Shown piece by piece: positions 1-64,000 of a DNA stretch of 64,000 bases. The position numbers were made by a program, and so were the translations under genes. Location: the NCBI RefSeq assembly GCF_024594815.1, contig NZ_JANJOU010000004.1, forward strand, positions 1-64,000, read 5' to 3'. The notes under the pieces are model-generated. The model saw only the letters and a list, made by a program, of their open reading frames with translations. It was not told where the DNA came from and made no database searches. Each line of letters opens with the position of its first letter. The stretch's first letter is position 1. This stretch comes from Roseomonas populi. GTDB taxonomy: Bacteria; Pseudomonadota; Alphaproteobacteria; Acetobacterales; Acetobacteraceae.

Positions 1-507
1 GCCGCCGCGGGGGCGGCCGCCGCACCCGCCGCGCCCGCACCGGCCCCGGAGCCCGCGCCGGAGCCGCAGCCGACCGAAGGCTCCGTCACCAAGCTGCCCC
101 TGCCGCGCTTCGCCGCGCTGCGGGCGGAGGAGGTGAACATGCGGTCCGGCCCCGGCACGCGCTACCCGATCGAGTGGACATACCAGCGGAAGGACCTGCC
201 CGTGCAGATCGTGCGGGAGTTCGAGCTGTGGCGCCGCATCCGTGACATGGACGGCACGGAGGGCTGGGTCCACCAGTCCAACCTCACGGGGCGCCGTACC
301 CTGGTCGTAGCCGGGGAGGAGCGGGTGCTTCGCCGCCGGCCGGAGGAGGGCGCCCATGTCGTGGCCCGGCTGAAGCCCGGCGTGCTCGGCCGCATCCGCC
401 TCTGCGAGGCCGGGCAGGTCTGGTGCGAGGTGCAGGTGGCGGATTACCGGGGGTGGATGCGGCGGAGCGAGTTCTTCGGCGCGATGCCGGAGGAAGAGAT
501 CAAGTAG
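1..507 (+). CDS. SH3-domain protein, 5' end outside the window
   Basis: The reading frame is open from base 1, so the N-terminus lies upstream; at least 168 residues are visible. The first 30 or so are an Ala/Pro/Glu-rich low-complexity linker. A bacterial SH3-like region follows (VNMRSGPGTRYPIEW, then a GWVHQSNL strand), with a second, weaker SH3-like half ending in YRGWMRRSEFFG. Such secreted or periplasmic SH3 proteins usually bind cell-wall or protein partners; the partner here is unknown. An export signal would be in the missing part. The stop is TAG, followed by a dispersed repeat element. Confidence 0.8.
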   Translation, partial: AAAGAAAAPAAPAPAPEPAPEPQPTEGSVTKLPLPRFAALRAEEVNMRSGPGTRYPIEWTYQRKDLPVQIVREFELWRRIRDMDGTEGWVHQSNLTGRRTLVVAGEERVLRRRPEEGAHVVARLKPGVLGRIRLCEAGQVWCEVQVADYRGWMRRSEFFGAMPEEEIK

Positions 508-524
508 CGGCAGGGGCAGCACCT

Positions 525-755
525 GTGGCCCCAGGGGGAGAAAAGGAATTCTCCCTCCTGGATCCCCTCTCATGTTCTTCTTCGAGGCTGCCGCGGGATG
601 CCTCGATGAGGGTGCGCCGAGGGTCCATGAGCCTCGGTGACTGGCACCGCGGCCCTGGCCGACACGGTGTGAAAGCTCCCTGCGCGACTTCCGTCATTCC
701 ATCCGCGGCAGCCCGATCGCGGGGTCCGGGGTGGCCAGGCCTCCCTGGGGCCAGG
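525..755 (+). repeat. Dispersed structured intergenic element, copy 1 (forward)
   Basis: This fills most of the 359-base gap between the SH3 gene and the next gene. It begins GGCCCCAGG and ends near CCTGGGGCC, so the ends are inverted repeats. Hairpin A is at 531-561 (CCAGG.. paired with ..CCTGG, loop containing GGAA). Linker B contains GGCTGCCGCGG near 586-596. Hairpin C pairs CCGAGG with CCTCGG around 617-637. Right-hand module D holds CCGCGGCAGCCCGAT near 702-716. Copy 5 near 48.8 kb matches it along most of its length. No gene was recognised inside it. Confidence 0.75.
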
Positions 756-866
756 GGCGGCGACAGGCCAGGATGTGTTCTTTCGCAGGGTGCGTGGATT
801 TTCGCGGCGCGGGTTCTGTCCTACCATTCACCCGCATTCCCGGACGATGAATGAGGACGCGGCCGC

Positions 867-2735
867 ATGCCTGACCTGCTCCATGCCCAGGAGCGCGACC
901 GCCTCCTTGCTTCGCTGCGGCGTCTGCTGCGCCAGGTGAGCGTGGACGGCCAGCCGCTGACGGGGCTGGCGCAGACGGAGGAGTCGGGCGCGCCGCTGCT
1001 GACCCGGGACAATGCCCTGACGGCGGAGCTGATGGCGATTCCCGCCCTGCGAGCCACCGATCCCGCCCTGGCCGATGCCGCGCTGGGCTTCACCGCCGCC
1101 ATGATGGAGGAGGTGGGGCCGGCGCCGCGCGGCGCCCTGCCGCCCCGGGCCCCGCACGCCGAGATCCTGCGCGCCGAGCCGCGCGACCTGCGCGTGCTGA
1201 CGCCCTGGCACGAGTACACGGGCGACCTGACCCACGGCGTGCTGCGCCAGCGGCTGCGGGGCGACGGGCGGGACCGGGACGTGCTGCACACCGGCAACAT
1301 GGTGCGGCTCCGGCTGCAGGGCGGGGTGCCCGGCCTGCTCGGGCGGCTCAACCTGCGTCCCGGCACGCTGGACGTGGAGGACGCGGTCACCGACCAGGGG
1401 GTGCAGGCCGAGGGCACTGGGGTGGTGATGTGGCACGAGAGCGAGCTGCACCTGGCGCCCGCGCCGGGGATGCGCGTGCTGGCCGGCACCGTGCGCTACG
1501 AGTACCGCGCCTCCGCCGCCGACCCGGTGCTGCGGCTGACCGTGATCCTGAAGGCGGGCGCGAAGGCCGGGCTGGCCAGCGTGCGGCTGACAACGGCGCT
1601 GGACGCGCTGTCCGAGGGCGCGGTGCCGTTCGCGCACCTTTCCTTCGGGAAGGATGGCCGGCAGACCCGCCGCGCGGACGGTGCCTTCCCGGATGACGAG
1701 AAGGTCGCGGACGGGCCGCTGGAATCCGTGCACCTCTGGCAGGGCGGGCCGGAGGAGGGCGCGGTGGCGCTGCACATCCGCCCGCGCGCGGCGGAATCGG
1801 TGTTCAGCCTGCGCGTCAACGCGCGGGGCGGCGTTCCCCACTGGGTGGTGCTGCGCCACACCGTGCCGGACGTGCCCCGCGGCGGGACCGTGACGCTGCG
1901 CGAGGACCGGCTGCTGGCCCGCGGCGTGGCGCGGGGCACGCCGGAGGCGGGGCTGCGGGTGATGCGCTCGCTGGACGGGCTGGCCGGGCGCGACCCTGGC
2001 CAGACCGCGGTCGGCGCGCCGCTGGTGGCCATGGCCTCCGTGCTGCTGAACGCCCCGGTCCTCAACCCGCCAGTGCAGCGCGACCGGCTGGCGCGGCTGC
2101 GGGACACGCTGGACCGGCACCTGGCGATGCTGCCGGAGGAGGGGGAGGGCCTGGCTCTCCCGGCGGATGACCTGGCATCGCTGGTGCTGGTGATGGACGC
2201 GCTGTGGCGGGGCGGCGGACTGCCGCGGGAGAGGCGGCGGCTGCGCGTCCTTCTCGGCCAGCTCGCCGCCGCCGCCTCGCCGGAAGGCGTGATCGGCGCG
2301 GGGCTGGCGACGCACGGGGCGGCGATCCTGGCGCTGGCGCGCGCCGCCACCCTGGTTCGCGAGCCCTGGGTGGAGGAGGCGCTGCGGAAGGCGATCCTCG
2401 CCCTTTCCCCGGAGGGAACCGGGCTGGCGGGGGTCAACATCTCCGGGCCGGTTTCCACCCCCGCGCTGGCGATGCTGCTGCGCGGGCTGCGGGCGACGGA
2501 GCTGCTGGCGGGCACCGGGGCCGTCTCCCCTGGCCCGGCGGCGATGGAGCGGCTGGCGGCGGTGCGGGATGCGCTGCTCGGCACCCTCTCCGCCCGCCTG
2601 CGGGCGCGGGAGGAACGGCTGGAGGTGCTGCCGGGCGGTGCCGGAGAGCCGGACGCGGCCAGCATCGCCGCCCTGCTCCTCGCGGTGCTCTCGCCGGACG
2701 AGGTGGCGCTTTCCATCGGCGGGGTGGCGGCTTGA
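867..2735 (+). CDS. Unrecognised 622-residue protein
   Basis: I do not recognise the family. There is no obvious signal peptide or membrane segment, so it is probably cytoplasmic. The first 110 residues look helical. Residues 120-340 are rich in beta-type sequence with several Arg and Glu pairs. The last 250 are a run of Leu/Ala-rich amphipathic helices, as in helical toroid or repeat folds. A GAGGA motif lies upstream of the ATG. Its stop codon overlaps the TTG start of a lipoprotein gene, so the two are probably translationally coupled and functionally linked. Codon use matches the neighbours, with no sign of recent transfer. Confidence 0.8.
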   Translation: MPDLLHAQERDRLLASLRRLLRQVSVDGQPLTGLAQTEESGAPLLTRDNALTAELMAIPALRATDPALADAALGFTAAMMEEVGPAPRGALPPRAPHAEILRAEPRDLRVLTPWHEYTGDLTHGVLRQRLRGDGRDRDVLHTGNMVRLRLQGGVPGLLGRLNLRPGTLDVEDAVTDQGVQAEGTGVVMWHESELHLAPAPGMRVLAGTVRYEYRASAADPVLRLTVILKAGAKAGLASVRLTTALDALSEGAVPFAHLSFGKDGRQTRRADGAFPDDEKVADGPLESVHLWQGGPEEGAVALHIRPRAAESVFSLRVNARGGVPHWVVLRHTVPDVPRGGTVTLREDRLLARGVARGTPEAGLRVMRSLDGLAGRDPGQTAVGAPLVAMASVLLNAPVLNPPVQRDRLARLRDTLDRHLAMLPEEGEGLALPADDLASLVLVMDALWRGGGLPRERRRLRVLLGQLAAAASPEGVIGAGLATHGAAILALARAATLVREPWVEEALRKAILALSPEGTGLAGVNISGPVSTPALAMLLRGLRATELLAGTGAVSPGPAAMERLAAVRDALLGTLSARLRAREERLEVLPGGAGEPDAASIAALLLAVLSPDEVALSIGGVAA

Positions 2736-3574
2736 GGCATCTCGCGGGGGCCTTCCTGGCCCTGCTGGCACTCTCCGGCTGCGCCGTGGCGCCGCCCCCG
2801 CCCGTGCGGGAGGCGCCGATCGCCTACCCCCCTTCCGTCCGCGAGAGGCTGCTGCGGATCGCAGAGGCGGAATGGGTGGAATGGGGGCGGATTACCGCCG
2901 GGCCCGGCCTGCCCCGCCCCCCGGCGGGGAGCGAGGGGGCGACCGCTTCCTTCCCCCGCGTCCTGGCCTACTGGCGCGCGGTGCCGGACGCGGAGGCGGC
3001 CGCCGCCGTCTCCCGCAACCGCGCCCGCTGGGCCGCGCAGCTCGAGGGGCGTACGGTAGAGGGCGTGTGGTCGGAGCCCGCCTGGTCCGCCGCCTTCGTC
3101 TCCTTCCTCATGCGTGGTGCGGGGGTGGACGAGAGGGAGTTCCACGCCTCCGCCTCCCACGCCTTCTACCTGGACGCGATCCTGCGGGACGCCGCGGAGT
3201 TCCCGGCCCGGGCGCCCTTCGTGCCGCACGATGTGGTGGAGCGCGCGCCGGAGCCCGGGGACCTGATCTGCGCCGACCGGTCCCGCCACCCGCTTCCCGG
3301 CTGGCGCGCGCGCCTGCCGGAGGCCGGGCAGTTCCGCCCGATGCATTGCGACCTGGTGATCCGCACCGGGGCGGGGGTGGCGGAGGCCGTGGGCGGCAAC
3401 GTGGCGGATGCGGTGACGATGACCCTCTATGAAACCGGGGCCGATGGCCGCCTGCTCCCGCGCCGGCCCGGGGAGCCCGTGGTTTTCGCGATCGTTGAGA
3501 ACCGGCTGGGGCGACTTCCGCCTTTTCAGCCCGGGCCAGTGATTTCCGCACTTTCCGCGGGGAAGCGCGGCTAG
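2732..3574 (+). CDS. DUF2272 lipoprotein
   Basis: A 280-residue protein. The TTG start is chosen because it overlaps the previous stop (TTGA) and gives a signal peptide with a lipobox (LALSGC, Cys about residue 16), predicting a lipid-anchored periplasmic protein. The body resembles DUF2272: a domain with E-W-x-E-W near residue 45, a conserved AFVSFLMR region, and a C-terminal part with HCDLVIR and VGGNVADAVTM. That pattern of Cys and His residues recalls CHAP/NlpC-like folds, but catalysis is not established. It is coupled to the unknown 622-residue protein upstream and is followed by an AT-richer leader. Confidence 0.8.
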   Translation: MRHLAGAFLALLALSGCAVAPPPPVREAPIAYPPSVRERLLRIAEAEWVEWGRITAGPGLPRPPAGSEGATASFPRVLAYWRAVPDAEAAAAVSRNRARWAAQLEGRTVEGVWSEPAWSAAFVSFLMRGAGVDEREFHASASHAFYLDAILRDAAEFPARAPFVPHDVVERAPEPGDLICADRSRHPLPGWRARLPEAGQFRPMHCDLVIRTGAGVAEAVGGNVADAVTMTLYETGADGRLLPRRPGEPVVFAIVENRLGRLPPFQPGPVISALSAGKRG

Positions 3575-3866
3575 GGGCTTTTTGGGCCCATACGCCTTTA
3601 CCTCTGACGAGTGGGCCCGATGTTTGTGGGAAGGATCAGCGGCTTTCGTCGGCGCTGCCCTGCCGTATCCCAGCCGGAGCAAAATGAGGTTTGTTCCAGA
3701 AATTGATCCGAAGTTGATTTGATTGACGGTACGCCCCGCAATCGAACGTCCTCTGACTTTCTGCCGAATTGGGAAAAGCTAGACATTATCTTCGGGGATA
3801 AGGATATTCCGCGGGTCGGCCCGATTCGCAGTCGGGTTTGTGGAACCGTTTACCGAGGAGATGCCC
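3575..3866. promoter_or_regulatory. AT-richer leader before the H-NS gene
   Basis: This 292-base gap is visibly richer in A and T than the surroundings (for example ATTGATCCGAAGTTGATTTG near 3701). A TTGACG at 3723-3728 could be a -35 box, but no good -10 follows at 17 bases, so I do not assign a promoter. AT-rich leaders are typical of genes bound by H-NS-type proteins and would suit autoregulation; that is inference. No repeat element or small gene was recognised. Confidence 0.4.
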
Positions 3867-4232
3867 ATGGCCGACACCAAGCAGAAATCCATCGTCGATC
3901 TGGATGGAATGAGCGCGCAGGAACTAACCGCGCTGATCGAGGCCGCAGAAGCCAAGCGCGCGGAAAAACAGGATGAGGCGCGGAATGCGCTGATCGAGGA
4001 ATTCCGCGGCAAGGCCGCACAGTTGGGGCTGCAGCTGGAATCCCTGATTCCCAGTGCTGCCGCGCAGGGGCCGGCTTCTACCGGCCGCCGCACCCGGCGC
4101 GACGCCGGCGGGTCCGTTGCGCCGCGCTTCCGCGGCCCGAACGGCGAAACCTGGAGCGGGCGCGGCCGCATGCCGAAATGGCTTTCCGCCATGGAGGCTT
4201 CCGGCCGCAAGAAGGACGAGTTCCGGATTTAA
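3867..4232 (+). CDS. H-NS family nucleoid-associated protein
   Basis: A 121-residue H-NS-type DNA-binding protein. Residues 1-55 form a charged, coiled-coil-like oligomerisation region (ELTALIEAAEAKRAEKQDE). The C-terminal domain carries the family signature FRGPNGETWSGRGRMPKWL, whose GRGRMP loop contacts the minor groove of AT-rich DNA. The ATG at 3867 is preferred to that at 3861 because GAGGAG (3855-3860) then sits six bases upstream. Proteins of this family silence AT-rich, often foreign, DNA. The gene converges on the aldose epimerase gene, with a four-base overlap of the two stop ends. Confidence 0.93.
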   Translation: MADTKQKSIVDLDGMSAQELTALIEAAEAKRAEKQDEARNALIEEFRGKAAQLGLQLESLIPSAAAQGPASTGRRTRRDAGGSVAPRFRGPNGETWSGRGRMPKWLSAMEASGRKKDEFRI

Positions 4233-5104
4233 TCCGGGCTTCTTTCCGGCCGGACCTGCCAGCTGAAGCGCCGGGATTGTCCCGGCGCCAGGACGGTGGC
4301 GCCCGGTCGGTTCATAAATTCCCCGTCCCAGCCCAGCGGCGCTGCGGTGCCGCACCAGGGCTCCAGGCAGAGGAAAGAAGCGCCCGGTTTCGACCAGAGG
4401 CCAAAGTCGGAATAGCCATCCCACTGCATTTCCAGCGCCGCGCCGGGAGCGGCGTAACGGAGTTTCCTCGCGGGAAAATCCGGGAGGACGATCGCGTCCT
4501 TTTCGAAAAGGGATTGATTGAGCGGCAGCGTTCCATCCCGCAGCGAAATGTATTCCGAGGCATCCAGCAGCCCGCCTGTCAGGCGCCGCGCTGCCAGGGC
4601 TCCGATGCCGGCAAAGGTGAGGTGGTGGCCCTCCGCCGAGGCAGCGCCGGGCAGGGGCCAGGAGAAGGCCGGGTGCCCGCCGATCAGGAAGGGCAGGGGC
4701 CCATCCCCGGGGTTGAGGACCGTGGCGGTGCAGGACAGGGCACCGCCGGCCACCGCCCATTCCACGTCGAGCGCGAAGGCGAAGGGATAGGCCGCCCGCG
4801 TCGCGTCGTTGTCCTCCAGCCGCAATGCGCAGCCCGCCCCGTCCCGCCACAGCCAGGTGAAGCGGCTGTCGCGGGCGAAGCCGTGCTGGGTCATGCGATG
4901 CGGTTGCCCGGCATGGCGCAGCGTATCGCCCGGCAGGCGGCCGACGATGGGGAACAGGATCGGGGCGTGGCGCGGCCATTCCGGGCCGGCCTGCCAAAGC
5001 CACTCCCCGCCGCCGGCATCCCGCAGCGATTGCAATTCCGCCCCCTCCGCTCGGACGGTGGCGGTCAGGCGGTCGTCGCCGAAGCGATGGGTGTCGTCTG
5101 GCAT
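4229..5104 (-). CDS. Aldose 1-epimerase family protein
   Basis: A 291-residue protein of the galactose mutarotase-like superfamily, closest in pattern to the LacX/YeaD group. Typical motifs are PILFPIVGRL near residue 50, HGFARDSRF near 75, the GGHPAFSW strand near 145 with a likely catalytic His, and a late EPWCGTAAPLG loop near 250. Such enzymes interconvert alpha and beta anomers of hexoses or hexose 6-phosphates in the cytoplasm. No sugar operon surrounds it, so the substrate is open. It converges on the H-NS gene. Confidence 0.88.
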   Translation of the reverse strand: MPDDTHRFGDDRLTATVRAEGAELQSLRDAGGGEWLWQAGPEWPRHAPILFPIVGRLPGDTLRHAGQPHRMTQHGFARDSRFTWLWRDGAGCALRLEDNDATRAAYPFAFALDVEWAVAGGALSCTATVLNPGDGPLPFLIGGHPAFSWPLPGAASAEGHHLTFAGIGALAARRLTGGLLDASEYISLRDGTLPLNQSLFEKDAIVLPDFPARKLRYAAPGAALEMQWDGYSDFGLWSKPGASFLCLEPWCGTAAPLGWDGEFMNRPGATVLAPGQSRRFSWQVRPERSPD

Positions 5105-5253
5105 GCGCCTGGATGCGCTGGCTGGGCAGGGGCCGCAAGGGCGGACCGGTCCTGGCCTTACGAGCGCCGCCGTATCGGGGTGGGAGCGCGGGCAGGCGCC
5201 CGCCCGCTGGTTGCGATCATATCCGCCGGGGCCTGTACTGGCCGGGGTTGGTG

Positions 5254-6033
5254 ATGCGAGTCGTGTCCTTGGAGAGCAGCTTCGACAGCGCGGCTTTCGC
5301 CCGCGATGGGTTCGCCGTGGTCGGGAACGCGGTCTCGCCGCCGCTCCTGGCCGGGTTGCGGGATGCGCTGGAGCGGGTGCAGGGCGCCGTGCCCGGGCTG
5401 CCGCCCGAGTTACTGGAGCGCCTGACCTTCGAGCGGGACCTGCCGGAGGCGCGGCGCGGCGGCATCGCCGCCTCCGAGGTGGGAGACGCGATCTTTATCC
5501 TCGGGGATCCAGTCGCCTTCGATCCCCTGTTCTGGGAGGTCCTCCGGCAGCCGGCGCTCGTCTCCGCCGCGCGGATGGCGCTGGGGGTGCGGGACCTGGC
5601 GGCCCATTTCATGAACGTCACCATCAAGCACCGGCGCTTCGGCCGTGCCATCGGGTGGCACCGGGACTACCCGAACGGCTACGCCTCGCCCGCGGCCTCC
5701 TGCTTCGTGCGCGCGATGCTCTGCCTCGATGGCATGTTCCGCGACGGGGGTGCGACAGCCTTCATTCCCGGCTCCCACCTCCTGGCGGATGCCGAGGTGG
5801 CCGAGCCCGCCCCGCCGGGTGGCTGGCAGCCTCCGGAGAGCGACGTCGTGGTGGTGTGCTGCGATCCCGGGGACCTGGTGCTCATCCATCCGAAGGTGCT
5901 GCACGGCGGCGGGATGAACACGTCTTCCTCCCCGCGCCGGAACATCGTCGTGCAGATCGGGGATGCCGCCATGCCCCTGCGGCGTGTCCCCGAGCAGGAG
6001 ACGGTCGCCGGCCATCGGCTTGAGGCGGTCTGA
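5254..6033 (+). CDS. Phytanoyl-CoA dioxygenase (PhyH) family protein
   Basis: A 259-residue Fe(II)/2-oxoglutarate dioxygenase. The facial triad is visible: H136 and D138 in GWHRDYPNGY, and H217 in IHPKVLHGG; R229 in SSPRRN is the likely 2-oxoglutarate ligand. An ATG at 5254 (or GTG at 5251) gives a normal family start (FARDGFAVVGN); a start at 5113 would add an atypical Arg/Gly-rich stretch. PhyH enzymes hydroxylate varied small molecules, so the substrate cannot be read from sequence. It stands alone and is followed by a partial repeat element. Confidence 0.85.
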   Translation: MRVVSLESSFDSAAFARDGFAVVGNAVSPPLLAGLRDALERVQGAVPGLPPELLERLTFERDLPEARRGGIAASEVGDAIFILGDPVAFDPLFWEVLRQPALVSAARMALGVRDLAAHFMNVTIKHRRFGRAIGWHRDYPNGYASPAASCFVRAMLCLDGMFRDGGATAFIPGSHLLADAEVAEPAPPGGWQPPESDVVVVCCDPGDLVLIHPKVLHGGGMNTSSSPRRNIVVQIGDAAMPLRRVPEQETVAGHRLEAV

Positions 6034-6104
6034 GGCTCGCCGGACGTCCGGGCGGACCGGCGATCATGGCCGTGGCGGTGCTTCCGGCCGGCGAGCCGGA
6101 TGGA

Positions 6105-6165
6105 GCGTGGGGGATCCGGGGGAGAGGTTCTCCCTCCCCCGGCCCGGTGAGTTCGAGGAGGCCTG
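6105..6165 (+). repeat. Partial dispersed element, hairpin A only
   Basis: Between the PhyH and DUF992 genes, GGGGGAG (6118-6124) pairs with CTCCCCC (6134-6140) around AGGTTCTCC. This is the same GGGAG/CTCCC hairpin module as in the longer copies, without the linker and second hairpin. It could terminate both convergent genes. Confidence 0.5.
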
Positions 6166-6177
6166 GCCTCCCCGGGA

Positions 6178-6786
6178 TCAGCCGCCCGCCTTCAGCGTGA
6201 TCTCGGCGATGCCTGCCGCCACGTTGATGCCCGTGCTGCTCTCGATGGAGAGCGGCTGCAGGGCCACCTGGTCGCGGCTGCCGCCGATGAGGACGTTGCT
6301 GCCCAGGCCGAGGCCCGCCGCGACGTTGGAGGAGGCGCCGCCATAGGTGCCGGCCAGGCTGCCGGGGGCGATGTCGGGCCCGGTGTTCACCACCGTCCAC
6401 ACCATCGTGCCGCGGCCGGTGAAGCCGAGGTCCACGCCGAAGCGGCGGATCTCGCCGGAGTAGCGCTCGGCGGGGCCGTTCGCCGGCTTGAACTCGCAGG
6501 ACAGGTCCTTCGTCGAGCCGAAGACGAAGCTGATGCCGCCGGAGACGTCGCACTGAAGCTGGCCGACGCGGGTATTGCCGGCCTGCTGGCCGGGGGGCGG
6601 CGTCATCACCGTGCCGGACTGCACCATGCCCGGCGGGATGGGCTGGCCGGGCTGCAGGACCACACCCTGGCCGGGGATGACGGTGCCCGGGGCGACGGTG
6701 CCCGGCGGGGTGGTGGCGGTCTGGGCCAGGGCGGTGCCGCCGAAGGCAAGCAGGGCGGCGGTGGCAAGGAAGGCGGTACGGTTCAT
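6178..6786 (-). CDS. DUF992 family exported protein
   Basis: A 202-residue protein with a clear Sec signal peptide (MNRTAFLATAALLAFGGTALA, cleaved about residue 22). A Thr/Pro/Gly-rich linker follows up to about residue 70. The DUF992 core then shows VGQLQCDVSGGISFVFGS, a second Cys in LSCEFKP, and the RFGVDLGFTGRGTMVW segment. The two cysteines probably form a disulfide. DUF992 proteins are common in alphaproteobacterial periplasms and have no known function. The end of the protein has tandem glycine-rich beta strands. Confidence 0.87.
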   Translation of the reverse strand: MNRTAFLATAALLAFGGTALAQTATTPPGTVAPGTVIPGQGVVLQPGQPIPPGMVQSGTVMTPPPGQQAGNTRVGQLQCDVSGGISFVFGSTKDLSCEFKPANGPAERYSGEIRRFGVDLGFTGRGTMVWTVVNTGPDIAPGSLAGTYGGASSNVAAGLGLGSNVLIGGSRDQVALQPLSIESSTGINVAAGIAEITLKAGG

Positions 6787-6831
6787 GGCTTTCGCTCCTC
6801 GATCTCTGATCGGGGAGGCGGCAGGGGCCGT

Positions 6832-7659
6832 TCAGACGGCCCCGGGCGCTTCCCCGGACGGGAGCGAAGAACGCGCCGTTGCCGCCGCGGCTTCATCACC
6901 GGCTTTCTGCCACGCACCCTGGGGCAGGAGCTGGGGCGCCAGCACGCGGCGGGGGCGGGCCGGGGCCGTGCGGCGGGTCAGGGGCGCCAGCACGGATTTC
7001 CGGGCCTCGATCAGCGTCACGCCGCCGAACTGGGGGGCCAGGGCCTCGCCGGCCGCCTCCCAGAGCCGGGCGCCGCGCAGTAGGGGGCGGAAGGCGAAGG
7101 GCGGGACGAAGAGGGCGGCCTCCCGCGCCTCCACCGTGAACATGGACCGCTCCAGGAGCCGGGCGAGCTGGCGGGGGGAGTAGGGCTGGCCATGGCCGAA
7201 AGGGGTGTGCTCCAGGTGCGCCCAGACGGAGCGGCGGTTGGGCACAACGGCGAGCAGCCGGCCCTCCGGCCGCAGCACGCGCCAGGCCTCCCTCAGCATG
7301 CGGCGGGCATTCTCCGCGCCCTCCAGCCCGTGGACGAGAAGGATCCGGTCGAAGCTGAGGTCGGAAAAGGGGAGGCGATCCTCCTCCACCAGGGCGGTGG
7401 CGTTGCGGCCGTCCGGCGGCCAGGGCGGCAGGCCGCCCGCGCCCAGGACTTCCGGCGCCGCCGAAACCAGGCGCGCCGCGCCGCGCCGCCAGAGGCGCAG
7501 ATAGGGCCCGGCATGGCCGAGGCCGAGCACCTCCTGCCCCGTCAGCTCAGGCCAGGCGCGGCGGAGCCGGGCGCGCAGGACGCGCCGGGTCACCGCGCCC
7601 AGCGGCGCCTCGTAGAAGCCCTGCAGCCCGCGGGCGGTGAAGTGGACCTCGGCGGCCAT
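6832..7659 (-). CDS. Class I SAM-dependent methyltransferase
   Basis: A 275-residue protein. The ATG at 7659 gives a family-type start (MAAEVHFTARGLQGFYEAPLG); a longer frame reaches toward gloB and would overlap its start region. The Rossmann core shows VLGLGHAGPYLRLW (motif I), LPFSDLSFDRILLVHGLE (acidic loop and motif II) and a VLRPEGRLLAVVPNR strand, as in the Methyltransf_11 group. The substrate is unknown. The gene is divergent from gloB with about 50 bases between starts, an arrangement I recall from other alphaproteobacteria, so co-regulation is likely. Confidence 0.85.
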   Translation of the reverse strand: MAAEVHFTARGLQGFYEAPLGAVTRRVLRARLRRAWPELTGQEVLGLGHAGPYLRLWRRGAARLVSAAPEVLGAGGLPPWPPDGRNATALVEEDRLPFSDLSFDRILLVHGLEGAENARRMLREAWRVLRPEGRLLAVVPNRRSVWAHLEHTPFGHGQPYSPRQLARLLERSMFTVEAREAALFVPPFAFRPLLRGARLWEAAGEALAPQFGGVTLIEARKSVLAPLTRRTAPARPRRVLAPQLLPQGAWQKAGDEAAAATARSSLPSGEAPGAV

Positions 7660-7711
7660 GAAGCCGATATAGGGCGGCGAATCCGGCCTGACACCAGAGG
7701 GAAAGCACTGC

Positions 7712-8461
7712 ATGACCCAGCGTGGGAATTGGACGATCCGGGCCGTGCCCAACCTCTCCGACAACTACGCCTGGCTGCTGCGGGACGAGGCGACGGGCAC
7801 CGTGGCGCTCTGCGACCCCGGCGAGGTGGAGCCGAACCTGGCGGCGCTGCAGGAGATGCCGGAGCCCGGGCGGCTGGACTGGGTGCTGCTGACCCACCAC
7901 CACCCCGACCACATCGACGGCGTGGCCGGCGTGGTGGCGGCGACGGGCGCGAAGGTGCTGGGCGCGGCGGCGGATTCCCACCGGCTGCCGAAGCTGGACC
8001 TTTCGGTGCGCCCCGGCGATTCGGTGCCGCTGGGCAGCGGCACGATCGAGGTGCTGGACAGCCCGGGCCACACGATCGGCCACATCGCGCTGTTTATCCC
8101 CGAGGCGCACGCGGTGCTGTGCGGGGACACCCTGTTCTCGCTGGGCTGCGGGCGGCTGCTGGAGGGCACGCCGGCCGACATGTTCCGTGCCCTGCGCCTG
8201 CTGGACGCCCTGCCCGGCGACACGCTGGTGCTCTGCGGCCACGAGTACACCGAGAGCAATGCCCGCTTCGCCCTGACGGTGGAGCCGGACAACGCCGCGC
8301 TGAAGGCGCGTGCGGAGGAGGTGCGGGCGCAGCGCAAGGCCGGGCACCCCACCGTGCCCACCACGCTGGACGGGGAGCGCGCCACCAACCCCTTCCTGCG
8401 GGCGGGGGACGAGGCGACGCTGGCCGAGCGGCGGCGCGGCAAGGACGTGTTCAAGGGCTGA
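7712..8461 (+). CDS. gloB: Hydroxyacylglutathione hydrolase (glyoxalase II)
   Basis: A 249-residue metallo-beta-lactamase-fold enzyme that hydrolyses S-D-lactoylglutathione to D-lactate and glutathione, the second step of methylglyoxal detoxification. The metal motif THHHPDH is at residues 61-67. Further ligands appear in SPGHTIGH, GDTLFSLGCGR and CGHEYT. The C-terminal glutathione-binding segment ATNPFLR is present, and the length is normal for GloB. AGAGGGAAAG precedes the ATG. It is divergent from a methyltransferase and nine bases ahead of a cupin gene. Confidence 0.95.
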   Translation: MTQRGNWTIRAVPNLSDNYAWLLRDEATGTVALCDPGEVEPNLAALQEMPEPGRLDWVLLTHHHPDHIDGVAGVVAATGAKVLGAAADSHRLPKLDLSVRPGDSVPLGSGTIEVLDSPGHTIGHIALFIPEAHAVLCGDTLFSLGCGRLLEGTPADMFRALRLLDALPGDTLVLCGHEYTESNARFALTVEPDNAALKARAEEVRAQRKAGHPTVPTTLDGERATNPFLRAGDEATLAERRRGKDVFKG

Positions 8462-8470
8462 GCGCCCGCC

Positions 8471-8905
8471 ATGGACCTGCGCGATCCCGGGCTGGACGCG
8501 GCCGCAGTCATCGCCGCGCTGGACCTGCGCCCGCACCCTGAGGGCGGGCACTACCGCGAGACCTGGCGCGATGCCCCGGCCGATGGCGGGCGGGGTGCGG
8601 GGACCTCCATCCTCTTCCTCCTCGCGGCCGGGGAGCGCAGCCACTGGCACCGGGTGGACGCGGCGGAGGGCTGGCACTGGCACGCCGGCGCCCCGCTCCT
8701 GCTCCGTCGCTCCGATGGCGGGGTGCCGGACGGGGTGCGGCTGGGGCCGGACCTCTCGGCCGGGGAGACACCCTTCGCGAACGTGCCGCCGGGGTGGTGG
8801 CAGGCGGCCGAGAGCCTCGGTGCCTGGACGCTGACGGGCTGCACCGTCAGCCCCGCCTTCCTGTTCGAGGGCTTCGAGATGGCGCCCCCGGGCTGGGAAC
8901 CTTGA
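8471..8905 (+). CDS. Cupin family protein (DUF985/cupin_5)
   Basis: A 144-residue protein. The N-terminal motif LRPHPEGGHYRETW is diagnostic for the DUF985 cupins, followed by SILFLLAAGERSHWHRVDAAEGWHWHAG, which gives the His ligands of the cupin metal site, and a VPPGWWQAAE segment. Members bind a metal in a small beta barrel and have no agreed function. It begins nine bases after gloB and is probably cotranscribed with it. Confidence 0.88.
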   Translation: MDLRDPGLDAAAVIAALDLRPHPEGGHYRETWRDAPADGGRGAGTSILFLLAAGERSHWHRVDAAEGWHWHAGAPLLLRRSDGGVPDGVRLGPDLSAGETPFANVPPGWWQAAESLGAWTLTGCTVSPAFLFEGFEMAPPGWEP

Positions 8906-9028
8906 AAGGAGAGAGTAGCCGGCTTCCCGGGTGATGCACCCTCGGGTTGAAGGGTTCGAAAACTATATACCTCTGGTTGCGTGCTCACGATCCCGCTAGC
9001 ATGGCCCTTGCCGCCGAGAGGAGGGCCC

Positions 9029-10900
9029 TTGCTTCACGCGCCGACCGCCTTCGTTCTGAGCTTCTCCCTCGCCGTCACCTGCGGTGCCACGCTCCTCCTC
9101 CTCTGGTGGCAGGACCGGCGGCATGTCGCCATCGCGAGCTGGGGCGTGGGGCACAGCCTTGCCGCCATCGCCCTGCCGCTGCTCGCGGCCCGGGGCGTCC
9201 TGCCGGGCTTCGTCTCCATCCAGATCGGCAACGCGCTGATGGCCCTGACCTACGGGCTGATCTGGGCCGGGGCGCGGCAGTTCTCCGGCCGGCGCGTCAT
9301 GCCCGGGCCGGTGCTGGCGGGGGCGCTGGCCTGGCTCGTCCTCTGCCAGGTGCCGGCCTTCTACGAGAGCATGGCGGCGCGGGTGCTGGCCATGGGGCTG
9401 GTGGCCGCGGGGTACAACATGGCCGCCGCCCTGGAATTCCATCGCGGCGACGACACGGAGCGGCTGCGCTCCCATCGGCTGATCGTCGCGGTGCTGCTGG
9501 TGAACGCGGCCGTCTATCTGTTTCGCCTGCCCTGCCTGGTGCTGCAGCCGATCGTCGCGGCCGCGGACGGCATGCCGCGGGCGCTGTGGTTCGATGCCCT
9601 CGTCATCCTCGGCACCGCCACGGCCAGCTGCACCGCCCTCCTCCTCGTGGCCCTGACGCGGGAGAAGGAGGGGCGCGAGGCCCAGGTCGCGATCTGCGCC
9701 GCGCGGGACGCGGCGGACCGTGCCAATGCGGAGAAGAGCCGCTTCCTCGCCCATATGAGCCACGAGCTGCGCACCCCGCTGAACGGCGTGCTCGGCCTGG
9801 CGCAGGCCCTGGCGGAGGATCCGGCCCTGGGTGGGGAGCAGCGGGACCGCGCGGCCCTGCTGGAGCGGGCGGGAAGGCACCTGAACGCGCTGCTGAACGA
9901 CGTGCTCGACCTGTCCAGCATCGAGGCCGGGCGGCTGGCCCTGGCGGCCCAGCCCGCCACCCTGGCCCCGCTGCTGGCGGATGCGGCGGGGCTGGCGCGG
10001 GCGGTGGCGGCCGCCAAGGGCGTCCGGCTGGTGGTGGAGGTCGCCCCCGACCTGCCGCACGCGGTGCTCTGCGACGCGCGGCGGGTGCGCCAGATCCTGC
10101 ACAACCTCCTGGGCAACGCCGTGAAGTTCACCCCGCCGGGCGGGGTGGTGGAACTCTCCGTGCGGCGGCGCTGGCTGCCGGAAGAGGGCAGCGGTCTTGT
10201 CCTCACCGTGCGGGACGACGGGCCAGGTGTGCCGGAGGATTTCCGCGACCGCCTTTTCCAGGACTACAGCCGCGCGACGCGGGAGGTGGCGAAGGGCAAC
10301 GGGACGGGGCTGGGCCTGGCCATCTCCGCCGGGCTGGCGCAGGCCATGAACGGCTCCATCCGCTTCGGCTCCCCGCCGGACGGCAAGGGCAGCGTCTTCG
10401 AGGTCTGGCTGCCCCTGGCGGACGCCGCGCCGCCCCCGCCCGCCTGCCCCGAGCCCAGCCGCACGGTGCCCGCGCCCACCTCCCGCCGCGTGCTGGTGGT
10501 GGACGACGTGGCCGTGAACCGCCTTGTCCTCCGGATCATGCTGGAGCGGGCGGGCTGTTCCGTGGCGGAGGCCGAGAGCGGGGAGGCGGCGCTGGAGAGG
10601 CTGGAGGATCCCGGCCCCCTGCCCGACGTGGTCCTGATGGATGTGCTGATGCCCGGCATGGGCGGGCTGGAGGCCGCGCGCCGCATCCGGTCCCTGCACG
10701 GCCCGGCCGGGCGGCTGCGGATCCTGGCGGTGACGGCCGGGGCCATGCCGGAGCAGGTGGCCGCCTGCCTTGCCGCCGGGATGGACGGGCACGTGACGAA
10801 GCCGGTGGAGCGCGCGGCGCTGCTCGCCGCCCTGGAGGGGGCACCCGAGGCCGCCCCCGGGATTGCCCCCGAGGCCGTATTGGCCGAGCCGCAGGCCTGA
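9029..10900 (+). CDS. Hybrid sensor histidine kinase with receiver domain
   Basis: About 623 residues. The first 200 contain six or seven hydrophobic segments forming a membrane sensor. The histidine phosphotransfer box is FLAHMSHELRTPLNG, followed by an ATPase domain with N, G1 and G2 boxes (LLGNAVKF, DDGPGVP, GNGTGLGLAIS). A receiver domain at the C-terminus has VDD, the phospho-acceptor in VLMDVLMPGMGG and the Lys in THVTKPVE. TTG at 9029 is preferred because AGGAGG lies four bases upstream; GTG at 8981 is an alternative without one. The output partner is not adjacent. Confidence 0.9.
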   Translation: MLHAPTAFVLSFSLAVTCGATLLLLWWQDRRHVAIASWGVGHSLAAIALPLLAARGVLPGFVSIQIGNALMALTYGLIWAGARQFSGRRVMPGPVLAGALAWLVLCQVPAFYESMAARVLAMGLVAAGYNMAAALEFHRGDDTERLRSHRLIVAVLLVNAAVYLFRLPCLVLQPIVAAADGMPRALWFDALVILGTATASCTALLLVALTREKEGREAQVAICAARDAADRANAEKSRFLAHMSHELRTPLNGVLGLAQALAEDPALGGEQRDRAALLERAGRHLNALLNDVLDLSSIEAGRLALAAQPATLAPLLADAAGLARAVAAAKGVRLVVEVAPDLPHAVLCDARRVRQILHNLLGNAVKFTPPGGVVELSVRRRWLPEEGSGLVLTVRDDGPGVPEDFRDRLFQDYSRATREVAKGNGTGLGLAISAGLAQAMNGSIRFGSPPDGKGSVFEVWLPLADAAPPPPACPEPSRTVPAPTSRRVLVVDDVAVNRLVLRIMLERAGCSVAEAESGEAALERLEDPGPLPDVVLMDVLMPGMGGLEAARRIRSLHGPAGRLRILAVTAGAMPEQVAACLAAGMDGHVTKPVERAALLAALEGAPEAAPGIAPEAVLAEPQA

Positions 10901-11019
10901 TGTGCCGGGCGGGACCGGCCCGGGCGCCTTGACGCGGCGTGCCGGGGGCGGGACACCCCTGGCCCACCCAACGAAGCCCCCGGCGCTCCAACCGCCGGGC
11001 GGCCAGGAGCCCATCCTCC

Positions 11020-12024
11020 ATGTCCCAGCGCGTCTTCTCGGGCATCCAGCCCTCGGGCGTTCCCACCCTCGGCAACTACCTCGGCGCGCTGCGCAACTGG
11101 GTGCCGATGCAGGACACGAACGAGTGCATCTTCTGCGTGGTGGACCAGCACGCCATCACCCAGTTCCAGGACCCCCGGGAACTGACGCGGCAGACCCGCG
11201 ACATGGCCGCCGCCCTGCTGGCCTGCGGGCTGGACCCGGAGCGCTGCATCCTCTTCGTGCAGTCCCACGTGCACGCGCACACGCGGCTGGCCTGGATCTT
11301 CAACTGCGTGGCCCGCATCGGCTGGCTGAACCGCATGACGCAGTTCAAGGACAAGGCGGGGAAGGACCGGGACAACGCGGGCGCAGGCCTCTACGTCTAT
11401 CCGAACCTGATGGCGGCCGACATCCACGCCTACCACGCCACGCGCGTGCCGGTGGGCGAGGACCAGAAGCAGCACCTGGAGCTGGCGAACGACATCGCGG
11501 AGAAGTTCAACCACGACTACGGCGTGGACTTCTTCCCGCATATCGACCCGCACATCATGGGCGTGGCGGCGCGGGTGATGAGCCTGCGCGACGGCACGAA
11601 GAAGATGAGCAAGTCGGACCCCTCCGACCAGTCGCGCATCAACCTGAACGACGATGCCGACACCATCGCCCTGAAGATCCGCCGCGCGAAGACGGATCCG
11701 GAGCCGCTGCCCTCCGAGATGCAGGGGCTGGAGGGGCGGCCGGAGGCGCGCAACCTCGTCGGCATCCTCGCCGCCATCACGGACACGACGCCGGAGGAGG
11801 TGCTGCGCCAGCACGGCGGCCAGGGCTTCGGCACCTTCAAGGGCATCCTGGCCGATGCGCTGGTGGCGCACCTGACGCCGATCGCGGACGAGACGCGGCG
11901 CCTGCTGGCCGATCCCGGGGCGGTGGACGCGCTGCTGCGGCGCGGGGCGGACCGGGCGCGGGAGATCGCGGAGCCGATCGTGGCGCGTGCCGAGGAGATC
12001 GTCGGCTTTCTGCCGCCGCGCTGA
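11020..12024 (+). CDS. trpS: Tryptophanyl-tRNA synthetase
   Basis: A 334-residue class I synthetase that charges tRNA(Trp). The HIGH-equivalent lies in [13 protein letters not shown] near residue 15, and the KMSKS loop is exact in [12 protein letters not shown] near residue 195. The ATG at 11020 gives the standard start [18 protein letters not shown] at 11005-11009 is the ribosome site. Length is normal. murJ follows 25 bases later on the same strand. Confidence 0.97.
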
Positions 12025-12049
12025 CCCCTTGCGCTAGGGCCGGGGCGCC

Positions 12050-13576
12050 ATGCTGAAGAGCATCCTCACCGTCGGCGGCTGGACCATGGCCAGCCGCGTG
12101 CTGGGCTTCCTGCGGGACATGCTGATCGCGGCCTCGCTGGGTGCCGGGCCGGTGGCGGATGCCTTCTTCATCGCGCTGAAGCTGCCGAACCTGTTCCGGC
12201 GGCTGTTCGGGGAAGGGGCGTTCAACGCCGCCTTCGTGCCGGCCTTCGCGGCCACGCTGACCACGGAAGGTGCCGCCCAGGCCCGCTTCCTGGCGGAGCG
12301 CATGTCCACGCTGATGACGCTGTGGCTGTCGCTCCTCACGGTGCTCGGCATCATCTTCATGCCGCAGGTGCTGACGGTGCTGGCGCCGGGCTTCACGGAC
12401 GACCCTCTGCGCTTCGGGCTGGCCGTGGAGATGACGCGGATCACCTTCCCCTACCTGCTGCTGATCTGCCTGACCGCCCTGATCTCCGGCGTGCTGAACG
12501 GGCTGGACCGCTTCGGCGCCGCCGCTGGCGCGCCGGTGCTGTTCAACCTGCTCTCCATGGCCGCGCTCTTCGTCCTCTCGCCGATCGTGCCCACGCCCGG
12601 GCACGCGCTGGCCTGGGGCGTCACCGTCTCGGGCGCGGCGCAGCTCATCCTCGTCTGGATCGCGGCGGCGCGGGCGGGAATGCCGCTGCGCATCGTCTCC
12701 CTGCCGCGCATCACGCCGGAGGTGCGGCTGGTGCTGCGCCGGATGGTGCCGGGCCTTGTCGGCGCGGGGGTGACCCAGCTGAACCTGGCGGTGGACGTCA
12801 TCATCGCCTCGCTGCTGCCGGCGGGCGCCGTGTCCTACCTCTACTATGCGGACCGGATCGGGCAGCTGCCGCTGGGCGTGATCGGCGCGGCGGTGGGCAC
12901 GGCCATGCTGCCCCTGCTGGTGAAGCAACTCCGCAGCGGCAGGCCGCTCTCCGCCCACCGCACGATGAACCGGGCGCTGGAGCTCTCCCTCGCCCTGTCC
13001 CTGCCCGCCGCGGCGGCGCAGGCGGTGCTGGCCTGGCCCATCATCTCCGCCCTGTTCCTGCGCGGCGCCTTCGGGGAGCTGGAGGCGGCGGCCACCTCCG
13101 TCGCCCTTGTCGCCTATGCGCTGGGGCTGCCCGCCTTCGTGCTGGTGAAGGCCTTCGTGCCCGGCTTCTTCGCGCGCGGGGACACGGCGACGCCGGTGAA
13201 GGTCAGCCTCGTCATCGTCGTGCTGAACCTGGCGATGAACCTGATCCTCACCCAGTACCTCGCCCATGTCGGCATCGCGTTGGCCACGGGGATCGCCGCC
13301 TGGGTCAACGTGATCGCGCTGGCCGTGCTGCTGCGCCGGCGCGGCCACTGGCGGCCGGACCGCCGCCTGCGCCGGCGCCTGCCCCGCCTGCTGATCGCCA
13401 CCCTCGCCATGGCGCTGGTGCTGCTGGGGATGCGGATGGCCCTGCCGGACCCGGTGGGATCGACGATGCGGCTGGCCTTCCTCGCGGCCTATGTCGTCGT
13501 CGGGCTGGTCGTCTATTTCGGGCTGGCCCACGCGATCGGCGGGCTGAGTCTCGGGGAGATCCGGCGGCGGCGGTGA
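12050..13576 (+). CDS. murJ: Lipid II flippase MurJ
   Basis: A 508-residue multipass membrane protein of the MviN/MurJ (MOP exporter) family, which moves lipid II across the inner membrane for peptidoglycan synthesis. About 14 hydrophobic segments are visible. The N-terminal signature SRVLGFLRDMLIAASLGAG contains the Arg residues needed for lipid II binding, followed by KLPNLFRRLFGEGAF and later FFARGDTATPVKVS. It is probably cotranscribed with trpS. The next gene converges on it. Confidence 0.96.
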   Translation: MLKSILTVGGWTMASRVLGFLRDMLIAASLGAGPVADAFFIALKLPNLFRRLFGEGAFNAAFVPAFAATLTTEGAAQARFLAERMSTLMTLWLSLLTVLGIIFMPQVLTVLAPGFTDDPLRFGLAVEMTRITFPYLLLICLTALISGVLNGLDRFGAAAGAPVLFNLLSMAALFVLSPIVPTPGHALAWGVTVSGAAQLILVWIAAARAGMPLRIVSLPRITPEVRLVLRRMVPGLVGAGVTQLNLAVDVIIASLLPAGAVSYLYYADRIGQLPLGVIGAAVGTAMLPLLVKQLRSGRPLSAHRTMNRALELSLALSLPAAAAQAVLAWPIISALFLRGAFGELEAAATSVALVAYALGLPAFVLVKAFVPGFFARGDTATPVKVSLVIVVLNLAMNLILTQYLAHVGIALATGIAAWVNVIALAVLLRRRGHWRPDRRLRRRLPRLLIATLAMALVLLGMRMALPDPVGSTMRLAFLAAYVVVGLVVYFGLAHAIGGLSLGEIRRRR

Positions 13577-13606
13577 GGGCACGGCCCCCACCACCGGGCA
13601 TGGGCC

Positions 13607-14468
13607 CTAGAGGATCGGAGTCCCCCCCCGTGACGGGGATCATGGCTCCGGAGACGTAGCTCGCCTCGTCCGAGGCCAGCAGCACGTAGACCGGCGCGAG
13701 TTCCGCCGGCTGGCCCGGGCGCTTCATCGGGGTCTGCTGGCCGAAGCTCTTCACCTTCTCCGCCGGCATGGTGGAGGGGATCAGGGGCGTCCAGATCGGG
13801 CCGGGCGCGACGCTGTTGGCGCGGATGCCCTTCTCGGCGAGGAGCTGGGCCAGGCCGGCGGTGAAGTTGGCGATGGCTCCCTTGGTAGTCGCATAGGCCA
13901 GCAGCTGCGGCGTGGGCTTGTCCTCGTTGATCGAGGTGGTGTTGATGATGGAGCTGCCGGGCTTCATGTGCTTCACCGCCGCCTTGGTGATGCGGAACAT
14001 CGCGTAGATGTTCGTCTTGAAGGTGAGGTCCCACTCCTCGTCCGGGATCTCCTCGATGGATTCGAAGGTCATCTGGTGCGCGGCGTTGTTCACCAGTACG
14101 TCAATGCGCCCGAAGGCCTCCACCGCCTTCGCCACGATCGCCTCGCAATGCTCACGCCCGGAGATGTCGCCGGGCACCAGCACCGCCTTGCGGCCGGCTT
14201 CCTCCACCCAGCGGGCGGTCTCCCGCGCGTCCTCATCCTCGTTCAGATAGGAGATGAGGACATCCGCCCCCTCGCGCGCGAAGGCGATGGCGACGGCGCG
14301 GCCGATGCCGCTATCTGCGCCGGTGATCACGGCCGCCTTGCCCGCGAGGCGGCCCGAACCGCGATAGCTGCTCTCGCCGTGGTCGGGGCGGGGGCTCATC
14401 GCCTCGGTGCTTCCGGGAACCGGTTGCTGCTGCTCTGGCAAGGGCGGCGTGGGGCGGCTGTCGGACAT
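13607..14468 (-). CDS. SDR family oxidoreductase with a 3' frameshift
   Basis: An SDR of the YhdF/YghA type, about 286 residues once the frame is corrected. A Pro/Gln-rich N-terminal tail precedes TGADSGIGRAVAIAF (NAD(P)-binding), VNNAAHQ, a catalytic Ser in INTTSI, YATTK with the Tyr/Lys pair, and PGPIWTPLIPS. The frame breaks in a run of eight C on the + strand (13622-13629). With seven, translation ends VTGGTPIL-stop at 13607, the canonical family ending; as read, it continues to about 13305 over the murJ 3' end. Either a real indel or a read error. Both outcomes leave the catalytic core intact. Confidence 0.85.
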
Positions 14469-14810
14469 GTGGCTGAAGCTCCTTCGTCGGCGGTCGGCTG
14501 GCGGACCGCCTCCGCTCTGCGGCAGGTGCGGAAGGCCGGGGCATCTCTGGTTCACATGCGTGCACCACAGATGTCCTGGCCTGTTGATCGGAGAGGGGAT
14601 CCACGCTTCCGGGCGATGCCGCCCTCCGGCGATCTGCTGTAGACGTGCGGGTCGCAGGCTGAATTAACCGGCGATACGGTCCCGCTTCGCAGTCCTGAGA
14701 GCGCACGGGACGGTGTGCTGCGCGGGGCATGCGAACAGCGAATCCGCTTTCCTACGATAGCGACGGCCAGGTCGCCGGTCGGTAAGGCGGCTCCTTTTTC
14801 GGAGGAGCCC
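14469..14810. other. 342-base intergenic gap, divergent promoters expected
   Basis: This gap separates the SDR gene from a small gene on the other strand, so both promoters should lie here. I found no convincing sigma-70 or extracytoplasmic-sigma boxes, no repeat element and no RNA gene. The last part contains GGCGGCTCCTTTTTC, just ahead of the ribosome site of the small gene. Confidence 0.4.
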
Positions 14811-15059
14811 ATGGGACGCATGCTCTGGCGCATGAAGGGTGGGCCGCAGATGGTCGCCGATGGCGAATGCGGGCTCAGGCTCTCGGTGACCTCCACCGAG
14901 GCTCCGGCCTCCATCCGCTTCGTCGTCGAGGAATGCGGGGACGGCAGGCAGGCCCTCCCGCTCATCTCGGGCTACCGGGACGAGGTGGGGGCCGCGATGG
15001 AGGCCGCCGAGGAGGCCGCGGCGAGGATCGCGGGCAGGCGCGGTGCGGGGCGCCACTGA
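14811..15059 (+). CDS. Small protein of unknown function, 82 residues
   Basis: The ATG has an excellent ribosome site (GGAGGAG at 14801-14807), which decides this start over longer frames. The protein begins MGRMLWRMKGGPQ, then has beta-rich CGLRLSVTSTEAPASIRFVVEE, and ends in an Ala/Glu-rich helix with a basic tail. It has no signal peptide or membrane segment. No family was recognised. It sits in a pocket of small genes between a general-stress-like SDR and a cell-wall enzyme. Confidence 0.65.
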   Translation: MGRMLWRMKGGPQMVADGECGLRLSVTSTEAPASIRFVVEECGDGRQALPLISGYRDEVGAAMEAAEEAAARIAGRRGAGRH

Positions 15060-15326
15060 CCGGTCGCGGGGGCGCGCCTCCCTCGTGGGCTGTCAGGAGG
15101 GTGCTTCCGGACTCGCGGGCGGGCAACGCTTCGATCCCGTGGCCGTTTGACCTCCTTCTGGACCGAGGCGGGTTCCCGCCATGGGCGGCCGGGGCCGGAA
15201 CAGGCCGGTGCCAGGTCCGACACGGCGGGGAGCGACGGATCCGTGGCTGCGAGGTCGGGCGGCCCTGGACAAGAAGGGCAGGTGGCCCGCGGCGCTGAAT
15301 CAGGACCTGAGCGACAGGAGACGGGC

Positions 15327-15581
15327 ATGACGGAACGGAAAGCGTCGGACGATCAGCGGTCGCCGGCCGATCGGCTTGCCGACAAGGCGAGCGAGGCCGG
15401 CACGGCGACCGGGACCAACCCTGGCGGGGTCAATACAGGCGCCGGCGGCATCGCGACATCTCACCAGCCGAGCGGCACCGCGCCGGGCGGAGGACCGGGC
15501 GCGGGCTTCGGCAGCCTTGGGACCGGCGGCGGTAGCACGGCGGGGGCTTCCTCCGGCGCCGTGAAGCGCGGCGGGCGGTAG
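15327..15581 (+). CDS. Small Gly/Ser/Thr-rich protein, 84 residues
   Basis: The ATG is preceded by ACAGGAG at 15314-15320. The first 30 residues are charged (RKASDDQRSPADRLADKASE), the rest is Gly/Thr/Ser/Ala-rich without predicted structure, ending in a basic KRGGR. It is probably disordered. Such proteins are frequent in Acetobacteraceae near stress genes, but I cannot assign a role. A coding call is supported by the ribosome site and codon bias more than by homology. Confidence 0.55.
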   Translation: MTERKASDDQRSPADRLADKASEAGTATGTNPGGVNTGAGGIATSHQPSGTAPGGGPGAGFGSLGTGGGSTAGASSGAVKRGGR

Positions 15582-15605
15582 GCGCCTCTCCGCCCCGGCC
15601 AGCCC

Positions 15606-16094
15606 CTAGGCCACCTCGATCCCGGTGAGCCCCGCCGCGAGCACCGCCCGCAGGTCGGGCCCGGCCAGGGCGATGCAGCCCTCGGTCGGGTCGTAGTCCG
15701 GCCGGGCGAGGTGGAGGAAGATGGCGCTGCCGCGCCCGCGCACCACCGGGTCGTCGTTCCAGCCAAGCACGCCGATGATGTCGTAAACGTGGTCCTCCCG
15801 CCACAGCCTCTCGTGCCGGGCCTCGTGGGGCAGGGCGACCGGGCGGTTATAGGCGGGGCTGGCCGGGTCGTCGCACCAGCCGTCATCCGGGCCGATCGGC
15901 TCCACGGGCACGGCGCAGCGCGGCGCGGCGCCGCGATCCGCGCGGTAGAGCACGCGGCGGAGCGGCAGGGTGGCGCGGGGCGTGGCGCCGTCGCCCTCGC
16001 TCTTGTCGTCGCGGATGCCGCCGCGGCCGGTGGCGCAGCGCCAGCGGTCGCGCTGCAGAATCAGGTGGGAGCCTTCCAGGCGGGCGAGGGTCAT
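15606..16094 (-). CDS. L,D-transpeptidase family protein (YkuD fold)
   Basis: A 162-residue protein. The active-site region reads IFLHLARPDYDPTEGCIAL, giving the catalytic His and Cys (TEGC) of the YkuD/ErfK fold, in the COG3786-like form where TEGC replaces SHGC and the usual Arg after Cys is absent. Earlier, GPDDGWCDDPASPAYNRPV matches the same subgroup. No signal peptide is visible, so either it is exported by another route or it is a cytoplasmic homologue. It lies 30 bases after another minus-strand gene and is probably cotranscribed. Confidence 0.82.
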   Translation of the reverse strand: MTLARLEGSHLILQRDRWRCATGRGGIRDDKSEGDGATPRATLPLRRVLYRADRGAAPRCAVPVEPIGPDDGWCDDPASPAYNRPVALPHEARHERLWREDHVYDIIGVLGWNDDPVVRGRGSAIFLHLARPDYDPTEGCIALAGPDLRAVLAAGLTGIEVA

Positions 16095-16124
16095 GTGCCG
16101 CCTCTTACCACCTCAGGCCCCACC

Positions 16125-16589
16125 TCAGGCCATGTTGCCGCGCATCTGCTCCTCATAGGCGATGCGGGCGCGGGCGATGGTGGCGGGATCGGCCGTCTGC
16201 CCCCAGGCGAGGAAGGCAGTGGGCTGGTCGCGCCCGTCCGCGACGGCCTGGAGCGAGCCGAAGAAGCCGGTGATGTCCAGCACGGCGGAGGCGACGCCGC
16301 CGAGGAACCCCACGGGCCCGCCCAGCGCGGTGCCGACGAGGATGCGGGCCGCGATAGGGGCGGAATCCCCGGTCACCGCCCGGTAGGCCGTGCCCACGCC
16401 CGGCACATACTGCAGGGGGTTCAGCGCCTCCAGCAGCTCGTCGAAGGTGGCCTCGACCGGCATCGGCGTCGCTTCTTCCCCGAAGAGGGGCGGGCCACCA
16501 TCGGGCGCCGGGCGGCTGCCGCCATAGACATAGCCGGCGAACATGCCCCAGCCCTCGGGGGAGGCGGTGTTGGGAACGATGTGGGTCAC
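16125..16589 (-). CDS. Hypothetical protein with hydrophobic centre
   Basis: 154 residues. No family was recognised. The N-terminus is polar and acidic (PLFGEEATPMPVEATFDELLEALNP cut here by segments), the middle has a Gly/Ala-rich hydrophobic segment (ARILVGTALGGPVGFLGGV then FFGSLQAVA) able to form a membrane hairpin, and the end is helical. It is upstream of the L,D-transpeptidase gene on the same strand, which hints at an envelope role. Confidence 0.68.
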   Translation of the reverse strand: MTHIVPNTASPEGWGMFAGYVYGGSRPAPDGGPPLFGEEATPMPVEATFDELLEALNPLQYVPGVGTAYRAVTGDSAPIAARILVGTALGGPVGFLGGVASAVLDITGFFGSLQAVADGRDQPTAFLAWGQTADPATIARARIAYEEQMRGNMA

Positions 16590-16678
16590 GGCACGCTCCT
16601 GGCCTGCACGGGCGAGGCCGGCGCAAGCCGTGTGCCGCGGCCAGAGCAGGCCCGGCCGGCGCCCCCGGGTGAGGCCGC

Positions 16679-17857
16679 CTACCCCAGCAGGTGCCCGAAG
16701 CGCGCCTTCTTCGTCGCCAGATAGGCGTCGTTCACCCCGTTGGCGGCGAAGAGGTGGGAGACGCGCCCCGTCACCTCGATCCCGCAGGCCGCCAGCCCCG
16801 CCACCTTGTCCGGGTTATTGGTCAGCAGGCGGATCCGGGGGATGCCGATGGCCTCCAGCATGGTCGCGGCCACGCGGAAGTCGCGCTCGTCGGCGCCGTA
16901 GCCCAGGGCGCGGTTGGCATCGAGCGTGTCCAGCCCGCCATCCTGTAGCGTGTAGGCGCGCAGCTTGTTCACCAGCCCGATGCCCCGTCCCTCCTGGGCC
17001 AGATAGAGCAGGACGCCGCCGCTCTCCTCGGCCGCCATGCGGGCGATGGCACCGCGCAGCTGCGGGCCGCAATCGCAGCGCAGGCTGCCCAGCAGGTCGC
17101 CGGTGAAGCATTCGGAGTGGATGCGGGCGAGCGGCGCCGTCGCCCCGGCCTCCTCCGGCCGGCCCACGAGGATCGCCAGATGCTCGATCCCGCCATCGGC
17201 GGCGCGGAAGGCGGCGATGCGGGCCTCCGGCGCGTCCTCGAGCGGCACGCGGGCCTCCGCCACGCGGGTCAGGCTGGTGGCCGCGGAGGCCGGGTAGGCC
17301 AGCACCTCGGCCACGGAGACGGAGAGCAGGCCCAGCCGCGCCCCCGCGGCCGCCGAGGCGGGCGCGGCGACAAGGGCAGGCAGCAGCCGCCCGACCTTGC
17401 CGAGGGCGATGGCCGCGGGCGAGAGCGCCTGGGAGAAGCCGGGCGCCGGCGCGGCTTGCGGCGATTCCGGCAGCAGCTGGTCGGCCACGGGGTCGGCCAT
17501 GCGCCGCAGCGAATCGGGATCGAGCAGGGCAGGGGAGAGGCGGATCGCGGCCGGCGCCTCCTCCGGCCCCGTGGCGGGCACCGGGCGGGCCAGCACCACG
17601 GCCGCGCGGGGGGCGGCCAGCAGCAGCACGGGCGGGGCCAGCGCCGCCCCGGCGAGCTCGGCCAGCCCGCGCGCGCCCACCGTCTCGGCGGCGGCGAGGA
17701 CGAGCGCCTCGCCCCCGCCCTCCAGCAGCACGGGCGTTCCGCGGCGCAGATCGGAAACGGCCCGGTGCACGGCCCGCATTCCCGCCGCGCGAGGATCAAC
17801 GGCCTGCGAGTGCCCCGGGGGGAGAGATGCCGGAGCCCATGTCGACGCGTCGGCCAT
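16679..17857 (-). CDS. ribA: GTP cyclohydrolase II (RibA) with an N-terminal domain
   Basis: About 392 residues, twice the length of E. coli RibA. Residues 190-392 are a full GTP cyclohydrolase II: RIHSECFTGDLLGSLRCDCG has the Zn-binding cysteines, QEGRGIGL the catalytic loop, DANRALGYGADERDF the GTP site. It opens GTP in the first step of riboflavin synthesis. The N-terminal 180 residues resemble a degenerate RibB-like domain lacking its acidic metal-binding motif. ATG at 17857 is preferred because GGGAG lies five bases upstream. No other rib gene and no FMN riboswitch were seen nearby. Confidence 0.9.
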   Translation of the reverse strand: MADASTWAPASLPPGHSQAVDPRAAGMRAVHRAVSDLRRGTPVLLEGGGEALVLAAAETVGARGLAELAGAALAPPVLLLAAPRAAVVLARPVPATGPEEAPAAIRLSPALLDPDSLRRMADPVADQLLPESPQAAPAPGFSQALSPAAIALGKVGRLLPALVAAPASAAAGARLGLLSVSVAEVLAYPASAATSLTRVAEARVPLEDAPEARIAAFRAADGGIEHLAILVGRPEEAGATAPLARIHSECFTGDLLGSLRCDCGPQLRGAIARMAAEESGGVLLYLAQEGRGIGLVNKLRAYTLQDGGLDTLDANRALGYGADERDFRVAATMLEAIGIPRIRLLTNNPDKVAGLAACGIEVTGRVSHLFAANGVNDAYLATKKARFGHLLG

Positions 17858-18099
17858 TCCTGCTCCCATGCTCAGGGCAACCTATGATGGCCCGGTCTGC
17901 ATATTTCCCCAGCAATATGGTAAGAGCATGGTCGTCGGAAGGGCTCATTCCCGTGGAAGCCGCCCTGCTTCCACCTCATGCCCACGAAAAAGAGAGCCAA
18001 GACTTGCCGCTTTGGGCAGATTGGCCCCATATCCCGACTTCACGGCTCCGGGATTGCCCCGTTCCACTGGGCGAACCATAGCTATCAACGGGAGGGTGC

Positions 18100-18816
18100 A
18101 TGTCGGACCCCCGTCCGATCCTGATCGTGGACGACGACCCGGCGCTGCGCGCCACGCTGTCCGAGCAACTGGCTGTCGATGGCGAGTTCGCCCCGAGCGA
18201 GGCCGCCTCGAAGGCGGAGGCCGGCCAGATCCTGCTCGCCGACGGCTCGCGCTTCGATGCCGTGCTGCTGGACATTGGCCTGCCGGACGGCGACGGCCGC
18301 GACCTGTGCGCGGAACTGCGCCGTGCCGGCTTGAAGGTGCCGATCATCATGCTCACCGGCGCGGACGGGGAGCAGGATGTGGTGCGCGGGCTTGATTCGG
18401 GCGCGAACGACTACATCGCCAAGCCGTTCCGCATCATGGAGCTGCTGGCCCGCCTGCGCGCCCAGCTCCGCGGCTTCGACAACTCCGAGGACGCGGTCTT
18501 CGTCATCGGGCCCTACACCTTCCGCCCCTCGGCCAAGATGCTGCAGGACCCCGGCCGCAACCGCCGGATTCGCCTGACCGAGAAGGAATGCGCGATCCTG
18601 AAGTTCCTCTACCGCGCCGGTGGCCGGCCGGTGGGGCGCCAGATCCTGCTGAACGAGGTGTGGGGCTACAACGCCGCCGTCACCACCCATACGCTGGAGA
18701 CGCACATCTACCGTCTCCGCCAGAAGATCGAGCCGGACCCGGCGGCGGCCTCCCTCCTCCTCACGGAGGGCGGCGGCTACCGCCTGGATCCCCAGGCCGG
18801 CCGCGCCGCCGCCTGA
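18100..18816 (+). CDS. OmpR-family response regulator
   Basis: A 238-residue regulator. The receiver domain has the acidic pocket VDDDP at residues 10-14, phospho-acceptor D58 (LLDIGLPDGDG) and K108 (YIAKPFR). Residues 135-230 form a winged-helix DNA-binding domain (LTEKECAILKFLYR, then HTLETHIYRLRQKIE). GGGAGGG lies just upstream of the ATG. No kinase is on the same strand; a PhoR-like kinase converges from the other side of a strong terminator, so pairing with it is possible but not shown. Confidence 0.92.
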   Translation: MSDPRPILIVDDDPALRATLSEQLAVDGEFAPSEAASKAEAGQILLADGSRFDAVLLDIGLPDGDGRDLCAELRRAGLKVPIIMLTGADGEQDVVRGLDSGANDYIAKPFRIMELLARLRAQLRGFDNSEDAVFVIGPYTFRPSAKMLQDPGRNRRIRLTEKECAILKFLYRAGGRPVGRQILLNEVWGYNAAVTTHTLETHIYRLRQKIEPDPAAASLLLTEGGGYRLDPQAGRAAA

Positions 18817-18838
18817 GGCGGGGCATGATCGGGAACGG

Positions 18839-18871
18839 GAAGGGCCGGAGGGGATACCCCTCCGGCCCTTC
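18839..18871 (+). terminator. Perfect 15-bp hairpin after the response regulator
   Basis: GAAGGGCCGGAGGGG (18839-18853) pairs without mismatch with CCCCTCCGGCCCTTC (18857-18871) around ATA. It lies 23 bases after the response-regulator stop. The T-tract is weak (CTCACTTTCC). It probably ends transcription from both sides of this convergent junction. Confidence 0.8.
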
Positions 18872-19064
18872 TCACTTTCCGGCCCTGGCCGGGTTGACGG
18901 CCCGGGCGGGGCCCGGGGGCGGCGGGCCCCGCTTGCCCGCAGGGCCGGGATCAGAATCGGTCGGACCATTGTTGCTGCCCCTCTCTGGATGGGCGACTCA
19001 ACGGGGGACCGGCCGGGCGGTTGCCCCCGGGGAGGGAAGGCGGGAACCCCGTGTCGCCCGCGCC

Positions 19065-20408
19065 TCACCGCCCGGGCAGCCACACCCGCATCACCGTTCC
19101 CTGCCCCGGCGTGCTGTCGATCAGCAGCTGCCCGCGGTGGTGCCCTACGATGTGCTTCACGATGGCCAGGCCCAGCCCCGTGCCGCCGGCGGCGCGGCTG
19201 CGGCCGGCATCCACGCGGTAGAAGCGCTCGGTCAGGCGGGGGATGTGCTCCCGGGCGATGCCCGGCCCGTCATCGGCGACGCTGAGCATCACGCCCGGGG
19301 CCAGCCCGCCCTCCGGCACGGCCAGGTGGCGGACGGAAAGGCGCACCGTTCCGCCCTCCCGCCCGTGGCGCACCGCGTTCTCCAGCAGGTTGCGCAGCAC
19401 CTGGGCCAATTCCCCGGCATCGGCGGGCGTGGCGGTGGCGGGGCTCAGGTCCAGGGCCAGGTTCACGTTTCGGGCTGCCAGGATGGGGGCCATGGCGGCC
19501 GCTTCGTCCCGCGCCAGGGCGTCCAGCCGCGCCTCGCCCTCCGGTGCGCGGTGCTCGGCCATCTCGATCCGGGAGAGGCCGAGCAGGTCCTCGATCAGGC
19601 GCCGCATCCGCTCCGCCTGCGTGGCGATGATGCCGAGGAAGCGGGAATGCGCCTCCGGATCGTCCTTGGCCGGGCCCCGCAGCGTCTCCACGAAGCCGAT
19701 GATGGAGGCCAGCGGCGTGCGGAGCTCATGGCTGGCATTGGCCACGAAATCCGCCCGCATCCGCTCCGCCGCCCGTGCCTGGGTGCGGTCCGCCAGCACG
19801 AGCAGGAGGCAGCCGCCGTCGGAGAGTGGCGGGTCCAGCGGGACGGCGTGGATGGAGATGTCCCGCGACACGGGCAGGGGCAGCACCGCCTCCGCCGTCT
19901 GCGGCCCGCCCTCGGACAGGGCGGCGTCCACCGCGGTGGCGATGCGGGGGTGGCGCAGCAGGGCCGCCGTGTCGGCCACGCCGTCCGGCCCGGTGCCGAA
20001 GAAGCGGCGCGCGGCCGAGTTGGCGCGCAGCACCTGCCCGTCCTCTCCCATCACCAGCAGCGGGTCGGGCAGGGCCTCGATGATAGCGGCGTCGGTCCGG
20101 CGGAGCTGGCGCAGCATCGCCTCCCGCTCCGCCAGCCCGCGGGCGAGGCGGGCGGCGGATTCCGCCACCCGCGCGGCGGCCGGCAGGATCGGCGGGCGCG
20201 GCGGCACGGGCTTCCCCTCCGCCGCGGCGCGCAGGTCCGCCTCCAGCCCCGCCAGCGTGGTCAGCCAGGCCCAGCCGAAGAGGAGGGCGGCCACGAGGGT
20301 GACGAGGAGGGCGAGGAAGGCCGGCAGGGGCTCCGCCCAGCCGGCCAGGATGAGAACGAGCAGCGCCACCGAGGGCACGCCGCCCACCAGCGCCACGGCG
20401 CGCAGCAT
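19065..20408 (-). CDS. PhoR-like sensor histidine kinase
   Basis: A 447-residue kinase. Two N-terminal membrane segments (about residues 5-25 and 28-50), a PAS domain (IIEALPDPLLVMGEDGQVL from about 110), the H-box FVANASHELRTPL, and a HATPase domain (NLLENAVRHG, DDGPGI, GGTGLGLAIVKH). This order is that of PhoR, the phosphate-sensing partner of PhoB, but no phoB, pstSCAB or phoU is adjacent, so the signal is unproven. It starts 23 bases after an LpoA-like lipoprotein gene on the same strand. Sequence around 19070-19085 forms the C-terminus VMRVWLPGR. Confidence 0.88.
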   Translation of the reverse strand: MLRAVALVGGVPSVALLVLILAGWAEPLPAFLALLVTLVAALLFGWAWLTTLAGLEADLRAAAEGKPVPPRPPILPAAARVAESAARLARGLAEREAMLRQLRRTDAAIIEALPDPLLVMGEDGQVLRANSAARRFFGTGPDGVADTAALLRHPRIATAVDAALSEGGPQTAEAVLPLPVSRDISIHAVPLDPPLSDGGCLLLVLADRTQARAAERMRADFVANASHELRTPLASIIGFVETLRGPAKDDPEAHSRFLGIIATQAERMRRLIEDLLGLSRIEMAEHRAPEGEARLDALARDEAAAMAPILAARNVNLALDLSPATATPADAGELAQVLRNLLENAVRHGREGGTVRLSVRHLAVPEGGLAPGVMLSVADDGPGIAREHIPRLTERFYRVDAGRSRAAGGTGLGLAIVKHIVGHHRGQLLIDSTPGQGTVMRVWLPGR

Positions 20409-20431
20409 GGCGCGCCGGGAGAGGCGCGGGT

Positions 20432-21613
20432 TCAGGACCCGGCGGAGCCGGGCAGGATCGCGGGCTCAATCATCCGCGGCTCGGCCCCGGGGGTGAGGGC
20501 GTAGAGCGCCAGGGCGCGCTGCACCTGGCCGTTGGGCAGGAGACGGAAGGCGCCGTCGGCACCCTGCAGCGGCTCCCCGATCGGCAGCTGGGCCTGCGCC
20601 CGCGGATCGCCGCCCCGCATGCCGCGCAGGGCGGCGGTCGTGGCGTCGTAGGCGGTGGCGGCCAGGCGCGGCGGGCGTTCGCCGAAGGCGGCCTGGTAGC
20701 GGCTCTCAAAGCCGTTGCGCGACAGCGGGTCCGGCCCGGGCACCAAGGCCCCGCCCAGGGCGGGTTCCGCCGCCAGCGAAGCGTCATTCGCCCAGAGTAC
20801 CGTGCCGCCCAGGCGCAGCGGCGGAACGGGCAGTCCGGCGCCGGCCAGGGCCGCCGCCATCTCTCGCGCCTGTGCCCCGCTCTCCCCGAGGATGAGCAGG
20901 CCCAGCCCTTCCGACCCGGCCTGCTGCGCCACCATCCCCGCCGCCTGGGAGCGGGAGGCGCCATTGGGATAGGTGACGACGACGGGCGGCGGCAGCCCCG
21001 CCTCCCGCGTCGCGTTGCGGAGCGCGGCGGCGAGCTGGCGTGTGAAAGGACCTTCCGGCCCGGCGAGGCCGACGCGCTGGATCCCGGCCGTCTGTGCCGA
21101 GGCCAGCAGGCGCCGCACCTGCTGCGAAGGGGTGATGCCCGTCACCCACACGCCGTTGCCGCCCTGCTCCGCGTCGTTGGTGAAGGCGAGGACGGGCACG
21201 CTGGCGGCGCGGGCCTGCCCGGCGGCCGCGGCGGTCTCGGCGCCCGTCAGCGGGCCCACCACCACGCGCGCGCCGTCCGAGATGGCGTTGCGCACCGCCT
21301 CGGAGGCGCCGCCGGCGCTGCCCGTGGTGTCGCGCGGCACCAGCTCCACTCCCCGCACGCCCGAATCGAACAGGGCGAGGGTGGCGGCGTTCATCATGGC
21401 CGGGCCCAGCGCGCCCTGCGGGCCGGACATCGGCAGCAGCACAGCCACCTTTGCCATCGGCGCTTCCTGCGGCGCGGGGGCAGAGCCCAGGGTGGAGCCG
21501 CCGAAGAGCGAGCCGCCCGGGCGGCCGTAGAGGGCAGGGCGGGGTTGCGGGGCGCAGGCGGCCAGCGCCACAACGCCCATCAGCGCCGCGACGGTTCCGA
21601 GGCGGCGCGCCAT
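20432..21613 (-). CDS. LpoA-like penicillin-binding protein activator lipoprotein
   Basis: A 393-residue protein. ATG at 21613 gives a lipoprotein signal peptide (VAALMGVVALAACAP, Cys about residue 20); a longer frame upstream lacks one. The body is a type I periplasmic-binding fold of the Peripla_BP_6/LpoA group: KVAVLLPMSGPQGALGPAMMNAA cut here in parts, VVVGPLTGAETAAAAG and TNDAEQGGNGVWVTG. LpoA-like proteins activate peptidoglycan synthases from the outer membrane. It is divergent from rsmI, as in many proteobacteria where lpoA sits beside rsmI. Confidence 0.85.
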   Translation of the reverse strand: MARRLGTVAALMGVVALAACAPQPRPALYGRPGGSLFGGSTLGSAPAPQEAPMAKVAVLLPMSGPQGALGPAMMNAATLALFDSGVRGVELVPRDTTGSAGGASEAVRNAISDGARVVVGPLTGAETAAAAGQARAASVPVLAFTNDAEQGGNGVWVTGITPSQQVRRLLASAQTAGIQRVGLAGPEGPFTRQLAAALRNATREAGLPPPVVVTYPNGASRSQAAGMVAQQAGSEGLGLLILGESGAQAREMAAALAGAGLPVPPLRLGGTVLWANDASLAAEPALGGALVPGPDPLSRNGFESRYQAAFGERPPRLAATAYDATTAALRGMRGGDPRAQAQLPIGEPLQGADGAFRLLPNGQVQRALALYALTPGAEPRMIEPAILPGSAGS

Positions 21614-21636
21614 GGACGCAGCGCGGGGGTGGGCAC

Positions 21637-22581
21637 TTGCAGGGAGAGGAGGACGCGGGGCCGGAACCCGGCGAAACTGGCGAGGATGCACGCAGGGCCC
21701 CTTCGGCTGGCGGCGGCACGAAAACCGCCCTTGCACCGGGGTTATGGCTGGTCGCGACCCCCATCGGCAACCTGGGCGACCTCTCCTCCCGCGCGCTTGT
21801 GACCTTGCGCGCGGCGGACCTCGTCCTCTGCGAGGACACGCGGGTCACGGCGCCGCTGCTGGCGCGCCACGGCATCGGCACGCCGCTGCGCGCGCTGCAC
21901 GACCACAACGAGGCCGCCGAGGTTCCGAATCTGCTCGGGCGCCTGCGGGACGGCGCGCGGCTCGCCCTCGTCTCCGATGCCGGCACGCCGCTGGTGAGCG
22001 ACCCCGGCTACCGCTTGGCGCGCGCGGCGATGGAGGCGGGGCTGCATGTCTCCGCCGTGCCCGGCCCGAACGCGGCGGTGATGGCCCTCACCCTCTCCGG
22101 CCTGCCGCCGCTGCCCTTCCTGTTCAACGGCTTCCTGCCGCCGAAGGAGGGCGCGCGGCGCGACGCCATCGCCCGGCTGCGCGCGGCGGAAGGCGCGGGG
22201 CTTTCCGCCACGCTGGTGTTCTTCGAGGCGCCGCACCGGCTGGCCGAGTGCCTCGCCGCCCTGGCGGAGGGCTTCGGGGACCGCCCGGCGGCGGTGGCGC
22301 GGGAGCTGACGAAGCGCTTCGAGGAGGTGCGGCGCGATTCGCTGCCGGCACTCGCGGCCCACTACGCCGCGAACGCCGCGCGGGGCGAGATCGTGGTGGT
22401 GGTCGGCCCCGCGGAGGCGGATGCGCCGGGCGGGGCGGACGAGGTGGATGCCCGTCTGCGCGCGGCCCTGGCCGCCGGCGAATCGCTGCGCGACGCGGCG
22501 GCGATGGTGGCGGCCGCCACCGGCCTGCCGCGGCGGCAGGTCTATGCGCGGGCGCTGGAGATCGGGAGGGAAGGGGGCTGA
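21637..22581 (+). CDS. rsmI: 16S rRNA 2'-O-methyltransferase RsmI
   Basis: About 314 residues. RsmI methylates the 2'-OH of C1402 in 16S rRNA. The tetrapyrrole-methylase fold is clear: GLWLVATPIGNLGDLS, CEDTRVTAPLL, LVSDAGTPLVSDPG, SAVPGPNA and FFEAPHRLAECLAAL. No ATG is available in frame ahead of the core. TTG at 21637 is the first usable start and gives a 35-residue Glu/Gly-rich tail longer than usual. The gene is divergent from the LpoA-like gene with only 23 bases between starts, so the promoters must overlap the coding ends. Confidence 0.93.
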   Translation: MQGEEDAGPEPGETGEDARRAPSAGGGTKTALAPGLWLVATPIGNLGDLSSRALVTLRAADLVLCEDTRVTAPLLARHGIGTPLRALHDHNEAAEVPNLLGRLRDGARLALVSDAGTPLVSDPGYRLARAAMEAGLHVSAVPGPNAAVMALTLSGLPPLPFLFNGFLPPKEGARRDAIARLRAAEGAGLSATLVFFEAPHRLAECLAALAEGFGDRPAAVARELTKRFEEVRRDSLPALAAHYAANAARGEIVVVVGPAEADAPGGADEVDARLRAALAAGESLRDAAAMVAAATGLPRRQVYARALEIGREGG

Positions 22582-22641
22582 CCCGTTGCCACGCCTCCCG
22601 CCCCGCCCTACGCCGGGCACCACCTTGATGGAGCGGCAGGA

Positions 22642-23796
22642 TTGAGCGACGCGCCCCCCACGCCCGCGCTGCACGCGGGGCCCGCGCCCGCCGTGCTGGA
22701 CGTGCCGGTGATCCTCTTCGCCTTCAACCGCCCGGACTACCTCGACCGCGTCTGCGCCTCCCTTCTCCGGCAGCGGGGCGTCATCCTCGATCCTCGCCGG
22801 GTCTTCCTGCTCCAGGACGGCGCCGTCTCGCCCCGGACCGGCCTGCGCTACGCGGAGGACGCGCAGGTGGCGGCTTCCATTGCCGCCTTCCGCCGCCACT
22901 TCCCGCGCGGCCAGGTCGCGGCCGCCCCCCACAACCTCGGCATCGCCGCCAACATCCGCCGCGGCGAGGTGCTGGCTTTTGAGGCGCTGGGCGCGGAGCT
23001 GGCCTATTTCTTCGAGGACGACCTGGAGTTGGGCCCGGACTACCTGCGGATGATGGCGGAGCTGCGCGCGCTGGCGGAACGCGACCCGCGCATCGGCTAC
23101 TTCGCCGCCTATGGCGACCACCACATCGCCCCCACCGGCCCCTATGCCTGGCTGGTGCGGATGCAGCACAACTGGGGCTTCGGGCTGAAGCGGGATGCCT
23201 GGCGCCGCCTGCGCGACTTCATGGCGCCTTACGACCGAATCGTGGACGCGGCCGATTACGCCTACCGCGACCACCTCGCGATCTTCCGCTGGATGGAGGC
23301 CCTGCCGGTCTCCCGCCCCTTCTCCTCCCAGGACACGGCGAAGACGCTGGGCTGCGACGCGCTGGGGATCGCGCGCGTGATGAGCGAGGTCTGCTTTGCC
23401 CGCTACATCGGCGAGCGCGGCTCCTCCTTCGACGGGAGTGTGTTCCGCGACATGGGCTTCGAGGGCATGCAGTGGATGGAGGGCCCCGAGCACCACCTGG
23501 CCGATGGGGTGGAGGGCGCCGTTTCCCACATCATGGCCGAATCCCTGGCCATGCAGACGGAACACCGCCAGAAGCGCCTGGCCCGCTTCCTGGAGGAGCA
23601 GGGCAGGATCTGGATGGACCGGAACCGCCCCACCACGGCCGAGGAGGTAGGCTTCCTCTTCCGCATGCTGCTTGACCGCGTGCCGGAATCCGAAGCGGGG
23701 ACCGGCCTGGTCGGCCGCCCGCTGCACGAGGTGCGGCAGGCCCTGCTGACCAGCCGGGAGTTCCGCGGCCGCAACCCCTTGCCACGCGGGGAATGA
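22642..23796 (+). CDS. Glycosyltransferase with a DUF4214-like C-terminal segment
   Basis: A 384-residue protein with a GT-A-type core: PVILFAFNRPDYLDRV near residue 25 binds the nucleotide sugar, and FFEDDLELGPDYL near 130 is the acidic metal site. Residues 330-380 (EVGFLFRMLLDRVPES, then HEVRQALLTSREFRG) match the pattern of DUF4214, a short helical domain often attached to secreted or surface-sugar proteins. The TTG start has AGCGGCAGG just upstream. The sugar and acceptor are unknown. It follows rsmI on the same strand and precedes a repeat element. Confidence 0.8.
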   Translation: MSDAPPTPALHAGPAPAVLDVPVILFAFNRPDYLDRVCASLLRQRGVILDPRRVFLLQDGAVSPRTGLRYAEDAQVAASIAAFRRHFPRGQVAAAPHNLGIAANIRRGEVLAFEALGAELAYFFEDDLELGPDYLRMMAELRALAERDPRIGYFAAYGDHHIAPTGPYAWLVRMQHNWGFGLKRDAWRRLRDFMAPYDRIVDAADYAYRDHLAIFRWMEALPVSRPFSSQDTAKTLGCDALGIARVMSEVCFARYIGERGSSFDGSVFRDMGFEGMQWMEGPEHHLADGVEGAVSHIMAESLAMQTEHRQKRLARFLEEQGRIWMDRNRPTTAEEVGFLFRMLLDRVPESEAGTGLVGRPLHEVRQALLTSREFRGRNPLPRGE

Positions 23797-23810
23797 GGTC
23801 GGGCGCTGCT

Positions 23811-24030
23811 TGGACCCAGGGGGCTCTGCCTCCTGGCTCGGGCTGCCGCGAGACTGACGTGCGGCGAGGCGCTGGCGATCAGGCCCCGGTCCTGCCCTTC
23901 CAGTCGCCTCGGCTCTACCAGCCGAGGCGCACCGTCAGCGAAGCCCAGACCAACCCATAGAAAAAGATGATGGTGAGGGGTCCGGGGAGAGGAGGAATTC
24001 CTTCTTCCTCTCCCTGGCCACAGACCGCCA
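23811..24030 (-). repeat. Dispersed structured element, inverted copy
   Basis: This fills most of the 345-base gap before the molybdenum hydroxylase gene. In the minus direction it carries hairpin A at 23985-24014 (13 pairs including one G-U, GGAA tetraloop), linker B with CATCTTTTTCTATGGG, and hairpin C near 23920-23950 (GCCTCGGC pairs with GCCGAGGC). A separate gene-end hairpin, CCAGGGGGC-TCT-GCCTCCTGG, is at 23816-23836, 20 bases after the glycosyltransferase stop. GGGCTGCCGCG of module D follows at 23840. Confidence 0.75.
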
Positions 24031-24141
24031 CCCCAGGACAGGACCTGGAATGCGCGTGAGGGGGCTTCCGCACCGCAGTATCCCGGCCCAACTTGGGCCG
24101 AGGGCCGGGTATCCCGGCCGCATGCCCGACAGGACGCCTCC

Positions 24142-26463
24142 ATGAACGCTCCGATCGATCCCTCGCGGCTGAAGTTCGGCATCGGCCAGCCCGTTTCCCG
24201 CAAGGAGGACCCTGTGCTGCTGCGGGGCGAGGGCCGCTACAGCGACGATCTCTCCCTGCCCGGGCAGGCCCATGCGGTGATGGTCCGCAGCCCTTATGCC
24301 CACGGGGTCATCCGCGGGATCGAGGTGGCGGAGGCCCTGGCGATGCCGGGCGTGCTGGCGGTGATCACCGGGCGCGACCTGGAGGCGGCGGGGATCGGGC
24401 CCATGCCGGTGGGCATCACCCAGAAGAACCGCGACGGCTCGCCCGCCCGCACGGCGGTGCAGCCGGTGCTGACGACGGACAAGGTGCGCTTCGTCGGCGA
24501 CCCCGTGGCGATGGTGGTGGCGGAGACGGCGAAGGGCGCGCGGGACGCGGCGGAGGCCGTGGTGCTGGACATCGATCCCCTGCCTGCCGTGACGGAGGCG
24601 CGGGACGCGGCGGCGCCGGGTGCGCCGGAGCTCTACGACGCCGTTCCGGGGAACCTGGTCTCGGACTTTCACTACGGCGACGCGGCGGCGGTGGAGGCGG
24701 CCTTCGCGGGGGCCGCGCACGTCACGCGCATGGCGATCCGCAACAGCCGCGTCGTCGTCTCGCCGATGGAGCCGCGCTCCGCGCTCGCGACCTATGAGGA
24801 GGGCCGCTACGTCCTGCGCATGGGCAGCCAGGGCGTGTTCGGCATGCGCGGCAACATCGCCAAGGTCATGCACGTGGAGAACGAGGGGCTGCGCGTGCTG
24901 ACGGGCAATGTCGGCGGCTCCTTCGGCATGAAGTCCAGCGTCTATCCCGAATACCCCGCCCTGCTGCACGCGGCGAAGACGCTTGGCCGGCCGGTGAAGT
25001 GGACGGATTCCCGCAGCGAGAGCTTCCTGTCCGACAGCCACGGCCGCGACCACGACTTCGAGCTGTCGCTGGCGCTGGACGCGGAGGGGAACTTCCTCGC
25101 GCTGCGCGTGACGGGCTACGCCAATCTCGGCGCCTATCTCAGCAACGCCACCACGCTGCCCGCCACCATGAACACGGTGAAGAACGTCATCGGCGTGTAC
25201 CGCACGCCGCTGGTGGAGGTCGCCACCCGCTGCATGCTCACCAACACCACCCCCGTCGGCGCCTATCGCGGCGCCGGGCGGCCGGAGGGCAATCTCTACA
25301 TCGAGCGGCTGATCGACACCGCCGCGCGGGAGATGGGGATCGACCGGGTGGATCTGCGCCGGCGCAACCACATCCGCGCCGATCAGATCCCCTACAAGGC
25401 GCCGTCCGGCATGAATTACGACAGCGGCGACTTTCCCGCGATCCTGGAGGAGGCGCTGGCCGCCGCCGACTGGGACGGCTTTCCCGCCCGCCGCGCGGAG
25501 AGCCGGCGCCGCGGCAAGCTGCGGGGCATCGGCATCGGCCAGTACCTCGAGGTGACGGCGCCGCCAAACAAGGAGATGGGCGGCATCCGCTTCGACGAGG
25601 ACGGGAGCGTGACGATCATCACGGGCACGCTGGACTACGGCCAGGGCCACGCCTCGCCCTTCGCGCAGGTGCTGGTGGACCGCCTGGGCGTGCCCTTCGA
25701 CCGCATCCGGCTGGTGCAGGGCGACAGCGACCTGCTGATCGCCGGCGGCGGCACGGGCGGGTCGCGCTCCATGATGGCCAGCGGCCAGGCCATCGTTGCC
25801 GCCAGCACGCAGGTGATCGAGAAGGGCCGCCAACTCGCGGGCCAGGTGCTTGAGGCTTCGGCGGAGGATATCGAGTTCTCTGACGGCCGCTTCGCCATCG
25901 CGGGCACGGATCGCGGCATCAGCATCATGGAACTCGCCGTCGCCGCGCGCGGCATGGGCGAGAGCCTGGATGTCTCCACCACCGACCAGTACGAGGACAG
26001 CGCCTTCCCCAACGGTTGCCACGTGGCCGAGGTGGAAATCGACGAGGACACGGGTGAGACGGAGGTGGTGCGCTACACCACCGTCAACGACTTCGGCACC
26101 ATCGTGAATCCCATGCTCGTCGCGGGCCAGGCGCATGGCGGCATCGTGCAGGGCATCGGCCAGTGCCTGACGGAGCAGACGGCCTATAGCGAGGACGGCC
26201 AGCTCCTCTCCGGCTCCTACATGGATTACGGCCTGCCGCGCGCGGCGCACGCGCCCCTGTTCGGCTTCGCCAGCCACCCCGTGCCCGCGCGCACCAACGT
26301 GCTGGGCGCCAAGGGCTGCGGCGAGGCGGGTTGCGCCGGCGCCCTGCCCTCCGTCATGAACGCGATCGTGGACGCCCTGTCCGAGCGCGGCGTGACGCAT
26401 GTGGACATGCCCGCCACGCCCTCGAAGCTCTGGTCCATCCTGCACACGAAGGAAGCGGCATGA
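24142..26463 (+). CDS. Molybdenum hydroxylase large subunit (xanthine dehydrogenase family)
   Basis: A 773-residue molybdopterin-binding subunit of the xanthine dehydrogenase/CO dehydrogenase family. The active-site loop reads AYRGAGRPEGN, the form II pattern rather than the VAYRCSFR of true CO dehydrogenase, so it is not CoxL. GSFGMKSS, GQGHASPFAQ and GCGEAGCAGALP (catalytic Glu) are present. These enzymes hydroxylate aldehydes or aromatic heterocycles. The usual FAD and 2Fe-2S subunits are not adjacent. The stop overlaps the start of the next gene (ATGA). Confidence 0.92.
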   Translation: MNAPIDPSRLKFGIGQPVSRKEDPVLLRGEGRYSDDLSLPGQAHAVMVRSPYAHGVIRGIEVAEALAMPGVLAVITGRDLEAAGIGPMPVGITQKNRDGSPARTAVQPVLTTDKVRFVGDPVAMVVAETAKGARDAAEAVVLDIDPLPAVTEARDAAAPGAPELYDAVPGNLVSDFHYGDAAAVEAAFAGAAHVTRMAIRNSRVVVSPMEPRSALATYEEGRYVLRMGSQGVFGMRGNIAKVMHVENEGLRVLTGNVGGSFGMKSSVYPEYPALLHAAKTLGRPVKWTDSRSESFLSDSHGRDHDFELSLALDAEGNFLALRVTGYANLGAYLSNATTLPATMNTVKNVIGVYRTPLVEVATRCMLTNTTPVGAYRGAGRPEGNLYIERLIDTAAREMGIDRVDLRRRNHIRADQIPYKAPSGMNYDSGDFPAILEEALAAADWDGFPARRAESRRRGKLRGIGIGQYLEVTAPPNKEMGGIRFDEDGSVTIITGTLDYGQGHASPFAQVLVDRLGVPFDRIRLVQGDSDLLIAGGGTGGSRSMMASGQAIVAASTQVIEKGRQLAGQVLEASAEDIEFSDGRFAIAGTDRGISIMELAVAARGMGESLDVSTTDQYEDSAFPNGCHVAEVEIDEDTGETEVVRYTTVNDFGTIVNPMLVAGQAHGGIVQGIGQCLTEQTAYSEDGQLLSGSYMDYGLPRAAHAPLFGFASHPVPARTNVLGAKGCGEAGCAGALPSVMNAIVDALSERGVTHVDMPATPSKLWSILHTKEAA

Positions 26464-27215
26464 TCGTTCTCGTCACCGGTGCCACCGCGGGCTTCGGCGG
26501 GGCCATCGCCCGCCGCTTCGCGGGGGACGGCGCGCGCATCATCGCCGCCGGCCGCCGCGCGGAGCGGCTGGACGCGCTGCGGGACGAGCTGGGCGCGGAG
26601 AAGGTGCTGCCCCTGGTGCTGGACGTGCGCGACCGGGCGGCGGTGGAGAAGGCGATCGCCGGCCTTCCCGCCGAGTGGTCCGCCGTGGACGTGCTGGTGA
26701 ACAATGCCGGCCTCGCCCTCGGCCTGCAGCCCGCGCAGAAGGCGGACCTCGACGACTGGGACACGATGGTGGACACCAACGTGAAGGGGCTGATGTACCT
26801 GACCCACGCCGTGCTGCCGGGCATGGTGGAGCGTGGGCGTGGCCACATCGTCAACATCGGCTCCACGGCCGGCGAATGGCCCTATCCCGGCGGCAATGTC
26901 TACGGCGCCACCAAGGCCTTCGTGCGCCACTTCTCCCTCAACCTGCGCGCGGATCTCTTCGGCACGCCCGTGCGGGTGACGGACATCGAGCCCGGCCTCG
27001 TCGGCGGCACGGAGTTCAGCAACGTCCGCTTCCACGGCGACGATTCCCGCGCCGCCGCCGTGTACCAGGGCGCGGAGGCCCTGACGCCGGAGGACATCGC
27101 GGACGCGGTCCACTGGGTCGCCTCGCGCCCGGCGCGCGTGAACATCAACACGCTGCAGGTGATGCCGGTGGCGCAGAGCTTTGGGCCGCTGCGGGTTCAC
27201 AAGCCGGGCGCGTGA
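26460..27215 (+). CDS. YdfG-like SDR dehydrogenase
   Basis: A 251-residue classical SDR: MIVLVTGATAGFGGAIARRF, VNNAGLALG, catalytic Ser in NIGSTAG, YGATK, and PGLVGGTEFSNVRF. The last motif, with the VRFHGD extension, is typical of the YdfG group (3-hydroxy acid or malonic semialdehyde reductase, NADP-linked). Its ATG overlaps the preceding stop, so it is coupled to the molybdenum hydroxylase and may act on its product or substrate; that is inference. A strong hairpin follows. Confidence 0.9.
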   Translation: MIVLVTGATAGFGGAIARRFAGDGARIIAAGRRAERLDALRDELGAEKVLPLVLDVRDRAAVEKAIAGLPAEWSAVDVLVNNAGLALGLQPAQKADLDDWDTMVDTNVKGLMYLTHAVLPGMVERGRGHIVNIGSTAGEWPYPGGNVYGATKAFVRHFSLNLRADLFGTPVRVTDIEPGLVGGTEFSNVRFHGDDSRAAAVYQGAEALTPEDIADAVHWVASRPARVNINTLQVMPVAQSFGPLRVHKPGA

Positions 27216-27220
27216 TGCGT

Positions 27221-27248
27221 GCGGGGGAGGGGCGCCCCCTCTCCCCGC
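27221..27248 (+). terminator. Hairpin between convergent genes
   Basis: GCGGGG (27221-27226) pairs with CCCCGC (27243-27248), and inside it GGGG pairs with CCCC around a short loop. It lies six bases after the SDR stop and 27 before the end of the convergent cysteine hydrolase. No T-tract. Confidence 0.5.
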
Positions 27249-27275
27249 GCGGAGCGGGAATGACCCGTGGGTTCG

Positions 27276-28016
27276 TCAGCCCGGCTTTGGCAGGTTCGGG
27301 AACAGATCCCGCGGCAGGCCCGCGACGTAGTCCAGCGCATCGCTGCTCGGTACCACGTCGGCGTATTTGGCGTGCAGGTCGCAGAGCGTGATGGCGTGGC
27401 TCGCCTCGCTGCGGTCGAAGCAGGCGTCCTCAACCACCGAGACCCGGTAGTTCAGGCTGAAGGCGTCCACCGCGCTGGCCCGGACGCAGCCCGAGGTGGT
27501 GGTGCCGACCATCACGATGCTGTCCGCGCCCAGCAAGGTTAGGTAAGCGGGCAGGTTCGTCCCGAAGAAGGCGGAGGGCTTCTGCTTGCGGATGACGATG
27601 TCCTGCGGCTGGGGCGCGATGGGCGCGACAATCTCGTTCGGGTCCCGCTCGGGCCGCCAGGCGGGCAGGGTGTCCCCGGTCCGCGTGTTCTTCCAGGCCC
27701 AGGAGCCCAGGTCCCATCCGTCCGCCCGGCTCTCGCCCGTGGTGTAGATCACCGGGAGGGATTGCGCCCGGAACGCCGAGGCGAGGCGCCCGATTACGGC
27801 GATCGCGTCCCATGCCTCCGCCCCGCAGGCATTCGGCCAGCGCTTGATGGCTTCCAGGATGGGCTCCGGCCGGTCGCCGCAGAAGGCCCAGCTCACATCG
27901 ACCACCAGCAGAACGGGGCGCTTCCCGAATCCCGCGGTCACGCCGTAGCCGGCCGCGGCGAAAACGGCCTTGTCGCGCTCGGTCAGGAAGCGTGTCCAAA
28001 CGGGCTCACTCGCCAT
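27276..28016 (-). CDS. Isochorismatase-family cysteine hydrolase
   Basis: A 246-residue protein. The catalytic triad is visible: Asp in LLVVDVSWAFCGD, Lys in VIRKQKPSAFFGT, and Cys in VGTTTSGCVRASAVDAF. The long form with a 35-residue N-terminal extension resembles N-carbamoylsarcosine amidase rather than isochorismatase proper. Such enzymes hydrolyse carbamoyl or amide groups; the substrate is unknown. It is followed upstream on the same strand by a Bug-type receptor gene, and the two probably form one catabolic unit (transcribed receptor first). Confidence 0.9.
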   Translation of the reverse strand: MASEPVWTRFLTERDKAVFAAAGYGVTAGFGKRPVLLVVDVSWAFCGDRPEPILEAIKRWPNACGAEAWDAIAVIGRLASAFRAQSLPVIYTTGESRADGWDLGSWAWKNTRTGDTLPAWRPERDPNEIVAPIAPQPQDIVIRKQKPSAFFGTNLPAYLTLLGADSIVMVGTTTSGCVRASAVDAFSLNYRVSVVEDACFDRSEASHAITLCDLHAKYADVVPSSDALDYVAGLPRDLFPNLPKPG

Positions 28017-28092
28017 CGAAGATCTTTCAGCTGTTGCGAGGCACGCGAGGCAGCCTGCCCGGCGACCAGGGAACGGAGGGGCCGGGGGCCGG

Positions 28093-29073
28093 CTATTCCG
28101 GCACGATCCCGGCTTCGGCCACGATGCGCTCGTTGTTGGTGCGCTCCCGTGCGACCAGCGCGTCGAACTCGGGCGGCGTCTCCCGCACGGGCCGCAGCCC
28201 CAGTTCCTGCATGCGGCGAAGGACGCCCGGATCCTCGATCGCCGCGCGGATCGCGGCGGCGAGGCGGTCCCGCGACGCCGTGGGCAGGCCCTTGGGCCCC
28301 CAGATCCCCAGCCAGTCCACGATATCCAGGTTCGGAAACCCGGTCTCGGCCAGGGTCGGTACGTCGGGGAGAATCGGGAGCCGTTCGGCCGTGGCGACGG
28401 CCAGGGCCTTCACCTGCCGGCTGCGGATGAGCTCGATGGCGGGCGCCATCGGCGCGACCATGAGGCCGACCGTGCCGGCCATCAGGTCGTTCATCGCCGG
28501 CCCCGTGCCGCGATAGGCGATCGTCAGCGGTGTGATCCCGAGCTGCCGCCCGAAGAGCGCCGCCACGAGATGGCTGACCGATCCCAGGGAGGGATAGGCG
28601 AAGGCGTATTTCGCCGGATCCTGCTTCATCGCCCCGGCCAGGGACCGGACGTCGTCCGGCGCCACCGTGCGCGCGTTCGCGATCAGCACGTAGGGCTCCT
28701 CGGCCAGGCGGGCCACGGGCGTGAAGTCCGCGAAGGGCTCGTAGCTGACAGATTTGAGGACGTGGCGCGCCATCAGGTGGACCTTCGGGCTGATCAGCAG
28801 CACCTGCCCGTCGGGCGCGGAGCGGGCCACGAACTCGCCGCCGATCACGCCGCTGGCGCCGGAACGGTTCTCCACCACCCAGGTCTGGCCCAGGCGCTCC
28901 GTCATCTTCGGCGTGATCAGGCGGGCCAGGGTGTCGGTCGTGCCGCCCGGCGCGAAGGGCACGATCAGGCGGGCCTGCGGCTGGGACCCCGTCTGCGCGC
29001 GCGAGATCCCCGGGGTGGCGAGGGCTGCCGCGGAGGCGAGGGCCAGGAATCTGCGCCGTGGCGTGCCGTTCAT
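28093..29073 (-). CDS. Tripartite tricarboxylate (Bug) family solute-binding protein
   Basis: A 326-residue exported receptor. ATG at 29073 gives a signal with RRRFLALASAAALATPGISRA (Tat-like twin Arg, Ala-x-Ala cleavage); a longer frame does not. Bug motifs are LIVPFAPGGTTDTLARL, WVVENRSGASGVIGGEFVA cut in parts, AYRGTGPAMNDLMAG and PTLAETGFPNLD. No TctA/TctB membrane genes are adjacent, which is common for orphan Bug proteins. The neighbouring amidohydrolase suggests its ligand may be an amide or carbamoyl compound. Confidence 0.92.
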   Translation of the reverse strand: MNGTPRRRFLALASAAALATPGISRAQTGSQPQARLIVPFAPGGTTDTLARLITPKMTERLGQTWVVENRSGASGVIGGEFVARSAPDGQVLLISPKVHLMARHVLKSVSYEPFADFTPVARLAEEPYVLIANARTVAPDDVRSLAGAMKQDPAKYAFAYPSLGSVSHLVAALFGRQLGITPLTIAYRGTGPAMNDLMAGTVGLMVAPMAPAIELIRSRQVKALAVATAERLPILPDVPTLAETGFPNLDIVDWLGIWGPKGLPTASRDRLAAAIRAAIEDPGVLRRMQELGLRPVRETPPEFDALVARERTNNERIVAEAGIVPE

Positions 29074-29234
29074 CAGCCGAACATCCCTCTTGGTGCCCCG
29101 TCCCGTGCTCTGGCGGCGGATGGCCAGGAACATCCCGGAGAGCTTGCCACCGGCATCGCTCCCGCATGGTCCCCTGCGTCGGCAGGCCGCCGTGAACGCG
29201 TCCTCGTTGCCGTCAACAGAACCACCGGGGCGAA

Positions 29235-29240
29235 ATTATA
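29235..29240 (-). promoter_or_regulatory. Candidate -10 box for the Bug receptor gene
   Basis: On the minus strand an exact TATAAT sits in an AT-rich patch (29231-29266) within an otherwise GC-rich 294-base gap, about 160 bases ahead of the receptor start. No matching -35 box was found at 16-18 bases, so an activator may be needed. The rest of the gap shows nothing recognised. Confidence 0.35.
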
Positions 29241-29367
29241 GTCAAGACATTACGACATTAATCCCGGCACCCGGGCCCTGGTGAGGCACTTGCTCTCCCG
29301 CCTGCACCAGCCCCGGCCCAGGGATCATGACGTCGGAGGCCGGGGCCGTTTGCCGGCGGCGCGCGCC

Positions 29368-29574
29368 TCAGTTCTTCCGCACGGAGGCCTGGGTCAGCGC
29401 CATCGTCAGGTCCACGCGCTCCACCTCCCAGGCATCCGCGATCTCGTGGATGATCCGCGCCATGCGTTCCCGCCGGCCGGCGGTGCCCGGGGGCGATTCC
29501 CGGATCATCTCGTCCGCCGCGAAGGCGGCCTGGGCGGCGGCGATGGCGCCGGCCATGGGGGATGTGTCGCTCAT
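29368..29574 (-). CDS. Small protein after hemW, 68 residues
   Basis: ATG at 29574 is preceded by GGGAGG eight bases upstream, inside the end of hemW's trailer, so it is likely translated from the hemW transcript. The protein is helical and charged: an Ala-rich N-terminus, then RRERMARIIHEIADAWEVERVDLTMALTQ in pieces, without signal or membrane segment. No family was recognised. Confidence 0.6.
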   Translation of the reverse strand: MSDTSPMAGAIAAAQAAFAADEMIRESPPGTAGRRERMARIIHEIADAWEVERVDLTMALTQASVRKN

Positions 29575-29590
29575 CGTCTCGCCTCCCGGG

Positions 29591-30826
29591 TCAGCGCAGC
29601 AGCGCGGGTAACAGGGCGTCCAGCCGCAGGCGCCCTTCCATGGTGGCCTGCAGCCGGCCATCGGGTAGCCAGCGCAGATACCCCTCCTCCATCAGCGCAT
29701 CCAGCATGGCGCGGTCCACCACCGCGTCGAAGTCCAGCCCGCTGCGGGCGCCGATGCGGGCGGGGTCGATGCCCTCCGAGAGGCGCAGGCCCATCAGCAT
29801 CGCCTCGCGCCCGCGCTCGACCGGGGAGAGCGCCTCCTCCTCCACCCTTGCGTGGCCCTCGCGCTCCACGCGCTCCAGCCAGATCTCCGGCGCGCGGTGG
29901 CGCCGGGCGGCCCGTATGTCGCCCCCCAGCGTCAGCCGCTGATGCGCGCCGGCGCCGATGCCCAGGTAGTCGGCGTAGCGCCAGTAGGCCAGGTTGTGGC
30001 GGCTCTCCGCGCCGGGCTTCGCGTAGTTGCTGACCTCGTAGGGCTCCAGCCCGAAGCGCGCCGCCTCCTCGGCGGTGGCAGCGTAGAGGGCGGCGGCCTC
30101 GTCGCCCTCGGGCAAGCGGAAGGCGCCGCGGGCGTGCTCGGTGGCGAAGCGCGTGCCAGGTTCCACCGTCAGCTGGTAGAGCGAGAGGTGGTCGGCCGCG
30201 AGCGACAGGGCACGGCGCAGCTCCGCCCGCCAAGCCGCCTCGGACTGGCCGGGGCGCGCGTAGATCAGGTCGAAGGAGAGGCGCGGGAAGGTGGCGCGGG
30301 CGTGCTCCAGCGCCGCCACCGCCTCGCCCGCCGAGTGGTTGCGGCCGAGGAAACCCAGGGAGGCGGCGTCCAGCGCCTGCACGCCGAGGGAGAGCCGGTT
30401 CACCCCCGCCGCGCGGAATTTCCGCAGCTTCCCGGCCTCCACGCTCGTCGGGTTTGCCTCCAGCGTGATCTCGAGGTCGCCCGCGGGCTCGAACAGCGCC
30501 GTCGCGCGGGCGATCAGCGCAGCCACGGCCTCCGGTGGCATGAGGGAGGGGGTGCCGCCGCCGAAGAAGATGCTCGCCAGCCGTCGGCGCCCCGCCCGCG
30601 CCGCCTCGTGCTCCAGCTCCGCCAGCAGGGCGCGGCCGTGGCGCGCCGCGTCCACCCCCGGGCGGACGTGGGAGTTGAAGTCGCAGTACGGGCACTTGGC
30701 GGCGCAGAAGGGCCAGTGGATGTAGAGGGCCAGGGGCTCCGCCGCGGTCGCGTCGGACGCCGCGGTTGCGTCGGACGTGGCGGCGGCCGGGGCCAGGGTC
30801 AGGGCTTCGATCACGTTGTTGTCCAC
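29591..30826 (-). CDS. hemW: Radical SAM family heme chaperone HemW
   Basis: About 411 residues. HemW binds heme and passes it to respiratory proteins; it is related to HemN but lacks coproporphyrinogen oxidase activity. The radical SAM site is CAAKCPYCDFNSH, followed by FFGGGTPSLMPP, LEANPTSVEAGKL, RLSLGVQALDA and the C-terminal HemN-like region (YEVSNYAKPG, LGIGAGAHQR). No ATG precedes the core. GTG at 30826, or 30814, is the likely start; both lack a good ribosome site. The segment just after contains a short ATSDATAASDATAA duplication. The gene is divergent from ybaK. Confidence 0.93.
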   Translation of the reverse strand: MDNNVIEALTLAPAAATSDATAASDATAAEPLALYIHWPFCAAKCPYCDFNSHVRPGVDAARHGRALLAELEHEAARAGRRRLASIFFGGGTPSLMPPEAVAALIARATALFEPAGDLEITLEANPTSVEAGKLRKFRAAGVNRLSLGVQALDAASLGFLGRNHSAGEAVAALEHARATFPRLSFDLIYARPGQSEAAWRAELRRALSLAADHLSLYQLTVEPGTRFATEHARGAFRLPEGDEAAALYAATAEEAARFGLEPYEVSNYAKPGAESRHNLAYWRYADYLGIGAGAHQRLTLGGDIRAARRHRAPEIWLERVEREGHARVEEEALSPVERGREAMLMGLRLSEGIDPARIGARSGLDFDAVVDRAMLDALMEEGYLRWLPDGRLQATMEGRLRLDALLPALLR

Positions 30827-30841
30827 TGGGGGGATATGGTC

Positions 30842-31354
30842 ATGGCGGCAGGGGAAGGGAAAGACGGCGGCTCCGTCGCGCGGGTGCGGGCTGCCCTGCG
30901 CGCGGCGGGCCACCCGGACGCGGTGCGGGAGTTCCCGGAGGGCACGCGCAGCGCCGCCGATGCCGCCCGCGCCGTGGGCTGCGAGGTCGGGCAGATCGCC
31001 AAGTCCGTGATCTTCAGGGGCACCGCCCCGGACGGCGCGGAGCACCCGGTACTGGTCGTGGCCAGCGGCGCCCATGGCGTGGACCCGGAGAAGGTGGCGG
31101 CCCTGACCGGCCTCTCCATCGGCCGGGCGGAGGGGCGCTGGGTGCGGGAGGCGACGGGTTTCGCCATCGGCGGCGTGGCGCCGCTGGGCCACCTCACCCC
31201 GCCCGTGGTGCTGGTGGACGATGCCCTTTTCGCCCATGCGGAGGTCTGGGCGGCCGCCGGCAGCCCGCGCAGCGTCTTCCCCTCCACCCCGGCGGAGCTC
31301 CTGCGGGTCAGCGGCGGCACCCGCGCTGAGGTCGCGGCGGACGCGCCGGGCTGA
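30842..31354 (+). CDS. YbaK/EbsC family tRNA-editing protein
   Basis: A 170-residue protein of the YbaK/ProX family, which deacylates mischarged tRNA (for example Cys-tRNA(Pro)) in the cytoplasm. Signature segments are AARAVGCEVGQIAKSVIF, VLVVASGAHGVDPEKVA, GRWVREATGFAIGGVAPLGH and a DDALF/EVWAAAGSPRSVF end. ATG at 30842 is preferred since GGGGGG lies eight bases ahead; 30836 is the alternative. It is divergent from hemW with 15 bases between starts. Confidence 0.88.
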   Translation: MAAGEGKDGGSVARVRAALRAAGHPDAVREFPEGTRSAADAARAVGCEVGQIAKSVIFRGTAPDGAEHPVLVVASGAHGVDPEKVAALTGLSIGRAEGRWVREATGFAIGGVAPLGHLTPPVVLVDDALFAHAEVWAAAGSPRSVFPSTPAELLRVSGGTRAEVAADAPG

Positions 31355-31491
31355 CGGGTAGCCAAGCCCGCGCATCGGGCGCAGGAAGGGGCGGAAGAGC
31401 CGACGCGCGGCCCCGCCGGAGCGAGACGTCCCTGCAGCCCCCCGAACCTTCCCGCACACCGCCCGAACCCTCCCGGCCCGATGGCCTTCCG

Positions 31492-32841
31492 GTGCCGCGC
31501 CGGCACTGGGCCACGGCGGGGCTGGCCCTCGGCATCACCATGTCCGTCATCGACGGCACGATCGGGACCGCCGCCCTGCCGACCATCGGCCGCGCCCTGA
31601 ACGTGCCGCCCTCCGACATCATCTGGGCCACCAACGCCTACCAGCTCGCCGTCACCGTCTCCCTCCTGCCACTGGCGGCGCTTGGGGAGATCGTGGGCTA
31701 CCGGCGGATCTACCTCTCCGGCCTCGTCCTCTTCACCCTTGCCTCCCTCGGCTGCGCCATGGCGGACAGCTTCGGCTGGCTGGTCGCGGGCCGCGCCGCC
31801 CAGGGCTTCGGCGCGGCGGGGCTGATGAGCGTGAACTCCGCCCTCATCCGCTTCATCCAGCCCCGCGCGCGGCTGGCGCGCGGGCTGGGGCTGAACGCCA
31901 TGGTCGTCTCCACCGCCGCCGCGGCGGGCCCGACCGTGGCGGGGCTCATCCTCGGCGTCGCGGATTGGCCGTGGATCTTCGCGGTGAACGTGCCGCTTGG
32001 GATCCTCGCCCTCGTCCTCGGCCTGCGCGCCCTGCCGCAGACACCGCGCGGCGGGCACCGCTTCGATTGGGTCAGCGCCCTCCTCTCCGCCTCCACCTTC
32101 GGCCTGCTCATCCTCGGCCTGGACTCCCTGGCGCATGGCGGGGCCGGGCTCACCTCCGTGCTCACCATCGCCGCGGGCCTCGGGGCCGGGGCCTGGCTGG
32201 TGCGGCGGCAGACCGGCCGCCCGCGCCCCCTCCTGCCGCTGGACCTCTTGGGCATCCCGGTCTTCGCCCTCTCGATCGGCACCTCCATCTGCAGCTTCAT
32301 GGCGCAGGCCCTCGCCTTTTCCGGCCTGCCCTTCCTGCTGCAGACCGGGTTCGGCTTCAGCGTTTTCCATGCCGGCCTGCTCACCACGCCCTGGTTCCTT
32401 GCCACCGCCGTCGCCGCCCCTCTCTCCGGGCGCCTTATGGATCGCTTCCCGGCCGGGCTCCTCGGCGGGGTCGGGCTGGTGCTGATGGCCGCGGGCCTCG
32501 GCCTGCTCGCCCTGCTGCCCGCCCACCCGCAGGCGGCGGACATCGTCTGGCGCATGGCCCTCTGCGGCTTCGGCTTCGGCCTGTTCCAGACCCCCAACAA
32601 CCGCACCATGGTCGGCGCCGCGCCGCCGGAGCGGGCGGGCGGCGCCAGTGGCATGCTCGCCACCGCCCGGCTGCTCGGCCAGACCACGGGCGCCGCCCTG
32701 GTAGGGCTCGTCCTGGGCTGGATGCCCGGCATGCCGATCGCCGGGCCGACCACGGCGCTGACCCTGGCCTGCGCCATGGCAACCCTGGGGGCGGTGATCA
32801 GCATGCTGCGGCTGCGCGCCCGCGGCCGGGACGGCGGCTGA
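31492..32841 (+). CDS. MFS drug:H+ antiporter, DHA2 type
   Basis: A 449-residue membrane transporter with about 14 hydrophobic segments, the count of the DHA2 (EmrB/QacA) group. Family motifs: SVIDGTIGTAALPTIG (segment 1), WATNAYQLA, LGEIVGYRRIYL (motif A region between segments 2 and 3), AGRAAQGFGAAG and AAAAGPTVAGLI. GTG at 31492 starts just ahead of the first segment. Substrate unknown; no regulator is adjacent. Confidence 0.9.
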   Translation: MPRRHWATAGLALGITMSVIDGTIGTAALPTIGRALNVPPSDIIWATNAYQLAVTVSLLPLAALGEIVGYRRIYLSGLVLFTLASLGCAMADSFGWLVAGRAAQGFGAAGLMSVNSALIRFIQPRARLARGLGLNAMVVSTAAAAGPTVAGLILGVADWPWIFAVNVPLGILALVLGLRALPQTPRGGHRFDWVSALLSASTFGLLILGLDSLAHGGAGLTSVLTIAAGLGAGAWLVRRQTGRPRPLLPLDLLGIPVFALSIGTSICSFMAQALAFSGLPFLLQTGFGFSVFHAGLLTTPWFLATAVAAPLSGRLMDRFPAGLLGGVGLVLMAAGLGLLALLPAHPQAADIVWRMALCGFGFGLFQTPNNRTMVGAAPPERAGGASGMLATARLLGQTTGAALVGLVLGWMPGMPIAGPTTALTLACAMATLGAVISMLRLRARGRDGG

Positions 32842-32921
32842 GGTAAGGGCGCGCGGGCAGGGCACGCTTCCGCCCCTCGAAGCTGCTCTCCGGCCTGCTC
32901 ATCGGGCGGCGCTGACCGGCC

Positions 32922-33392
32922 TCAGTGAAAATCCTCGTCCGTGGGCACCACGCCGAGCAGGGCGCGCAGCCGCCAGATCCGGTCATCCCACCATCGGGCC
33001 AGCGGCCCCGAGGCCGGCGCCAGCGGCAGTTCCGCGACGAGGGGAACGCTGACCCGCCGCCGGCCCCACTCCGCCGGCCCGCTGGCGCCGTATTCCTGCA
33101 CCATGCCGAGCCAGGACACGCCGCGGATCGCGCCCTCGGCGTCGCGCAGGACGATCCAGCCCGGCGCGTCGCCGCTGCCGCCGGGCATGGCGAAAAGCAT
33201 TGGCACACGGCACAGCTCCAGCGCCCAGGCGCCGTCCGGGCTCGGCACGCGCACCCAGGGCTCGTCGCATCGCAGGCGTCCTTCGGGCGCGAAGGCCACA
33301 GCCAGTGCTGCGAGAGGGATCAGCAGGAGCAGGCGGTACGGCCGGCGATGCTTCGGCACGGCCTCGCCCGGGGTGCCCGGCCTGTCCGTCAC
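32922..33392 (-). CDS. Unknown single-pass membrane protein
   Basis: A 156-residue protein. The GTG start overlaps the stop of the upstream gene (GTGA), which decides it. One membrane segment (YRLLLLIPLAALAVAF, about residues 20-36) follows a basic N-terminus, leaving a periplasmic domain of some 120 residues with two cysteines (LRCDEPWVRVPSPDG, then ALELCRVPMLF) that could form a disulfide. The C-terminus (WWDDRIWRLRALLG) is amphipathic. No family was recognised. It is coupled to an unknown cytoplasmic protein. Confidence 0.7.
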   Translation of the reverse strand: MTDRPGTPGEAVPKHRRPYRLLLLIPLAALAVAFAPEGRLRCDEPWVRVPSPDGAWALELCRVPMLFAMPGGSGDAPGWIVLRDAEGAIRGVSWLGMVQEYGASGPAEWGRRRVSVPLVAELPLAPASGPLARWWDDRIWRLRALLGVVPTDEDFH

Positions 33393-34051
33393 GCCCACAG
33401 ATCCCGCCCGAGCAGCCGGACAAGGCGCGCGTGCACGGCCCGAAGCCGGTCCCGCGCCGCGGCCGCCTGCTCCGCCAGGGTGGCCGCTTCCAGTCGCCAT
33501 CCGTCCGCTGGCGGTCCTTCCGCATCCCATTCCGCCATGAGGACGCCTTCCGGCCCGGCGACGAGGCACAGGCGCCAGCCCTGGTCCTGGTCGTCCAGGA
33601 TCACGGAGCTCGGCGCGGCCCTGCTGGCGCCGGCCATCGCCTCCAGCGCCCCCAGGGCCTCGGGCAGGGTGTCGCTCCAGGGCCAGGAGGCGAGCGCCTC
33701 GGCCCCATCGAGGATCGCGGGCCGCACAGAGAAATAGGGAAAGGGCTGGGCCAGCGCCGCCACCCTGCCGTGCGCGCGGGCGGTGCGGATCAGTCGTTCG
33801 AAATGATCCGCCAGGGCCTCTTCATGCCCCGCCAGATCGGCCGTGGCGGCCCAGCCCGGGATGCGGAGCGGCAGGTCCGGCTGGGGCAGGGCGACGCGCT
33901 CCGCCTCCCACTGGGCCGGGGTCATGCCGTTCTCCGGCCCGACATAGACGCTCTCCGCGACCCGGAAGAAGGCGTCGCAGAGGGGATTGGCGGCCGGGCG
34001 GGCGGCCGCCATCCAGGCCGCACCCGGCGCGGAGGGGTCTTCGGTGCTCAT
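33389..34051 (-). CDS. Unknown protein, 220 residues
   Basis: ATG at 34051 is chosen over longer frames because those add an Arg/Pro-rich stretch. The protein has no signal or membrane segment. It contains AESVYVGPENGMTPAQWEAERVAL in parts, a repeated pattern of helices, and VILDDQDQGWRLCLVAGPEGVLMAEWDAEGP in parts, then a C-terminal coiled helix rich in Ala/Arg (AATLAEQAAAARDRLRAVHAR). No family was recognised. Its stop overlaps the next gene's start, so the pair is translationally coupled and probably works together at the membrane. Confidence 0.68.
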   Translation of the reverse strand: MSTEDPSAPGAAWMAAARPAANPLCDAFFRVAESVYVGPENGMTPAQWEAERVALPQPDLPLRIPGWAATADLAGHEEALADHFERLIRTARAHGRVAALAQPFPYFSVRPAILDGAEALASWPWSDTLPEALGALEAMAGASRAAPSSVILDDQDQGWRLCLVAGPEGVLMAEWDAEGPPADGWRLEAATLAEQAAAARDRLRAVHARLVRLLGRDLWA

Positions 34052-34197
34052 GCCCCGCTGCATCGCCCGCGCGCCCGCGCCCGGCACCCCACAAAGCGGA
34101 GAGGGGGGAGGGAGGGCGGAACGGCCGGACTGCGCGGCTGCCGCAACCCGGTGGGGGTTGCGCGCGTCCCTCACGCACAGCCAGGAGGTGTCCGACC

Positions 34198-34773
34198 ATG
34201 CTGCAAGCTCTGCCCGCCGGTCTTGGCCGGGCTCTGTCGGGGATGCGGCCCGGCATCAACGCGCTGCTCTTCGCCGGGGTGAACGTGCCGGCGGTGATCG
34301 AGGTGAGCAGCCCGGCCTTCCCGGGCGGCGGGGCCATCCCGGCCCTGCACACGGCGGACGGGCCCGGGCTCTCCCCGCCGCTCGCCTGGGCGGGGGTGCC
34401 GCCCGGCACCGGGGCGCTGCTGCTGGTGGTGGAGGACGCGGACAGCCCCACGCCGAAGCCGCTGGTCCACGCCATCGTGACCGGGCTGCCGGCGGGTGAT
34501 GGCGGGCTAGCGGCGGGGGACCTGCCAGGGCCCGGGCGGCCGGGCCTGCCGGGGCTGGGGATGGGGCGGAACTCGTATCTCGGGAAGGCCTGGCTGCCGC
34601 CGGATCCGCCGCCGGGGCATGGGCCGCATCGCTACGCCTTCCAGGTCTTCGCCCTGCACGGGCGGCCGGAGCCGCTGGCGGGCTCGCCGGGGCGCGGGGC
34701 GCTGAGGAAGGTCCTCGGTCCGGGCGTCCTGGCGAAAGGGTGCCTGATCGGCACCTATGAGAGGCGGGGCTGA
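34198..34773 (+). CDS. YbhB/YbcL (PEBP) family protein
   Basis: A 191-residue protein of the phosphatidylethanolamine-binding/Raf kinase inhibitor-like family. Family features: LSPPLAWAGVPPGTGALLLVVEDADSP in parts, KPLVHAIVTGLP, a GRNSYLGKAW loop where GxxxYxGP is usual, PGHGPHRYAFQVFAL and LIGTYER. The bacterial role is not known. No signal peptide. AGGAGG at 34184-34189 precedes the ATG. Convergent with a tiny gene. Confidence 0.9.
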   Translation: MLQALPAGLGRALSGMRPGINALLFAGVNVPAVIEVSSPAFPGGGAIPALHTADGPGLSPPLAWAGVPPGTGALLLVVEDADSPTPKPLVHAIVTGLPAGDGGLAAGDLPGPGRPGLPGLGMGRNSYLGKAWLPPDPPPGHGPHRYAFQVFALHGRPEPLAGSPGRGALRKVLGPGVLAKGCLIGTYERRG

Positions 34774-34807
34774 AGCCCCATTCCCTCCTTCAAGGGGCCC
34801 TCCTTCG

Positions 34808-34825
34808 AAGGGCCGGTCGGCCCTT
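34808..34825. terminator. Small hairpin between convergent genes
   Basis: AAGGGCC (34808-34814) pairs with GGCCCTT (34819-34825) around GGTC. It lies between the PEBP gene and the 41-residue gene, touching the stop of the latter, and may stop transcription from both. Confidence 0.5.
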
Positions 34826-34949
34826 AGCCCAGCACCTCGCGGACGATCTGGCGGATCTCTGCGGCGCTGAGGGTCCCGGCCTCGGCGGGCCGGGGGGCGG
34901 TGTGCGGCAGGCTCGGGGCCGGCCGATGGTCGATGCTCTGGATATTCAT
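34824..34949 (-). CDS. Possible small protein, 41 residues
   Basis: ATG at 34949 with GAGAGAAG upstream encodes a short Pro-rich N-terminus (MNIQSIDHRPAPSLPH) and a compact helix (LSAAEIRQIVREVLG) ending at TAA. The helix looks like a docking or linker peptide. No family was recognised; the coding call rests on the ribosome site and helix. Confidence 0.4.
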   Translation of the reverse strand: MNIQSIDHRPAPSLPHTAPRPAEAGTLSAAEIRQIVREVLG

Positions 34950-35205
34950 GGTCTTCTCTCGTTGGCCCCGGCGGCAACGCATGGTCGCCGGGACGGTTCC
35001 TGAGCCCGCCAGCATTCACCCGGAAATGGGACGAAGGCGGGACGGGCCCGTGACGGGATCATGATGTTGCGTGATCCCGGGTTAGCGGCCCGCCGGTAAA
35101 CAGCCGGTTGAGGGCCGGATGCAGAACGGGCGCCGGCAGCCATCTAGCCGCGGCGCCCGCCCGTGCTCTGGAGCCGAGTTCCGGGGCGGCGGGCCGCCCC
35201 ACCTC

Positions 35206-35412
35206 TCAGGCCAGCTGGAGGTTGGAAGCGGACATCTTGCCCTTCGGGTCCTTCTGGACGTCGAAGGAGAGCTTGTCGCCCTCGTTCAGGCCGCGCAGGC
35301 CCGCGCGCTGAACATCCGAAACGTGGACAAACACGTCCTTGGAGCCGTCATCCGGCTGGATGAAGCCATAGCCCTTGGTCGCGTTGAACCACTTCACGGT
35401 GCCGGTAGCCAT
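35206..35412 (-). CDS. Cold-shock protein, CspA family
   Basis: A 68-residue single cold-shock domain. RNP1 (KGYGFIQP) and RNP2 (VFVHVSDV) are intact, and the protein starts [14 protein letters not shown]. Such proteins bind single-stranded RNA or DNA and melt RNA structure, often with long regulatory leaders. The start is divergent from pnp, across a 506-base gap. Because PNPase and cold-shock proteins both act on RNA during cold growth, the arrangement may be meaningful. Confidence 0.95.
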
Positions 35413-35918
35413 CGTCGCGTATCTTTCGGTCTGGTGTACCCCGAGGACCGGAGAGCCTCCGGCCCTCGTGGGCTGGGAACCGGAACTGGCGGCCCGGCGT
35501 CCTCAGCGGGTCGGCGGACGGTCTGGGCCAGCACTGGCAGGGATGATCTGGGTGCTGGATGACAGGATTGCAACCCGCCCCGATAGACGAGAGGCTGGCC
35601 AGGGGTGGCCCTGCGTCCGGCCGGGTGCCTTTTTCCTGGCCTTTGCCGGCTGAAGCCCTCATATAGCCGCCCGCCGGGTGCGCCGAAGGGTTCACCCGCC
35701 CTCCGCGCATGCGGTGGGCTGACAGGAACGGCCGCGCCGCGGCGTTTCCGGCCACATGGAACCCCGTTCGCGGCGACCCCGCGGCGGACCCCATGCCGCC
35801 CGAGACGCCGGGCACCCCGCCAAACCGGGCGGGGGCGCAGAGACCCTTCATCCCATCCATGTCGCAACACCATGCCCCGTCCGGCAATCCGGCCGCGCGG
35901 GGCGGACAGGATGAACGC
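35413..35918. promoter_or_regulatory. 506-base divergent leader of cspA and pnp
   Basis: This is the longest non-coding stretch of the window. It must carry the promoters and leaders of both genes; cold-shock genes usually have long leaders. The pnp frame is open back to 35709 (with an ATG at 35859), but the conserved start of PNPase is at 35919. No rpsO gene, tRNA, repeat element or clear promoter was found. The region near 35640-35710 and 35780-35860 is Pro/Ala/Arg codon-like but shows no homology I recognise. Confidence 0.45.
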
Positions 35919-38153
35919 ATGTTCGACAGCTACTACCGCAAGGACATCGACTGGGGCGGCAAGACCCTGACGCTGGAGACGGGCAAGATCGCCCGCCAGG
36001 CCGACGGCGCCGTTCTCGCCCGCCTGGGCGATACCATCGTCCTCTGCACCGCGGTGGGCGCCCGCTCCGTGAAGCCGGGCCAGGACTTCTTCCCGCTGAC
36101 CGTGAACTACCAGGAGAAGGCCTTCGCCGCGGGCAAGATCCCCGGCGGCTTCTTCAAGCGCGAGGGCCGTCCCTCCGAGTTCGAGACCCTCACCTCCCGC
36201 CTGATCGACCGCCCGATCCGCCCGCTCTTCCCGGAGGGTTTCCGGAACGAGGTGCAGGTGGTGGCCACCGTGCTGTCCCATGACCTGGAGAACAGCCCGG
36301 ACATCGTGGCGATGGTCGGCTGCTCCGCCGCCCTGACGCTCTCCGGCATTCCCTTCTTCGGGCCGATCGCGGCCGCGCGCGTCGGCTACGCCGCCGGCGA
36401 GTACATCCTGAACCCGACGTTGGAGCAGATTAAGACCAGCGAGCTGGAACTGGTGGTCGCCGGCACGGCCGAGGGCGTGCTGATGGTGGAGTCCGAGGCG
36501 AAGGAGCTCACCGAGGAGGTGATGCTCGGCGCCGTGGAGTTCGGCCACAAGGCCTTCCAGACCGTCATCCAGGGCATCATCGAGCTGGCCGAGCGCGCGG
36601 CCAAGGAGCCCTGGGCGCTGACCGAGACGACCGAGGGCGAGACGGCGCTGAAGGCCCGCATCTCCGAGCTGGGCCGCGCCGACATGGCCGAGGCCTACAA
36701 GGAGACGCAGAAGCAGGTCCGCTACGGCAAGGTGGGCGAAGTCAAGAAGAAGATCATCGCCCAGCTCGAGGCCGAGGGCCTGGATACGGCCGCGGCCAAG
36801 GGCATGCTGAAGGAGCTCGAGGCGGACGTGGTCCGCAACGCGATCCTGGACACGGGCATGCGCATCGACGGGCGCGACACCAAGACCGTGCGCCCGATCG
36901 TGGCCGAGGTCGGCATCCTGCCGCGCAGCCACGGCTCCGCCCTCTTCACCCGCGGCGAGACGCAGGCGCTCTGCGTGGCCACCCTCGGCACGGGCCAGGA
37001 CGAGCAGATCATCGACGCCCTCGCGGGCGAGTACCGCGAGGACTTCATGCTGCACTACAACTTCCCCCCCTACTCGGTGGGTGAGACGGGCCGCATGGGC
37101 TCCCCGGGCCGCCGCGAGGTCGGGCACGGCAAGCTGGCCTGGCGCGCCGTGCACCCGCTGCTGCCGGAGAAGGAGAAGTTCCCCTACACCATCCGCGTCG
37201 TGTCGGAGATCACGGAGTCCAACGGCTCCTCCTCCATGGCGACCGTCTGCGGCACCTCCCTGTCGCTGATGGATGCCGGCGTTCCCCTGAAGCGGCCGGT
37301 GGCGGGCATCGCCATGGGCCTGATCAAGGAGGATCGCGGCTTCGCCGTGCTCTCCGACATCCTGGGCGACGAGGATCACCTCGGCGACATGGACTTCAAG
37401 GTGGCCGGCACGGAGCAGGGCATCACCGCGCTCCAGATGGACATCAAGATCACGTCCATCACCTTCGACATCATGAAGACGGCGCTGGAGCAGGCCAAGG
37501 ACGGCCGCGTCCACATCCTCGGCGAGATGGCGAAGGGCCTGTCCGGCTCCCGCACGGATGTCGCGGCCACCGCGCCGCGCATCACGGTGATCAACGTGCC
37601 GAAGGAGAAGATCCGCGAGGTCATCGGAACCGGCGGCAAGGTGATCCGCGAGATCGTCGAGCAGACCGGCACCAAGATCGACATCGAGGACGACGGCACG
37701 ATCAAGATCGCGTCGAGCAGCACCGAGGCGACCCAGGCCGCGATCGACCGCATCCGCGGCATCACGGCCGAGGCCGAGGTGGGCGCGATCTACAACGGCA
37801 CCGTCGTGAAGGTGGCCGACTTCGGCGCCTTCGTGAACTTCCTCGGCTCCAAGGACGGCCTAGTCCACATCTCCGAGCTGGGCCAGGAGCGGGTGAGCAA
37901 GACCTCCGACGTCGTCTCGGTGGGCGACAAGGTGAAGGTCAAGGTCATCGGCTTCGACGACCGTGGCAAGGTGAAGCTCTCCATGCGGGTCGTTGACCAG
38001 CAGACGGGCGCGGACATCACCGAGCAGGTCGGCGCCAAGCGTCCCCGCCCCGAGGGCGAAGAGGGCGGTGAGCGTCGCGAGCGCTCCGACCGTGGCGATC
38101 GCGGTCCCCGCCGCGACCGTGGGGGCGACCGCCCCCGCCGTTACGAGGACTGA
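35919..38153 (+). CDS. pnp: Polynucleotide phosphorylase
   Basis: A 744-residue PNPase, the phosphorolytic 3'-5' exoribonuclease of RNA decay. Two RNase PH domains: the first begins [16 protein letters not shown], the second holds the catalytic [13 protein letters not shown] and later [15 protein letters not shown]. They are joined by a helical linker. Then KH ([17 protein letters not shown]) and S1 ([19 protein letters not shown] in part) domains, and a basic, Arg/Gly/Asp-rich tail. ATG at 35919 has ACAGG upstream. rpsO, often next to pnp, is not here. Confidence 0.97.
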
Positions 38154-38291
38154 AATTTCGCGGGGCCACTCACGGCTCCGTGAAAACGACGTAACTCAGG
38201 GCCGGGGGGCTGTATGAGTCCCCCGGCCCGGACCATATGCGGCGCTTGCGGCGGCCCCATTGGCCGCCCCGTTCCAGGAAAGAATCCGACC

Positions 38292-39692
38292 TTGAAGGCG
38301 ATCAACACCATCCGCATGGGCGGTGCCGACGTCCTCCCGCTTGTTGAGGGTGGCAAGGGCGTTTCCGCCTCCAACGGCGCCTCGGCCGGCAACTGGGCTG
38401 CGGAGGGCGGCGTTGGCACCTTCTCCGCCGTGAATGCGGATAGCTACGACGCCGAGGGGCGGATCATCCCGCAGGAGTACCACGGCAAGACGCGGCGCGA
38501 GCGCCACGAGGAGCTGGTGGCCTACGGCATCGCCGGCGGCATCGCCCAGGCGCGCGAGGCCTATGAGCGCTCCAACGGCCAGGGCCGGGTCCACGCCAAC
38601 ATTCTCTGGGAGATGGGCGGGGCGGAGCGCGTGGCGCGCGGGATGCTGGAAGGGGCCAAGGGCCTGATCCACGGCATCACCTGCGGCGCCGGCATGCCGT
38701 ACCGCCTGGCCGACATCGCGCGGGAGTACCGCGTGCACATCTACCCCATCGTTTCCTCCGCCCGCGCCTTCAACGCGCTGTGGAAGCGCGCCTACTCCAA
38801 GGCCAGCGAGTGGCTGGGCGGCGTGGTGTACGAGGATCCCTGGCTGGCCGGCGGCCATAACGGCCTCTCCAACTCCGAGGACCCGCGCAAGCCGGAAGCC
38901 CCCTATGCCCGCGTGCTGAAGCTGCGCCAGCAGATGCGCGAGCTCGGCCTGGGCGACGTGCCGATCATCATGGCCGGCGGCGTGTGGTGGCTGGAGGAGT
39001 GGCAGGACTGGATCGACAACCCGGAGCTGGGCCCGATCGCCTTCCAGTTCGGCACCCGCCCGCTGGTGACGCGCGAGAGCCCGATCCCGGATGCCTGGAA
39101 GCAGAAGCTGCTCACGCTGAAGCCCGGCGACGTCTCGCTCCAGAACTTCTCCCCCACCGGCTTCTACAGCAGCGCGGTGCGGAATCCCTTCCTGCGCGAG
39201 CTGGAGGAGCGTTCCGCCCGGCAGGTGGCCTATACGGGCGAGCCGATCGGTGAGCACTCCGCGATGTACGGGGTGGGCCCGCGCAAGCGCCCCGTCTATC
39301 TCGTGCCGGGCGACCTGCAGCGGGTGAAGGGCTGGGAGGCGCAGGGCTTCACGGAAGCGCTGCGGACCCCCGACGACACGCTGGTCTTCGAGACGCCGGA
39401 GGCGAGCCGCCAGATCCTGGCGGACCAGGTGGCCTGCATGGGCTGCCTCTCCCAGTGCCGCTTCTCCAACTGGGCGCAGCACACGGAGGATCACTCCAAC
39501 GGCAAGAAGGCCGATCCGCGCAGCTTCTGCATCCAGAAGACCCTGCAGGAGATCGGCCATGGCGGCGACCCCGACGGGAATCTGATGTTCGCGGGCCACA
39601 ACGCCTACCGCTTCGCCCAGGACCCCTTCTACTCCAACGGGTTCATCCCGACGGTGAAGGAGCTGGTGGGGCGGATCATGACGGGGCGGTAG
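38292..39692 (+). CDS. NAD(P)H-dependent flavin oxidoreductase / nitronate monooxygenase-like protein
   Basis: About 466 residues, a TIM-barrel FMN enzyme of the 2-nitropropane dioxygenase family. TTG at 38292 gives KAINTIRMGGADVLPLVEGG, the usual start, with AGGAAAG upstream; ATG at 38214 would add a Cys/Gly/Pro-rich tail. FMN-phosphate strands are GLIHGITCGAGMP, IIMAGGVWW and QFGTRPLV. Residues from about 375 form a C-terminal extension with CMGCLSQC and a further Cys in SFCIQ, which could bind a metal or cluster. The true substrate is unknown. Confidence 0.87.
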   Translation: MKAINTIRMGGADVLPLVEGGKGVSASNGASAGNWAAEGGVGTFSAVNADSYDAEGRIIPQEYHGKTRRERHEELVAYGIAGGIAQAREAYERSNGQGRVHANILWEMGGAERVARGMLEGAKGLIHGITCGAGMPYRLADIAREYRVHIYPIVSSARAFNALWKRAYSKASEWLGGVVYEDPWLAGGHNGLSNSEDPRKPEAPYARVLKLRQQMRELGLGDVPIIMAGGVWWLEEWQDWIDNPELGPIAFQFGTRPLVTRESPIPDAWKQKLLTLKPGDVSLQNFSPTGFYSSAVRNPFLRELEERSARQVAYTGEPIGEHSAMYGVGPRKRPVYLVPGDLQRVKGWEAQGFTEALRTPDDTLVFETPEASRQILADQVACMGCLSQCRFSNWAQHTEDHSNGKKADPRSFCIQKTLQEIGHGGDPDGNLMFAGHNAYRFAQDPFYSNGFIPTVKELVGRIMTGR

Positions 39693-39775
39693 CCCGGATC
39701 GCAGGAGGGAGAGAGGAAGCGGAGCTTCCTCCTCCTTGAGGCTTCCAGCACTTTCTTGCCCGAGACTGTCGAACT

Positions 39776-39797
39776 GGCCCGCGAGAGCGGGCCTTTT
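39776..39797 (+). terminator. Rho-independent terminator
   Basis: GGCCCGC (39776-39782) pairs with GCGGGCC (39787-39793) around GAGA, followed directly by TTTT. It is 83 bases after the flavoenzyme stop. A second hairpin, GAGGAAGC-GGA-GCTTCCTC at 39713-39731, belongs to the gene-end hairpin family seen elsewhere in the window. Confidence 0.85.
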
Positions 39798-39839
39798 CGA
39801 TTCAGGGGTGGGCCATGGCCGGACGGCTGCGCGCCGCCC

Positions 39840-40685
39840 TCAATCCCCGGCGACCATGCGCTGCCGCTGCTCGCCCAGCCCGGCGATGCCGAGCCGGACC
39901 TCCTGCCCGGGCTTGAGGTAGGTGGCGGGCTTCATGCCCATTCCGACGCCGGGCGGGGTGCCGGTGGTGATGACATCCCCGGGATGGAGGGTGATGAAGC
40001 GGCTGACATAGGAGACGATCGTCCGCACGTCGAAGATCATGGTGCGGGTGGACCCGTCCTGGCGGCGCTGGCCGTCCACCTCCAGCCACATGGCGAGATC
40101 CTGGGGATCGGGGATCTCGTCCGCCGTTACGAGCCAAGGGCCGAGGGGGCCGAAGCCGTCCGCGCTCTTGCCCTTCGTCCACTGGCCACCGCGCTCCATC
40201 TGCCATTCCCGCTCGGAAACATCGTTGCAGACGGCGTAGCCGGCGACATGGTCCAGGGCGGTGTCCAGCGGGACGCGGCGGGCGGTGGTGCCGATGATGA
40301 CGGCCAGCTCAACCTCCCAGTCCAGCTTGCGGCTTTCGGGGGGGATGGCGACCTCGTCCCCCGGCCCGGCGAGGCTGTTGAGGGACTTGAGGAAGATGAT
40401 CGGCTCCTTCGGCACCGGGGCGCCGCTCTCCGCCGCGTGGTCGGCATAGTTCAGGCCGATGGCGATGAAGTTGCGGGTGCCGGCGACGGGAGGGCCGAGG
40501 CGGGTGGCGGGGGAGACCGCCGGGAGGGTGGTGGGGTCCAGCGCGGCCAGGCGGGCGAGGCCCTCCGGCGAGAGGACATCGCCGGCCAGGTCCGGGACCG
40601 TGCCGGAGAGGTCGCGGATGATGCCATCCGCGTCCAGCAGCCCGGGTCGCTCGGCGCCGGGGGCGCCGTGTCGCAGCAGCTTCAT
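39840..40685 (-). CDS. Fumarylacetoacetate hydrolase family protein
   Basis: A 281-residue FAH-family enzyme, which hydrolyses or decarboxylates beta-diketone-like acids using a divalent metal. Features: FIAIGLNYADHAAESG, KSLNSLAGPGDEV, metal-binding acidic residues around KLDWEVELAVIIG, NDVSERE, and GDVITTGTPPGVGMG. The substrate may be an oxalate- or ureidoglycolate-like compound. It shares a strand with the exported alpha/beta hydrolase gene, whose stop lies 28 bases ahead of this start, suggesting an operon. Confidence 0.92.
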   Translation of the reverse strand: MKLLRHGAPGAERPGLLDADGIIRDLSGTVPDLAGDVLSPEGLARLAALDPTTLPAVSPATRLGPPVAGTRNFIAIGLNYADHAAESGAPVPKEPIIFLKSLNSLAGPGDEVAIPPESRKLDWEVELAVIIGTTARRVPLDTALDHVAGYAVCNDVSEREWQMERGGQWTKGKSADGFGPLGPWLVTADEIPDPQDLAMWLEVDGQRRQDGSTRTMIFDVRTIVSYVSRFITLHPGDVITTGTPPGVGMGMKPATYLKPGQEVRLGIAGLGEQRQRMVAGD

Positions 40686-40713
40686 CGTCCTGTCCTTCTG
40701 ATCCCGCCCCGCC

Positions 40714-41763
40714 TCAGGCGAAGGCTTCCTCCAGGAAGACCTGCACGGCCTGGAAGAGGGCGCCGCGGTTGCGCTCCAGCATGATGGAGTGCGTGCCCTC
40801 GGCCAGCATCACGAGCCGCTTGCCCGGGGAGCTGGTGAGCAGGGGAAAAAGGGTCGTGGCCATGGCGGGCGGGGTGTCCCGGTCCCATTCGCCGAGCACG
40901 AGCAGGGCGGGGACGGTGATCTTCGCGGGATCATAGAAGGGCTTCCCGGCGTCCCAGTACTCCCGCAGGTCCTGCAGCACGCCGTTCGGGGCGCGGAGGA
41001 CGGAGGGGACCTGGCGGGAGCCTTCCGGGTCGGTCGCGAAGGTGGCGTCGGCCCAGTACTCGTACCAACCGGGGGGCAGCAGGCCGCCGCGCCTCTCGGC
41101 CGGCACGCCCGCCAGCCAGCGCTCCCGCGCCTGCGCACGGGTGACGGTGCGGTAGGGCTGCAGCGGGCCCTCCGGCACGGGCACGGCGCCGCGGCTGGCG
41201 GGGTCGCGCAGCCAGAGCGGTGCGTAGAGCACGAGGCGGTCCACCAGGGCCGGGTTGTCCTGTGCTAAGCGGGAGACGAGGGTGGTTCCCCACGACCAGC
41301 CGATCAGCCCGCACTTCGCCACGCCGCGTGCCTGGCGGATATGGGCGAGGGCGGCGCCGATCTGGGCGACCGCCGCCTCCCCGTTCGTCGGGGGCCTGCC
41401 CGCCTCGCCCGCCGGGCGGGTGGAGCGGCCGTAGCCCGCGAGGTCCAGGCACCAGACGTCGAAGCCGCGCCCGGCCATGTAGTCCATCCAGGAGACGCCG
41501 GAGAGGGGCAGGTCGAAGCCCGTGCTGGCCGGATAGGTGGCGCCGTGGACGCAGAGGATCGTCCGGTCCGGCCGCGCGGGGGCAGCGGCCTCCGGGCGCT
41601 TGTTGCGGAGGTAGAGCTGGGCGCCGTCCGGGCCGGGGATCAGCATCTCGTCCATGACGACTCCGGCGGGCTGGGCGGCGGCGGTGCCGACAAACGCGGC
41701 GGCGGGCAGTGCCGCAGGGGCGGCGAGCACGCTGCGGCGCGCGATGGTGCCTGGACCGGCCAT
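40714..41763 (-). CDS. Tat-exported alpha/beta hydrolase
   Basis: A 349-residue protein. ATG at 41763 (GGGAG seven bases ahead) gives an N-terminus with IARRSVLAAPAALPAAAF, a Tat-like signal ending near AAAQ. The hydrolase fold shows TILCVHGATYPAST, the nucleophile elbow GLIGWSWGTTL, Asp in LVLGEWDRDTPP and His in EGTHSIMLERN. The substrate is unknown. It is followed by the FAH-family gene in the same direction, so the two may act in one pathway. Confidence 0.9.
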   Translation of the reverse strand: MAGPGTIARRSVLAAPAALPAAAFVGTAAAQPAGVVMDEMLIPGPDGAQLYLRNKRPEAAAPARPDRTILCVHGATYPASTGFDLPLSGVSWMDYMAGRGFDVWCLDLAGYGRSTRPAGEAGRPPTNGEAAVAQIGAALAHIRQARGVAKCGLIGWSWGTTLVSRLAQDNPALVDRLVLYAPLWLRDPASRGAVPVPEGPLQPYRTVTRAQARERWLAGVPAERRGGLLPPGWYEYWADATFATDPEGSRQVPSVLRAPNGVLQDLREYWDAGKPFYDPAKITVPALLVLGEWDRDTPPAMATTLFPLLTSSPGKRLVMLAEGTHSIMLERNRGALFQAVQVFLEEAFA

Positions 41764-41867
41764 GGGTTTCTCCCTCACGCCCGGCAGGTTAGCACCGCCC
41801 GGGCGGACCCGGCCAGAACGGGGGAGCGATGGTGGCGCCGGGTGCCGCCCGCGCTACAAGCCCGTGC

Positions 41868-43262
41868 ATGAACGGGACGTCATCTCGCGCGGGCTGGTGG
41901 GCGGAGGCGCGGGCGATGGTCCTGCTCGCCTGGCCGCTGGCACTGACGAACCTCTCCCAGATGGCGCTGCTGGCGACGGATTCGGCCTATCTCGGGCACC
42001 TCTCCACGGAGGCGCTGGCGGCCGTCACGCTCTCCGGCACGCTGTTCTGGACGATGCTGGCGCCGGGCTTCGGCCTCTCCTTCGCCGCGGCCGCCATGCT
42101 GGCGCAGGAACGGGGGCGGCGCGTGGGGCATGTGCGGGCCATGCGGCGCACGCTGCGGGCGGGGCTGCTGGGCACGCTGCTGGCGGCGGTGCCGGGGATG
42201 CTCCTGCTGTGGCACGGCGGCGCGGTGCTGCTCGCCCTGGGGCAGGAGCCGGGGCTGGCCGCGGCGGCGCAGGACTTCCTGCGCTGCATCCTCTGGGGCA
42301 TCCCCTCCTTCGGCATCTTCCTGACCCTGCGCGGGCTGATGGCGGCAATGGAGCGGCCCTGGCCGCCGCTGGTGGTGGGGCTGCTGGCCGTGCCGCTGAA
42401 CGCGCTGCTGGGCTGGGTGCTGATCTTCGGGAATCTCGGCGCGCCGGCGCTGGGGGTGCGCGGGGCGGGGATCGCGGGGGCGGTAGCGGACGGGTTCATG
42501 GCCCTGACCCTGGCCGTGTTCATCGCGCGGGACCGGCGGCTGCGGCGTTACCGCTTCTTCGGGCGGATCTGGCGGATCGACCCCGCGCGGCTGGGGCGGG
42601 TGGTGCGCCTGGGCTTGCCCATCGCGGCGCAGATGCTGCTGGAAATCGGGCTGTTCAGCGCCGTCGGGCTGGTAATGGGCTCCTTCGGGGCGCAGGCGGT
42701 GGCGGCGCACGCCATTGCGCTGCAAGTGGCCAGCACCACCTTCGCGGTGCCGCTGGGGCTGGGGCAGGCGGCCACGGCGCGGGTGGGGCTGGCGATCGGC
42801 GCGGCGCATCCGTGGGAGGCGCGGCGCGCGGGCTGGGTGGCGATCCTGCTGGCTGTGGCCTTCATGGTGCCGATGGCGCTGGGGATGATGCTGGCGCCCG
42901 GCGCGCTGGCGCGGCTCTTCATGGACCCCGCGGCGGAGGGGGCGGCGGAGACCCTGGCCCTGGCGGCCACGCTGCTCTTCCTCGCCGGGCTGTTCCAGGT
43001 GAGCGACGGCGTGCAGGTGGTGGGCGCCGGCGCGCTGCGGGGGCTGCACGATACGCGGGCGCCGATGCTGATCGCGGCCGGCGGCTACTGGGGGCTGGGA
43101 TTCCTGGCGGCGCTGGCCCTGGCCTTTCCGGCCGGGCTCGGGCCGGCGGGGATCTGGGCCGGGCTGGTGCTTGGGCTGGCCGGGGTGGCGGGGGCGATGA
43201 CCTGGCGCTGGGCGCGGCTCTCCCGCCGGGGCGGGCTGAGGATGCGGGGGCGGGCCGGTTGA
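41868..43262 (+). CDS. MATE family efflux transporter
   Basis: A 464-residue membrane protein with 12 hydrophobic segments, of the NorM type. The start ATG at 41868 precedes MVLLAWPLALTNLSQMALL. Family features: ATDSAYLGHLSTEALAAV, two-fold repeat with LPIAAQMLLEIGLFSAVG in the second half, and a GLGQAATARVG loop. These pumps exchange cationic drugs or metabolites for Na+ or H+. No regulator is adjacent. Confidence 0.9.
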   Translation: MNGTSSRAGWWAEARAMVLLAWPLALTNLSQMALLATDSAYLGHLSTEALAAVTLSGTLFWTMLAPGFGLSFAAAAMLAQERGRRVGHVRAMRRTLRAGLLGTLLAAVPGMLLLWHGGAVLLALGQEPGLAAAAQDFLRCILWGIPSFGIFLTLRGLMAAMERPWPPLVVGLLAVPLNALLGWVLIFGNLGAPALGVRGAGIAGAVADGFMALTLAVFIARDRRLRRYRFFGRIWRIDPARLGRVVRLGLPIAAQMLLEIGLFSAVGLVMGSFGAQAVAAHAIALQVASTTFAVPLGLGQAATARVGLAIGAAHPWEARRAGWVAILLAVAFMVPMALGMMLAPGALARLFMDPAAEGAAETLALAATLLFLAGLFQVSDGVQVVGAGALRGLHDTRAPMLIAAGGYWGLGFLAALALAFPAGLGPAGIWAGLVLGLAGVAGAMTWRWARLSRRGGLRMRGRAG

Positions 43263-43320
43263 CCGCCATGCGGCCGGGACGGGTTGACGCCCCGGCGCCT
43301 CCGGGCGCCCATCGCACCCC

Positions 43321-43749
43321 ATGAGCACACCGATATGGAAGAAGTCCGCCACCCCCGAATCCCTTGCGGCGCGGGCGGGAAAGACCGCCATCACCCATCT
43401 CGGCATCGAGATCACGGAGATCGGGCCGGACTACTTGCGCGCCACCATGCCGGTGGATCACCGGCACGTTCAGCCCTGGAGGGTGCTGCACGGTGGAGTC
43501 TCCGTGGTGCTGTCGGAGACGCTGGGAAGCATGGCCTGCTACCTGGCTGTACCGGAAGGGTTCCACTGCGTCGGCATCGAGATCAATGCCAACCACCTGG
43601 CCGCCGTGCCGGAGGGGCAGACCGTGACGGCGGAGTGCCGGGCCTTCCACACCGGCCGATCCACCCAGGTATGGCAGACGGAAATCCGCCGCGCGGACGG
43701 GCGCCTGGCCTGCGTCTCCCGCATCACCTGCGCCGTGCTGCCGGATTGA
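43321..43749 (+). CDS. Hotdog-fold thioesterase, PaaI/YdiI group
   Basis: A 142-residue thioesterase. The sequence VLHGGVSVVLSETLGSMAC is the catalytic helix of the YdiI/EntH type (Glu nucleophile), followed by IEINANHL and STQVWQTEI. It hydrolyses acyl-CoA or aryl-CoA thioesters in the cytoplasm. The start codon lacks a clear ribosome site. Its stop codon is overlapped by the TTG start of a small gene. Confidence 0.9.
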   Translation: MSTPIWKKSATPESLAARAGKTAITHLGIEITEIGPDYLRATMPVDHRHVQPWRVLHGGVSVVLSETLGSMACYLAVPEGFHCVGIEINANHLAAVPEGQTVTAECRAFHTGRSTQVWQTEIRRADGRLACVSRITCAVLPD

Positions 43750-43982
43750 GCGGGGCCGGGCCCAGGACTGATCGGGGGGGGGCTGATCCGGAGGCCGGCT
43801 GGTCCGCGCTGCGGGCGGCCATGGGCGATGCGGCGGAGAGCCGGGCCTTCGGTGCCCGCGCGCTCCTCTCCGAAGGGCGGGTCTTCGCGCTGCCGGTGGA
43901 TGGCCGGCTGGTGGTTAAGTTGCCGGCAACCCGGGTGGCAGCCCTGGCGGAGGAGGCGCGGCGTTTCGCCGAAAGGGCATGA
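43746..43982 (+). CDS. Small TfoX/YjbR-like protein
   Basis: A 78-residue protein, started at TTG overlapping the thioesterase stop (TTGA). After a Gly-rich opening, FGARALLSEGRVFALPVDGRLVVKLPATRV resembles, in parts, the beta strands of TfoX N-terminal or MmcQ/YjbR proteins (pattern: hydrophobic, Gly, Phe/Ala, Leu-Lys). It may be a shortened member. It is coupled to the thioesterase. Moderate confidence on coding, low on family. Confidence 0.55.
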   Translation: MSGAGPRTDRGGADPEAGWSALRAAMGDAAESRAFGARALLSEGRVFALPVDGRLVVKLPATRVAALAEEARRFAERA

Positions 43983-44123
43983 CGCTCCCGGGAAAGCGCC
44001 CTCGCGGCGCATTCCGATGAAGCCCAGGGGGGTTACGATCCGTTTCCTGCCGCGCCGGACAAGCAACCGGGCCCGCGGGCAGGATGGCCCGGCCGGACCC
44101 GATCCGGCGAAGGAGGTCACACC

Positions 44124-44558
44124 ATGCACAAGCCCCTGTTCCTGGCTGCCGCCCTGGCCCTGACCGGCGCCGCCGGGCTGGCGATTGCCCAGCCCGTGCC
44201 GCCTGCCACGCCCGCAACCCCACCCACCCCGGGCGCCCAGGCCCAGCCGCCTGCCCCGCCGCCCGGCCCCGGCCCGCAGGCCCAGGGACCTGGCGGGCCC
44301 CGTGGACCGATGGGGGGACCGATGGGTGGCCCCATGGGCGGTCCGGGCTTCGAGGGGCCACGCGGCCCGATGGGTGGACCGGAGGGCCGCATGCGCCGCT
44401 GGCGCCACGGCCCGCCGCCCTCCGACGCCGCGAGCTTCTACTTCCAGAAGGAAGACCAGGTGATCCACATCCGCTGTGCCGAGGACGAGCCGATGCGGGC
44501 CTGCGTGGACGCTGCCTCGGCCCTGCTCGACAAGGTGGGCAGCCTGCCCAATCGCTGA
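44124..44558 (+). CDS. Secreted Gly/Pro/Met-rich protein
   Basis: A 144-residue protein with a Sec signal peptide (LFLAAALALTGAAGLAIA, about residues 5-22) and AAGGAGGT ideally placed upstream. The middle is Pro/Gly-rich with short repeats, GPMGGPMGGPMGGP and a second GPRGPMGGPEG, collagen-like in part. The last 50 residues look folded (FYFQKEDQVIHIRCAEDE, then two further Cys in ACVDAA) and could form a disulfide. Function unknown; envelope or periplasmic. A porin gene follows. Confidence 0.75.
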   Translation: MHKPLFLAAALALTGAAGLAIAQPVPPATPATPPTPGAQAQPPAPPPGPGPQAQGPGGPRGPMGGPMGGPMGGPGFEGPRGPMGGPEGRMRRWRHGPPPSDAASFYFQKEDQVIHIRCAEDEPMRACVDAASALLDKVGSLPNR

Positions 44559-44664
44559 TCCGGGATGGCGGGGCCCTGCGGCCCCGCCCCGTCCAAAAAC
44601 CAAGTTTCGCTGGGCGCCCCGGGCGGCCGGCCCCACCCCTGCACGCCCTGCCAGGGGGATTCCC

Positions 44665-45858
44665 ATGCGCCGCATTCCCGTCCTCGCCTTCGCGCTTCTC
44701 GCCGCCCTGCCGGCGGCAGCGGAGGAGGTCAAGCCAGATGGGCTGCACTGGGATGGCTGGGCGCCGACCCTGCAGGCGGCGGACGGCAACTTCACCGCCA
44801 AGCCGGTGGTGCGGCTGGACGCCGACCTCGGCTCCTTCTTCGGCCAGGACGAGCCGGGCGGCTTCCGCAGCGGCGTGAACCTGCGCCGCGGCCGGCTGGG
44901 CCTGGGCGGCACGGTGCTGCGGGACTTCACCTACAGCTTCGTCTGGGAGTTCGGCGGGCAGAACCCGAACGACTACAACAACATCTTCGAGGCGCAGCTC
45001 GCCTATACTGGCCTGGGCTGGGGCACCATCCGCGCGGGCATCTTCACGCCCCAGCACATGCCGGAATACGCCGGTTCCTCTTTCGACCTGCCCTTCATGG
45101 AGCGGGCGGCGATCACCAACCTCGCCGCTTCCCTCGCCACCGGCGACACGCGGGAGGCGGTGGGGATCGAGGGGAACGGCGCGCTGGGCGGGGGCGGGGC
45201 GCGCTGGAATGCCAGCGCCTATGCCAGTGCCGGCGTCGGCTCCACGCCGCATGACGGGCGGCAGCGCGGGGCGGCGGGGCGGGCGGTGGTGCTGCTGCCC
45301 CCGATCGGCCCCGTGCAGTTCCAGATCGGCGCCGATGCGGCGGCCCAGTTCCACCCGGGCACCGATCCCGGCCCCCAATCCGTCCGCTTGCGCGACTACC
45401 CGGAACTGCGGATCGATTCCCGTCGGTTCCTCGACAGCGGGTCCATCCGGGCGGACCAGGCCTGGGCGGTGGGGCCGGAGGCGGCGGGGCGGGTCGGCCC
45501 GCTCTACTTGGAAGCCGTGTGGCAGCGGGTGACGGTGGAGCCGCCGGACGCGCCGACCCGCCGCTTCGAGGGATGGTACGTGGAGGGGCTGTTCACGGTC
45601 GCCGGCCCGGCGCGCGAGCGGTCCAACGAGACCGGCACCTGGAAGCGGCCCAAGGCGGAGGGGCGGTTCGGCAGCCTGGAGATCGGTGTGCGCTACAGCA
45701 CGGCGGATCTCGGCGTCAGCCGGCAGTCCATCTGGACGGCAGGGGTGAACTGGTACCTGACCGACCGGTTCCGGCTTCAGGCGCAGTACGAGAACGGGCG
45801 CACGGGGCAGGACCGGGACTTCCAGGCGATCGGGATGCGCGCCTCGTTCAACCTCTGA
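44665..45858 (+). CDS. Porin, phosphate-selective porin O/P type
   Basis: A 397-residue outer-membrane beta barrel. The signal MRRIPVLAFALLAALPAAA is followed by alternating strands: FRSGVNLRRGRLGLGG, DFTYSFVWEF, NIFEAQLAYTGLG, GIFTPQHMPEYAGS. The last residue is in FNL, with aromatic strands preceding, and the order is that of OprP/OprO-like porins (Pfam Porin_O_P). AGGGGGA precedes the ATG. Phosphate specificity is not proven: the Lys/Arg-rich channel of true OprP is not obvious. A gene-end hairpin follows seven bases after the stop. Confidence 0.88.
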   Translation: MRRIPVLAFALLAALPAAAEEVKPDGLHWDGWAPTLQAADGNFTAKPVVRLDADLGSFFGQDEPGGFRSGVNLRRGRLGLGGTVLRDFTYSFVWEFGGQNPNDYNNIFEAQLAYTGLGWGTIRAGIFTPQHMPEYAGSSFDLPFMERAAITNLAASLATGDTREAVGIEGNGALGGGGARWNASAYASAGVGSTPHDGRQRGAAGRAVVLLPPIGPVQFQIGADAAAQFHPGTDPGPQSVRLRDYPELRIDSRRFLDSGSIRADQAWAVGPEAAGRVGPLYLEAVWQRVTVEPPDAPTRRFEGWYVEGLFTVAGPARERSNETGTWKRPKAEGRFGSLEIGVRYSTADLGVSRQSIWTAGVNWYLTDRFRLQAQYENGRTGQDRDFQAIGMRASFNL

Positions 45859-45861
45859 GGC

Positions 45862-45955
45862 TTTCGGGAGGCGGAGCCTCCCGAGCCCATCGCCAACTCA
45901 TCATGCTTCGAACGGGCCGGAGAGAGGGAGAACTCCCTCCTCTCCCCGGGACATC
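45862..45955 (+). repeat. Partial dispersed element with gene-end hairpin
   Basis: Two hairpins lie between the porin and the convergent eipB gene. CGGGAGGC-GGA-GCCTCCCG is at 45865-45883 (eight perfect pairs). Module A, GGAGAGAGGGAG with CTCCCTCCTCTCC, is at 45919-45945. No linker B or hairpin C is present. Both probably end transcription of the porin gene and eipB. Confidence 0.6.
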
Positions 45956-45958
45956 CCG

Positions 45959-46822
45959 TCAGCACCCGCCGGGAAGGGCTTCCAGCGTCTCCAGCTTCCC
46001 GTTCACCGCGAACTCGCCGAAATCCATGTTCAGCTCGTCCGCCACGCCGTTCGCGTAGTAGCGCAGGCCCACCTCATAGTCGGGGGAGGAGGCGCCGCCG
46101 CCGTTGTTGTCCTTGCCGAAGAAGGCGATCCGCATGCGGCCACTCTCCTGGTTCGCCAGCAGGGGGAAGCGAGGGTTGGCCTCCGCCTCCTTGCGCCAGG
46201 GCGAGAGGACCGTGGTGCTGTCCTGGGAGCCGTCGTCGCTCGTGCCGTCCATCAGCGGGACGTTGAGGATCTTCTGGCCGCTGCGGGCCGCCTCAATGGC
46301 GCGGATCGTATGGGCCATGGGCAGGAGGGTGCCGGGGGGCAGGGCTTCCTGCGAGGGGCGGGGCTGGTCGTACCTCGCGGTCCCGGAGCCGTCGGGCTGC
46401 AGGGTGGCCTCGCCGGTGATGCGGTTGCTGACCGCGCCCGCCGTCATCTGGGTCAGCGAGTAGCGCAGCCGGCGGCCGTCCTTGCTCTCCCAGGTGGAAT
46501 AGTCGGAGGCGGTCTCGACCGTCTGGCCGTCGCGGTCCTGCATCCGCATGGTCAGGCGCTGGCGGCTGGCCCAGCCATCGCAGGCGTCCAGCACCTCGAA
46601 GAGCATCACGCCCTCGGCGCGGGCGATGTCGGAATTGTCCCGGGAGCGGTCGAAGGTCAGGCGGTAGGCGGCGCGGTGGGCCGCCATGGCCTCCGCGCCC
46701 GGCATGACGGCAGGGGCTGCGCCGGCGGCCGGGGTGGCGGCGGGCTGGGCGGGCGCCGGGCCCGCGAGGACCAGGGCCGCGCCCAGCATGGCGGTGGAGG
46801 CGAGAAGGGAGCGCAGGCGCAT
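45959..46822 (-). CDS. eipB: EipB family cell-envelope protein (DUF1849)
   Basis: A 287-residue periplasmic protein. ATG at 46822 gives a Sec signal (LLASTAMLGAALVLAGPAPA). The DUF1849 core has HRAAYRLTFDRSRDNSDIA, DACDGWASRQRLTM and a late GVADELNMDFGEF. Two cysteines, in DACDG and at the very end (PGGC), match the conserved disulfide of EipB, a beta-spiral protein needed for envelope integrity in Brucella. It is on the aspS strand, 28 bases downstream, so cotranscription is likely. Confidence 0.9.
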   Translation of the reverse strand: MRLRSLLASTAMLGAALVLAGPAPAQPAATPAAGAAPAVMPGAEAMAAHRAAYRLTFDRSRDNSDIARAEGVMLFEVLDACDGWASRQRLTMRMQDRDGQTVETASDYSTWESKDGRRLRYSLTQMTAGAVSNRITGEATLQPDGSGTARYDQPRPSQEALPPGTLLPMAHTIRAIEAARSGQKILNVPLMDGTSDDGSQDSTTVLSPWRKEAEANPRFPLLANQESGRMRIAFFGKDNNGGGASSPDYEVGLRYYANGVADELNMDFGEFAVNGKLETLEALPGGC

Positions 46823-46850
46823 CGAGGAGCCTTTCCGGAAGGGCCCAGAC

Positions 46851-48686
46851 TTAGGCGGTCTTGGCCCCGCTTGCACCCTTTGCGTCGTCTTTGTTGCTCT
46901 TCGCCGCAGCGTCCTTCGCGGGCGGCAGGTCGGGCTTGATGTGCAGCTCCTTCCAGCGGCCGGGCTCCACCGTGCTGGGGGCGCCCATCATCAGGTCCTC
47001 GCCCTGCTGGTTCATGGGGTACATGTTGACCTCGCGGAGGTTGGGCTCCTCCGCCAGCAGCATGACGATGCGGTCGATGCCGGCGGCCATGCCGCCGTGG
47101 GGCGGGGCGCCGTAGCGGAAGGCGTTCAGCATGCCGCCGAACCGCTCCTCCACCGCGCTCTCCGGGTAGCCGGCCATGCCGAAGGCCTTCACCATGATCT
47201 CGGCCTTGTGGTTCCGGATCGCGCCGGAGGCCATCTCGTAGCCGTTGCAGACGATGTCGTACTGGTAGGCCGGGATGGTCAGCGGGTCCTTCGTCTCCAG
47301 CGCCTCCATCTCGCCCTGCGGCATGGAGAAGGGGTTGTGGGAGAAGTCCACCTGGCCCGTCTCCTCGTTCAGCTCGAACATCGGGAAATCGACGATCCAG
47401 CAGAAGCGGAAGACGTCCTTCTCGATCAGGTCCAGCTCCTGGCCGATGCGGGTGCGGACGGTGCCGGCGAACTTGGCCGCGTCATCCACCTTGCCGGCGG
47501 CGAAGAAGACGGCGTCGCCCGGGCCGATCCCGCAGGCGGCGCGGATGGCCTCCACGCGCTCCGGCTCCAGGTTCTTGGCGATCGGGCCCTTCGCGCCGTC
47601 GGCATCGAAGGCGATGTAGCCAAGGCCGCCGGCGCCCTGGGCGCGGGCCCACTCGTTCAGCTTGTCGAAGAAGCCGCGCGGCTTGCCGCCCGCGCCCGGC
47701 GCCGGGATGGCGCGGACCACGCCGCCAGAGGCCGCGATCTTGGCGAAGAGGCCGAAGCCGGAACCCGCGAAGCTCTCCGTCACGTCCCGGATGATCAGGG
47801 GGTTCCGCAGGTCCGGCTTGTCGGAGCCGTAGTCCAGCATCGCCTGGGCGTAAGGGATGTGGCGCCAGGGGCCAGCATCCACGGGGCGGTTGCCCGCAAA
47901 GCGCTCGAAGGTGCCGCGGATCACCGGCTCCATCGTGTCGAACACGTCCTGCTGCGTGACGAAGCTCATCTCCACGTCGAGCTGGTAGAACATGAGGGTG
48001 CGGTCGGCGCGGCCCGCCTCGTCCCGGAAGCAGGGGGCGATCTGGAAGTAGCGGTCGAAGCCCGCCACCATCGTCAGCTGCTTGAACTGCTGCGGGGCCT
48101 GGGGCAGCGCGTAGAACTTGCCGGGGTGCAGGCGGGCGGGGACGAGGAAGTCCCGCGCGCCCTCCGGGCTGCTGCTGGTCAGGATCGGGGTCTGGAACTC
48201 GTTGAACCCCTCCGCGATCATCCGCTCCCGGATGTCGTGGATGATCTGGGCGCGGAGGATCATGTTTCGCTGCAGCCGCTCCCGCCGCAGGTCCAGGAAG
48301 CGGTAGCGGAGGCGCATCTCCTCCGGGGCGTCGTCGTCGGTGGCGACCTGGAAGGGCAGGACGTCGGCGCGGGACTGTACGGTCAGCTCGCGCACCCGCA
48401 GCTCGATCTCGCCGGTGGCCAGGCGGGGGTTCACGGTGGAGGGCTCGCGCGCCACCACCTCGCCGGTCACGGTGATCACGCTCTCCGGCCGCACGTCATC
48501 GGCAGCGGCGAAGACGTCCGAGCCCTGCGGGATCACGCACTGGGTCAGGCCGTAATGGTCGCGCAGGTCGATGAAGAGCAGGCCGCCATGGTCGCGCTTG
48601 CGGTGCACCCAGCCGGAAAGCCGGACGGTCTGGCCGGCATCGGCGGCGCGGAGCGCGCCGCAGGTGTGGGTGCGGTAGGCGTGCAT
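46851..48686 (-). CDS. aspS: Aspartyl-tRNA synthetase
   Basis: A 611-residue class IIb synthetase of the bacterial type. ATG at 48686 gives [21 protein letters not shown]-fold anticodon domain ([20 protein letters not shown] in part), class II motifs with [10 protein letters not shown] (motif 2) and [19 protein letters not shown] (motif 3), and the inserted GAD domain. The last 25 residues are Lys/Ala/Asp-rich ([17 protein letters not shown]), an unusual basic tail. Whether it also charges tRNA(Asn) cannot be judged; no gatCAB is in view. Confidence 0.97.
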
Positions 48687-48778
48687 GGGGCGATGGACCT
48701 GGGTCTGGATACGCGTTCGGGCGGCAAAGGCGGCAGGGGGCGGCCCTATGTCAACCCCGGCTTGGCCTGTTGGCGCGG

Positions 48779-49010
48779 GTGGCCCCAGGAGCGAGAAGGA
48801 ATTCTCCCTCCTGGACCTCCCCCATCTTTTTCTATCGGGCTGCCGCGGAAGGCTTCGCTGGGGGTGCGCCTGAGATCGATGACCGCAGGCGACTGACATG
48901 GAGGCCTGGGCTGATGCGGTGTCGAGACGCCTGCGGCGCCGCCCTTCCGTCATCCTAATCCGCGGCAGCCCGATGCAGATCCAGGTGCCCTGGGGCTCCT
49001 GGCGGGGGGT
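48779..49010 (+). repeat. Dispersed structured intergenic element (best forward copy)
   Basis: This lies in the 367-base gap between aspS and yqgE, both on the minus strand. Hairpin A is at 48785-48814: 13 pairs with one C-C mismatch and a GGAA tetraloop. Linker B has CATCTTTTTCTATCGGGCTG at 48823-48842. Hairpin C is weaker (CCTG with CAGG). Module D has TCATCCTAATCCGCGGCAGC from about 48949. The element starts GGCCCCAGG and ends near CCTGGGGC, imperfect terminal inverted repeats. Copy 1 near 0.53 kb matches it along most of its length. Confidence 0.78.
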
Positions 49011-49053
49011 TCCAGGGAGGCGGCGCCGCGCTGGGACCAGATGTGCCGACGGA

Positions 49054-49740
49054 TCAGGCCCGCCCGGCCGTCCCCACGAGGAGAAGCGGGTCCACCTTCA
49101 GCTTCGCCAGGGCCCGGCGCCACTTGGCGTCCTGGTCCTCCTCAGCGAAGAGGATGGCTTCGTCCGGGGAGACGGAGAGCCAGGCGTTGCCGGCGATCTC
49201 GCTCTCCAGCTGGCCCGGGCCCCAGCCGGCGTAGCCGAGGGCGAGCAGGCCCTGGCGGGGGCCTTCGCCGCCGGCGATGGCCTTCAGGATGTCCACGCTA
49301 GCCGTGAGGGCGAAGCCGCCCTCGATGGCGAGGCTGCCCTCGCTCGACCAATCCTGGGTATGGAGGACGAAGCCGCGGCCGCCCTCCACCGGGCCGCCGG
49401 CGTGGAGCCGGATGCGGCGCTGGGGCGGGATGGGGGTTACGTCCAGCTGCTTCAGCAGGTCATCGAAGGTCAGGTTCTCGATCGCCCGGTTCAGCACGAT
49501 GCCCATGGCCCCTTCCGGGGAGTGGGCGCAGAGACAGATCACGCTCCGGGCGAAGCGCGGGTCCTCCATACTGGGCATGGCGATGAGGATCTGCCCGCCC
49601 AGCCAGCCCTCCGAGGCAGGGCCGGGCGTCGCCATGCGGGTGAGCTGGATCGGTGTTGTCTGGCCTTCCGCCTCCTCCAGCTCGTCCTCATCCTCGATGG
49701 GCGGCGGGGGAGGGGCCTTGTCCTTCGGGCGCCGGGTCAT
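49054..49740 (-). CDS. YqgE/AlgH family protein
   Basis: A 228-residue protein of the UPF0301 family. The first 35 residues are a Pro/Glu-rich tail. Core features: [26 protein letters not shown] in parts, [28 protein letters not shown] and [13 protein letters not shown]. The family's function is unclear, although it is often linked to regulation in alphaproteobacteria. It is divergent from the peroxiredoxin gene. Confidence 0.92.
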
Positions 49741-49889
49741 GACGGAAAGATGGCGCCGGTCCCGGGGGCCTGCAACCCGCCCGGGGCTGTTGATGGGCGG
49801 CGCGGCGCAACGTGCGAGTGGAAGAGCCGTTGACAGCGGCGCGAGACGGGCGCCGATACCTGCGGCAAGACCCCTATCGAGGATTCCAG

Positions 49890-50372
49890 ATGCCCATCCA
49901 GCCCGGTGACGCCATTCCCTCCGTCAAGCTCATGCAGGCCAGCGCCGAGGGGCCGAAGGAGGTGGACGCGGCCGTCATCCTCGGCCACGGCACGGCGGTG
50001 CTGTTCGGCGTGCCCGGCGCCTTCACCCCCACCTGCTCCGCCCGCCACCTGCCGGGTTTCGTGCAGCAGGCCGCGGCGCTGAAGGCCAAGGGCGTGAACA
50101 CGGTGGCCTGCGTGGCCGTGAACGACGCTTTCGTGATGGCCGCCTGGGCCAAGGACCAGGGCGTGACGGACGAGGTGGTGATGCTGGCGGATGGTAGCGC
50201 TGCCTTCATCAAGGCGCTGGGCCTGGACATGGACCTGACGGCCCGCGGCATGGGCGTGCGGTCCCAGCGCTTCGCCCTGATCGCCAAGGGGGGCAAGGTG
50301 ACGCATGTGGGCGTGGAGCAGCCCGGCGCCTTCGAGGTGAGCAGCGCCGACGCCATCCTGGCCCAGCTGTGA
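49890..50372 (+). CDS. Peroxiredoxin of the Prx5/PMP20 group
   Basis: A 160-residue thiol peroxidase. The active site is GVPGAFTPTCSARHLPGF with peroxidatic C49; a second Cys in VACVAVNDAF (about 73) occurs in this group. The start ATG at 49890 has GAGGA upstream; longer frames add an Arg-rich stretch. These enzymes reduce hydrogen peroxide or alkyl peroxides using glutaredoxin or thioredoxin. Its stop overlaps the GTG start of a small gene. Confidence 0.93.
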   Translation: MPIQPGDAIPSVKLMQASAEGPKEVDAAVILGHGTAVLFGVPGAFTPTCSARHLPGFVQQAAALKAKGVNTVACVAVNDAFVMAAWAKDQGVTDEVVMLADGSAAFIKALGLDMDLTARGMGVRSQRFALIAKGGKVTHVGVEQPGAFEVSSADAILAQL

Positions 50373-50644
50373 CCGACCCCACGCGCTGGGGCCTGATGGC
50401 CTGGCAGGCCGGGTGGGTCTTCACCCTTCGCAGCATGGACCTCTGGGCCAAGCCCGAGGGGGCGGGGGAGGAACTGACCCGGATGGCGTTGGAGAAGCAG
50501 AAGGCCTTCACCGATGGCTTCTTTGCCGCCGGCCGGGCCGCCATGGCGGGTGCGGGGCCGGAGGCGGTGATGGCCGCCGCCGCCCGGCCGGTCCACCGGA
50601 GGGTTTCGGCCAACCTGCGGGGCCTGCGCCGCAAGAAGGGCTGA
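50369..50644 (+). CDS. Small helical protein coupled to peroxiredoxin
   Basis: A 91-residue protein beginning at GTG overlapping the peroxiredoxin stop (GTGA). It starts MTDPTRWGLMAWQAGWVF and has a central helix (EELTRMALEKQKAFTDGFFA) with a basic C-terminus (RRVSANLRGLRRKK). The amphipathic, phasin-like character is suggestive only. No family was assigned. Coupling implies coexpression with the peroxidase. Confidence 0.65.
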   Translation: MTDPTRWGLMAWQAGWVFTLRSMDLWAKPEGAGEELTRMALEKQKAFTDGFFAAGRAAMAGAGPEAVMAAAARPVHRRVSANLRGLRRKKG

Positions 50645-50711
50645 CCGCCGGGCCGCAACCCCGGCCCGGCGCGGGCGCTTCATCGGCTCTTCCGGAAAGT
50701 GGAACGGGCGG

Positions 50712-51479
50712 ATGATGCTTCAGGGCAAGGTGGCCTTCGTCACGGGGGCGGATTCCGGGATCGGGCAGGCGATCGCCGTGGCCTATGCCCGGGCGGGGGC
50801 CGACGTGGCGATCACCTGGCACACGGACGAGGCGGGCGCGGCCGAGACGGCGCGGCGCGTGGAATCGGCAGGCCGCAAGGCCTTCGTGACCCAGCTGGAC
50901 GTGATGGATTCCCGCGCCGTGGACGCCGCCTTCGAGGCGGCGCGCTCGGCGCTGGGCCCTCTGGACATCCTGGTGAACAACGCCGGCAAGGGCATGGGCG
51001 GCAAGAAGCCCGTGGCAGAACTGGAGGACGAGGACGCGGAGGTGGTCATCCGCACCAACCTCCTCGGGCCGCTCTGGTGCGCCCGGGCCTTCCTGAAGGG
51101 CGAGCCGCGGGAGGGGAGCAAGATCATCAATGTCTCCTCCGTCGCGCAGCACCTGCCGACCGCGGAGAGCGCGCCCTACGGCATGTCCAAGGCCGGGGTG
51201 GGATCGCTGATCCGCAGCCTCTCCGTGGAGCTGGCGCCGAAGAAGATCAACGTGGTGGGCATCGCCCCCGGGCTGATCCAGACGCCGATGACGCAGGAGC
51301 GGCTGGACGACCCGGCGAAGCGAGAGGCCTCCTTCAAGGAGATCCCCTGGCACCGTGCGGGGCAGCCGGAGGAGATCGCCAAGCTCGCGCTGTTCCTGGC
51401 GAGCCCGGACGCCGAGTACATCACGGGGCAGACGGTGGTGATGGATGGCGGGCTGACCATGAACTGGGGCGGGGCCTAG
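50712..51479 (+). CDS. SDR family oxidoreductase (glucose 1-dehydrogenase-like)
   Basis: A 255-residue classical SDR: VAFVTGADSGIGQAIAVAY, NNAGKGMGG, catalytic Ser in NVSSVAQHLP, YGMSK, and PGLIQTPMTQERLDD. The C-terminal ITGQTVVMDGGLTMNW is typical of the group. It reduces or oxidises a sugar, polyol or keto compound with NAD(P)H; the substrate is unknown. ATG at 50712 or 50715. It stands alone downstream of the small coupled gene. Confidence 0.9.
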   Translation: MMLQGKVAFVTGADSGIGQAIAVAYARAGADVAITWHTDEAGAAETARRVESAGRKAFVTQLDVMDSRAVDAAFEAARSALGPLDILVNNAGKGMGGKKPVAELEDEDAEVVIRTNLLGPLWCARAFLKGEPREGSKIINVSSVAQHLPTAESAPYGMSKAGVGSLIRSLSVELAPKKINVVGIAPGLIQTPMTQERLDDPAKREASFKEIPWHRAGQPEEIAKLALFLASPDAEYITGQTVVMDGGLTMNWGGA

Positions 51480-51489
51480 TTCCCAGGGT

Positions 51490-51700
51490 ACCGGAGTCCA
51501 GGAGGCTCCGCCCCTAGGACCCCCGCCAGGAGCCACGGGGGACCTGGACCTGCATCGGGCTGACCCGGAGCTGATCGGAGACGGGGTCTCCGGTGAAGGG
51601 CCGCATCCGGCCGCTATAGTCGCCTCGGGTTATCGGCCCGAGGCACCGCATCGAGCGGGCCCGGGGAGAGGAAGAGTCCCTTCTCTCCCCGGGACAGACC
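51490..51700 (-). repeat. Dispersed structured element, inverted copy
   Basis: Between the SDR gene and a convergent thioesterase gene. A decayed gene-end hairpin is at 51498-51518. Module D (minus strand) is near 51525-51565 (GACCTGCATCGGGCTG matches the copy at 48.8 kb). Hairpin C near 51622-51645 pairs GCCTCGGG with CCCGAGGC. Hairpin A is at 51660-51693 (CCCGGGGAGAG with CTCTCCCCGGG). This is the second copy in minus orientation. Confidence 0.72.
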
Positions 51701-51717
51701 GCCACCGCAGGAACGTA

Positions 51718-52143
51718 TCAGCGCAGCGGCGAATCGGCCGGCACGCCTTCGGGCTTGTTGCTGCCGGTGCGCCAGCGGTGGGTGCCCGAACCGAAGGCGA
51801 CTAGCTTCCCATCGGGCCCGAACACCTCGGTGCGCGTGAAGAAGATGCTGTTCCCCGCCGTAACCACGCGCCCTTCCGCGGTGATCCGCCCTTCCGTGAC
51901 CTGGCCGGTGAAGTGGGTATTCAGGTCCACCGTGACGGCGCGGCGGACGTTGCCGGGCACGGTGCAGAAAAGGCCGGAATAGCCCCCGGCTTGGTCGATG
52001 AGGGAGAGCAGCACGCCCCCGTGCAGCACGCCGCTGCGGTTGTGGTGCCGCGTGTCCACCACGAGGGCGAGGCGGGCGAAGCCGTCCCGCCACTCGTCCA
52101 CGGTCAGGCCGATCAGGTCGTGAAAGGGGGCGGTGTCTTGCAT
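51718..52143 (-). CDS. PaaI-type hotdog thioesterase
   Basis: A 141-residue protein. ATG at 52143 is chosen over an upstream start. GVLHGGVLLSLIDQAGGYSG is the catalytic region of PaaI-like thioesterases (Asp in place of the Glu found in the 43.3 kb copy), then AVTVDLNTHFTGQV and RTEVFGPDG. It hydrolyses an aryl- or acyl-CoA. It is the second hotdog thioesterase of the window, with different helix chemistry. It lies downstream of motA on the same strand. Confidence 0.9.
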   Translation of the reverse strand: MQDTAPFHDLIGLTVDEWRDGFARLALVVDTRHHNRSGVLHGGVLLSLIDQAGGYSGLFCTVPGNVRRAVTVDLNTHFTGQVTEGRITAEGRVVTAGNSIFFTRTEVFGPDGKLVAFGSGTHRWRTGSNKPEGVPADSPLR

Positions 52144-52162
52144 GGCGGCAGGTAAGCGTGGA

Positions 52163-53029
52163 TCAGGCAATCTGCAAATCCTGCAGCGCGGCTTCCAGCT
52201 CCTGGAAGCTCGGCATGTGGGAGGAGGGAGCCATCTTGCGGCCCGTCTCCACGGAGACCTGGGGCGCGTTGCCCTGCAGATGCGCGACGATGACGGCGCG
52301 GATCACCTCGAAATACTTCGTCTCCTCGTCCACCACGCCCTTCAGCCGGGCGGCCATGGGGCCCATGACGCCATAGGCCAGAAGCACGCCGAGGAAGGTG
52401 CCCACCAACGCGCCGCCGATCATGCCGCCGAGTACGGTGGGCGGCTGGTCGATGGAGGCCATGGTCTTGATCACGCCCAGCACCGCCGCGACGATGCCCA
52501 GCGCCGGCAGGGCATCCGCCATGCTCTGCATCGCGTGGGAGGGGTGCATCTCCTCCTCCTTCAGCTTCTTCAGCTCCCGCGCCATCACGTCCTCGATCTG
52601 GTGCGGGTCGTCGGCGTTCATGCCGACCATGCGCAGGTAGTCGCAGATCATCGCCACCGCGTGGTGGTTCGCCTTGATCTTCGGGAACTTGCCGAAGGCC
52701 GGGCTCTCCTCCGGCTTCTCGATATGCGCCTCCAGCGCCATGGCGCCCTTCGTCTGCACCAGCCGCACGAACCAGTAGAGGAGGGAGAGCATCTCCACGT
52801 AGTCGCTCTTGTGGTACCGCGCGCCCTTGAAGATCTTCCCGAAGCCGCCGAGCGTGTGCTTCACGTCGTGCATCGAGTTGGACATGACGAAGGCGCCGAC
52901 GGCGGCGCCGCCGATCATCAGCCCCTCCAGCGGCAGGGCGTGCATGATGATGTCGAACTTGCCGCCCGCCAGGGTGTAGCCGCCGAAGACGGTCACCATC
53001 ATCACCACGAAGCCGATGATCGTCGTCAT
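52163..53029 (-). CDS. motA: Flagellar motor stator protein MotA
   Basis: A 288-residue inner-membrane stator subunit that conducts protons with MotB to turn the flagellum. Four membrane segments are visible: TIIGFVVMMVTVFGGYTLAG, an early second segment, then LPALGIVAAVLGVIKTM and GGALVGTFLGVLLAYGVMGP. The cytoplasmic loop contains HPSHAMQSMADALPALGI. It overlaps motB by four bases, which fixes the operon motB-motA in this strand. No other flagellar gene is in the window. Confidence 0.95.
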   Translation of the reverse strand: MTTIIGFVVMMVTVFGGYTLAGGKFDIIMHALPLEGLMIGGAAVGAFVMSNSMHDVKHTLGGFGKIFKGARYHKSDYVEMLSLLYWFVRLVQTKGAMALEAHIEKPEESPAFGKFPKIKANHHAVAMICDYLRMVGMNADDPHQIEDVMARELKKLKEEEMHPSHAMQSMADALPALGIVAAVLGVIKTMASIDQPPTVLGGMIGGALVGTFLGVLLAYGVMGPMAARLKGVVDEETKYFEVIRAVIVAHLQGNAPQVSVETGRKMAPSSHMPSFQELEAALQDLQIA

Positions 53030-54057
53030 GGGGTGGGGTTTCCCCCCGGCGCGGCGGGATTTTCCCGCAGCAGCAGGACGGAGACGCGGCGGTTGGCGGG
53101 GTTCTGCGGGTCGCCCGGCAGCATCGGCTCGCGCTCCGCGAGGCCGGCGACGCTGCGGATCCGGGTTTCGGCCACGCCGCCATCGGTGAGGAGCCGGCGC
53201 GTGGCGTTGGCGCGCTCCGCCGAGAGGTCCCAGTTCGATCGGGCGCCCGGGCGGAAGGGCGTGGCGTCCGTGTGGCCGGTGATGGCGACCGCATTCGGAA
53301 CGCGGTTGATGACCGCGGCCACCTTCGCCATCAGCGCGCGGGTGCGGTCGGAGGGCGCGCTGCCGCCGAGGGCGAACATGGGCTGCCGCTCCGCGTCCAG
53401 CAGCTGGATGCGCAGGCCCTCCGGCACCTGTTCCACCTGGAGCTGCTTCGCGAGGTCGGCGAGGGCGGGATCCTCCCGCACGGCGGCGCGGATCCCCTCC
53501 GCAAGCCGGTCCAGCGCCTCGCGCTCGCGGCGCTCAAGCTCTTCGCGCAGGGCCTCGGCCGATGCCTTGGCGATGTCGGCCCCGCTGCCGCCGGCGCCCG
53601 GGCTGTTGCCCGGCTCGGCGCGGGCGGCCTGCAGGCGGGCCGGGGTGGCCTCCTCATCGTCGCCCTTCGGTCCCCCCCGGCGCTCCACGGGCGCGGCGGG
53701 CTGGTCACTGTCATCCTCGTCCAGGTCGAAGACGACGGGGCGGGGGCCGGTCTCCACCCGCACGGAGGAGGCGTTGGAGGCGGCTTCCCCGGATTCGTTG
53801 GGTGTCCTGCCGCCGAAGGGCTGGCCGGAGCCGGTGCTGTTCCGGCCCATGACGTTGGTGGGGTTGAAGTAGTCGGCGAGGCCGCGCCGCTGCTCCTCCG
53901 TGGTGGCGTTCAGCAGCCACATCAGGAGGAAGAAGGCCATCATCGCCGTGACGAAGTCGGCGTAGGCCACCTTCCAGGCGCCGCCGTGATGGCCGCCCTC
54001 CCCGCTCTCCTCACGTTTGATGACGATGGTGGCGCCTTCGCCCCTGCCTTTTGCCAC
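53026..54057 (-). CDS. motB: Flagellar motor stator protein MotB
   Basis: A 343-residue stator subunit. GTG at 54057 starts the protein. The single membrane helix AYADFVTAMMAFFLLMWLLN holds the proton-conducting D34. The middle (90-200) is Asp/Glu/Pro-rich and disordered. The C-terminal OmpA-like domain (ITGHTDATPFRPG, NWDLSAERANATRRLL, NPANRRVSVLLL) anchors to peptidoglycan. The gene overlaps motA by four bases and precedes it. Two hairpin-forming lipoprotein-side sequences lie just upstream. Confidence 0.95.
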   Translation of the reverse strand: MAKGRGEGATIVIKREESGEGGHHGGAWKVAYADFVTAMMAFFLLMWLLNATTEEQRRGLADYFNPTNVMGRNSTGSGQPFGGRTPNESGEAASNASSVRVETGPRPVVFDLDEDDSDQPAAPVERRGGPKGDDEEATPARLQAARAEPGNSPGAGGSGADIAKASAEALREELERREREALDRLAEGIRAAVREDPALADLAKQLQVEQVPEGLRIQLLDAERQPMFALGGSAPSDRTRALMAKVAAVINRVPNAVAITGHTDATPFRPGARSNWDLSAERANATRRLLTDGGVAETRIRSVAGLAEREPMLPGDPQNPANRRVSVLLLRENPAAPGGNPTP

Positions 54058-54196
54058 GGCCCTGCACCCGCTGATCGGGTGGAAGGTGACGCCAGGGGGT
54101 TAAGACGGGGTTGATTACAGGGGGGCATGGAAACGTGTGCCCCCGGTAAGGCCGCGGGGTCTCAGGGCGGCCCCCGCAGGCAGGGGCCCCGGAAGC

Positions 54197-54233
54197 CCCC
54201 AGGGAGGAAGAGCGTGTCCCGTCCTCCCTGGGG
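54197..54233 (-). terminator. 12-bp perfect hairpin after the small lipoprotein gene
   Basis: CCCCAGGGAGGA (54197-54208) pairs without mismatch with TCCTCCCTGGGG (54222-54233) around a 13-base loop. It begins eight bases after the small lipoprotein stop on the minus strand, ahead of motB. It could terminate the lipoprotein transcript. Confidence 0.65.
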
Positions 54234-54240
54234 CGATGCC

Positions 54241-54564
54241 TCAGCGCTGGCTGCGGGTCCGGCTGCTGCTGCTGCTGCTGCCGCCGCGGCTGCGGCTGCG
54301 AGTCGTGGCCGGGGCGGCCGGCTCGGCGGCCGGAGCGGGGGCGCTGGCGCTGGCCGGGGTCACGCCGCGGGAGCGGTCCAGCTCCTCCAGCATGCACTTC
54401 TTCAGGCCGAACTCGGTGGCGGTCGGCAGGCGCTGCTGGCAGGCCGGGCGGAAGGCCTCTTCCGGCGGCGGGGCGACGGTGGGGGCCGGCGGGGGCGGGG
54501 TGGTGCACGCGGCCATCAGCGCCAGCGACGGGAGCAGGGCGGCCTTGAGGATCGTCTTGGTCAC
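54241..54564 (-). CDS. Small Ser/Arg-tailed lipoprotein
   Basis: A 107-residue protein. The signal peptide MTKTILKAALLPSLALMAAC has a lipobox (LMAAC, Cys 20). Two more cysteines follow (RPACQQ and KKCMLEELD). The second half is Ala/Pro-rich and ends in a Ser run flanked by Arg (SRGGSSSSSSRTRS), which could be disordered. No family was recognised; it sits between motB and an EcsC-like gene. Confidence 0.7.
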   Translation of the reverse strand: MTKTILKAALLPSLALMAACTTPPPPAPTVAPPPEEAFRPACQQRLPTATEFGLKKCMLEELDRSRGVTPASASAPAPAAEPAAPATTRSRSRGGSSSSSSRTRSQR

Positions 54565-54706
54565 TGGTTCGTCCTTGGAATAAGGGCCCCGCAGGACCGT
54601 TCCACGGGCGGGGCGCCGGCCCTTCTAGGGCGACGCGCGCCGCGCGTCACCGGGCTTTTCCGGACGTTGCAGTGCGGAACTGCGATAAAGGGTGAAGTGC
54701 GGCAGC

Positions 54707-55534
54707 CTAGCGCGTGCTGCCGTCCCGCAGGGCGTCGTAGGCGGCGCGCACGCGGTCCGCCCCGTAGATGCGCTCGAACTTGCGCACGGTGAAGTGGGCG
54801 TGGGCCACGCCCCGGAAGTGCTCGAGGAAGGCGAGATTGATGGCCGCCCCCGCCGCGGCGCCGATCACGGGCACCGCCTGGGCCGAGAGCTTCAGGCCGA
54901 CCGTGCCCGTGAAGCGGGCTGCGATGGCGCCCAGGAAGCCCGGCACCAGGCCGGAGACGAGGCTGGTGGCCGCGTTGGGCAGCATCTGGGCAAGGGCGAT
55001 GCGGGCGGCGAAGTAGCCGGTTTCCGCCACGTCGTCATCCGAGGTGGAGGGGCTGCCGAGGGCGAAGACGGCCATGCACTCGGCGGCGGTGGAGGGCACC
55101 TTCGGGTCCTCCCCGGCGGCGGCGGCCTCGGCGGCGATCTGGCGGAGCAGAATCGTGGTGGAGAGGGGCAGCTCCGCGAGAGTCCCCAGCAGGCCCAGCG
55201 CGCCGCCCGCCGCGCCGCTCGCCATCGCGACACCCCGGTGGAACCAGGCCACGTCCATGCCGAAGGGTGTGCGGCGGGGCTCCGTGCCCACCGCGGTGGA
55301 CCAGGCCTTCTCCAGCGCCCTTCGAACGGCGTTGTCCACCTGGTCCCGGACCGATTCGGGCAGCTTCTCCTTAAGCGCCTCGATCGGCGTGCCGGCGATG
55401 GCGGCCAGCCGTGCGGCGAAGGAGGGCCCCTCCAGCGTGGCCACGGCCTTGGCCAGCTCCGTCTGGGCGTCCTCGGGCAGGGTCAGCAGGGCGGGCAGGG
55501 TGCTGCCCGTGGATTCGGACGAGGTGGTGCTCAT
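54707..55534 (-). CDS. EcsC family protein
   Basis: A 275-residue protein. ATG at 55534 is used. Features of EcsC: AWFHRGVAMASGAAGGALG (hydrophobic), LLGTLAELPLSTTILLRQIA, AECMAVFALGSPS, then VPVIGAAAGAAINLAFLEHF. It is a membrane-associated protein of unclear role that affects transport or secretion in Gram-positives. No ABC transporter partner is present here. Confidence 0.85.
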   Translation of the reverse strand: MSTTSSESTGSTLPALLTLPEDAQTELAKAVATLEGPSFAARLAAIAGTPIEALKEKLPESVRDQVDNAVRRALEKAWSTAVGTEPRRTPFGMDVAWFHRGVAMASGAAGGALGLLGTLAELPLSTTILLRQIAAEAAAAGEDPKVPSTAAECMAVFALGSPSTSDDDVAETGYFAARIALAQMLPNAATSLVSGLVPGFLGAIAARFTGTVGLKLSAQAVPVIGAAAGAAINLAFLEHFRGVAHAHFTVRKFERIYGADRVRAAYDALRDGSTR

Positions 55535-55692
55535 GGCGGGAGAAATGGCGCGGCGGGGGCCGGGTTGCATCGCCGTCTCGCGCCGGGTCGTTGATCCGCC
55601 GGAGGTATCGCCCTATCCCCGCCCCAGGTCTGCGGCCCAGGTCTGTGGCCCAGGTCTGCAGATCGGGCCTGGGGAAGGGGCTAGGGGACTTG

Positions 55693-56094
55693 GTGACGCT
55701 GGCGGTTCTGGTCGTGCTCGGCCTTCTCGGGGCGCTCGGCTGGCGGATCTGGTCCGTGCGCGAGGGACGGAAGAAGGCCATCTCGGCACTGATCCACGAG
55801 TGCCCGGGGCTGGACGACCGGCTGGATGGTCGGGAGACCACCATCCTGTTCAGCGGCACGGAGGAAATGGTCGGCCTCGCCTCCCACCGCCTGACGAAGC
55901 TGCTGCCCTTCTCCATCATCCGCAAGTGGCGGACCGAGCCGGTCTACAAGGCGGACAAGCGCGTGGGCTGGAACTTCATCATCGAGACCGGCGACCCGCT
56001 GGAGCCGATCTGGACCATCCGCATGAAGTCCGGCCCGGGGAACGAGGTGCCGAACTTCTGGATGGCGAAGTTCAGCGCGCACCTGAACGGCTAG
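55693..56094 (+). CDS. Hypothetical membrane-anchored protein
   Basis: About 133 residues. GTG at 55693 (or TTG at 55690) follows AGGGGA by four bases. A membrane segment (LAVLVVLGLLGALGWRIW, about residues 5-22) precedes a soluble domain: LIHECPGLDDRLDGRETTIL in part, GTEEMVGLASHRLTKLLPFS, and KSGPGNEVPNFWMAKFSAHL. No family was recognised. It converges on hslU. Confidence 0.72.
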   Translation: MTLAVLVVLGLLGALGWRIWSVREGRKKAISALIHECPGLDDRLDGRETTILFSGTEEMVGLASHRLTKLLPFSIIRKWRTEPVYKADKRVGWNFIIETGDPLEPIWTIRMKSGPGNEVPNFWMAKFSAHLNG

Positions 56095-56124
56095 GGGCCG
56101 GGCGGGTGCCCGGCCCCCCGCCCG

Positions 56125-57453
56125 TCAGAGGATGAAGCGCGACAGGTCCGTGCTGGCGGCCAGCGGCGCCACCTTCTCCCGCACGTAGCCGGCGTCCACG
56201 CGCACCGTCTCGCCGCGCCGGTCGGAGGCGGTGAAGGAGACCTCCTCCAGCAGCCGCTCCAGCACGGTGGCCAGGCGGCGGGCGCCGATGTTCTCCACGC
56301 GGTCGTTGATGTCGGCCGCCAGCTCCGCCACCGCGTCCACCGCGTCCGCGGAGAAGTCCAGCGTCACGCCCTCCGTGCCCATCAGCGCGGTGTACTGCGA
56401 GGTCAGCGCGTGCTCCGGCTCCGTCAGGATGCGGCGGAAGTCGTCGCGCGTCAGGCCCTTCAGCTCCACACGGATCGGCAGGCGGCCCTGCAGCTCGGGC
56501 AGCAGGTCGCTGGGCTTGGCGATGTGGAAGGCGCCGCTGGCGATGAAGAGGATGTGGTCCGTCCTCACCGGGCCGTGCTTCGTGTTCACGGTCGTGCCCT
56601 CGATCAGCGGCAGCAGGTCGCGCTGCACGCCCTCGCGGCTCACGTCGCCGCCGCGGAAGCCGTTCTCCGTGCGGGCGCAGACCTTGTCGATCTCGTCGAT
56701 GAAGACGATGCCGTTCTGCTCGGCGTGGTGCACGGCGTCGCGGGTCAGCTTCTCCTGGTCCAGCAGCTTGTCCGCCTCCTCGCGCTGGAGGGTGCTGCGG
56801 GCCTCGGGCACGCTCATCTTGCGGGCGCGGGTGCGGCCCCCGAACATCTTGCCCATCATCTCCTGGATGTTGCCGGCGCCGGGCGGCATGCCCGGGATGT
56901 CCATGGCGCCGATGGGCGTGGCCTGCTCGGCCACCTGCACCTCGACCTCCTTCGTGTCGAGGCTGCCGTCGCGCAGCATGCGGCGGAACTTCATGCGCGT
57001 CTCGCCATTCGCGCCCTCCCCGACGAGCGCGGTGATCAGGCGCTCCTCGGCGTTCAGCTCGGCCTTGGCCTGCACCTCGGCGCGGCCGGCCTCGCGCAGC
57101 TGCACGATGCTGGCCTCCACCAGATCGCGCACGATCTGCTCAACGTCGCGGCCGACATAGCCGACCTCGGTGAACTTCGTGGCCTCCACCTTCAGGAAGG
57201 GGGCATTGGCCAGGCGCGCAAGGCGGCGGGCGATCTCGGTCTTGCCGCAGCCGGTGGGGCCAATCATCAGGATGTTCTTCGGCACCACCTCCTCGCGCAT
57301 CCCGTTCGGGAGCTGCTGGCGGCGCCAGCGGTTGCGCAGCGCGATGGCGACGGCGCGCTTCGCGTCGTGCTGGCCGACGATGTAGCGGTCCAGCTCCGAG
57401 ACGATCTCGCGCGGGGAGAGGTTGACGGCTTCCGCGGGGGAGGGGGTGTTCAT
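56125..57453 (-). CDS. hslU: HslU ATPase subunit of the HslVU protease
   Basis: A 442-residue AAA+ unfoldase. Walker A is [15 protein letters not shown], Walker [14 protein letters not shown], with pore-loop and sensor regions, an I-domain insertion rich in Met/Gly ([17 protein letters not shown]), and a C-terminal SRFIL tail that activates the HslV peptidase. ATG at 57453. hslV is normally adjacent, often just upstream, but the upstream gene here is an ArsR-type regulator, so hslV must be elsewhere or absent. Confidence 0.96.
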
Positions 57454-57505
57454 TCCGATGGTTCATCCGGGCGCAGGGCGCGCCCATAAAGGGTAGAGGA
57501 TGTCG

Positions 57506-57847
57506 TCAGGCGTCTTCGACGAGCCGCGCGAGGGGCGGATCCTGCCGCGCGCCGGCGAGGACGGCGTCCAGCAGGCCGGGGAAGCGCCCCTCCAGATCGT
57601 CCCGGCGCAGGGAAACGATACGCGAAGGCCCCTCGATCCGGACCCGGACCACCCCGGCCTCCCGCAGGCGGGCGACGTGGTAGGTCAGGTTCGTCTTCGT
57701 CGTGCAGCACAGGAAGGAGGAGCAGCGCTTCTCGCCCTGCTCCGCGACCATGAGCACGATGGCCCGGCGGATCGGGTCCCGCAGCGCGTCCAGCACCGCG
57801 GAGAGGTCGATCGCCTCCGCCTCGGGATGGGAAAGCGCCTTGGACAT
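57506..57847 (-). CDS. ArsR-family transcriptional regulator
   Basis: A 113-residue winged-helix regulator. ATG at 57847 (GTG at 57853 is an alternative). Helix-turn-helix: ALRDPIRRAIVLMVAE, then CTTKTNLTYHVARLREAGVV. The CSSFLCCT segment carries three Cys but not the ELCVCDL motif of metal sensors, so the signal is open. It is divergent from an MFS transporter, and two inverted repeats lie in the gap, making it the probable local repressor. Confidence 0.9.
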   Translation of the reverse strand: MSKALSHPEAEAIDLSAVLDALRDPIRRAIVLMVAEQGEKRCSSFLCCTTKTNLTYHVARLREAGVVRVRIEGPSRIVSLRRDDLEGRFPGLLDAVLAGARQDPPLARLVEDA

Positions 57848-57891
57848 GCACACGAGATAGGCAACTCCCGGCGCATCTCCAAGGGGTCCAG

Positions 57892-57909
57892 GTTCAAGGG
57901 CTCTTGAAC
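57892..57909. promoter_or_regulatory. Palindromic operator candidate 1
   Basis: GTTCAAG (57892-57898), spacer GGCT, then CTTGAAC (57903-57909): a perfect 7-bp inverted repeat between the ArsR-type gene and the MFS gene. Arrays of TTCAA/TTGAA half-sites are usual for ArsR-type repressors. Confidence 0.6.
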
Positions 57910-57927
57910 TCTCTGGCCACTGGGACT

Positions 57928-57947
57928 AGTTCAACATTCGTTGGACT
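57928..57947. promoter_or_regulatory. Palindromic operator candidate 2
   Basis: AGTTCAAC (57928-57935), spacer ATTC, then GTTGGACT (57940-57947): the same half-site pattern as candidate 1 with one mismatch. The two centres are 37 bases apart. The second is 12 bases ahead of the MFS start, so bound repressor would block the transporter. Confidence 0.6.
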
Positions 57948-57959
57948 ACGGAGGGCGCC

Positions 57960-59117
57960 ATGCCCCGCACGATCCTCTGGCTCACCCTCGGCGCCTTCGC
58001 CGTGGGAACCGGCACCTTCTCCATCGCGGGGCTTCTGCCCGTCATCGCCGCGGATCTCGAGGTTTCCGTCCCCGCCGCGGGCCATCTCTCCATGGCCTTC
58101 GCGCTGGCCTATGCCGTCGCTTCCCCCGTGCTGGCCGCGGCCACGGCCGCCATGGAGCGGCGCCGGACGCTGGTGCTGGCGATGGCGGTCTATGCCCTGG
58201 CCTCCGCCGGCTGCGTGCTGGTGCCGGGCTATGCGGGGCTGATGGGCCTGCGCGTCCTGGCGGCGCTGGCCGCCGCCCTTTTCACCCCCATGGCGGGCGC
58301 CTGCGCCGTCGCCCTCGTCGAGCCCCATCACCGCGGCCGCGCCCTGGCGCTGGTGATCGGGGGCATGACCCTCTCCACCGTGCTCGGCGCCCCCATGGGC
58401 ACGCTGATCGGCGAGTATCTGGGCTGGCGGGCTACCTTCCTCGTCGTGGGCGCGCTGGGCCTCCTCTCCGCCCTCGGCGCCCTGGCCTTCCTGCCCCGCC
58501 TGCCCGGCAGCCGGGAGGCCGGGATCGGGGAGCGCCTGGCCCTCGTCACGCGCCCGGCGGTCGCCACGCTGCTGGTGCAGACCGTGGTCGTCTTCACCGG
58601 CGCCTTCACCCTCTTCTCCTACCTCGCGCCTTTCGTGCGCGGCACGCTCGGCTTCGTCGGCACGGGCACGGCGCTGGCGCTGCTGCTCTCCGGCCTGGGC
58701 GGGCTTCTCGGCGTCTCCCTCGGCGGCTGGGCGGCGGACCGGCAGGACCCCCGCCGCTTCCTCATCCTCTCCAACGCCGTGCTGGGCTGCGCCCTCGCCG
58801 GGATTTCCCTCTGCGTGGAATGCTTCACGCCCGGCGTGGCCGTGCCGACCGTGCTCGCCCTCCTTGTCGTCTGGGGCGCCTCCGGCTGGTGCTTCCCGGC
58901 CGTGCAGCAGGCCCGCCTCGTCGCCCTCTCCCCCGCCCTTGCTCCCGTGCTCCTCTCCCTCAATGCCTCCGCCACTTATGTCGGCACCTCCCTCGGTGCC
59001 CTGTTCGGTGGGCTGGTGATCGGGGCGGGCGGGCTGCAGGAGATCGGGCTGGTGGCGGGCGGAATCGTCGGGATCGGGGCGGCGATGGTCTGGGGAATGC
59101 GGGTGCGCGTGGCTTGA
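57960..59117 (+). CDS. MFS transporter, sugar-efflux/AraJ type
   Basis: A 385-residue transporter with 12 hydrophobic segments. The start region (LTLGAFAVGTGTFSIAGLLP), the loop after segment 2, and AALFTPMAGACAVALVEP are as in AraJ/YdhP-like efflux proteins. It is divergent from the ArsR-type gene and starts 12 bases after operator candidate 2, so it is probably repressed by that protein. The substrate is unknown. It is followed by a repeat element. Confidence 0.9.
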   Translation: MPRTILWLTLGAFAVGTGTFSIAGLLPVIAADLEVSVPAAGHLSMAFALAYAVASPVLAAATAAMERRRTLVLAMAVYALASAGCVLVPGYAGLMGLRVLAALAAALFTPMAGACAVALVEPHHRGRALALVIGGMTLSTVLGAPMGTLIGEYLGWRATFLVVGALGLLSALGALAFLPRLPGSREAGIGERLALVTRPAVATLLVQTVVVFTGAFTLFSYLAPFVRGTLGFVGTGTALALLLSGLGGLLGVSLGGWAADRQDPRRFLILSNAVLGCALAGISLCVECFTPGVAVPTVLALLVVWGASGWCFPAVQQARLVALSPALAPVLLSLNASATYVGTSLGALFGGLVIGAGGLQEIGLVAGGIVGIGAAMVWGMRVRVA

Positions 59118-59120
59118 AGC

Positions 59121-59343
59121 CGGCCAGGGAGAGGGAGAAGGAATTCTCCCTCTCCCCGGACCCCTCACCCACATCTTTTTCTTCGGGCTGCCGCGGAATG
59201 CGGGGCTCTTGGTGCGCCTCGGATCGATGACCCGAGGCGCGGGACATGGATCCCCGGGACCAGCTCGAAGAAAAAGAGGATGGGGTCCAGGTGAAGAACT
59301 CCTTCTTCCCCTGGCGGTGGGTGCGGGAGGCAGAGCCTCCCGG
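59121..59343 (+). repeat. Dispersed structured element, composite copy
   Basis: This fills the gap between the MFS gene and the convergent Lrp gene. Hairpin A is at 59127-59156 (13 perfect pairs, GGAA tetraloop). Linker B has ACATCTTTTTCTTCGGGCTG near 59171-59190. Hairpin C is perfect: GCGCCTCGG (59214-59222) with CCGAGGCGC (59232-59240). A second, inverted module B then A follows (GAAGAAAAAGAGGATGGGG, then CCTTCTTCCC), then the gene-end hairpin CGGGAGGC-AGA-GCCTCCCG at 59324-59342. It looks like two elements joined head to head. Confidence 0.8.
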
Positions 59344-59345
59344 AG

Positions 59346-59834
59346 TTACCCCCGCCGCAGCCCCGAGAGCGGCAGGCGGCCCGATTCCTTGAGCCGTTCG
59401 AGGACGATGGAGGACCGCACGCGCGCCACGCTCTCGTGCGGTAGGAGCACGTCGTTCACCAGGGCGGAGAGATCCTTCAGGTCGCCCACCACGGCCTTCA
59501 GGAGGTAGTCGGCGTCGCCTGTCATGGCGTAGGCCTCCTGCACCTCCTCCAGCCGGGCGACCAGATCGCGGAAGCGCTGGGCGTTGTCCCGGCTGTGGGT
59601 GGCGAGGGTGACCTGCACGAAGACGAGGAGGCGCAGGCCCAGGGGTTCCGCCGCCAGTTCCGCCCGGTAGCCGCGGATGATGCCCGCCGCTTCCAGCGCC
59701 GTGCGGCGGCGGGAGCATTGGGAGGGGGAGAGGCCGGCGCGCTCGCCCAACTGCTGGTTGGTCAGGCGCCCATCCTCCTGCAACGCCGCGAGGAGGCGGA
59801 GGTCGATGGCGTCGAGTTCGACGGCTTCGTGCAT
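59346..59834 (-). CDS. Lrp/AsnC family transcriptional regulator
   Basis: A 162-residue regulator. N-terminal HTH: LDAIDLRLLAALQEDGRLTNQQLGER and SQCSRRRTALEAAGIIRGY, in parts. C-terminal RAM effector domain (FVQVTLATHSRDNAQRF, VQEAYAMTGDADYLLKAVV). Such proteins respond to amino acids. It is divergent from the HPPD gene, so it probably controls tyrosine catabolism from the shared gap; palindromes lie there. Confidence 0.92.
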   Translation of the reverse strand: MHEAVELDAIDLRLLAALQEDGRLTNQQLGERAGLSPSQCSRRRTALEAAGIIRGYRAELAAEPLGLRLLVFVQVTLATHSRDNAQRFRDLVARLEEVQEAYAMTGDADYLLKAVVGDLKDLSALVNDVLLPHESVARVRSSIVLERLKESGRLPLSGLRRG

Positions 59835-59850
59835 GATGGCGGTTTAGCAC

Positions 59851-59905
59851 GCACGGACCGTGCAAGGGCAGGCGTTTCGCCCCGCAGTTCGCACGCAACT
59901 TGCGG
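59851..59905. promoter_or_regulatory. Palindromes in the Lrp/HPPD divergent gap
   Basis: GCACGGACCGTGC (59851-59863) is a perfect 5-bp inverted repeat around GAC. A second candidate is CCGCA (59882-59886) with TGCGG (59901-59905), 14 bases apart. Lrp-type proteins often bind several imperfect palindromes in such gaps. The regulator-target link is inferred. Confidence 0.4.
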
Positions 59906-59950
59906 AAGGCGCGCGATAGGCTTCCCTCATAAGATCTGAGGAGGCTTCCA

Positions 59951-61057
59951 ATGGGTCCTTTCCCGCATGACGCGCCGCGCGCCGCGATCACGGATCACAA
60001 CCCGGCCGGCACGGACGGCTTTGCCTTCGTCGAATACGCGAGCCCGGAGCCGGAGAAGCTGCACGCGCTGTTCGAGCAGATGGGCTTCAAGGCGGTGGCG
60101 AAGCACCGCACGAAGAAGAGCACCCTGTATCGCCAGGGCGACATCAACTACCTGCTGACGGAGGAGCCCGGCTCCCACGCGCAGGGGTTCACGAAGGACC
60201 ATGGGCCCTGCGTGCCCTCCATGGGCTTCCGGGTGGTGGATGCCCAGCACGCCTTCGACCACGCGGTGAAGAACGGCGCGGAGCCGGCCACCGAGGGCAA
60301 GACGATGGACGTGCCGGCCATCAAGGGCATCGGCGGGTCCTACCTCTACTTCATCGACCAGTACGGCGAGGGCCGGTCCTGCTACGACGCCGAGTTCATG
60401 TGGTTGGGCGAGCGCGATCCCTGGCCGGTGGGCGCGGGCCTCTATTACATAGACCACCTGACGCACAACGTGTTCCGCGGCCGGATGGACTACTGGTACG
60501 ATTTCTACAACCGCATCTTCAACTTCCGGCAGATCCGCTACTTCGACATCAAGGGCGAGTACACCGGGCTGTTCTCCCGCGCGCTGACCTCCCCCGACGG
60601 GCGCATCCGCATCCCGCTGAACGAGAGCGCGGATGACGAGAGCCAGATCGAGGAGTACCTGCGCGAGTACAAGGGCGAGGGCATCCAGCACGTCGCCTGC
60701 GGCTGCGACGACATCTACGGCACGATCGAGGGCCTGCGCGACGCCGGGCTGAACTTCATGCCCGCCCCGCCGGACACCTATTACGATCGCGTGGACGCCC
60801 GCCTGCCCGGCCATGGCGAGGATCTCGTGCGGCTGAAGAAGAACGGCATCCTCGTGGATGGCGAGGGCGTGGTGGAGGACCGCAAGGCACGGCTGCTGCT
60901 GCAGATCTTCTCCGCCAACGTCATCGGGCCGGTGTTCTTCGAGTTCATCGAGCGCAAGGGCGATGACGGCTTCGGCGAGGGCAACTTCCGCGCCCTTTTC
61001 GAGAGCATCGAGGAGGACCAGGTGCGCCGCGGCGTGATCGGCAACAAGGCGGCCTGA
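59951..61057 (+). CDS. hppD: 4-Hydroxyphenylpyruvate dioxygenase
   Basis: A 368-residue Fe(II) enzyme that converts 4-hydroxyphenylpyruvate to homogentisate in tyrosine degradation. Iron ligands lie in IDHLTHNVFRG, IQHVACGCDDI and VFFEFIERKG. Further features: DIKGEYTGLFSRALTSPDG and the late GDDGFGEGNFRALFESIE. ATG with GAGGAGG eight bases upstream. No hmgA or maiA is adjacent. The FAH-family gene at 39.8 kb is not close enough to be in one operon. Confidence 0.96.
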   Translation: MGPFPHDAPRAAITDHNPAGTDGFAFVEYASPEPEKLHALFEQMGFKAVAKHRTKKSTLYRQGDINYLLTEEPGSHAQGFTKDHGPCVPSMGFRVVDAQHAFDHAVKNGAEPATEGKTMDVPAIKGIGGSYLYFIDQYGEGRSCYDAEFMWLGERDPWPVGAGLYYIDHLTHNVFRGRMDYWYDFYNRIFNFRQIRYFDIKGEYTGLFSRALTSPDGRIRIPLNESADDESQIEEYLREYKGEGIQHVACGCDDIYGTIEGLRDAGLNFMPAPPDTYYDRVDARLPGHGEDLVRLKKNGILVDGEGVVEDRKARLLLQIFSANVIGPVFFEFIERKGDDGFGEGNFRALFESIEEDQVRRGVIGNKAA

Positions 61058-61132
61058 GGAGCAGCCAGAGGGGCGGCTTGCGGCGCGGCGGCGCCGGGCG
61101 GGATACTCCGGGAGAACCCGGAGACCTGCCCG

Positions 61133-62107
61133 ATGCCGACGCGCCGCTCTCTCTTTGCACTGTTGCCCGCTGCGGGGCTGGCGGGCACCGCCCGTGCGGC
61201 GGAATCCTGGCGGATTGTCACCGAGTATCCGGCGAACGCCATGCCGGGCGAGGGGATCGCCCATTTCGCGGAGGCCGCGACGCGGCTCTCCAACGGGGCG
61301 CTGGCCGTGACACCGAGCTTCGATGCGCCGGACGGACTCCGCTCCGCCGCCATGATCCGCGCGGCCGCCGAGGGGCGCGTGCAGGCGGCAGATGCCTTCA
61401 CCGGCGCGCTGGCGGGCGAGGCGCCTATCTTCCAGCTCTCGGCCCTGCCTTTCCTGACCGCTTCCGCCGAGGACACGGCGCGGCTGCTGCGCGCGGCGCG
61501 CCCCGCCTATGCGGCGGCGCTGGAGGCAAGGGGGGTGGCGCTGCTCTACGGCACGCCCTGGCCGGCCACGGGGCTATGGTCCCGCAACCCTGTCTCCGGG
61601 CCGGAGGCGCTGCGCGGGCTGAAGGTCCGCACCTATGACGCGGCGAGCACGGCGGTGATGCGGAACGCGGGCGCGGAACCCGCGCAGATCTCCTTCGCCG
61701 ATGCGCTTCCGCGGCTGCGGGCGGGCGACATGGATGCGGTGATGTCCTCCGGCGATGGCGGGGCGGGCGCGCGGCTGTGGGAGATCCTGCCGCACTTCAC
61801 GGTGCTGGATTACGCCTCGCCCCTCAGCCTTGCCTTCTGCAACACGGCGGTGCTGCGGGCGCTGCCGAAGCCGGTGCAGGAGCATGTGCAGCAGGCCGCG
61901 CGGGAGACGGAGGCGCGGCAGTTCCAGGCGATCGCCACGCGGCTGGCGGAGAACGAGGCGCGGATGCGGGCGAACAATGTGGTGCTGGCGAGCGGCGCCC
62001 CGCTGCGCGCCGCGCTGACGGCGGCGGCCGCGCCGGTGGTGGCGGACTGGACGTCCCGCGCCGGCGCCGAGGGCGCGGCGATCCTCAACACCTACCGGGC
62101 GGGCTGA
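61133..62107 (+). CDS. TRAP transporter substrate-binding protein, DctP type
   Basis: A 324-residue periplasmic receptor. Signal peptide MPTRRSLFALLPAAGLAGTARAA has twin arginines (possibly Tat). DctP-type pattern: WRIVTEYPANAMPGEGIAHFA, GLKVRTYDAASTAVMRNAGAEPAQISFADALP in parts, AFCNTAVLRALP and NNVVLASGAPLRAAL. The C-terminal RAGAEGAAILNTYR is usual. No DctQ/DctM genes are adjacent, so the partner permease lies elsewhere or the receptor is orphan. Confidence 0.87.
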   Translation: MPTRRSLFALLPAAGLAGTARAAESWRIVTEYPANAMPGEGIAHFAEAATRLSNGALAVTPSFDAPDGLRSAAMIRAAAEGRVQAADAFTGALAGEAPIFQLSALPFLTASAEDTARLLRAARPAYAAALEARGVALLYGTPWPATGLWSRNPVSGPEALRGLKVRTYDAASTAVMRNAGAEPAQISFADALPRLRAGDMDAVMSSGDGGAGARLWEILPHFTVLDYASPLSLAFCNTAVLRALPKPVQEHVQQAARETEARQFQAIATRLAENEARMRANNVVLASGAPLRAALTAAAAPVVADWTSRAGAEGAAILNTYRAG

Positions 62108-62112
62108 AGGCT

Positions 62113-63093
62113 ATGGGGCGTCTTGTCGATGGCGAGTGGCACGACCAGTGGTACGACACCAAGGCGACGGATGGGCGGTTCGTCCGCAAGGACAGCGCCT
62201 TCCGCAACTGGGTCACCGCTGATGGCAGCCCCGGCCCGAGCGGGGAGGGTGGCTTTCCCGCGGAGCCCGGGCGGTATCACCTCTATGTCTCGCTCGCCTG
62301 CCCCTGGGCACATCGGGCGCTGATCCTGCGCGCGCGCAAGGGGCTGGAGGGGATGATCGGCCTCTCCGTCGTCCACTGGCGGATGCGGGAGAATGGCTGG
62401 ACCTTCGAGGACGGGCCGGGCGTGATCCCGGACACGGTGAACCACGCGCGCTTCCTGCATCAGGTCTACACGGTGGCTGACCCGCGCTACACCGGGCGCG
62501 TGACGGTGCCGGTGCTGTGGGACAAGCAGCGCGGCACCATCGTGAACAACGAGTCCGCGGAGATCATCCGCATGCTGGACCACGCCTTCGACGGCGTGGG
62601 CGCCACGCCGGGTGACCACGCGCCGGCCGGGCTGCTGGGCGAGATCGATGCGGTGAACGCCAGCATCTACGACGCGGTGAACAATGGCGTGTACAAGGCC
62701 GGCTTCGCCACGACGCAGCCCGCCTATGAGGAGGCGGCGCGCGCCGTCTTCGCGAAGCTGGACGAGCTGGATGCGCACCTGGCCACACGGCGCTATCTCG
62801 TCGGCAACGTGCTGACGGAGGCCGACATCCGCCTCTTCACCACGCTGGTGCGCTTCGATCTCGTCTACCACGGGCATTTCAAATGTAACCTGCGGCGGAT
62901 CGCGGACTACCCGGCGCTGTTCCCGTACCTGCGCGACCTCTACCAGTCGCCGGGCTTCGGCGAGACCTGCGATTTCCTGCATATGAAGCGGCACTATTAC
63001 GAGAGCCACCCGACGGTGAACCCGACGGGCATCGTGCCGATCGGGCCGGACCAGGACCTCTCGGCGCCGCATGGGCGGGAGGCGCTGGGCTAG
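62113..63093 (+). CDS. Glutathionyl-hydroquinone reductase-like GST
   Basis: A 326-residue protein of the YqjG/ECM4 group. The catalytic Cys is in LACPWAHRALI (C63). Other features: VPVLWDKQRGTIVNNESAEIIRML, YDAVNNGVYKAGFATTQPAYEEA and DIRLFTTLVRFDLVYHGHFKCN, in parts, with the C-terminal His/Tyr-rich YYESHPTVNP. These enzymes reduce glutathionyl-hydroquinones. ATG at 62113 is five bases after the TRAP gene, so they are cotranscribed. Confidence 0.93.
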   Translation: MGRLVDGEWHDQWYDTKATDGRFVRKDSAFRNWVTADGSPGPSGEGGFPAEPGRYHLYVSLACPWAHRALILRARKGLEGMIGLSVVHWRMRENGWTFEDGPGVIPDTVNHARFLHQVYTVADPRYTGRVTVPVLWDKQRGTIVNNESAEIIRMLDHAFDGVGATPGDHAPAGLLGEIDAVNASIYDAVNNGVYKAGFATTQPAYEEAARAVFAKLDELDAHLATRRYLVGNVLTEADIRLFTTLVRFDLVYHGHFKCNLRRIADYPALFPYLRDLYQSPGFGETCDFLHMKRHYYESHPTVNPTGIVPIGPDQDLSAPHGREALG

Positions 63094-63102
63094 AGGCCCG
63101 CG

Positions 63103-63810
63103 CTACTCCCGCAGCGCGCGGGCCGGCACGGCGACACCGCGGGCCGCATCCAGCGCCACAGCGACGGAGACGCCAGCCACGGCCCAGCCTCCGTCGGGGC
63201 CGCGCGCCAGCAGAGGGGCGCCGCTCGCGCCACGGGTGGCGGCGCAGTCATGCGCGATCAACCGCAGGCCTTCCAGGACCGCCGTGCCGAGAACGCGGCA
63301 GGCGGTGTCGGCCATCAGCACCTCCGGCCGGTCCTGCTGGTAGCCGCCGAGCATGAGCGGCTGGCTCGGGGTGGGATTCTCCTCCAGCAGGGGGAGCGGC
63401 TGCGCCTCGATGGGTGCTTCCAGCGTCACCACGGCCCAGTCAGCGCCGCGCGGGAGGCGCGTGCGCGGGTCGAAGCCTGGGCCGGTGCGGAAGCCCGCGG
63501 CGCGCGCCGTCGCCTTCCAGGCGCCCTGGCGATAGCCCAGCAGGAAATGGACGGAGGAGGGCTGGACCAACCGGCCGGTGCGGGGCGCCACGAGGCAGTG
63601 CGCGGCGGTGAGGACGGTGCGCGAGCCGATCAGCGTGCCGGTGCAGCGGGAGCCCAGTTCCGTCTGCACCCGGCCCAGCGAGGCCCAGGGCGGGGCCCCG
63701 GCATCCACCACCCGCCGGGCATCCCCGGCGCCGAGGCCGGGGAGGACGGAAGGGGGGATCCGGGGCTCGGCCAGGGCCGGCCCGGCGAGAAGGAGGAAGG
63801 CCGCGATCAG
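63103..63810 (-). CDS. Trypsin-like serine protease, secreted
   Basis: A GTG at 63711 would start at the mature domain. A CTG at 63810, overlapping the cynS stop as CTGA, would give a signal peptide (IAAFLLLAGPALAEP) and a prodomain, about 235 residues in all. No ATG, GTG or TTG lies in frame between. The catalytic His is in TAAHC, Asp in PRGADWAVVTLE, Ser in ATRGASGAPLL; four cysteines allow two disulfides. CTG starts are rare, so the start is uncertain, but the signal peptide argues for the longer form. Confidence 0.8.
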   Translation of the reverse strand: MIAAFLLLAGPALAEPRIPPSVLPGLGAGDARRVVDAGAPPWASLGRVQTELGSRCTGTLIGSRTVLTAAHCLVAPRTGRLVQPSSVHFLLGYRQGAWKATARAAGFRTGPGFDPRTRLPRGADWAVVTLEAPIEAQPLPLLEENPTPSQPLMLGGYQQDRPEVLMADTACRVLGTAVLEGLRLIAHDCAATRGASGAPLLARGPDGGWAVAGVSVAVALDAARGVAVPARALRE

Positions 63811-64000
63811 TACCGCTTGTAGGGCAAGAACTTGCCGGACATGGTGATCCGCACGCGGTCGCCCTTCTGGTCGGGCTGGCGCTCCAGGGTCATGTCGTAG
63901 TCGATCGCGGACATAATGCCGTCGCCGAACTCCTCGTGAATCATTTCCTTCCAGGTCGTGCCGTAGACCAGCACCAGTTCGTGGAAGCGGTAGATCAGCG
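63807..64000 (-). CDS. cynS: Cyanate hydratase (CynS), 3' end only
   Basis: The last 63 or so residues of a gene that continues past the window. The sequence LIYRFHELVLVYGTTWKE and EEFGDGIMSAIDYDMTLERQ, ending GKFLPYKRY, matches the C-terminal catalytic domain of cyanase. The active-site Arg and Glu (YRFHE) and Ser (GIMSAI) are all present. CynS converts cyanate and bicarbonate to ammonia and carbon dioxide. Its stop overlaps the CTG of the protease gene. Confidence 0.93.
   Translation of the reverse strand, partial: LIYRFHELVLVYGTTWKEMIHEEFGDGIMSAIDYDMTLERQPDQKGDRVRITMSGKFLPYKRY

Follow-up and report, generated by a model that had tools for sequence, protein, structure and literature searches.

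A foldback repeat between convergent genes of Roseomonas populi belongs to a high-copy family of inward-facing hairpin pairs

The window studied here is a stretch of 64,000 nucleotides of Roseomonas populi (NCBI RefSeq assembly GCF_024594815.1, contig NZ_JANJOU010000004.1, positions 1 to 64,000 of the forward strand). At 59121-59343 it contains a hairpin-rich unit that occupies the whole gap between the 3' ends of a convergent gene pair, an MFS gene and an Lrp-type gene, with the following features:

57960-59117, + strand: MFS transporter gene, whose 3' end is the left border of the unit (open reading frame; Pfam MFS_1, E 1.9e-44)
59123-59183, + strand: left half-repeat A-B, inward-facing (nhmmer model AB2)
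59127-59156, + strand: hairpin A, with loop GGAA (sequence; fold)
59158-59164, + strand: closing arm GGACCCC, paired with 59282-59288 (fold)
59172-59185, + strand: tag B, of which 59174-59185 is paired with 59266-59277 (folds)
59186-59201, + strand: core C (alignments A1, long class, and A2, short class)
59214-59240, + strand: inner hairpin (fold; stem with compensatory changes)
59264-59316, - strand: right half-repeat A-B, inverted (nhmmer)
59266-59282, - strand: inverted B (sequence; fold)
59282-59288, - strand: closing arm GGGGTCC (fold)
59289-59314, - strand: inverted hairpin A (sequence; fold)
59324-59342, no strand assigned: gene-end hairpin (sequence; fold)
59346-59834, - strand: Lrp/AsnC regulator gene, convergent, the right border of the unit (open reading frame; Pfam AsnC_trans_reg, E 1.3e-19)

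The sequence-only reading of this stretch had described modules A, B and C followed by an inverted B-A pair and a gene-end hairpin, and the exact coordinates, the sequence and the fold confirmed that order, with the inner hairpin lying between core C and the inverted B. Hairpins similar to the gene-end hairpin were found at the ends of many copies (up to 75 of 89 rows viewed). The whole stretch was predicted to fold at -133.6 kcal/mol, compared with a mean of -101.7 (sd 5.6) for dinucleotide-shuffled sequences (z -5.7), and none of 200 shuffles folded as well. In this fold, 12 of the 14 bases of B pair with the inverted B and the closing arms GGACCCC and GGGGTCC pair with each other, so that what look like two copies form the arms of a single structure. 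The window repeat is a single folded unit rather than a pair of elements inserted next to each other. It belongs to a short class of units: the alignments place a complement of C in most units of the long class, giving these a central stem through B and C, whereas the window unit has none. The fold z of the long-class unit L014 was -11.0.

When the R. populi genome was searched with a 261-base query spanning the unit, 40 of 149 candidates were scored and yielded 52 matches. For a census, a 65-nt profile of hairpin A plus B was run on 2.34 Mb of DNA, consisting of the window, four further contigs of the same genome (G000) and parts of the congeners G001, G006, G012 and G013. The profile found 276 A-B halves, not all of them independent copies since G001 and G012 are represented by orthologous stretches; none lay in four 20-kb segments taken from G013 between 3.8 and 5.0 Mb. 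Hairpin A was perfect over 12 bp in 163 of 270 halves, the other 6 of the 276 having no scorable A hairpin. Counting inverted pairs and their spacing, we identified 32 A-B/A-B pairs in the 2.34 Mb, all 32 of them inward-facing, with gaps of 80-86 nt in 16 cases, 115-141 nt in 15 and 55 nt in one; in any other orientation, no A-B neighbours lay less than 1111 nt apart. An initial 0.76 Mb contained 23 A-B pairs in head-to-head orientation with a gap of at most 250 nt, in comparison with 6.1 expected under random intergenic placement, and the largest count reached in 1000 draws was 14. It is thus extremely improbable that two independent insertions of one element landed head to head by chance. 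While the window site is of the kind of gap that the units prefer, the excess over random placement, the purely inward orientation and the concentration of 31 of 32 pairs in two spacing classes, with nothing else closer than 1.1 kb, lead us to reject a chance juxtaposition.

Most of the remaining A-B halves have a second kind of half beside them, a double hairpin called DT. A profile of DT found 157 copies, and the neighbor pairs within 260 nt comprised 76 DT/A-B, 74 A-B/DT and 32 A-B/A-B, inward in 182 of 182 cases. Because 48 segments downstream of A-B halves served as the training set for DT, those 48 are inward by construction and the real test of orientation lies in the other 109 of the 157 hits and in the absence of any other arrangement. 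The 182 pairs consist of 364 distinct modules, and no group of more than two modules was found within 260 nt. In total, 150 of 157 DT and 214 of 276 A-B halves were paired and 62 of the 276 had no detected partner; the share of A-B halves in doublets, which among REPINs outnumber singlets, is 64 of 276 if A-B/A-B pairs are considered and 214 of 276 if A-B/DT pairs are counted too. The claim that the locus consists of two copies of one dispersed element is not supported: the inward doublet is the normal form, and most apparent singlets are paired with the different half, DT. A pattern scan of species genomes gave at least 106 loci; in these 106, the neighbors were inward in 102 of 102 cases, all of distinct sequence; the 80 of these loci that were listed by title all came from Roseomonas or Pararoseomonas. 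The other modules identified in the window are:

528-586, + strand: A-B half (nhmmer)
23958-24019, - strand: A-B half (nhmmer)
48784-48836, + strand: A-B half, with a C-complement box and hairpins downstream (nhmmer; sequence)
51499-51690, no strand assigned: inward-facing pair of DT (51499-51534) and A-B (51658-51690) (nhmmer)

The window also contains, at 45905-45961, a solitary hairpin that resembles A and has neither B nor a partner, possibly a remnant. In three loci, L039, L030 and L131, an extra hairpin was located between those of the unit itself, as if one hairpin could be inserted into another. On contig C5 of G000, just left of position 60009, a long G run adjoins a unit and may be an assembly or sequencing artefact at a strong secondary structure.

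An A-B/A-B query matched 12 of 15 genomes of the genus; with 40 candidates scored per genome, seven (G000, G001, G002, G006, G010, G012 and G013) had 64-88 matches each, five had one to six and three (G003, G008 and G011) had none, and the sole match in each of G004 and G007 resembles, by eye, coding sequence. In a sample of 120 genomes of the family, 45 matched an A-B/DT query, including G000, G010 and G011 of the genus itself, and among the matches listed outside the genus all were at the DT end only. Five of ten loci in other genera (L061, L064, L067, L069 and L070) had inward DT/DT pairs with gaps of 88-174 nt, centered on long near-perfect palindromes whose sequence differed between genomes; in one of the five, the sequence includes a stretch of Ns. 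Among 72,556 plasmid records, a set from which near-genome records may have been excluded, one, a plasmid of Roseomonas mucosa, matched in part, over 42% of the query at 78% identity. The window had no Rfam match at the gathering score, and a search with four loci gave only 16 sub-threshold matches, to microRNA families and one mycobacterial sRNA; membership of a known RNA family was therefore rejected at the Rfam threshold. Among the best-ranked results in the open-licence literature, we found no description of such a repeat in Roseomonas.

The units are strongly associated with gene ends. Gene calls came from a simple script based on codon usage rather than from a published gene finder; relative to these calls, 244 units were distributed as 118 in convergent, 113 in tandem and 10 in divergent gaps, with 3 at contig edges left unclassed and none inside genes. 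Gaps of at least 60 nt, used for comparison, numbered 219 convergent, 594 tandem and 321 divergent. The units mostly occupy gaps into which one or both neighboring genes end, and favor convergent gaps most. For the 314 of 433 halves toward which the adjacent gene points, the median distance from the stop codon to the outer edge is 19 nt. Single units in tandem gaps had A on the side of the upstream stop in 45 cases and on the side of the downstream start in 53, indicating that the orientation of the unit is free. On a larger scale, a pattern of the A hairpin gave 104 exact hits in G013 against none in a reversed control, and 100 of the 104 were located. On contig C1, 95 of these 100 sites fall in 698000-2554000, about one third of the 5.466-Mb replicon, in a cluster that ends just before dnaA (2.562 Mb); of the remaining listed sites, one precedes the cluster and four are at 3.2-3.9 Mb.

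Comparison of orthologous junctions revealed a turnover of units. At 258 kept junctions between G000 and G013, a unit was present in both genomes at 23, only in G013 at 11, only in G000 at 4 and in neither at 220. Sequence inspection covered the 16 of 18 polymorphic junctions with a size difference of at most 450 nt. In the five clearest filled/empty cases, gaps of 9, 10, 30, 46 and 58 nt correspond to gaps of 258, 297, 266, 274 and 327 nt, and the difference is about the length of one unit. At the junction at window position 63093, the gap is 9 nt in G000, 7 nt in G006 and 258 nt in G013, which, from these three genomes, is most simply a gain in G013. Many of the "absent" sites retain a hairpin or a remnant (for example G000:C43:75646), so decay or deletion also occurs, and the four sites filled only in G000 are not simple empty sites in G013. 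In the pair G001 and G012, which are 88-95% identical by block, all 18 units at 85 kept junctions are common to both, suggesting that movement is slow or has stopped there.

Shared junctions indicate replacement as well. The ortholog outscored the best paralog from the same genome at 5 of 23 shared junctions of G000 and G013, where the comparison was made on the plus strand only and the 18 other cases include two ties, one of which has no hit at all, and at 8 of 18 shared junctions of G001 and G012. Orientation differed at 3 of 23 shared junctions in G000/G013, at none of 18 in G001/G012 and at 1 of 3 in G000/G006. The few wins of the ortholog together with the switches of orientation suggest that copies are replaced or converted at favored sites; gene conversion between copies would give the same pattern of paralogs more similar than orthologs. 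At the window site itself, G006 has kept the order MFS gene, unit, Lrp gene, with the right half lost or never present, and in G013 the MFS and Lrp genes lie 1.3 Mb apart, the MFS gene being followed by a DT/A-B unit. Orthologous junctions can thus hold a unit, none, or one of another type or orientation. By eye, no target duplication was seen at the clearest filled/empty junctions, whose flanks are about 10% diverged. The consensus of the end motifs was likewise seen by eye (up to 75 of 89 rows viewed), and of the 161 single-A-B units that have a right hairpin, 22 had outer end motifs on both sides. Mobility of the unit is supported by its presence and absence at these junctions.

The units may tentatively be seen as functional two-way 3'-end RNA structures, acting as a terminator or a block to 3' exonucleases, that are selected and copied by gene conversion rather than transposition, a reading that is compatible with the units being mobile. 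It is consistent with the preference for convergent and tandem gaps over the nearly free divergent ones, with the short distance to stop codons, and with the recurrence of a similar shape with another sequence in other genera. Two-sided, compensatory changes were also present at 15 of 50 pairs in the consensus fold of the short class and at 18 of 50 in that of the long class. On the other hand, some orthologous junctions do without a unit, and in B the T-run is well separated from hairpin A, an arrangement unlike that of a standard intrinsic terminator. Across 270 A hairpins, no excess of G.T over A.C mismatches, as a sign of an RNA strand, was observed (51 G.T compared with 72 A.C).

The matched changes have a second potential source. 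Template switching at imperfect palindromes during replication can correct palindromes, and near-perfect hairpins could arise passively in this way, keeping their shape without selection on RNA. We consider this rather unlikely as the explanation of the family, though the distribution of the changes agrees with it. In alignment A2 of the short class, the ratio of double changes to breaks was 31:23 in three adjacent-arm hairpins and 2:16 in the long-range stem (P = 8e-4), or 31:27 in the hairpins when an initially omitted two-pair helix is included (P = 0.002); in alignment A1 of the long class, the corresponding ratios were 61:32 and 4:22 (P = 5e-6). These are hand counts from fold tables, and their cells are not independent. 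In both classes, then, the double changes are concentrated where the arms of a hairpin adjoin rather than in the long-range stem, and strand bias is absent from hairpin A, both as expected from template switching; the inward-only pairing, the fixed spacing and the copy number are left unexplained by it. As the covariation fits a correction of palindromes at the DNA level as well as selection on RNA, it is no proof of an RNA role.

G000 and G013 differ by extensive shuffling of gene order, and one of the junctions coincides exactly with the window unit: between window positions 59117 and 59329 the matching position in G013 jumps from 2.17 Mb for the left flank to 0.87 Mb for the right flank. 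We considered it improbable that the units acted as hot spots of recombination and so brought about the shuffling. Across 281 mapped adjacencies, those with a unit were more often broken in G013 than those without (10 of 36 vs. 16 of 245, P = 4e-4), also among gaps of at least 60 nt (10 of 36 vs. 13 of 122, P = 0.016), and the position of the window unit at a breakpoint points the same way. The effect is absent within the convergent gaps (7 of 17 vs. 9 of 25, P = 0.76), and in tandem gaps (3 of 19 vs. 5 of 171, P = 0.03) it is reduced to P = 0.34 when gaps of at least 60 nt are considered. Units and breaks both prefer convergent gaps; the hot-spot explanation was rejected, and we do not claim the units as the cause of the breaks.

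The general build of the units resembles that of several known repeat families. The BIMEs of Escherichia coli are palindromic repeats that form groups of more than two alternating REPs and bind gyrase, IHF or Pol I. The Roseomonas units are likewise palindromic repeats at the 3' ends of transcription units, a location attributed to BIMEs in the title of a reference listed in PMC12306157, but they differ in that no group exceeds two modules. REPINs, according to the part of PMC3116915 that treats them, are doublets of REPs that form hairpins and are thought to depend on RAYTs. The sequence-only reading had compared the locus to a REPIN or BIME doublet of two opposite copies, and the resemblance holds for an inverted doublet of hairpin-bearing repeats at fixed spacing, more frequent than by chance, intergenic, of high copy number and present or absent at orthologous junctions. 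The Roseomonas units differ from REPINs in having larger halves of two interchangeable kinds and in lacking both a match to the Y1/RAYT family in the genus and the GTAG tag.

The suggested membership of the REPINs did not survive these comparisons. The Y1 transposase domain PF01797 was found neither in the R. populi genome nor in any of 15 genus genomes including it (mostly drafts), whereas the control was positive in 5 of 14. The GTAG tag was found within -10 to +14 of the module start in 7 of 273 halves and the CGTC tag in 10 of 273, three of the 276 halves near contig ends having been left out. Nor were doublets better conserved than singlets, as they are in REPINs: the mean pairwise identity, computed from at most 300 sampled pairs per group, was 0.814 and 0.803 for doublets and 0.827 for singlets in G013, and 0.793 and 0.773 compared with 0.798 in the contigs of G000 other than the window. 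A true REPIN moved by a RAYT would share the inverted doublet, the intergenic location and the high copy number, but we regard it as very unlikely and reject it on the transposase, the tags and the conservation.

Among REPs tagged with GTAG or CGTC, the relevant section of PMC3733652 reports that head-to-head (HH) dimers predominate, both as homo- and heterodimers, and that dimers are preferred between convergent and unidirectional ORFs. All of these traits recur in Roseomonas, where the units differ by a hairpin A of mostly 12 or more pairs, a branched central stem and the absence of the tags. The same section describes CGTC repeats as missing from the Acetobacteraceae. In the excerpted parts of a 2025 survey (PMC12306157), many REPs are given for Lichenicola cladoniae, with figures that differ between the text and a table; as this is a species of the Acetobacteraceae, hairpin repeats are not unknown in that family. 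Roseomonas itself is now placed under Roseomonadaceae at NCBI. The bacterial MITEs NEMIS, ERIC and CIR are described, in the portion of PMC2229807 that covers them, as small, non-coding, highly paired and mostly intergenic, with filled and empty sites. The Roseomonas units share all of these properties but are G+C-rich, with weak inverted ends and no target duplication seen.

Taken together, these results show a high-copy family of large foldback repeats, present in several genomes of the genus, to which the window repeat belongs as a single unit. A unit consists of two inward-facing, hairpin-bearing halves around a central stem with a hairpin of its own; two kinds of half are in use, A-B and DT, and in the window unit both are A-B. 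The explanation we favor, with somewhat better than even confidence, is that this family spreads to gene ends as non-autonomous elements, in the manner of REPINs or MITEs, by a route other than Y1/RAYT. The symmetric pair would be the part recognized during spread, a putative enzyme or recombination route would drive it, a Y1/RAYT transposase being an unlikely agent, and units would persist at gene ends because insertion there is least harmful, where the two-way array of hairpins may perhaps be useful as a 3'-end structure for both transcripts. Against the units being mobile stand the lack of a detected transposase and of a visible target duplication, and the presence of 10 of 244 units in divergent gaps. 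A broader formulation, possible though clearly less probable than the favored one, is a modular head-to-head system of Roseomonas-type bacteria and their relatives, in which the unrelated A-B and DT halves always face inward (as A-B/A-B and A-B/DT, and elsewhere as DT/DT around palindromes) and spread to gene ends without a RAYT.

The repeat is genuine and non-random, and its head-to-head build is of a generally known kind; it stands apart in that the usual transposase was not found and that two kinds of half are mixed. The family is present in a group from which one survey, in the section cited above, reports a main class of REPs to be missing (PMC3733652). The same build with no RAYT found in the genus would mean either that another agent spreads the units or that it is the shape as such that is retained, and the interchangeable halves provide a natural test of which part is recognized.
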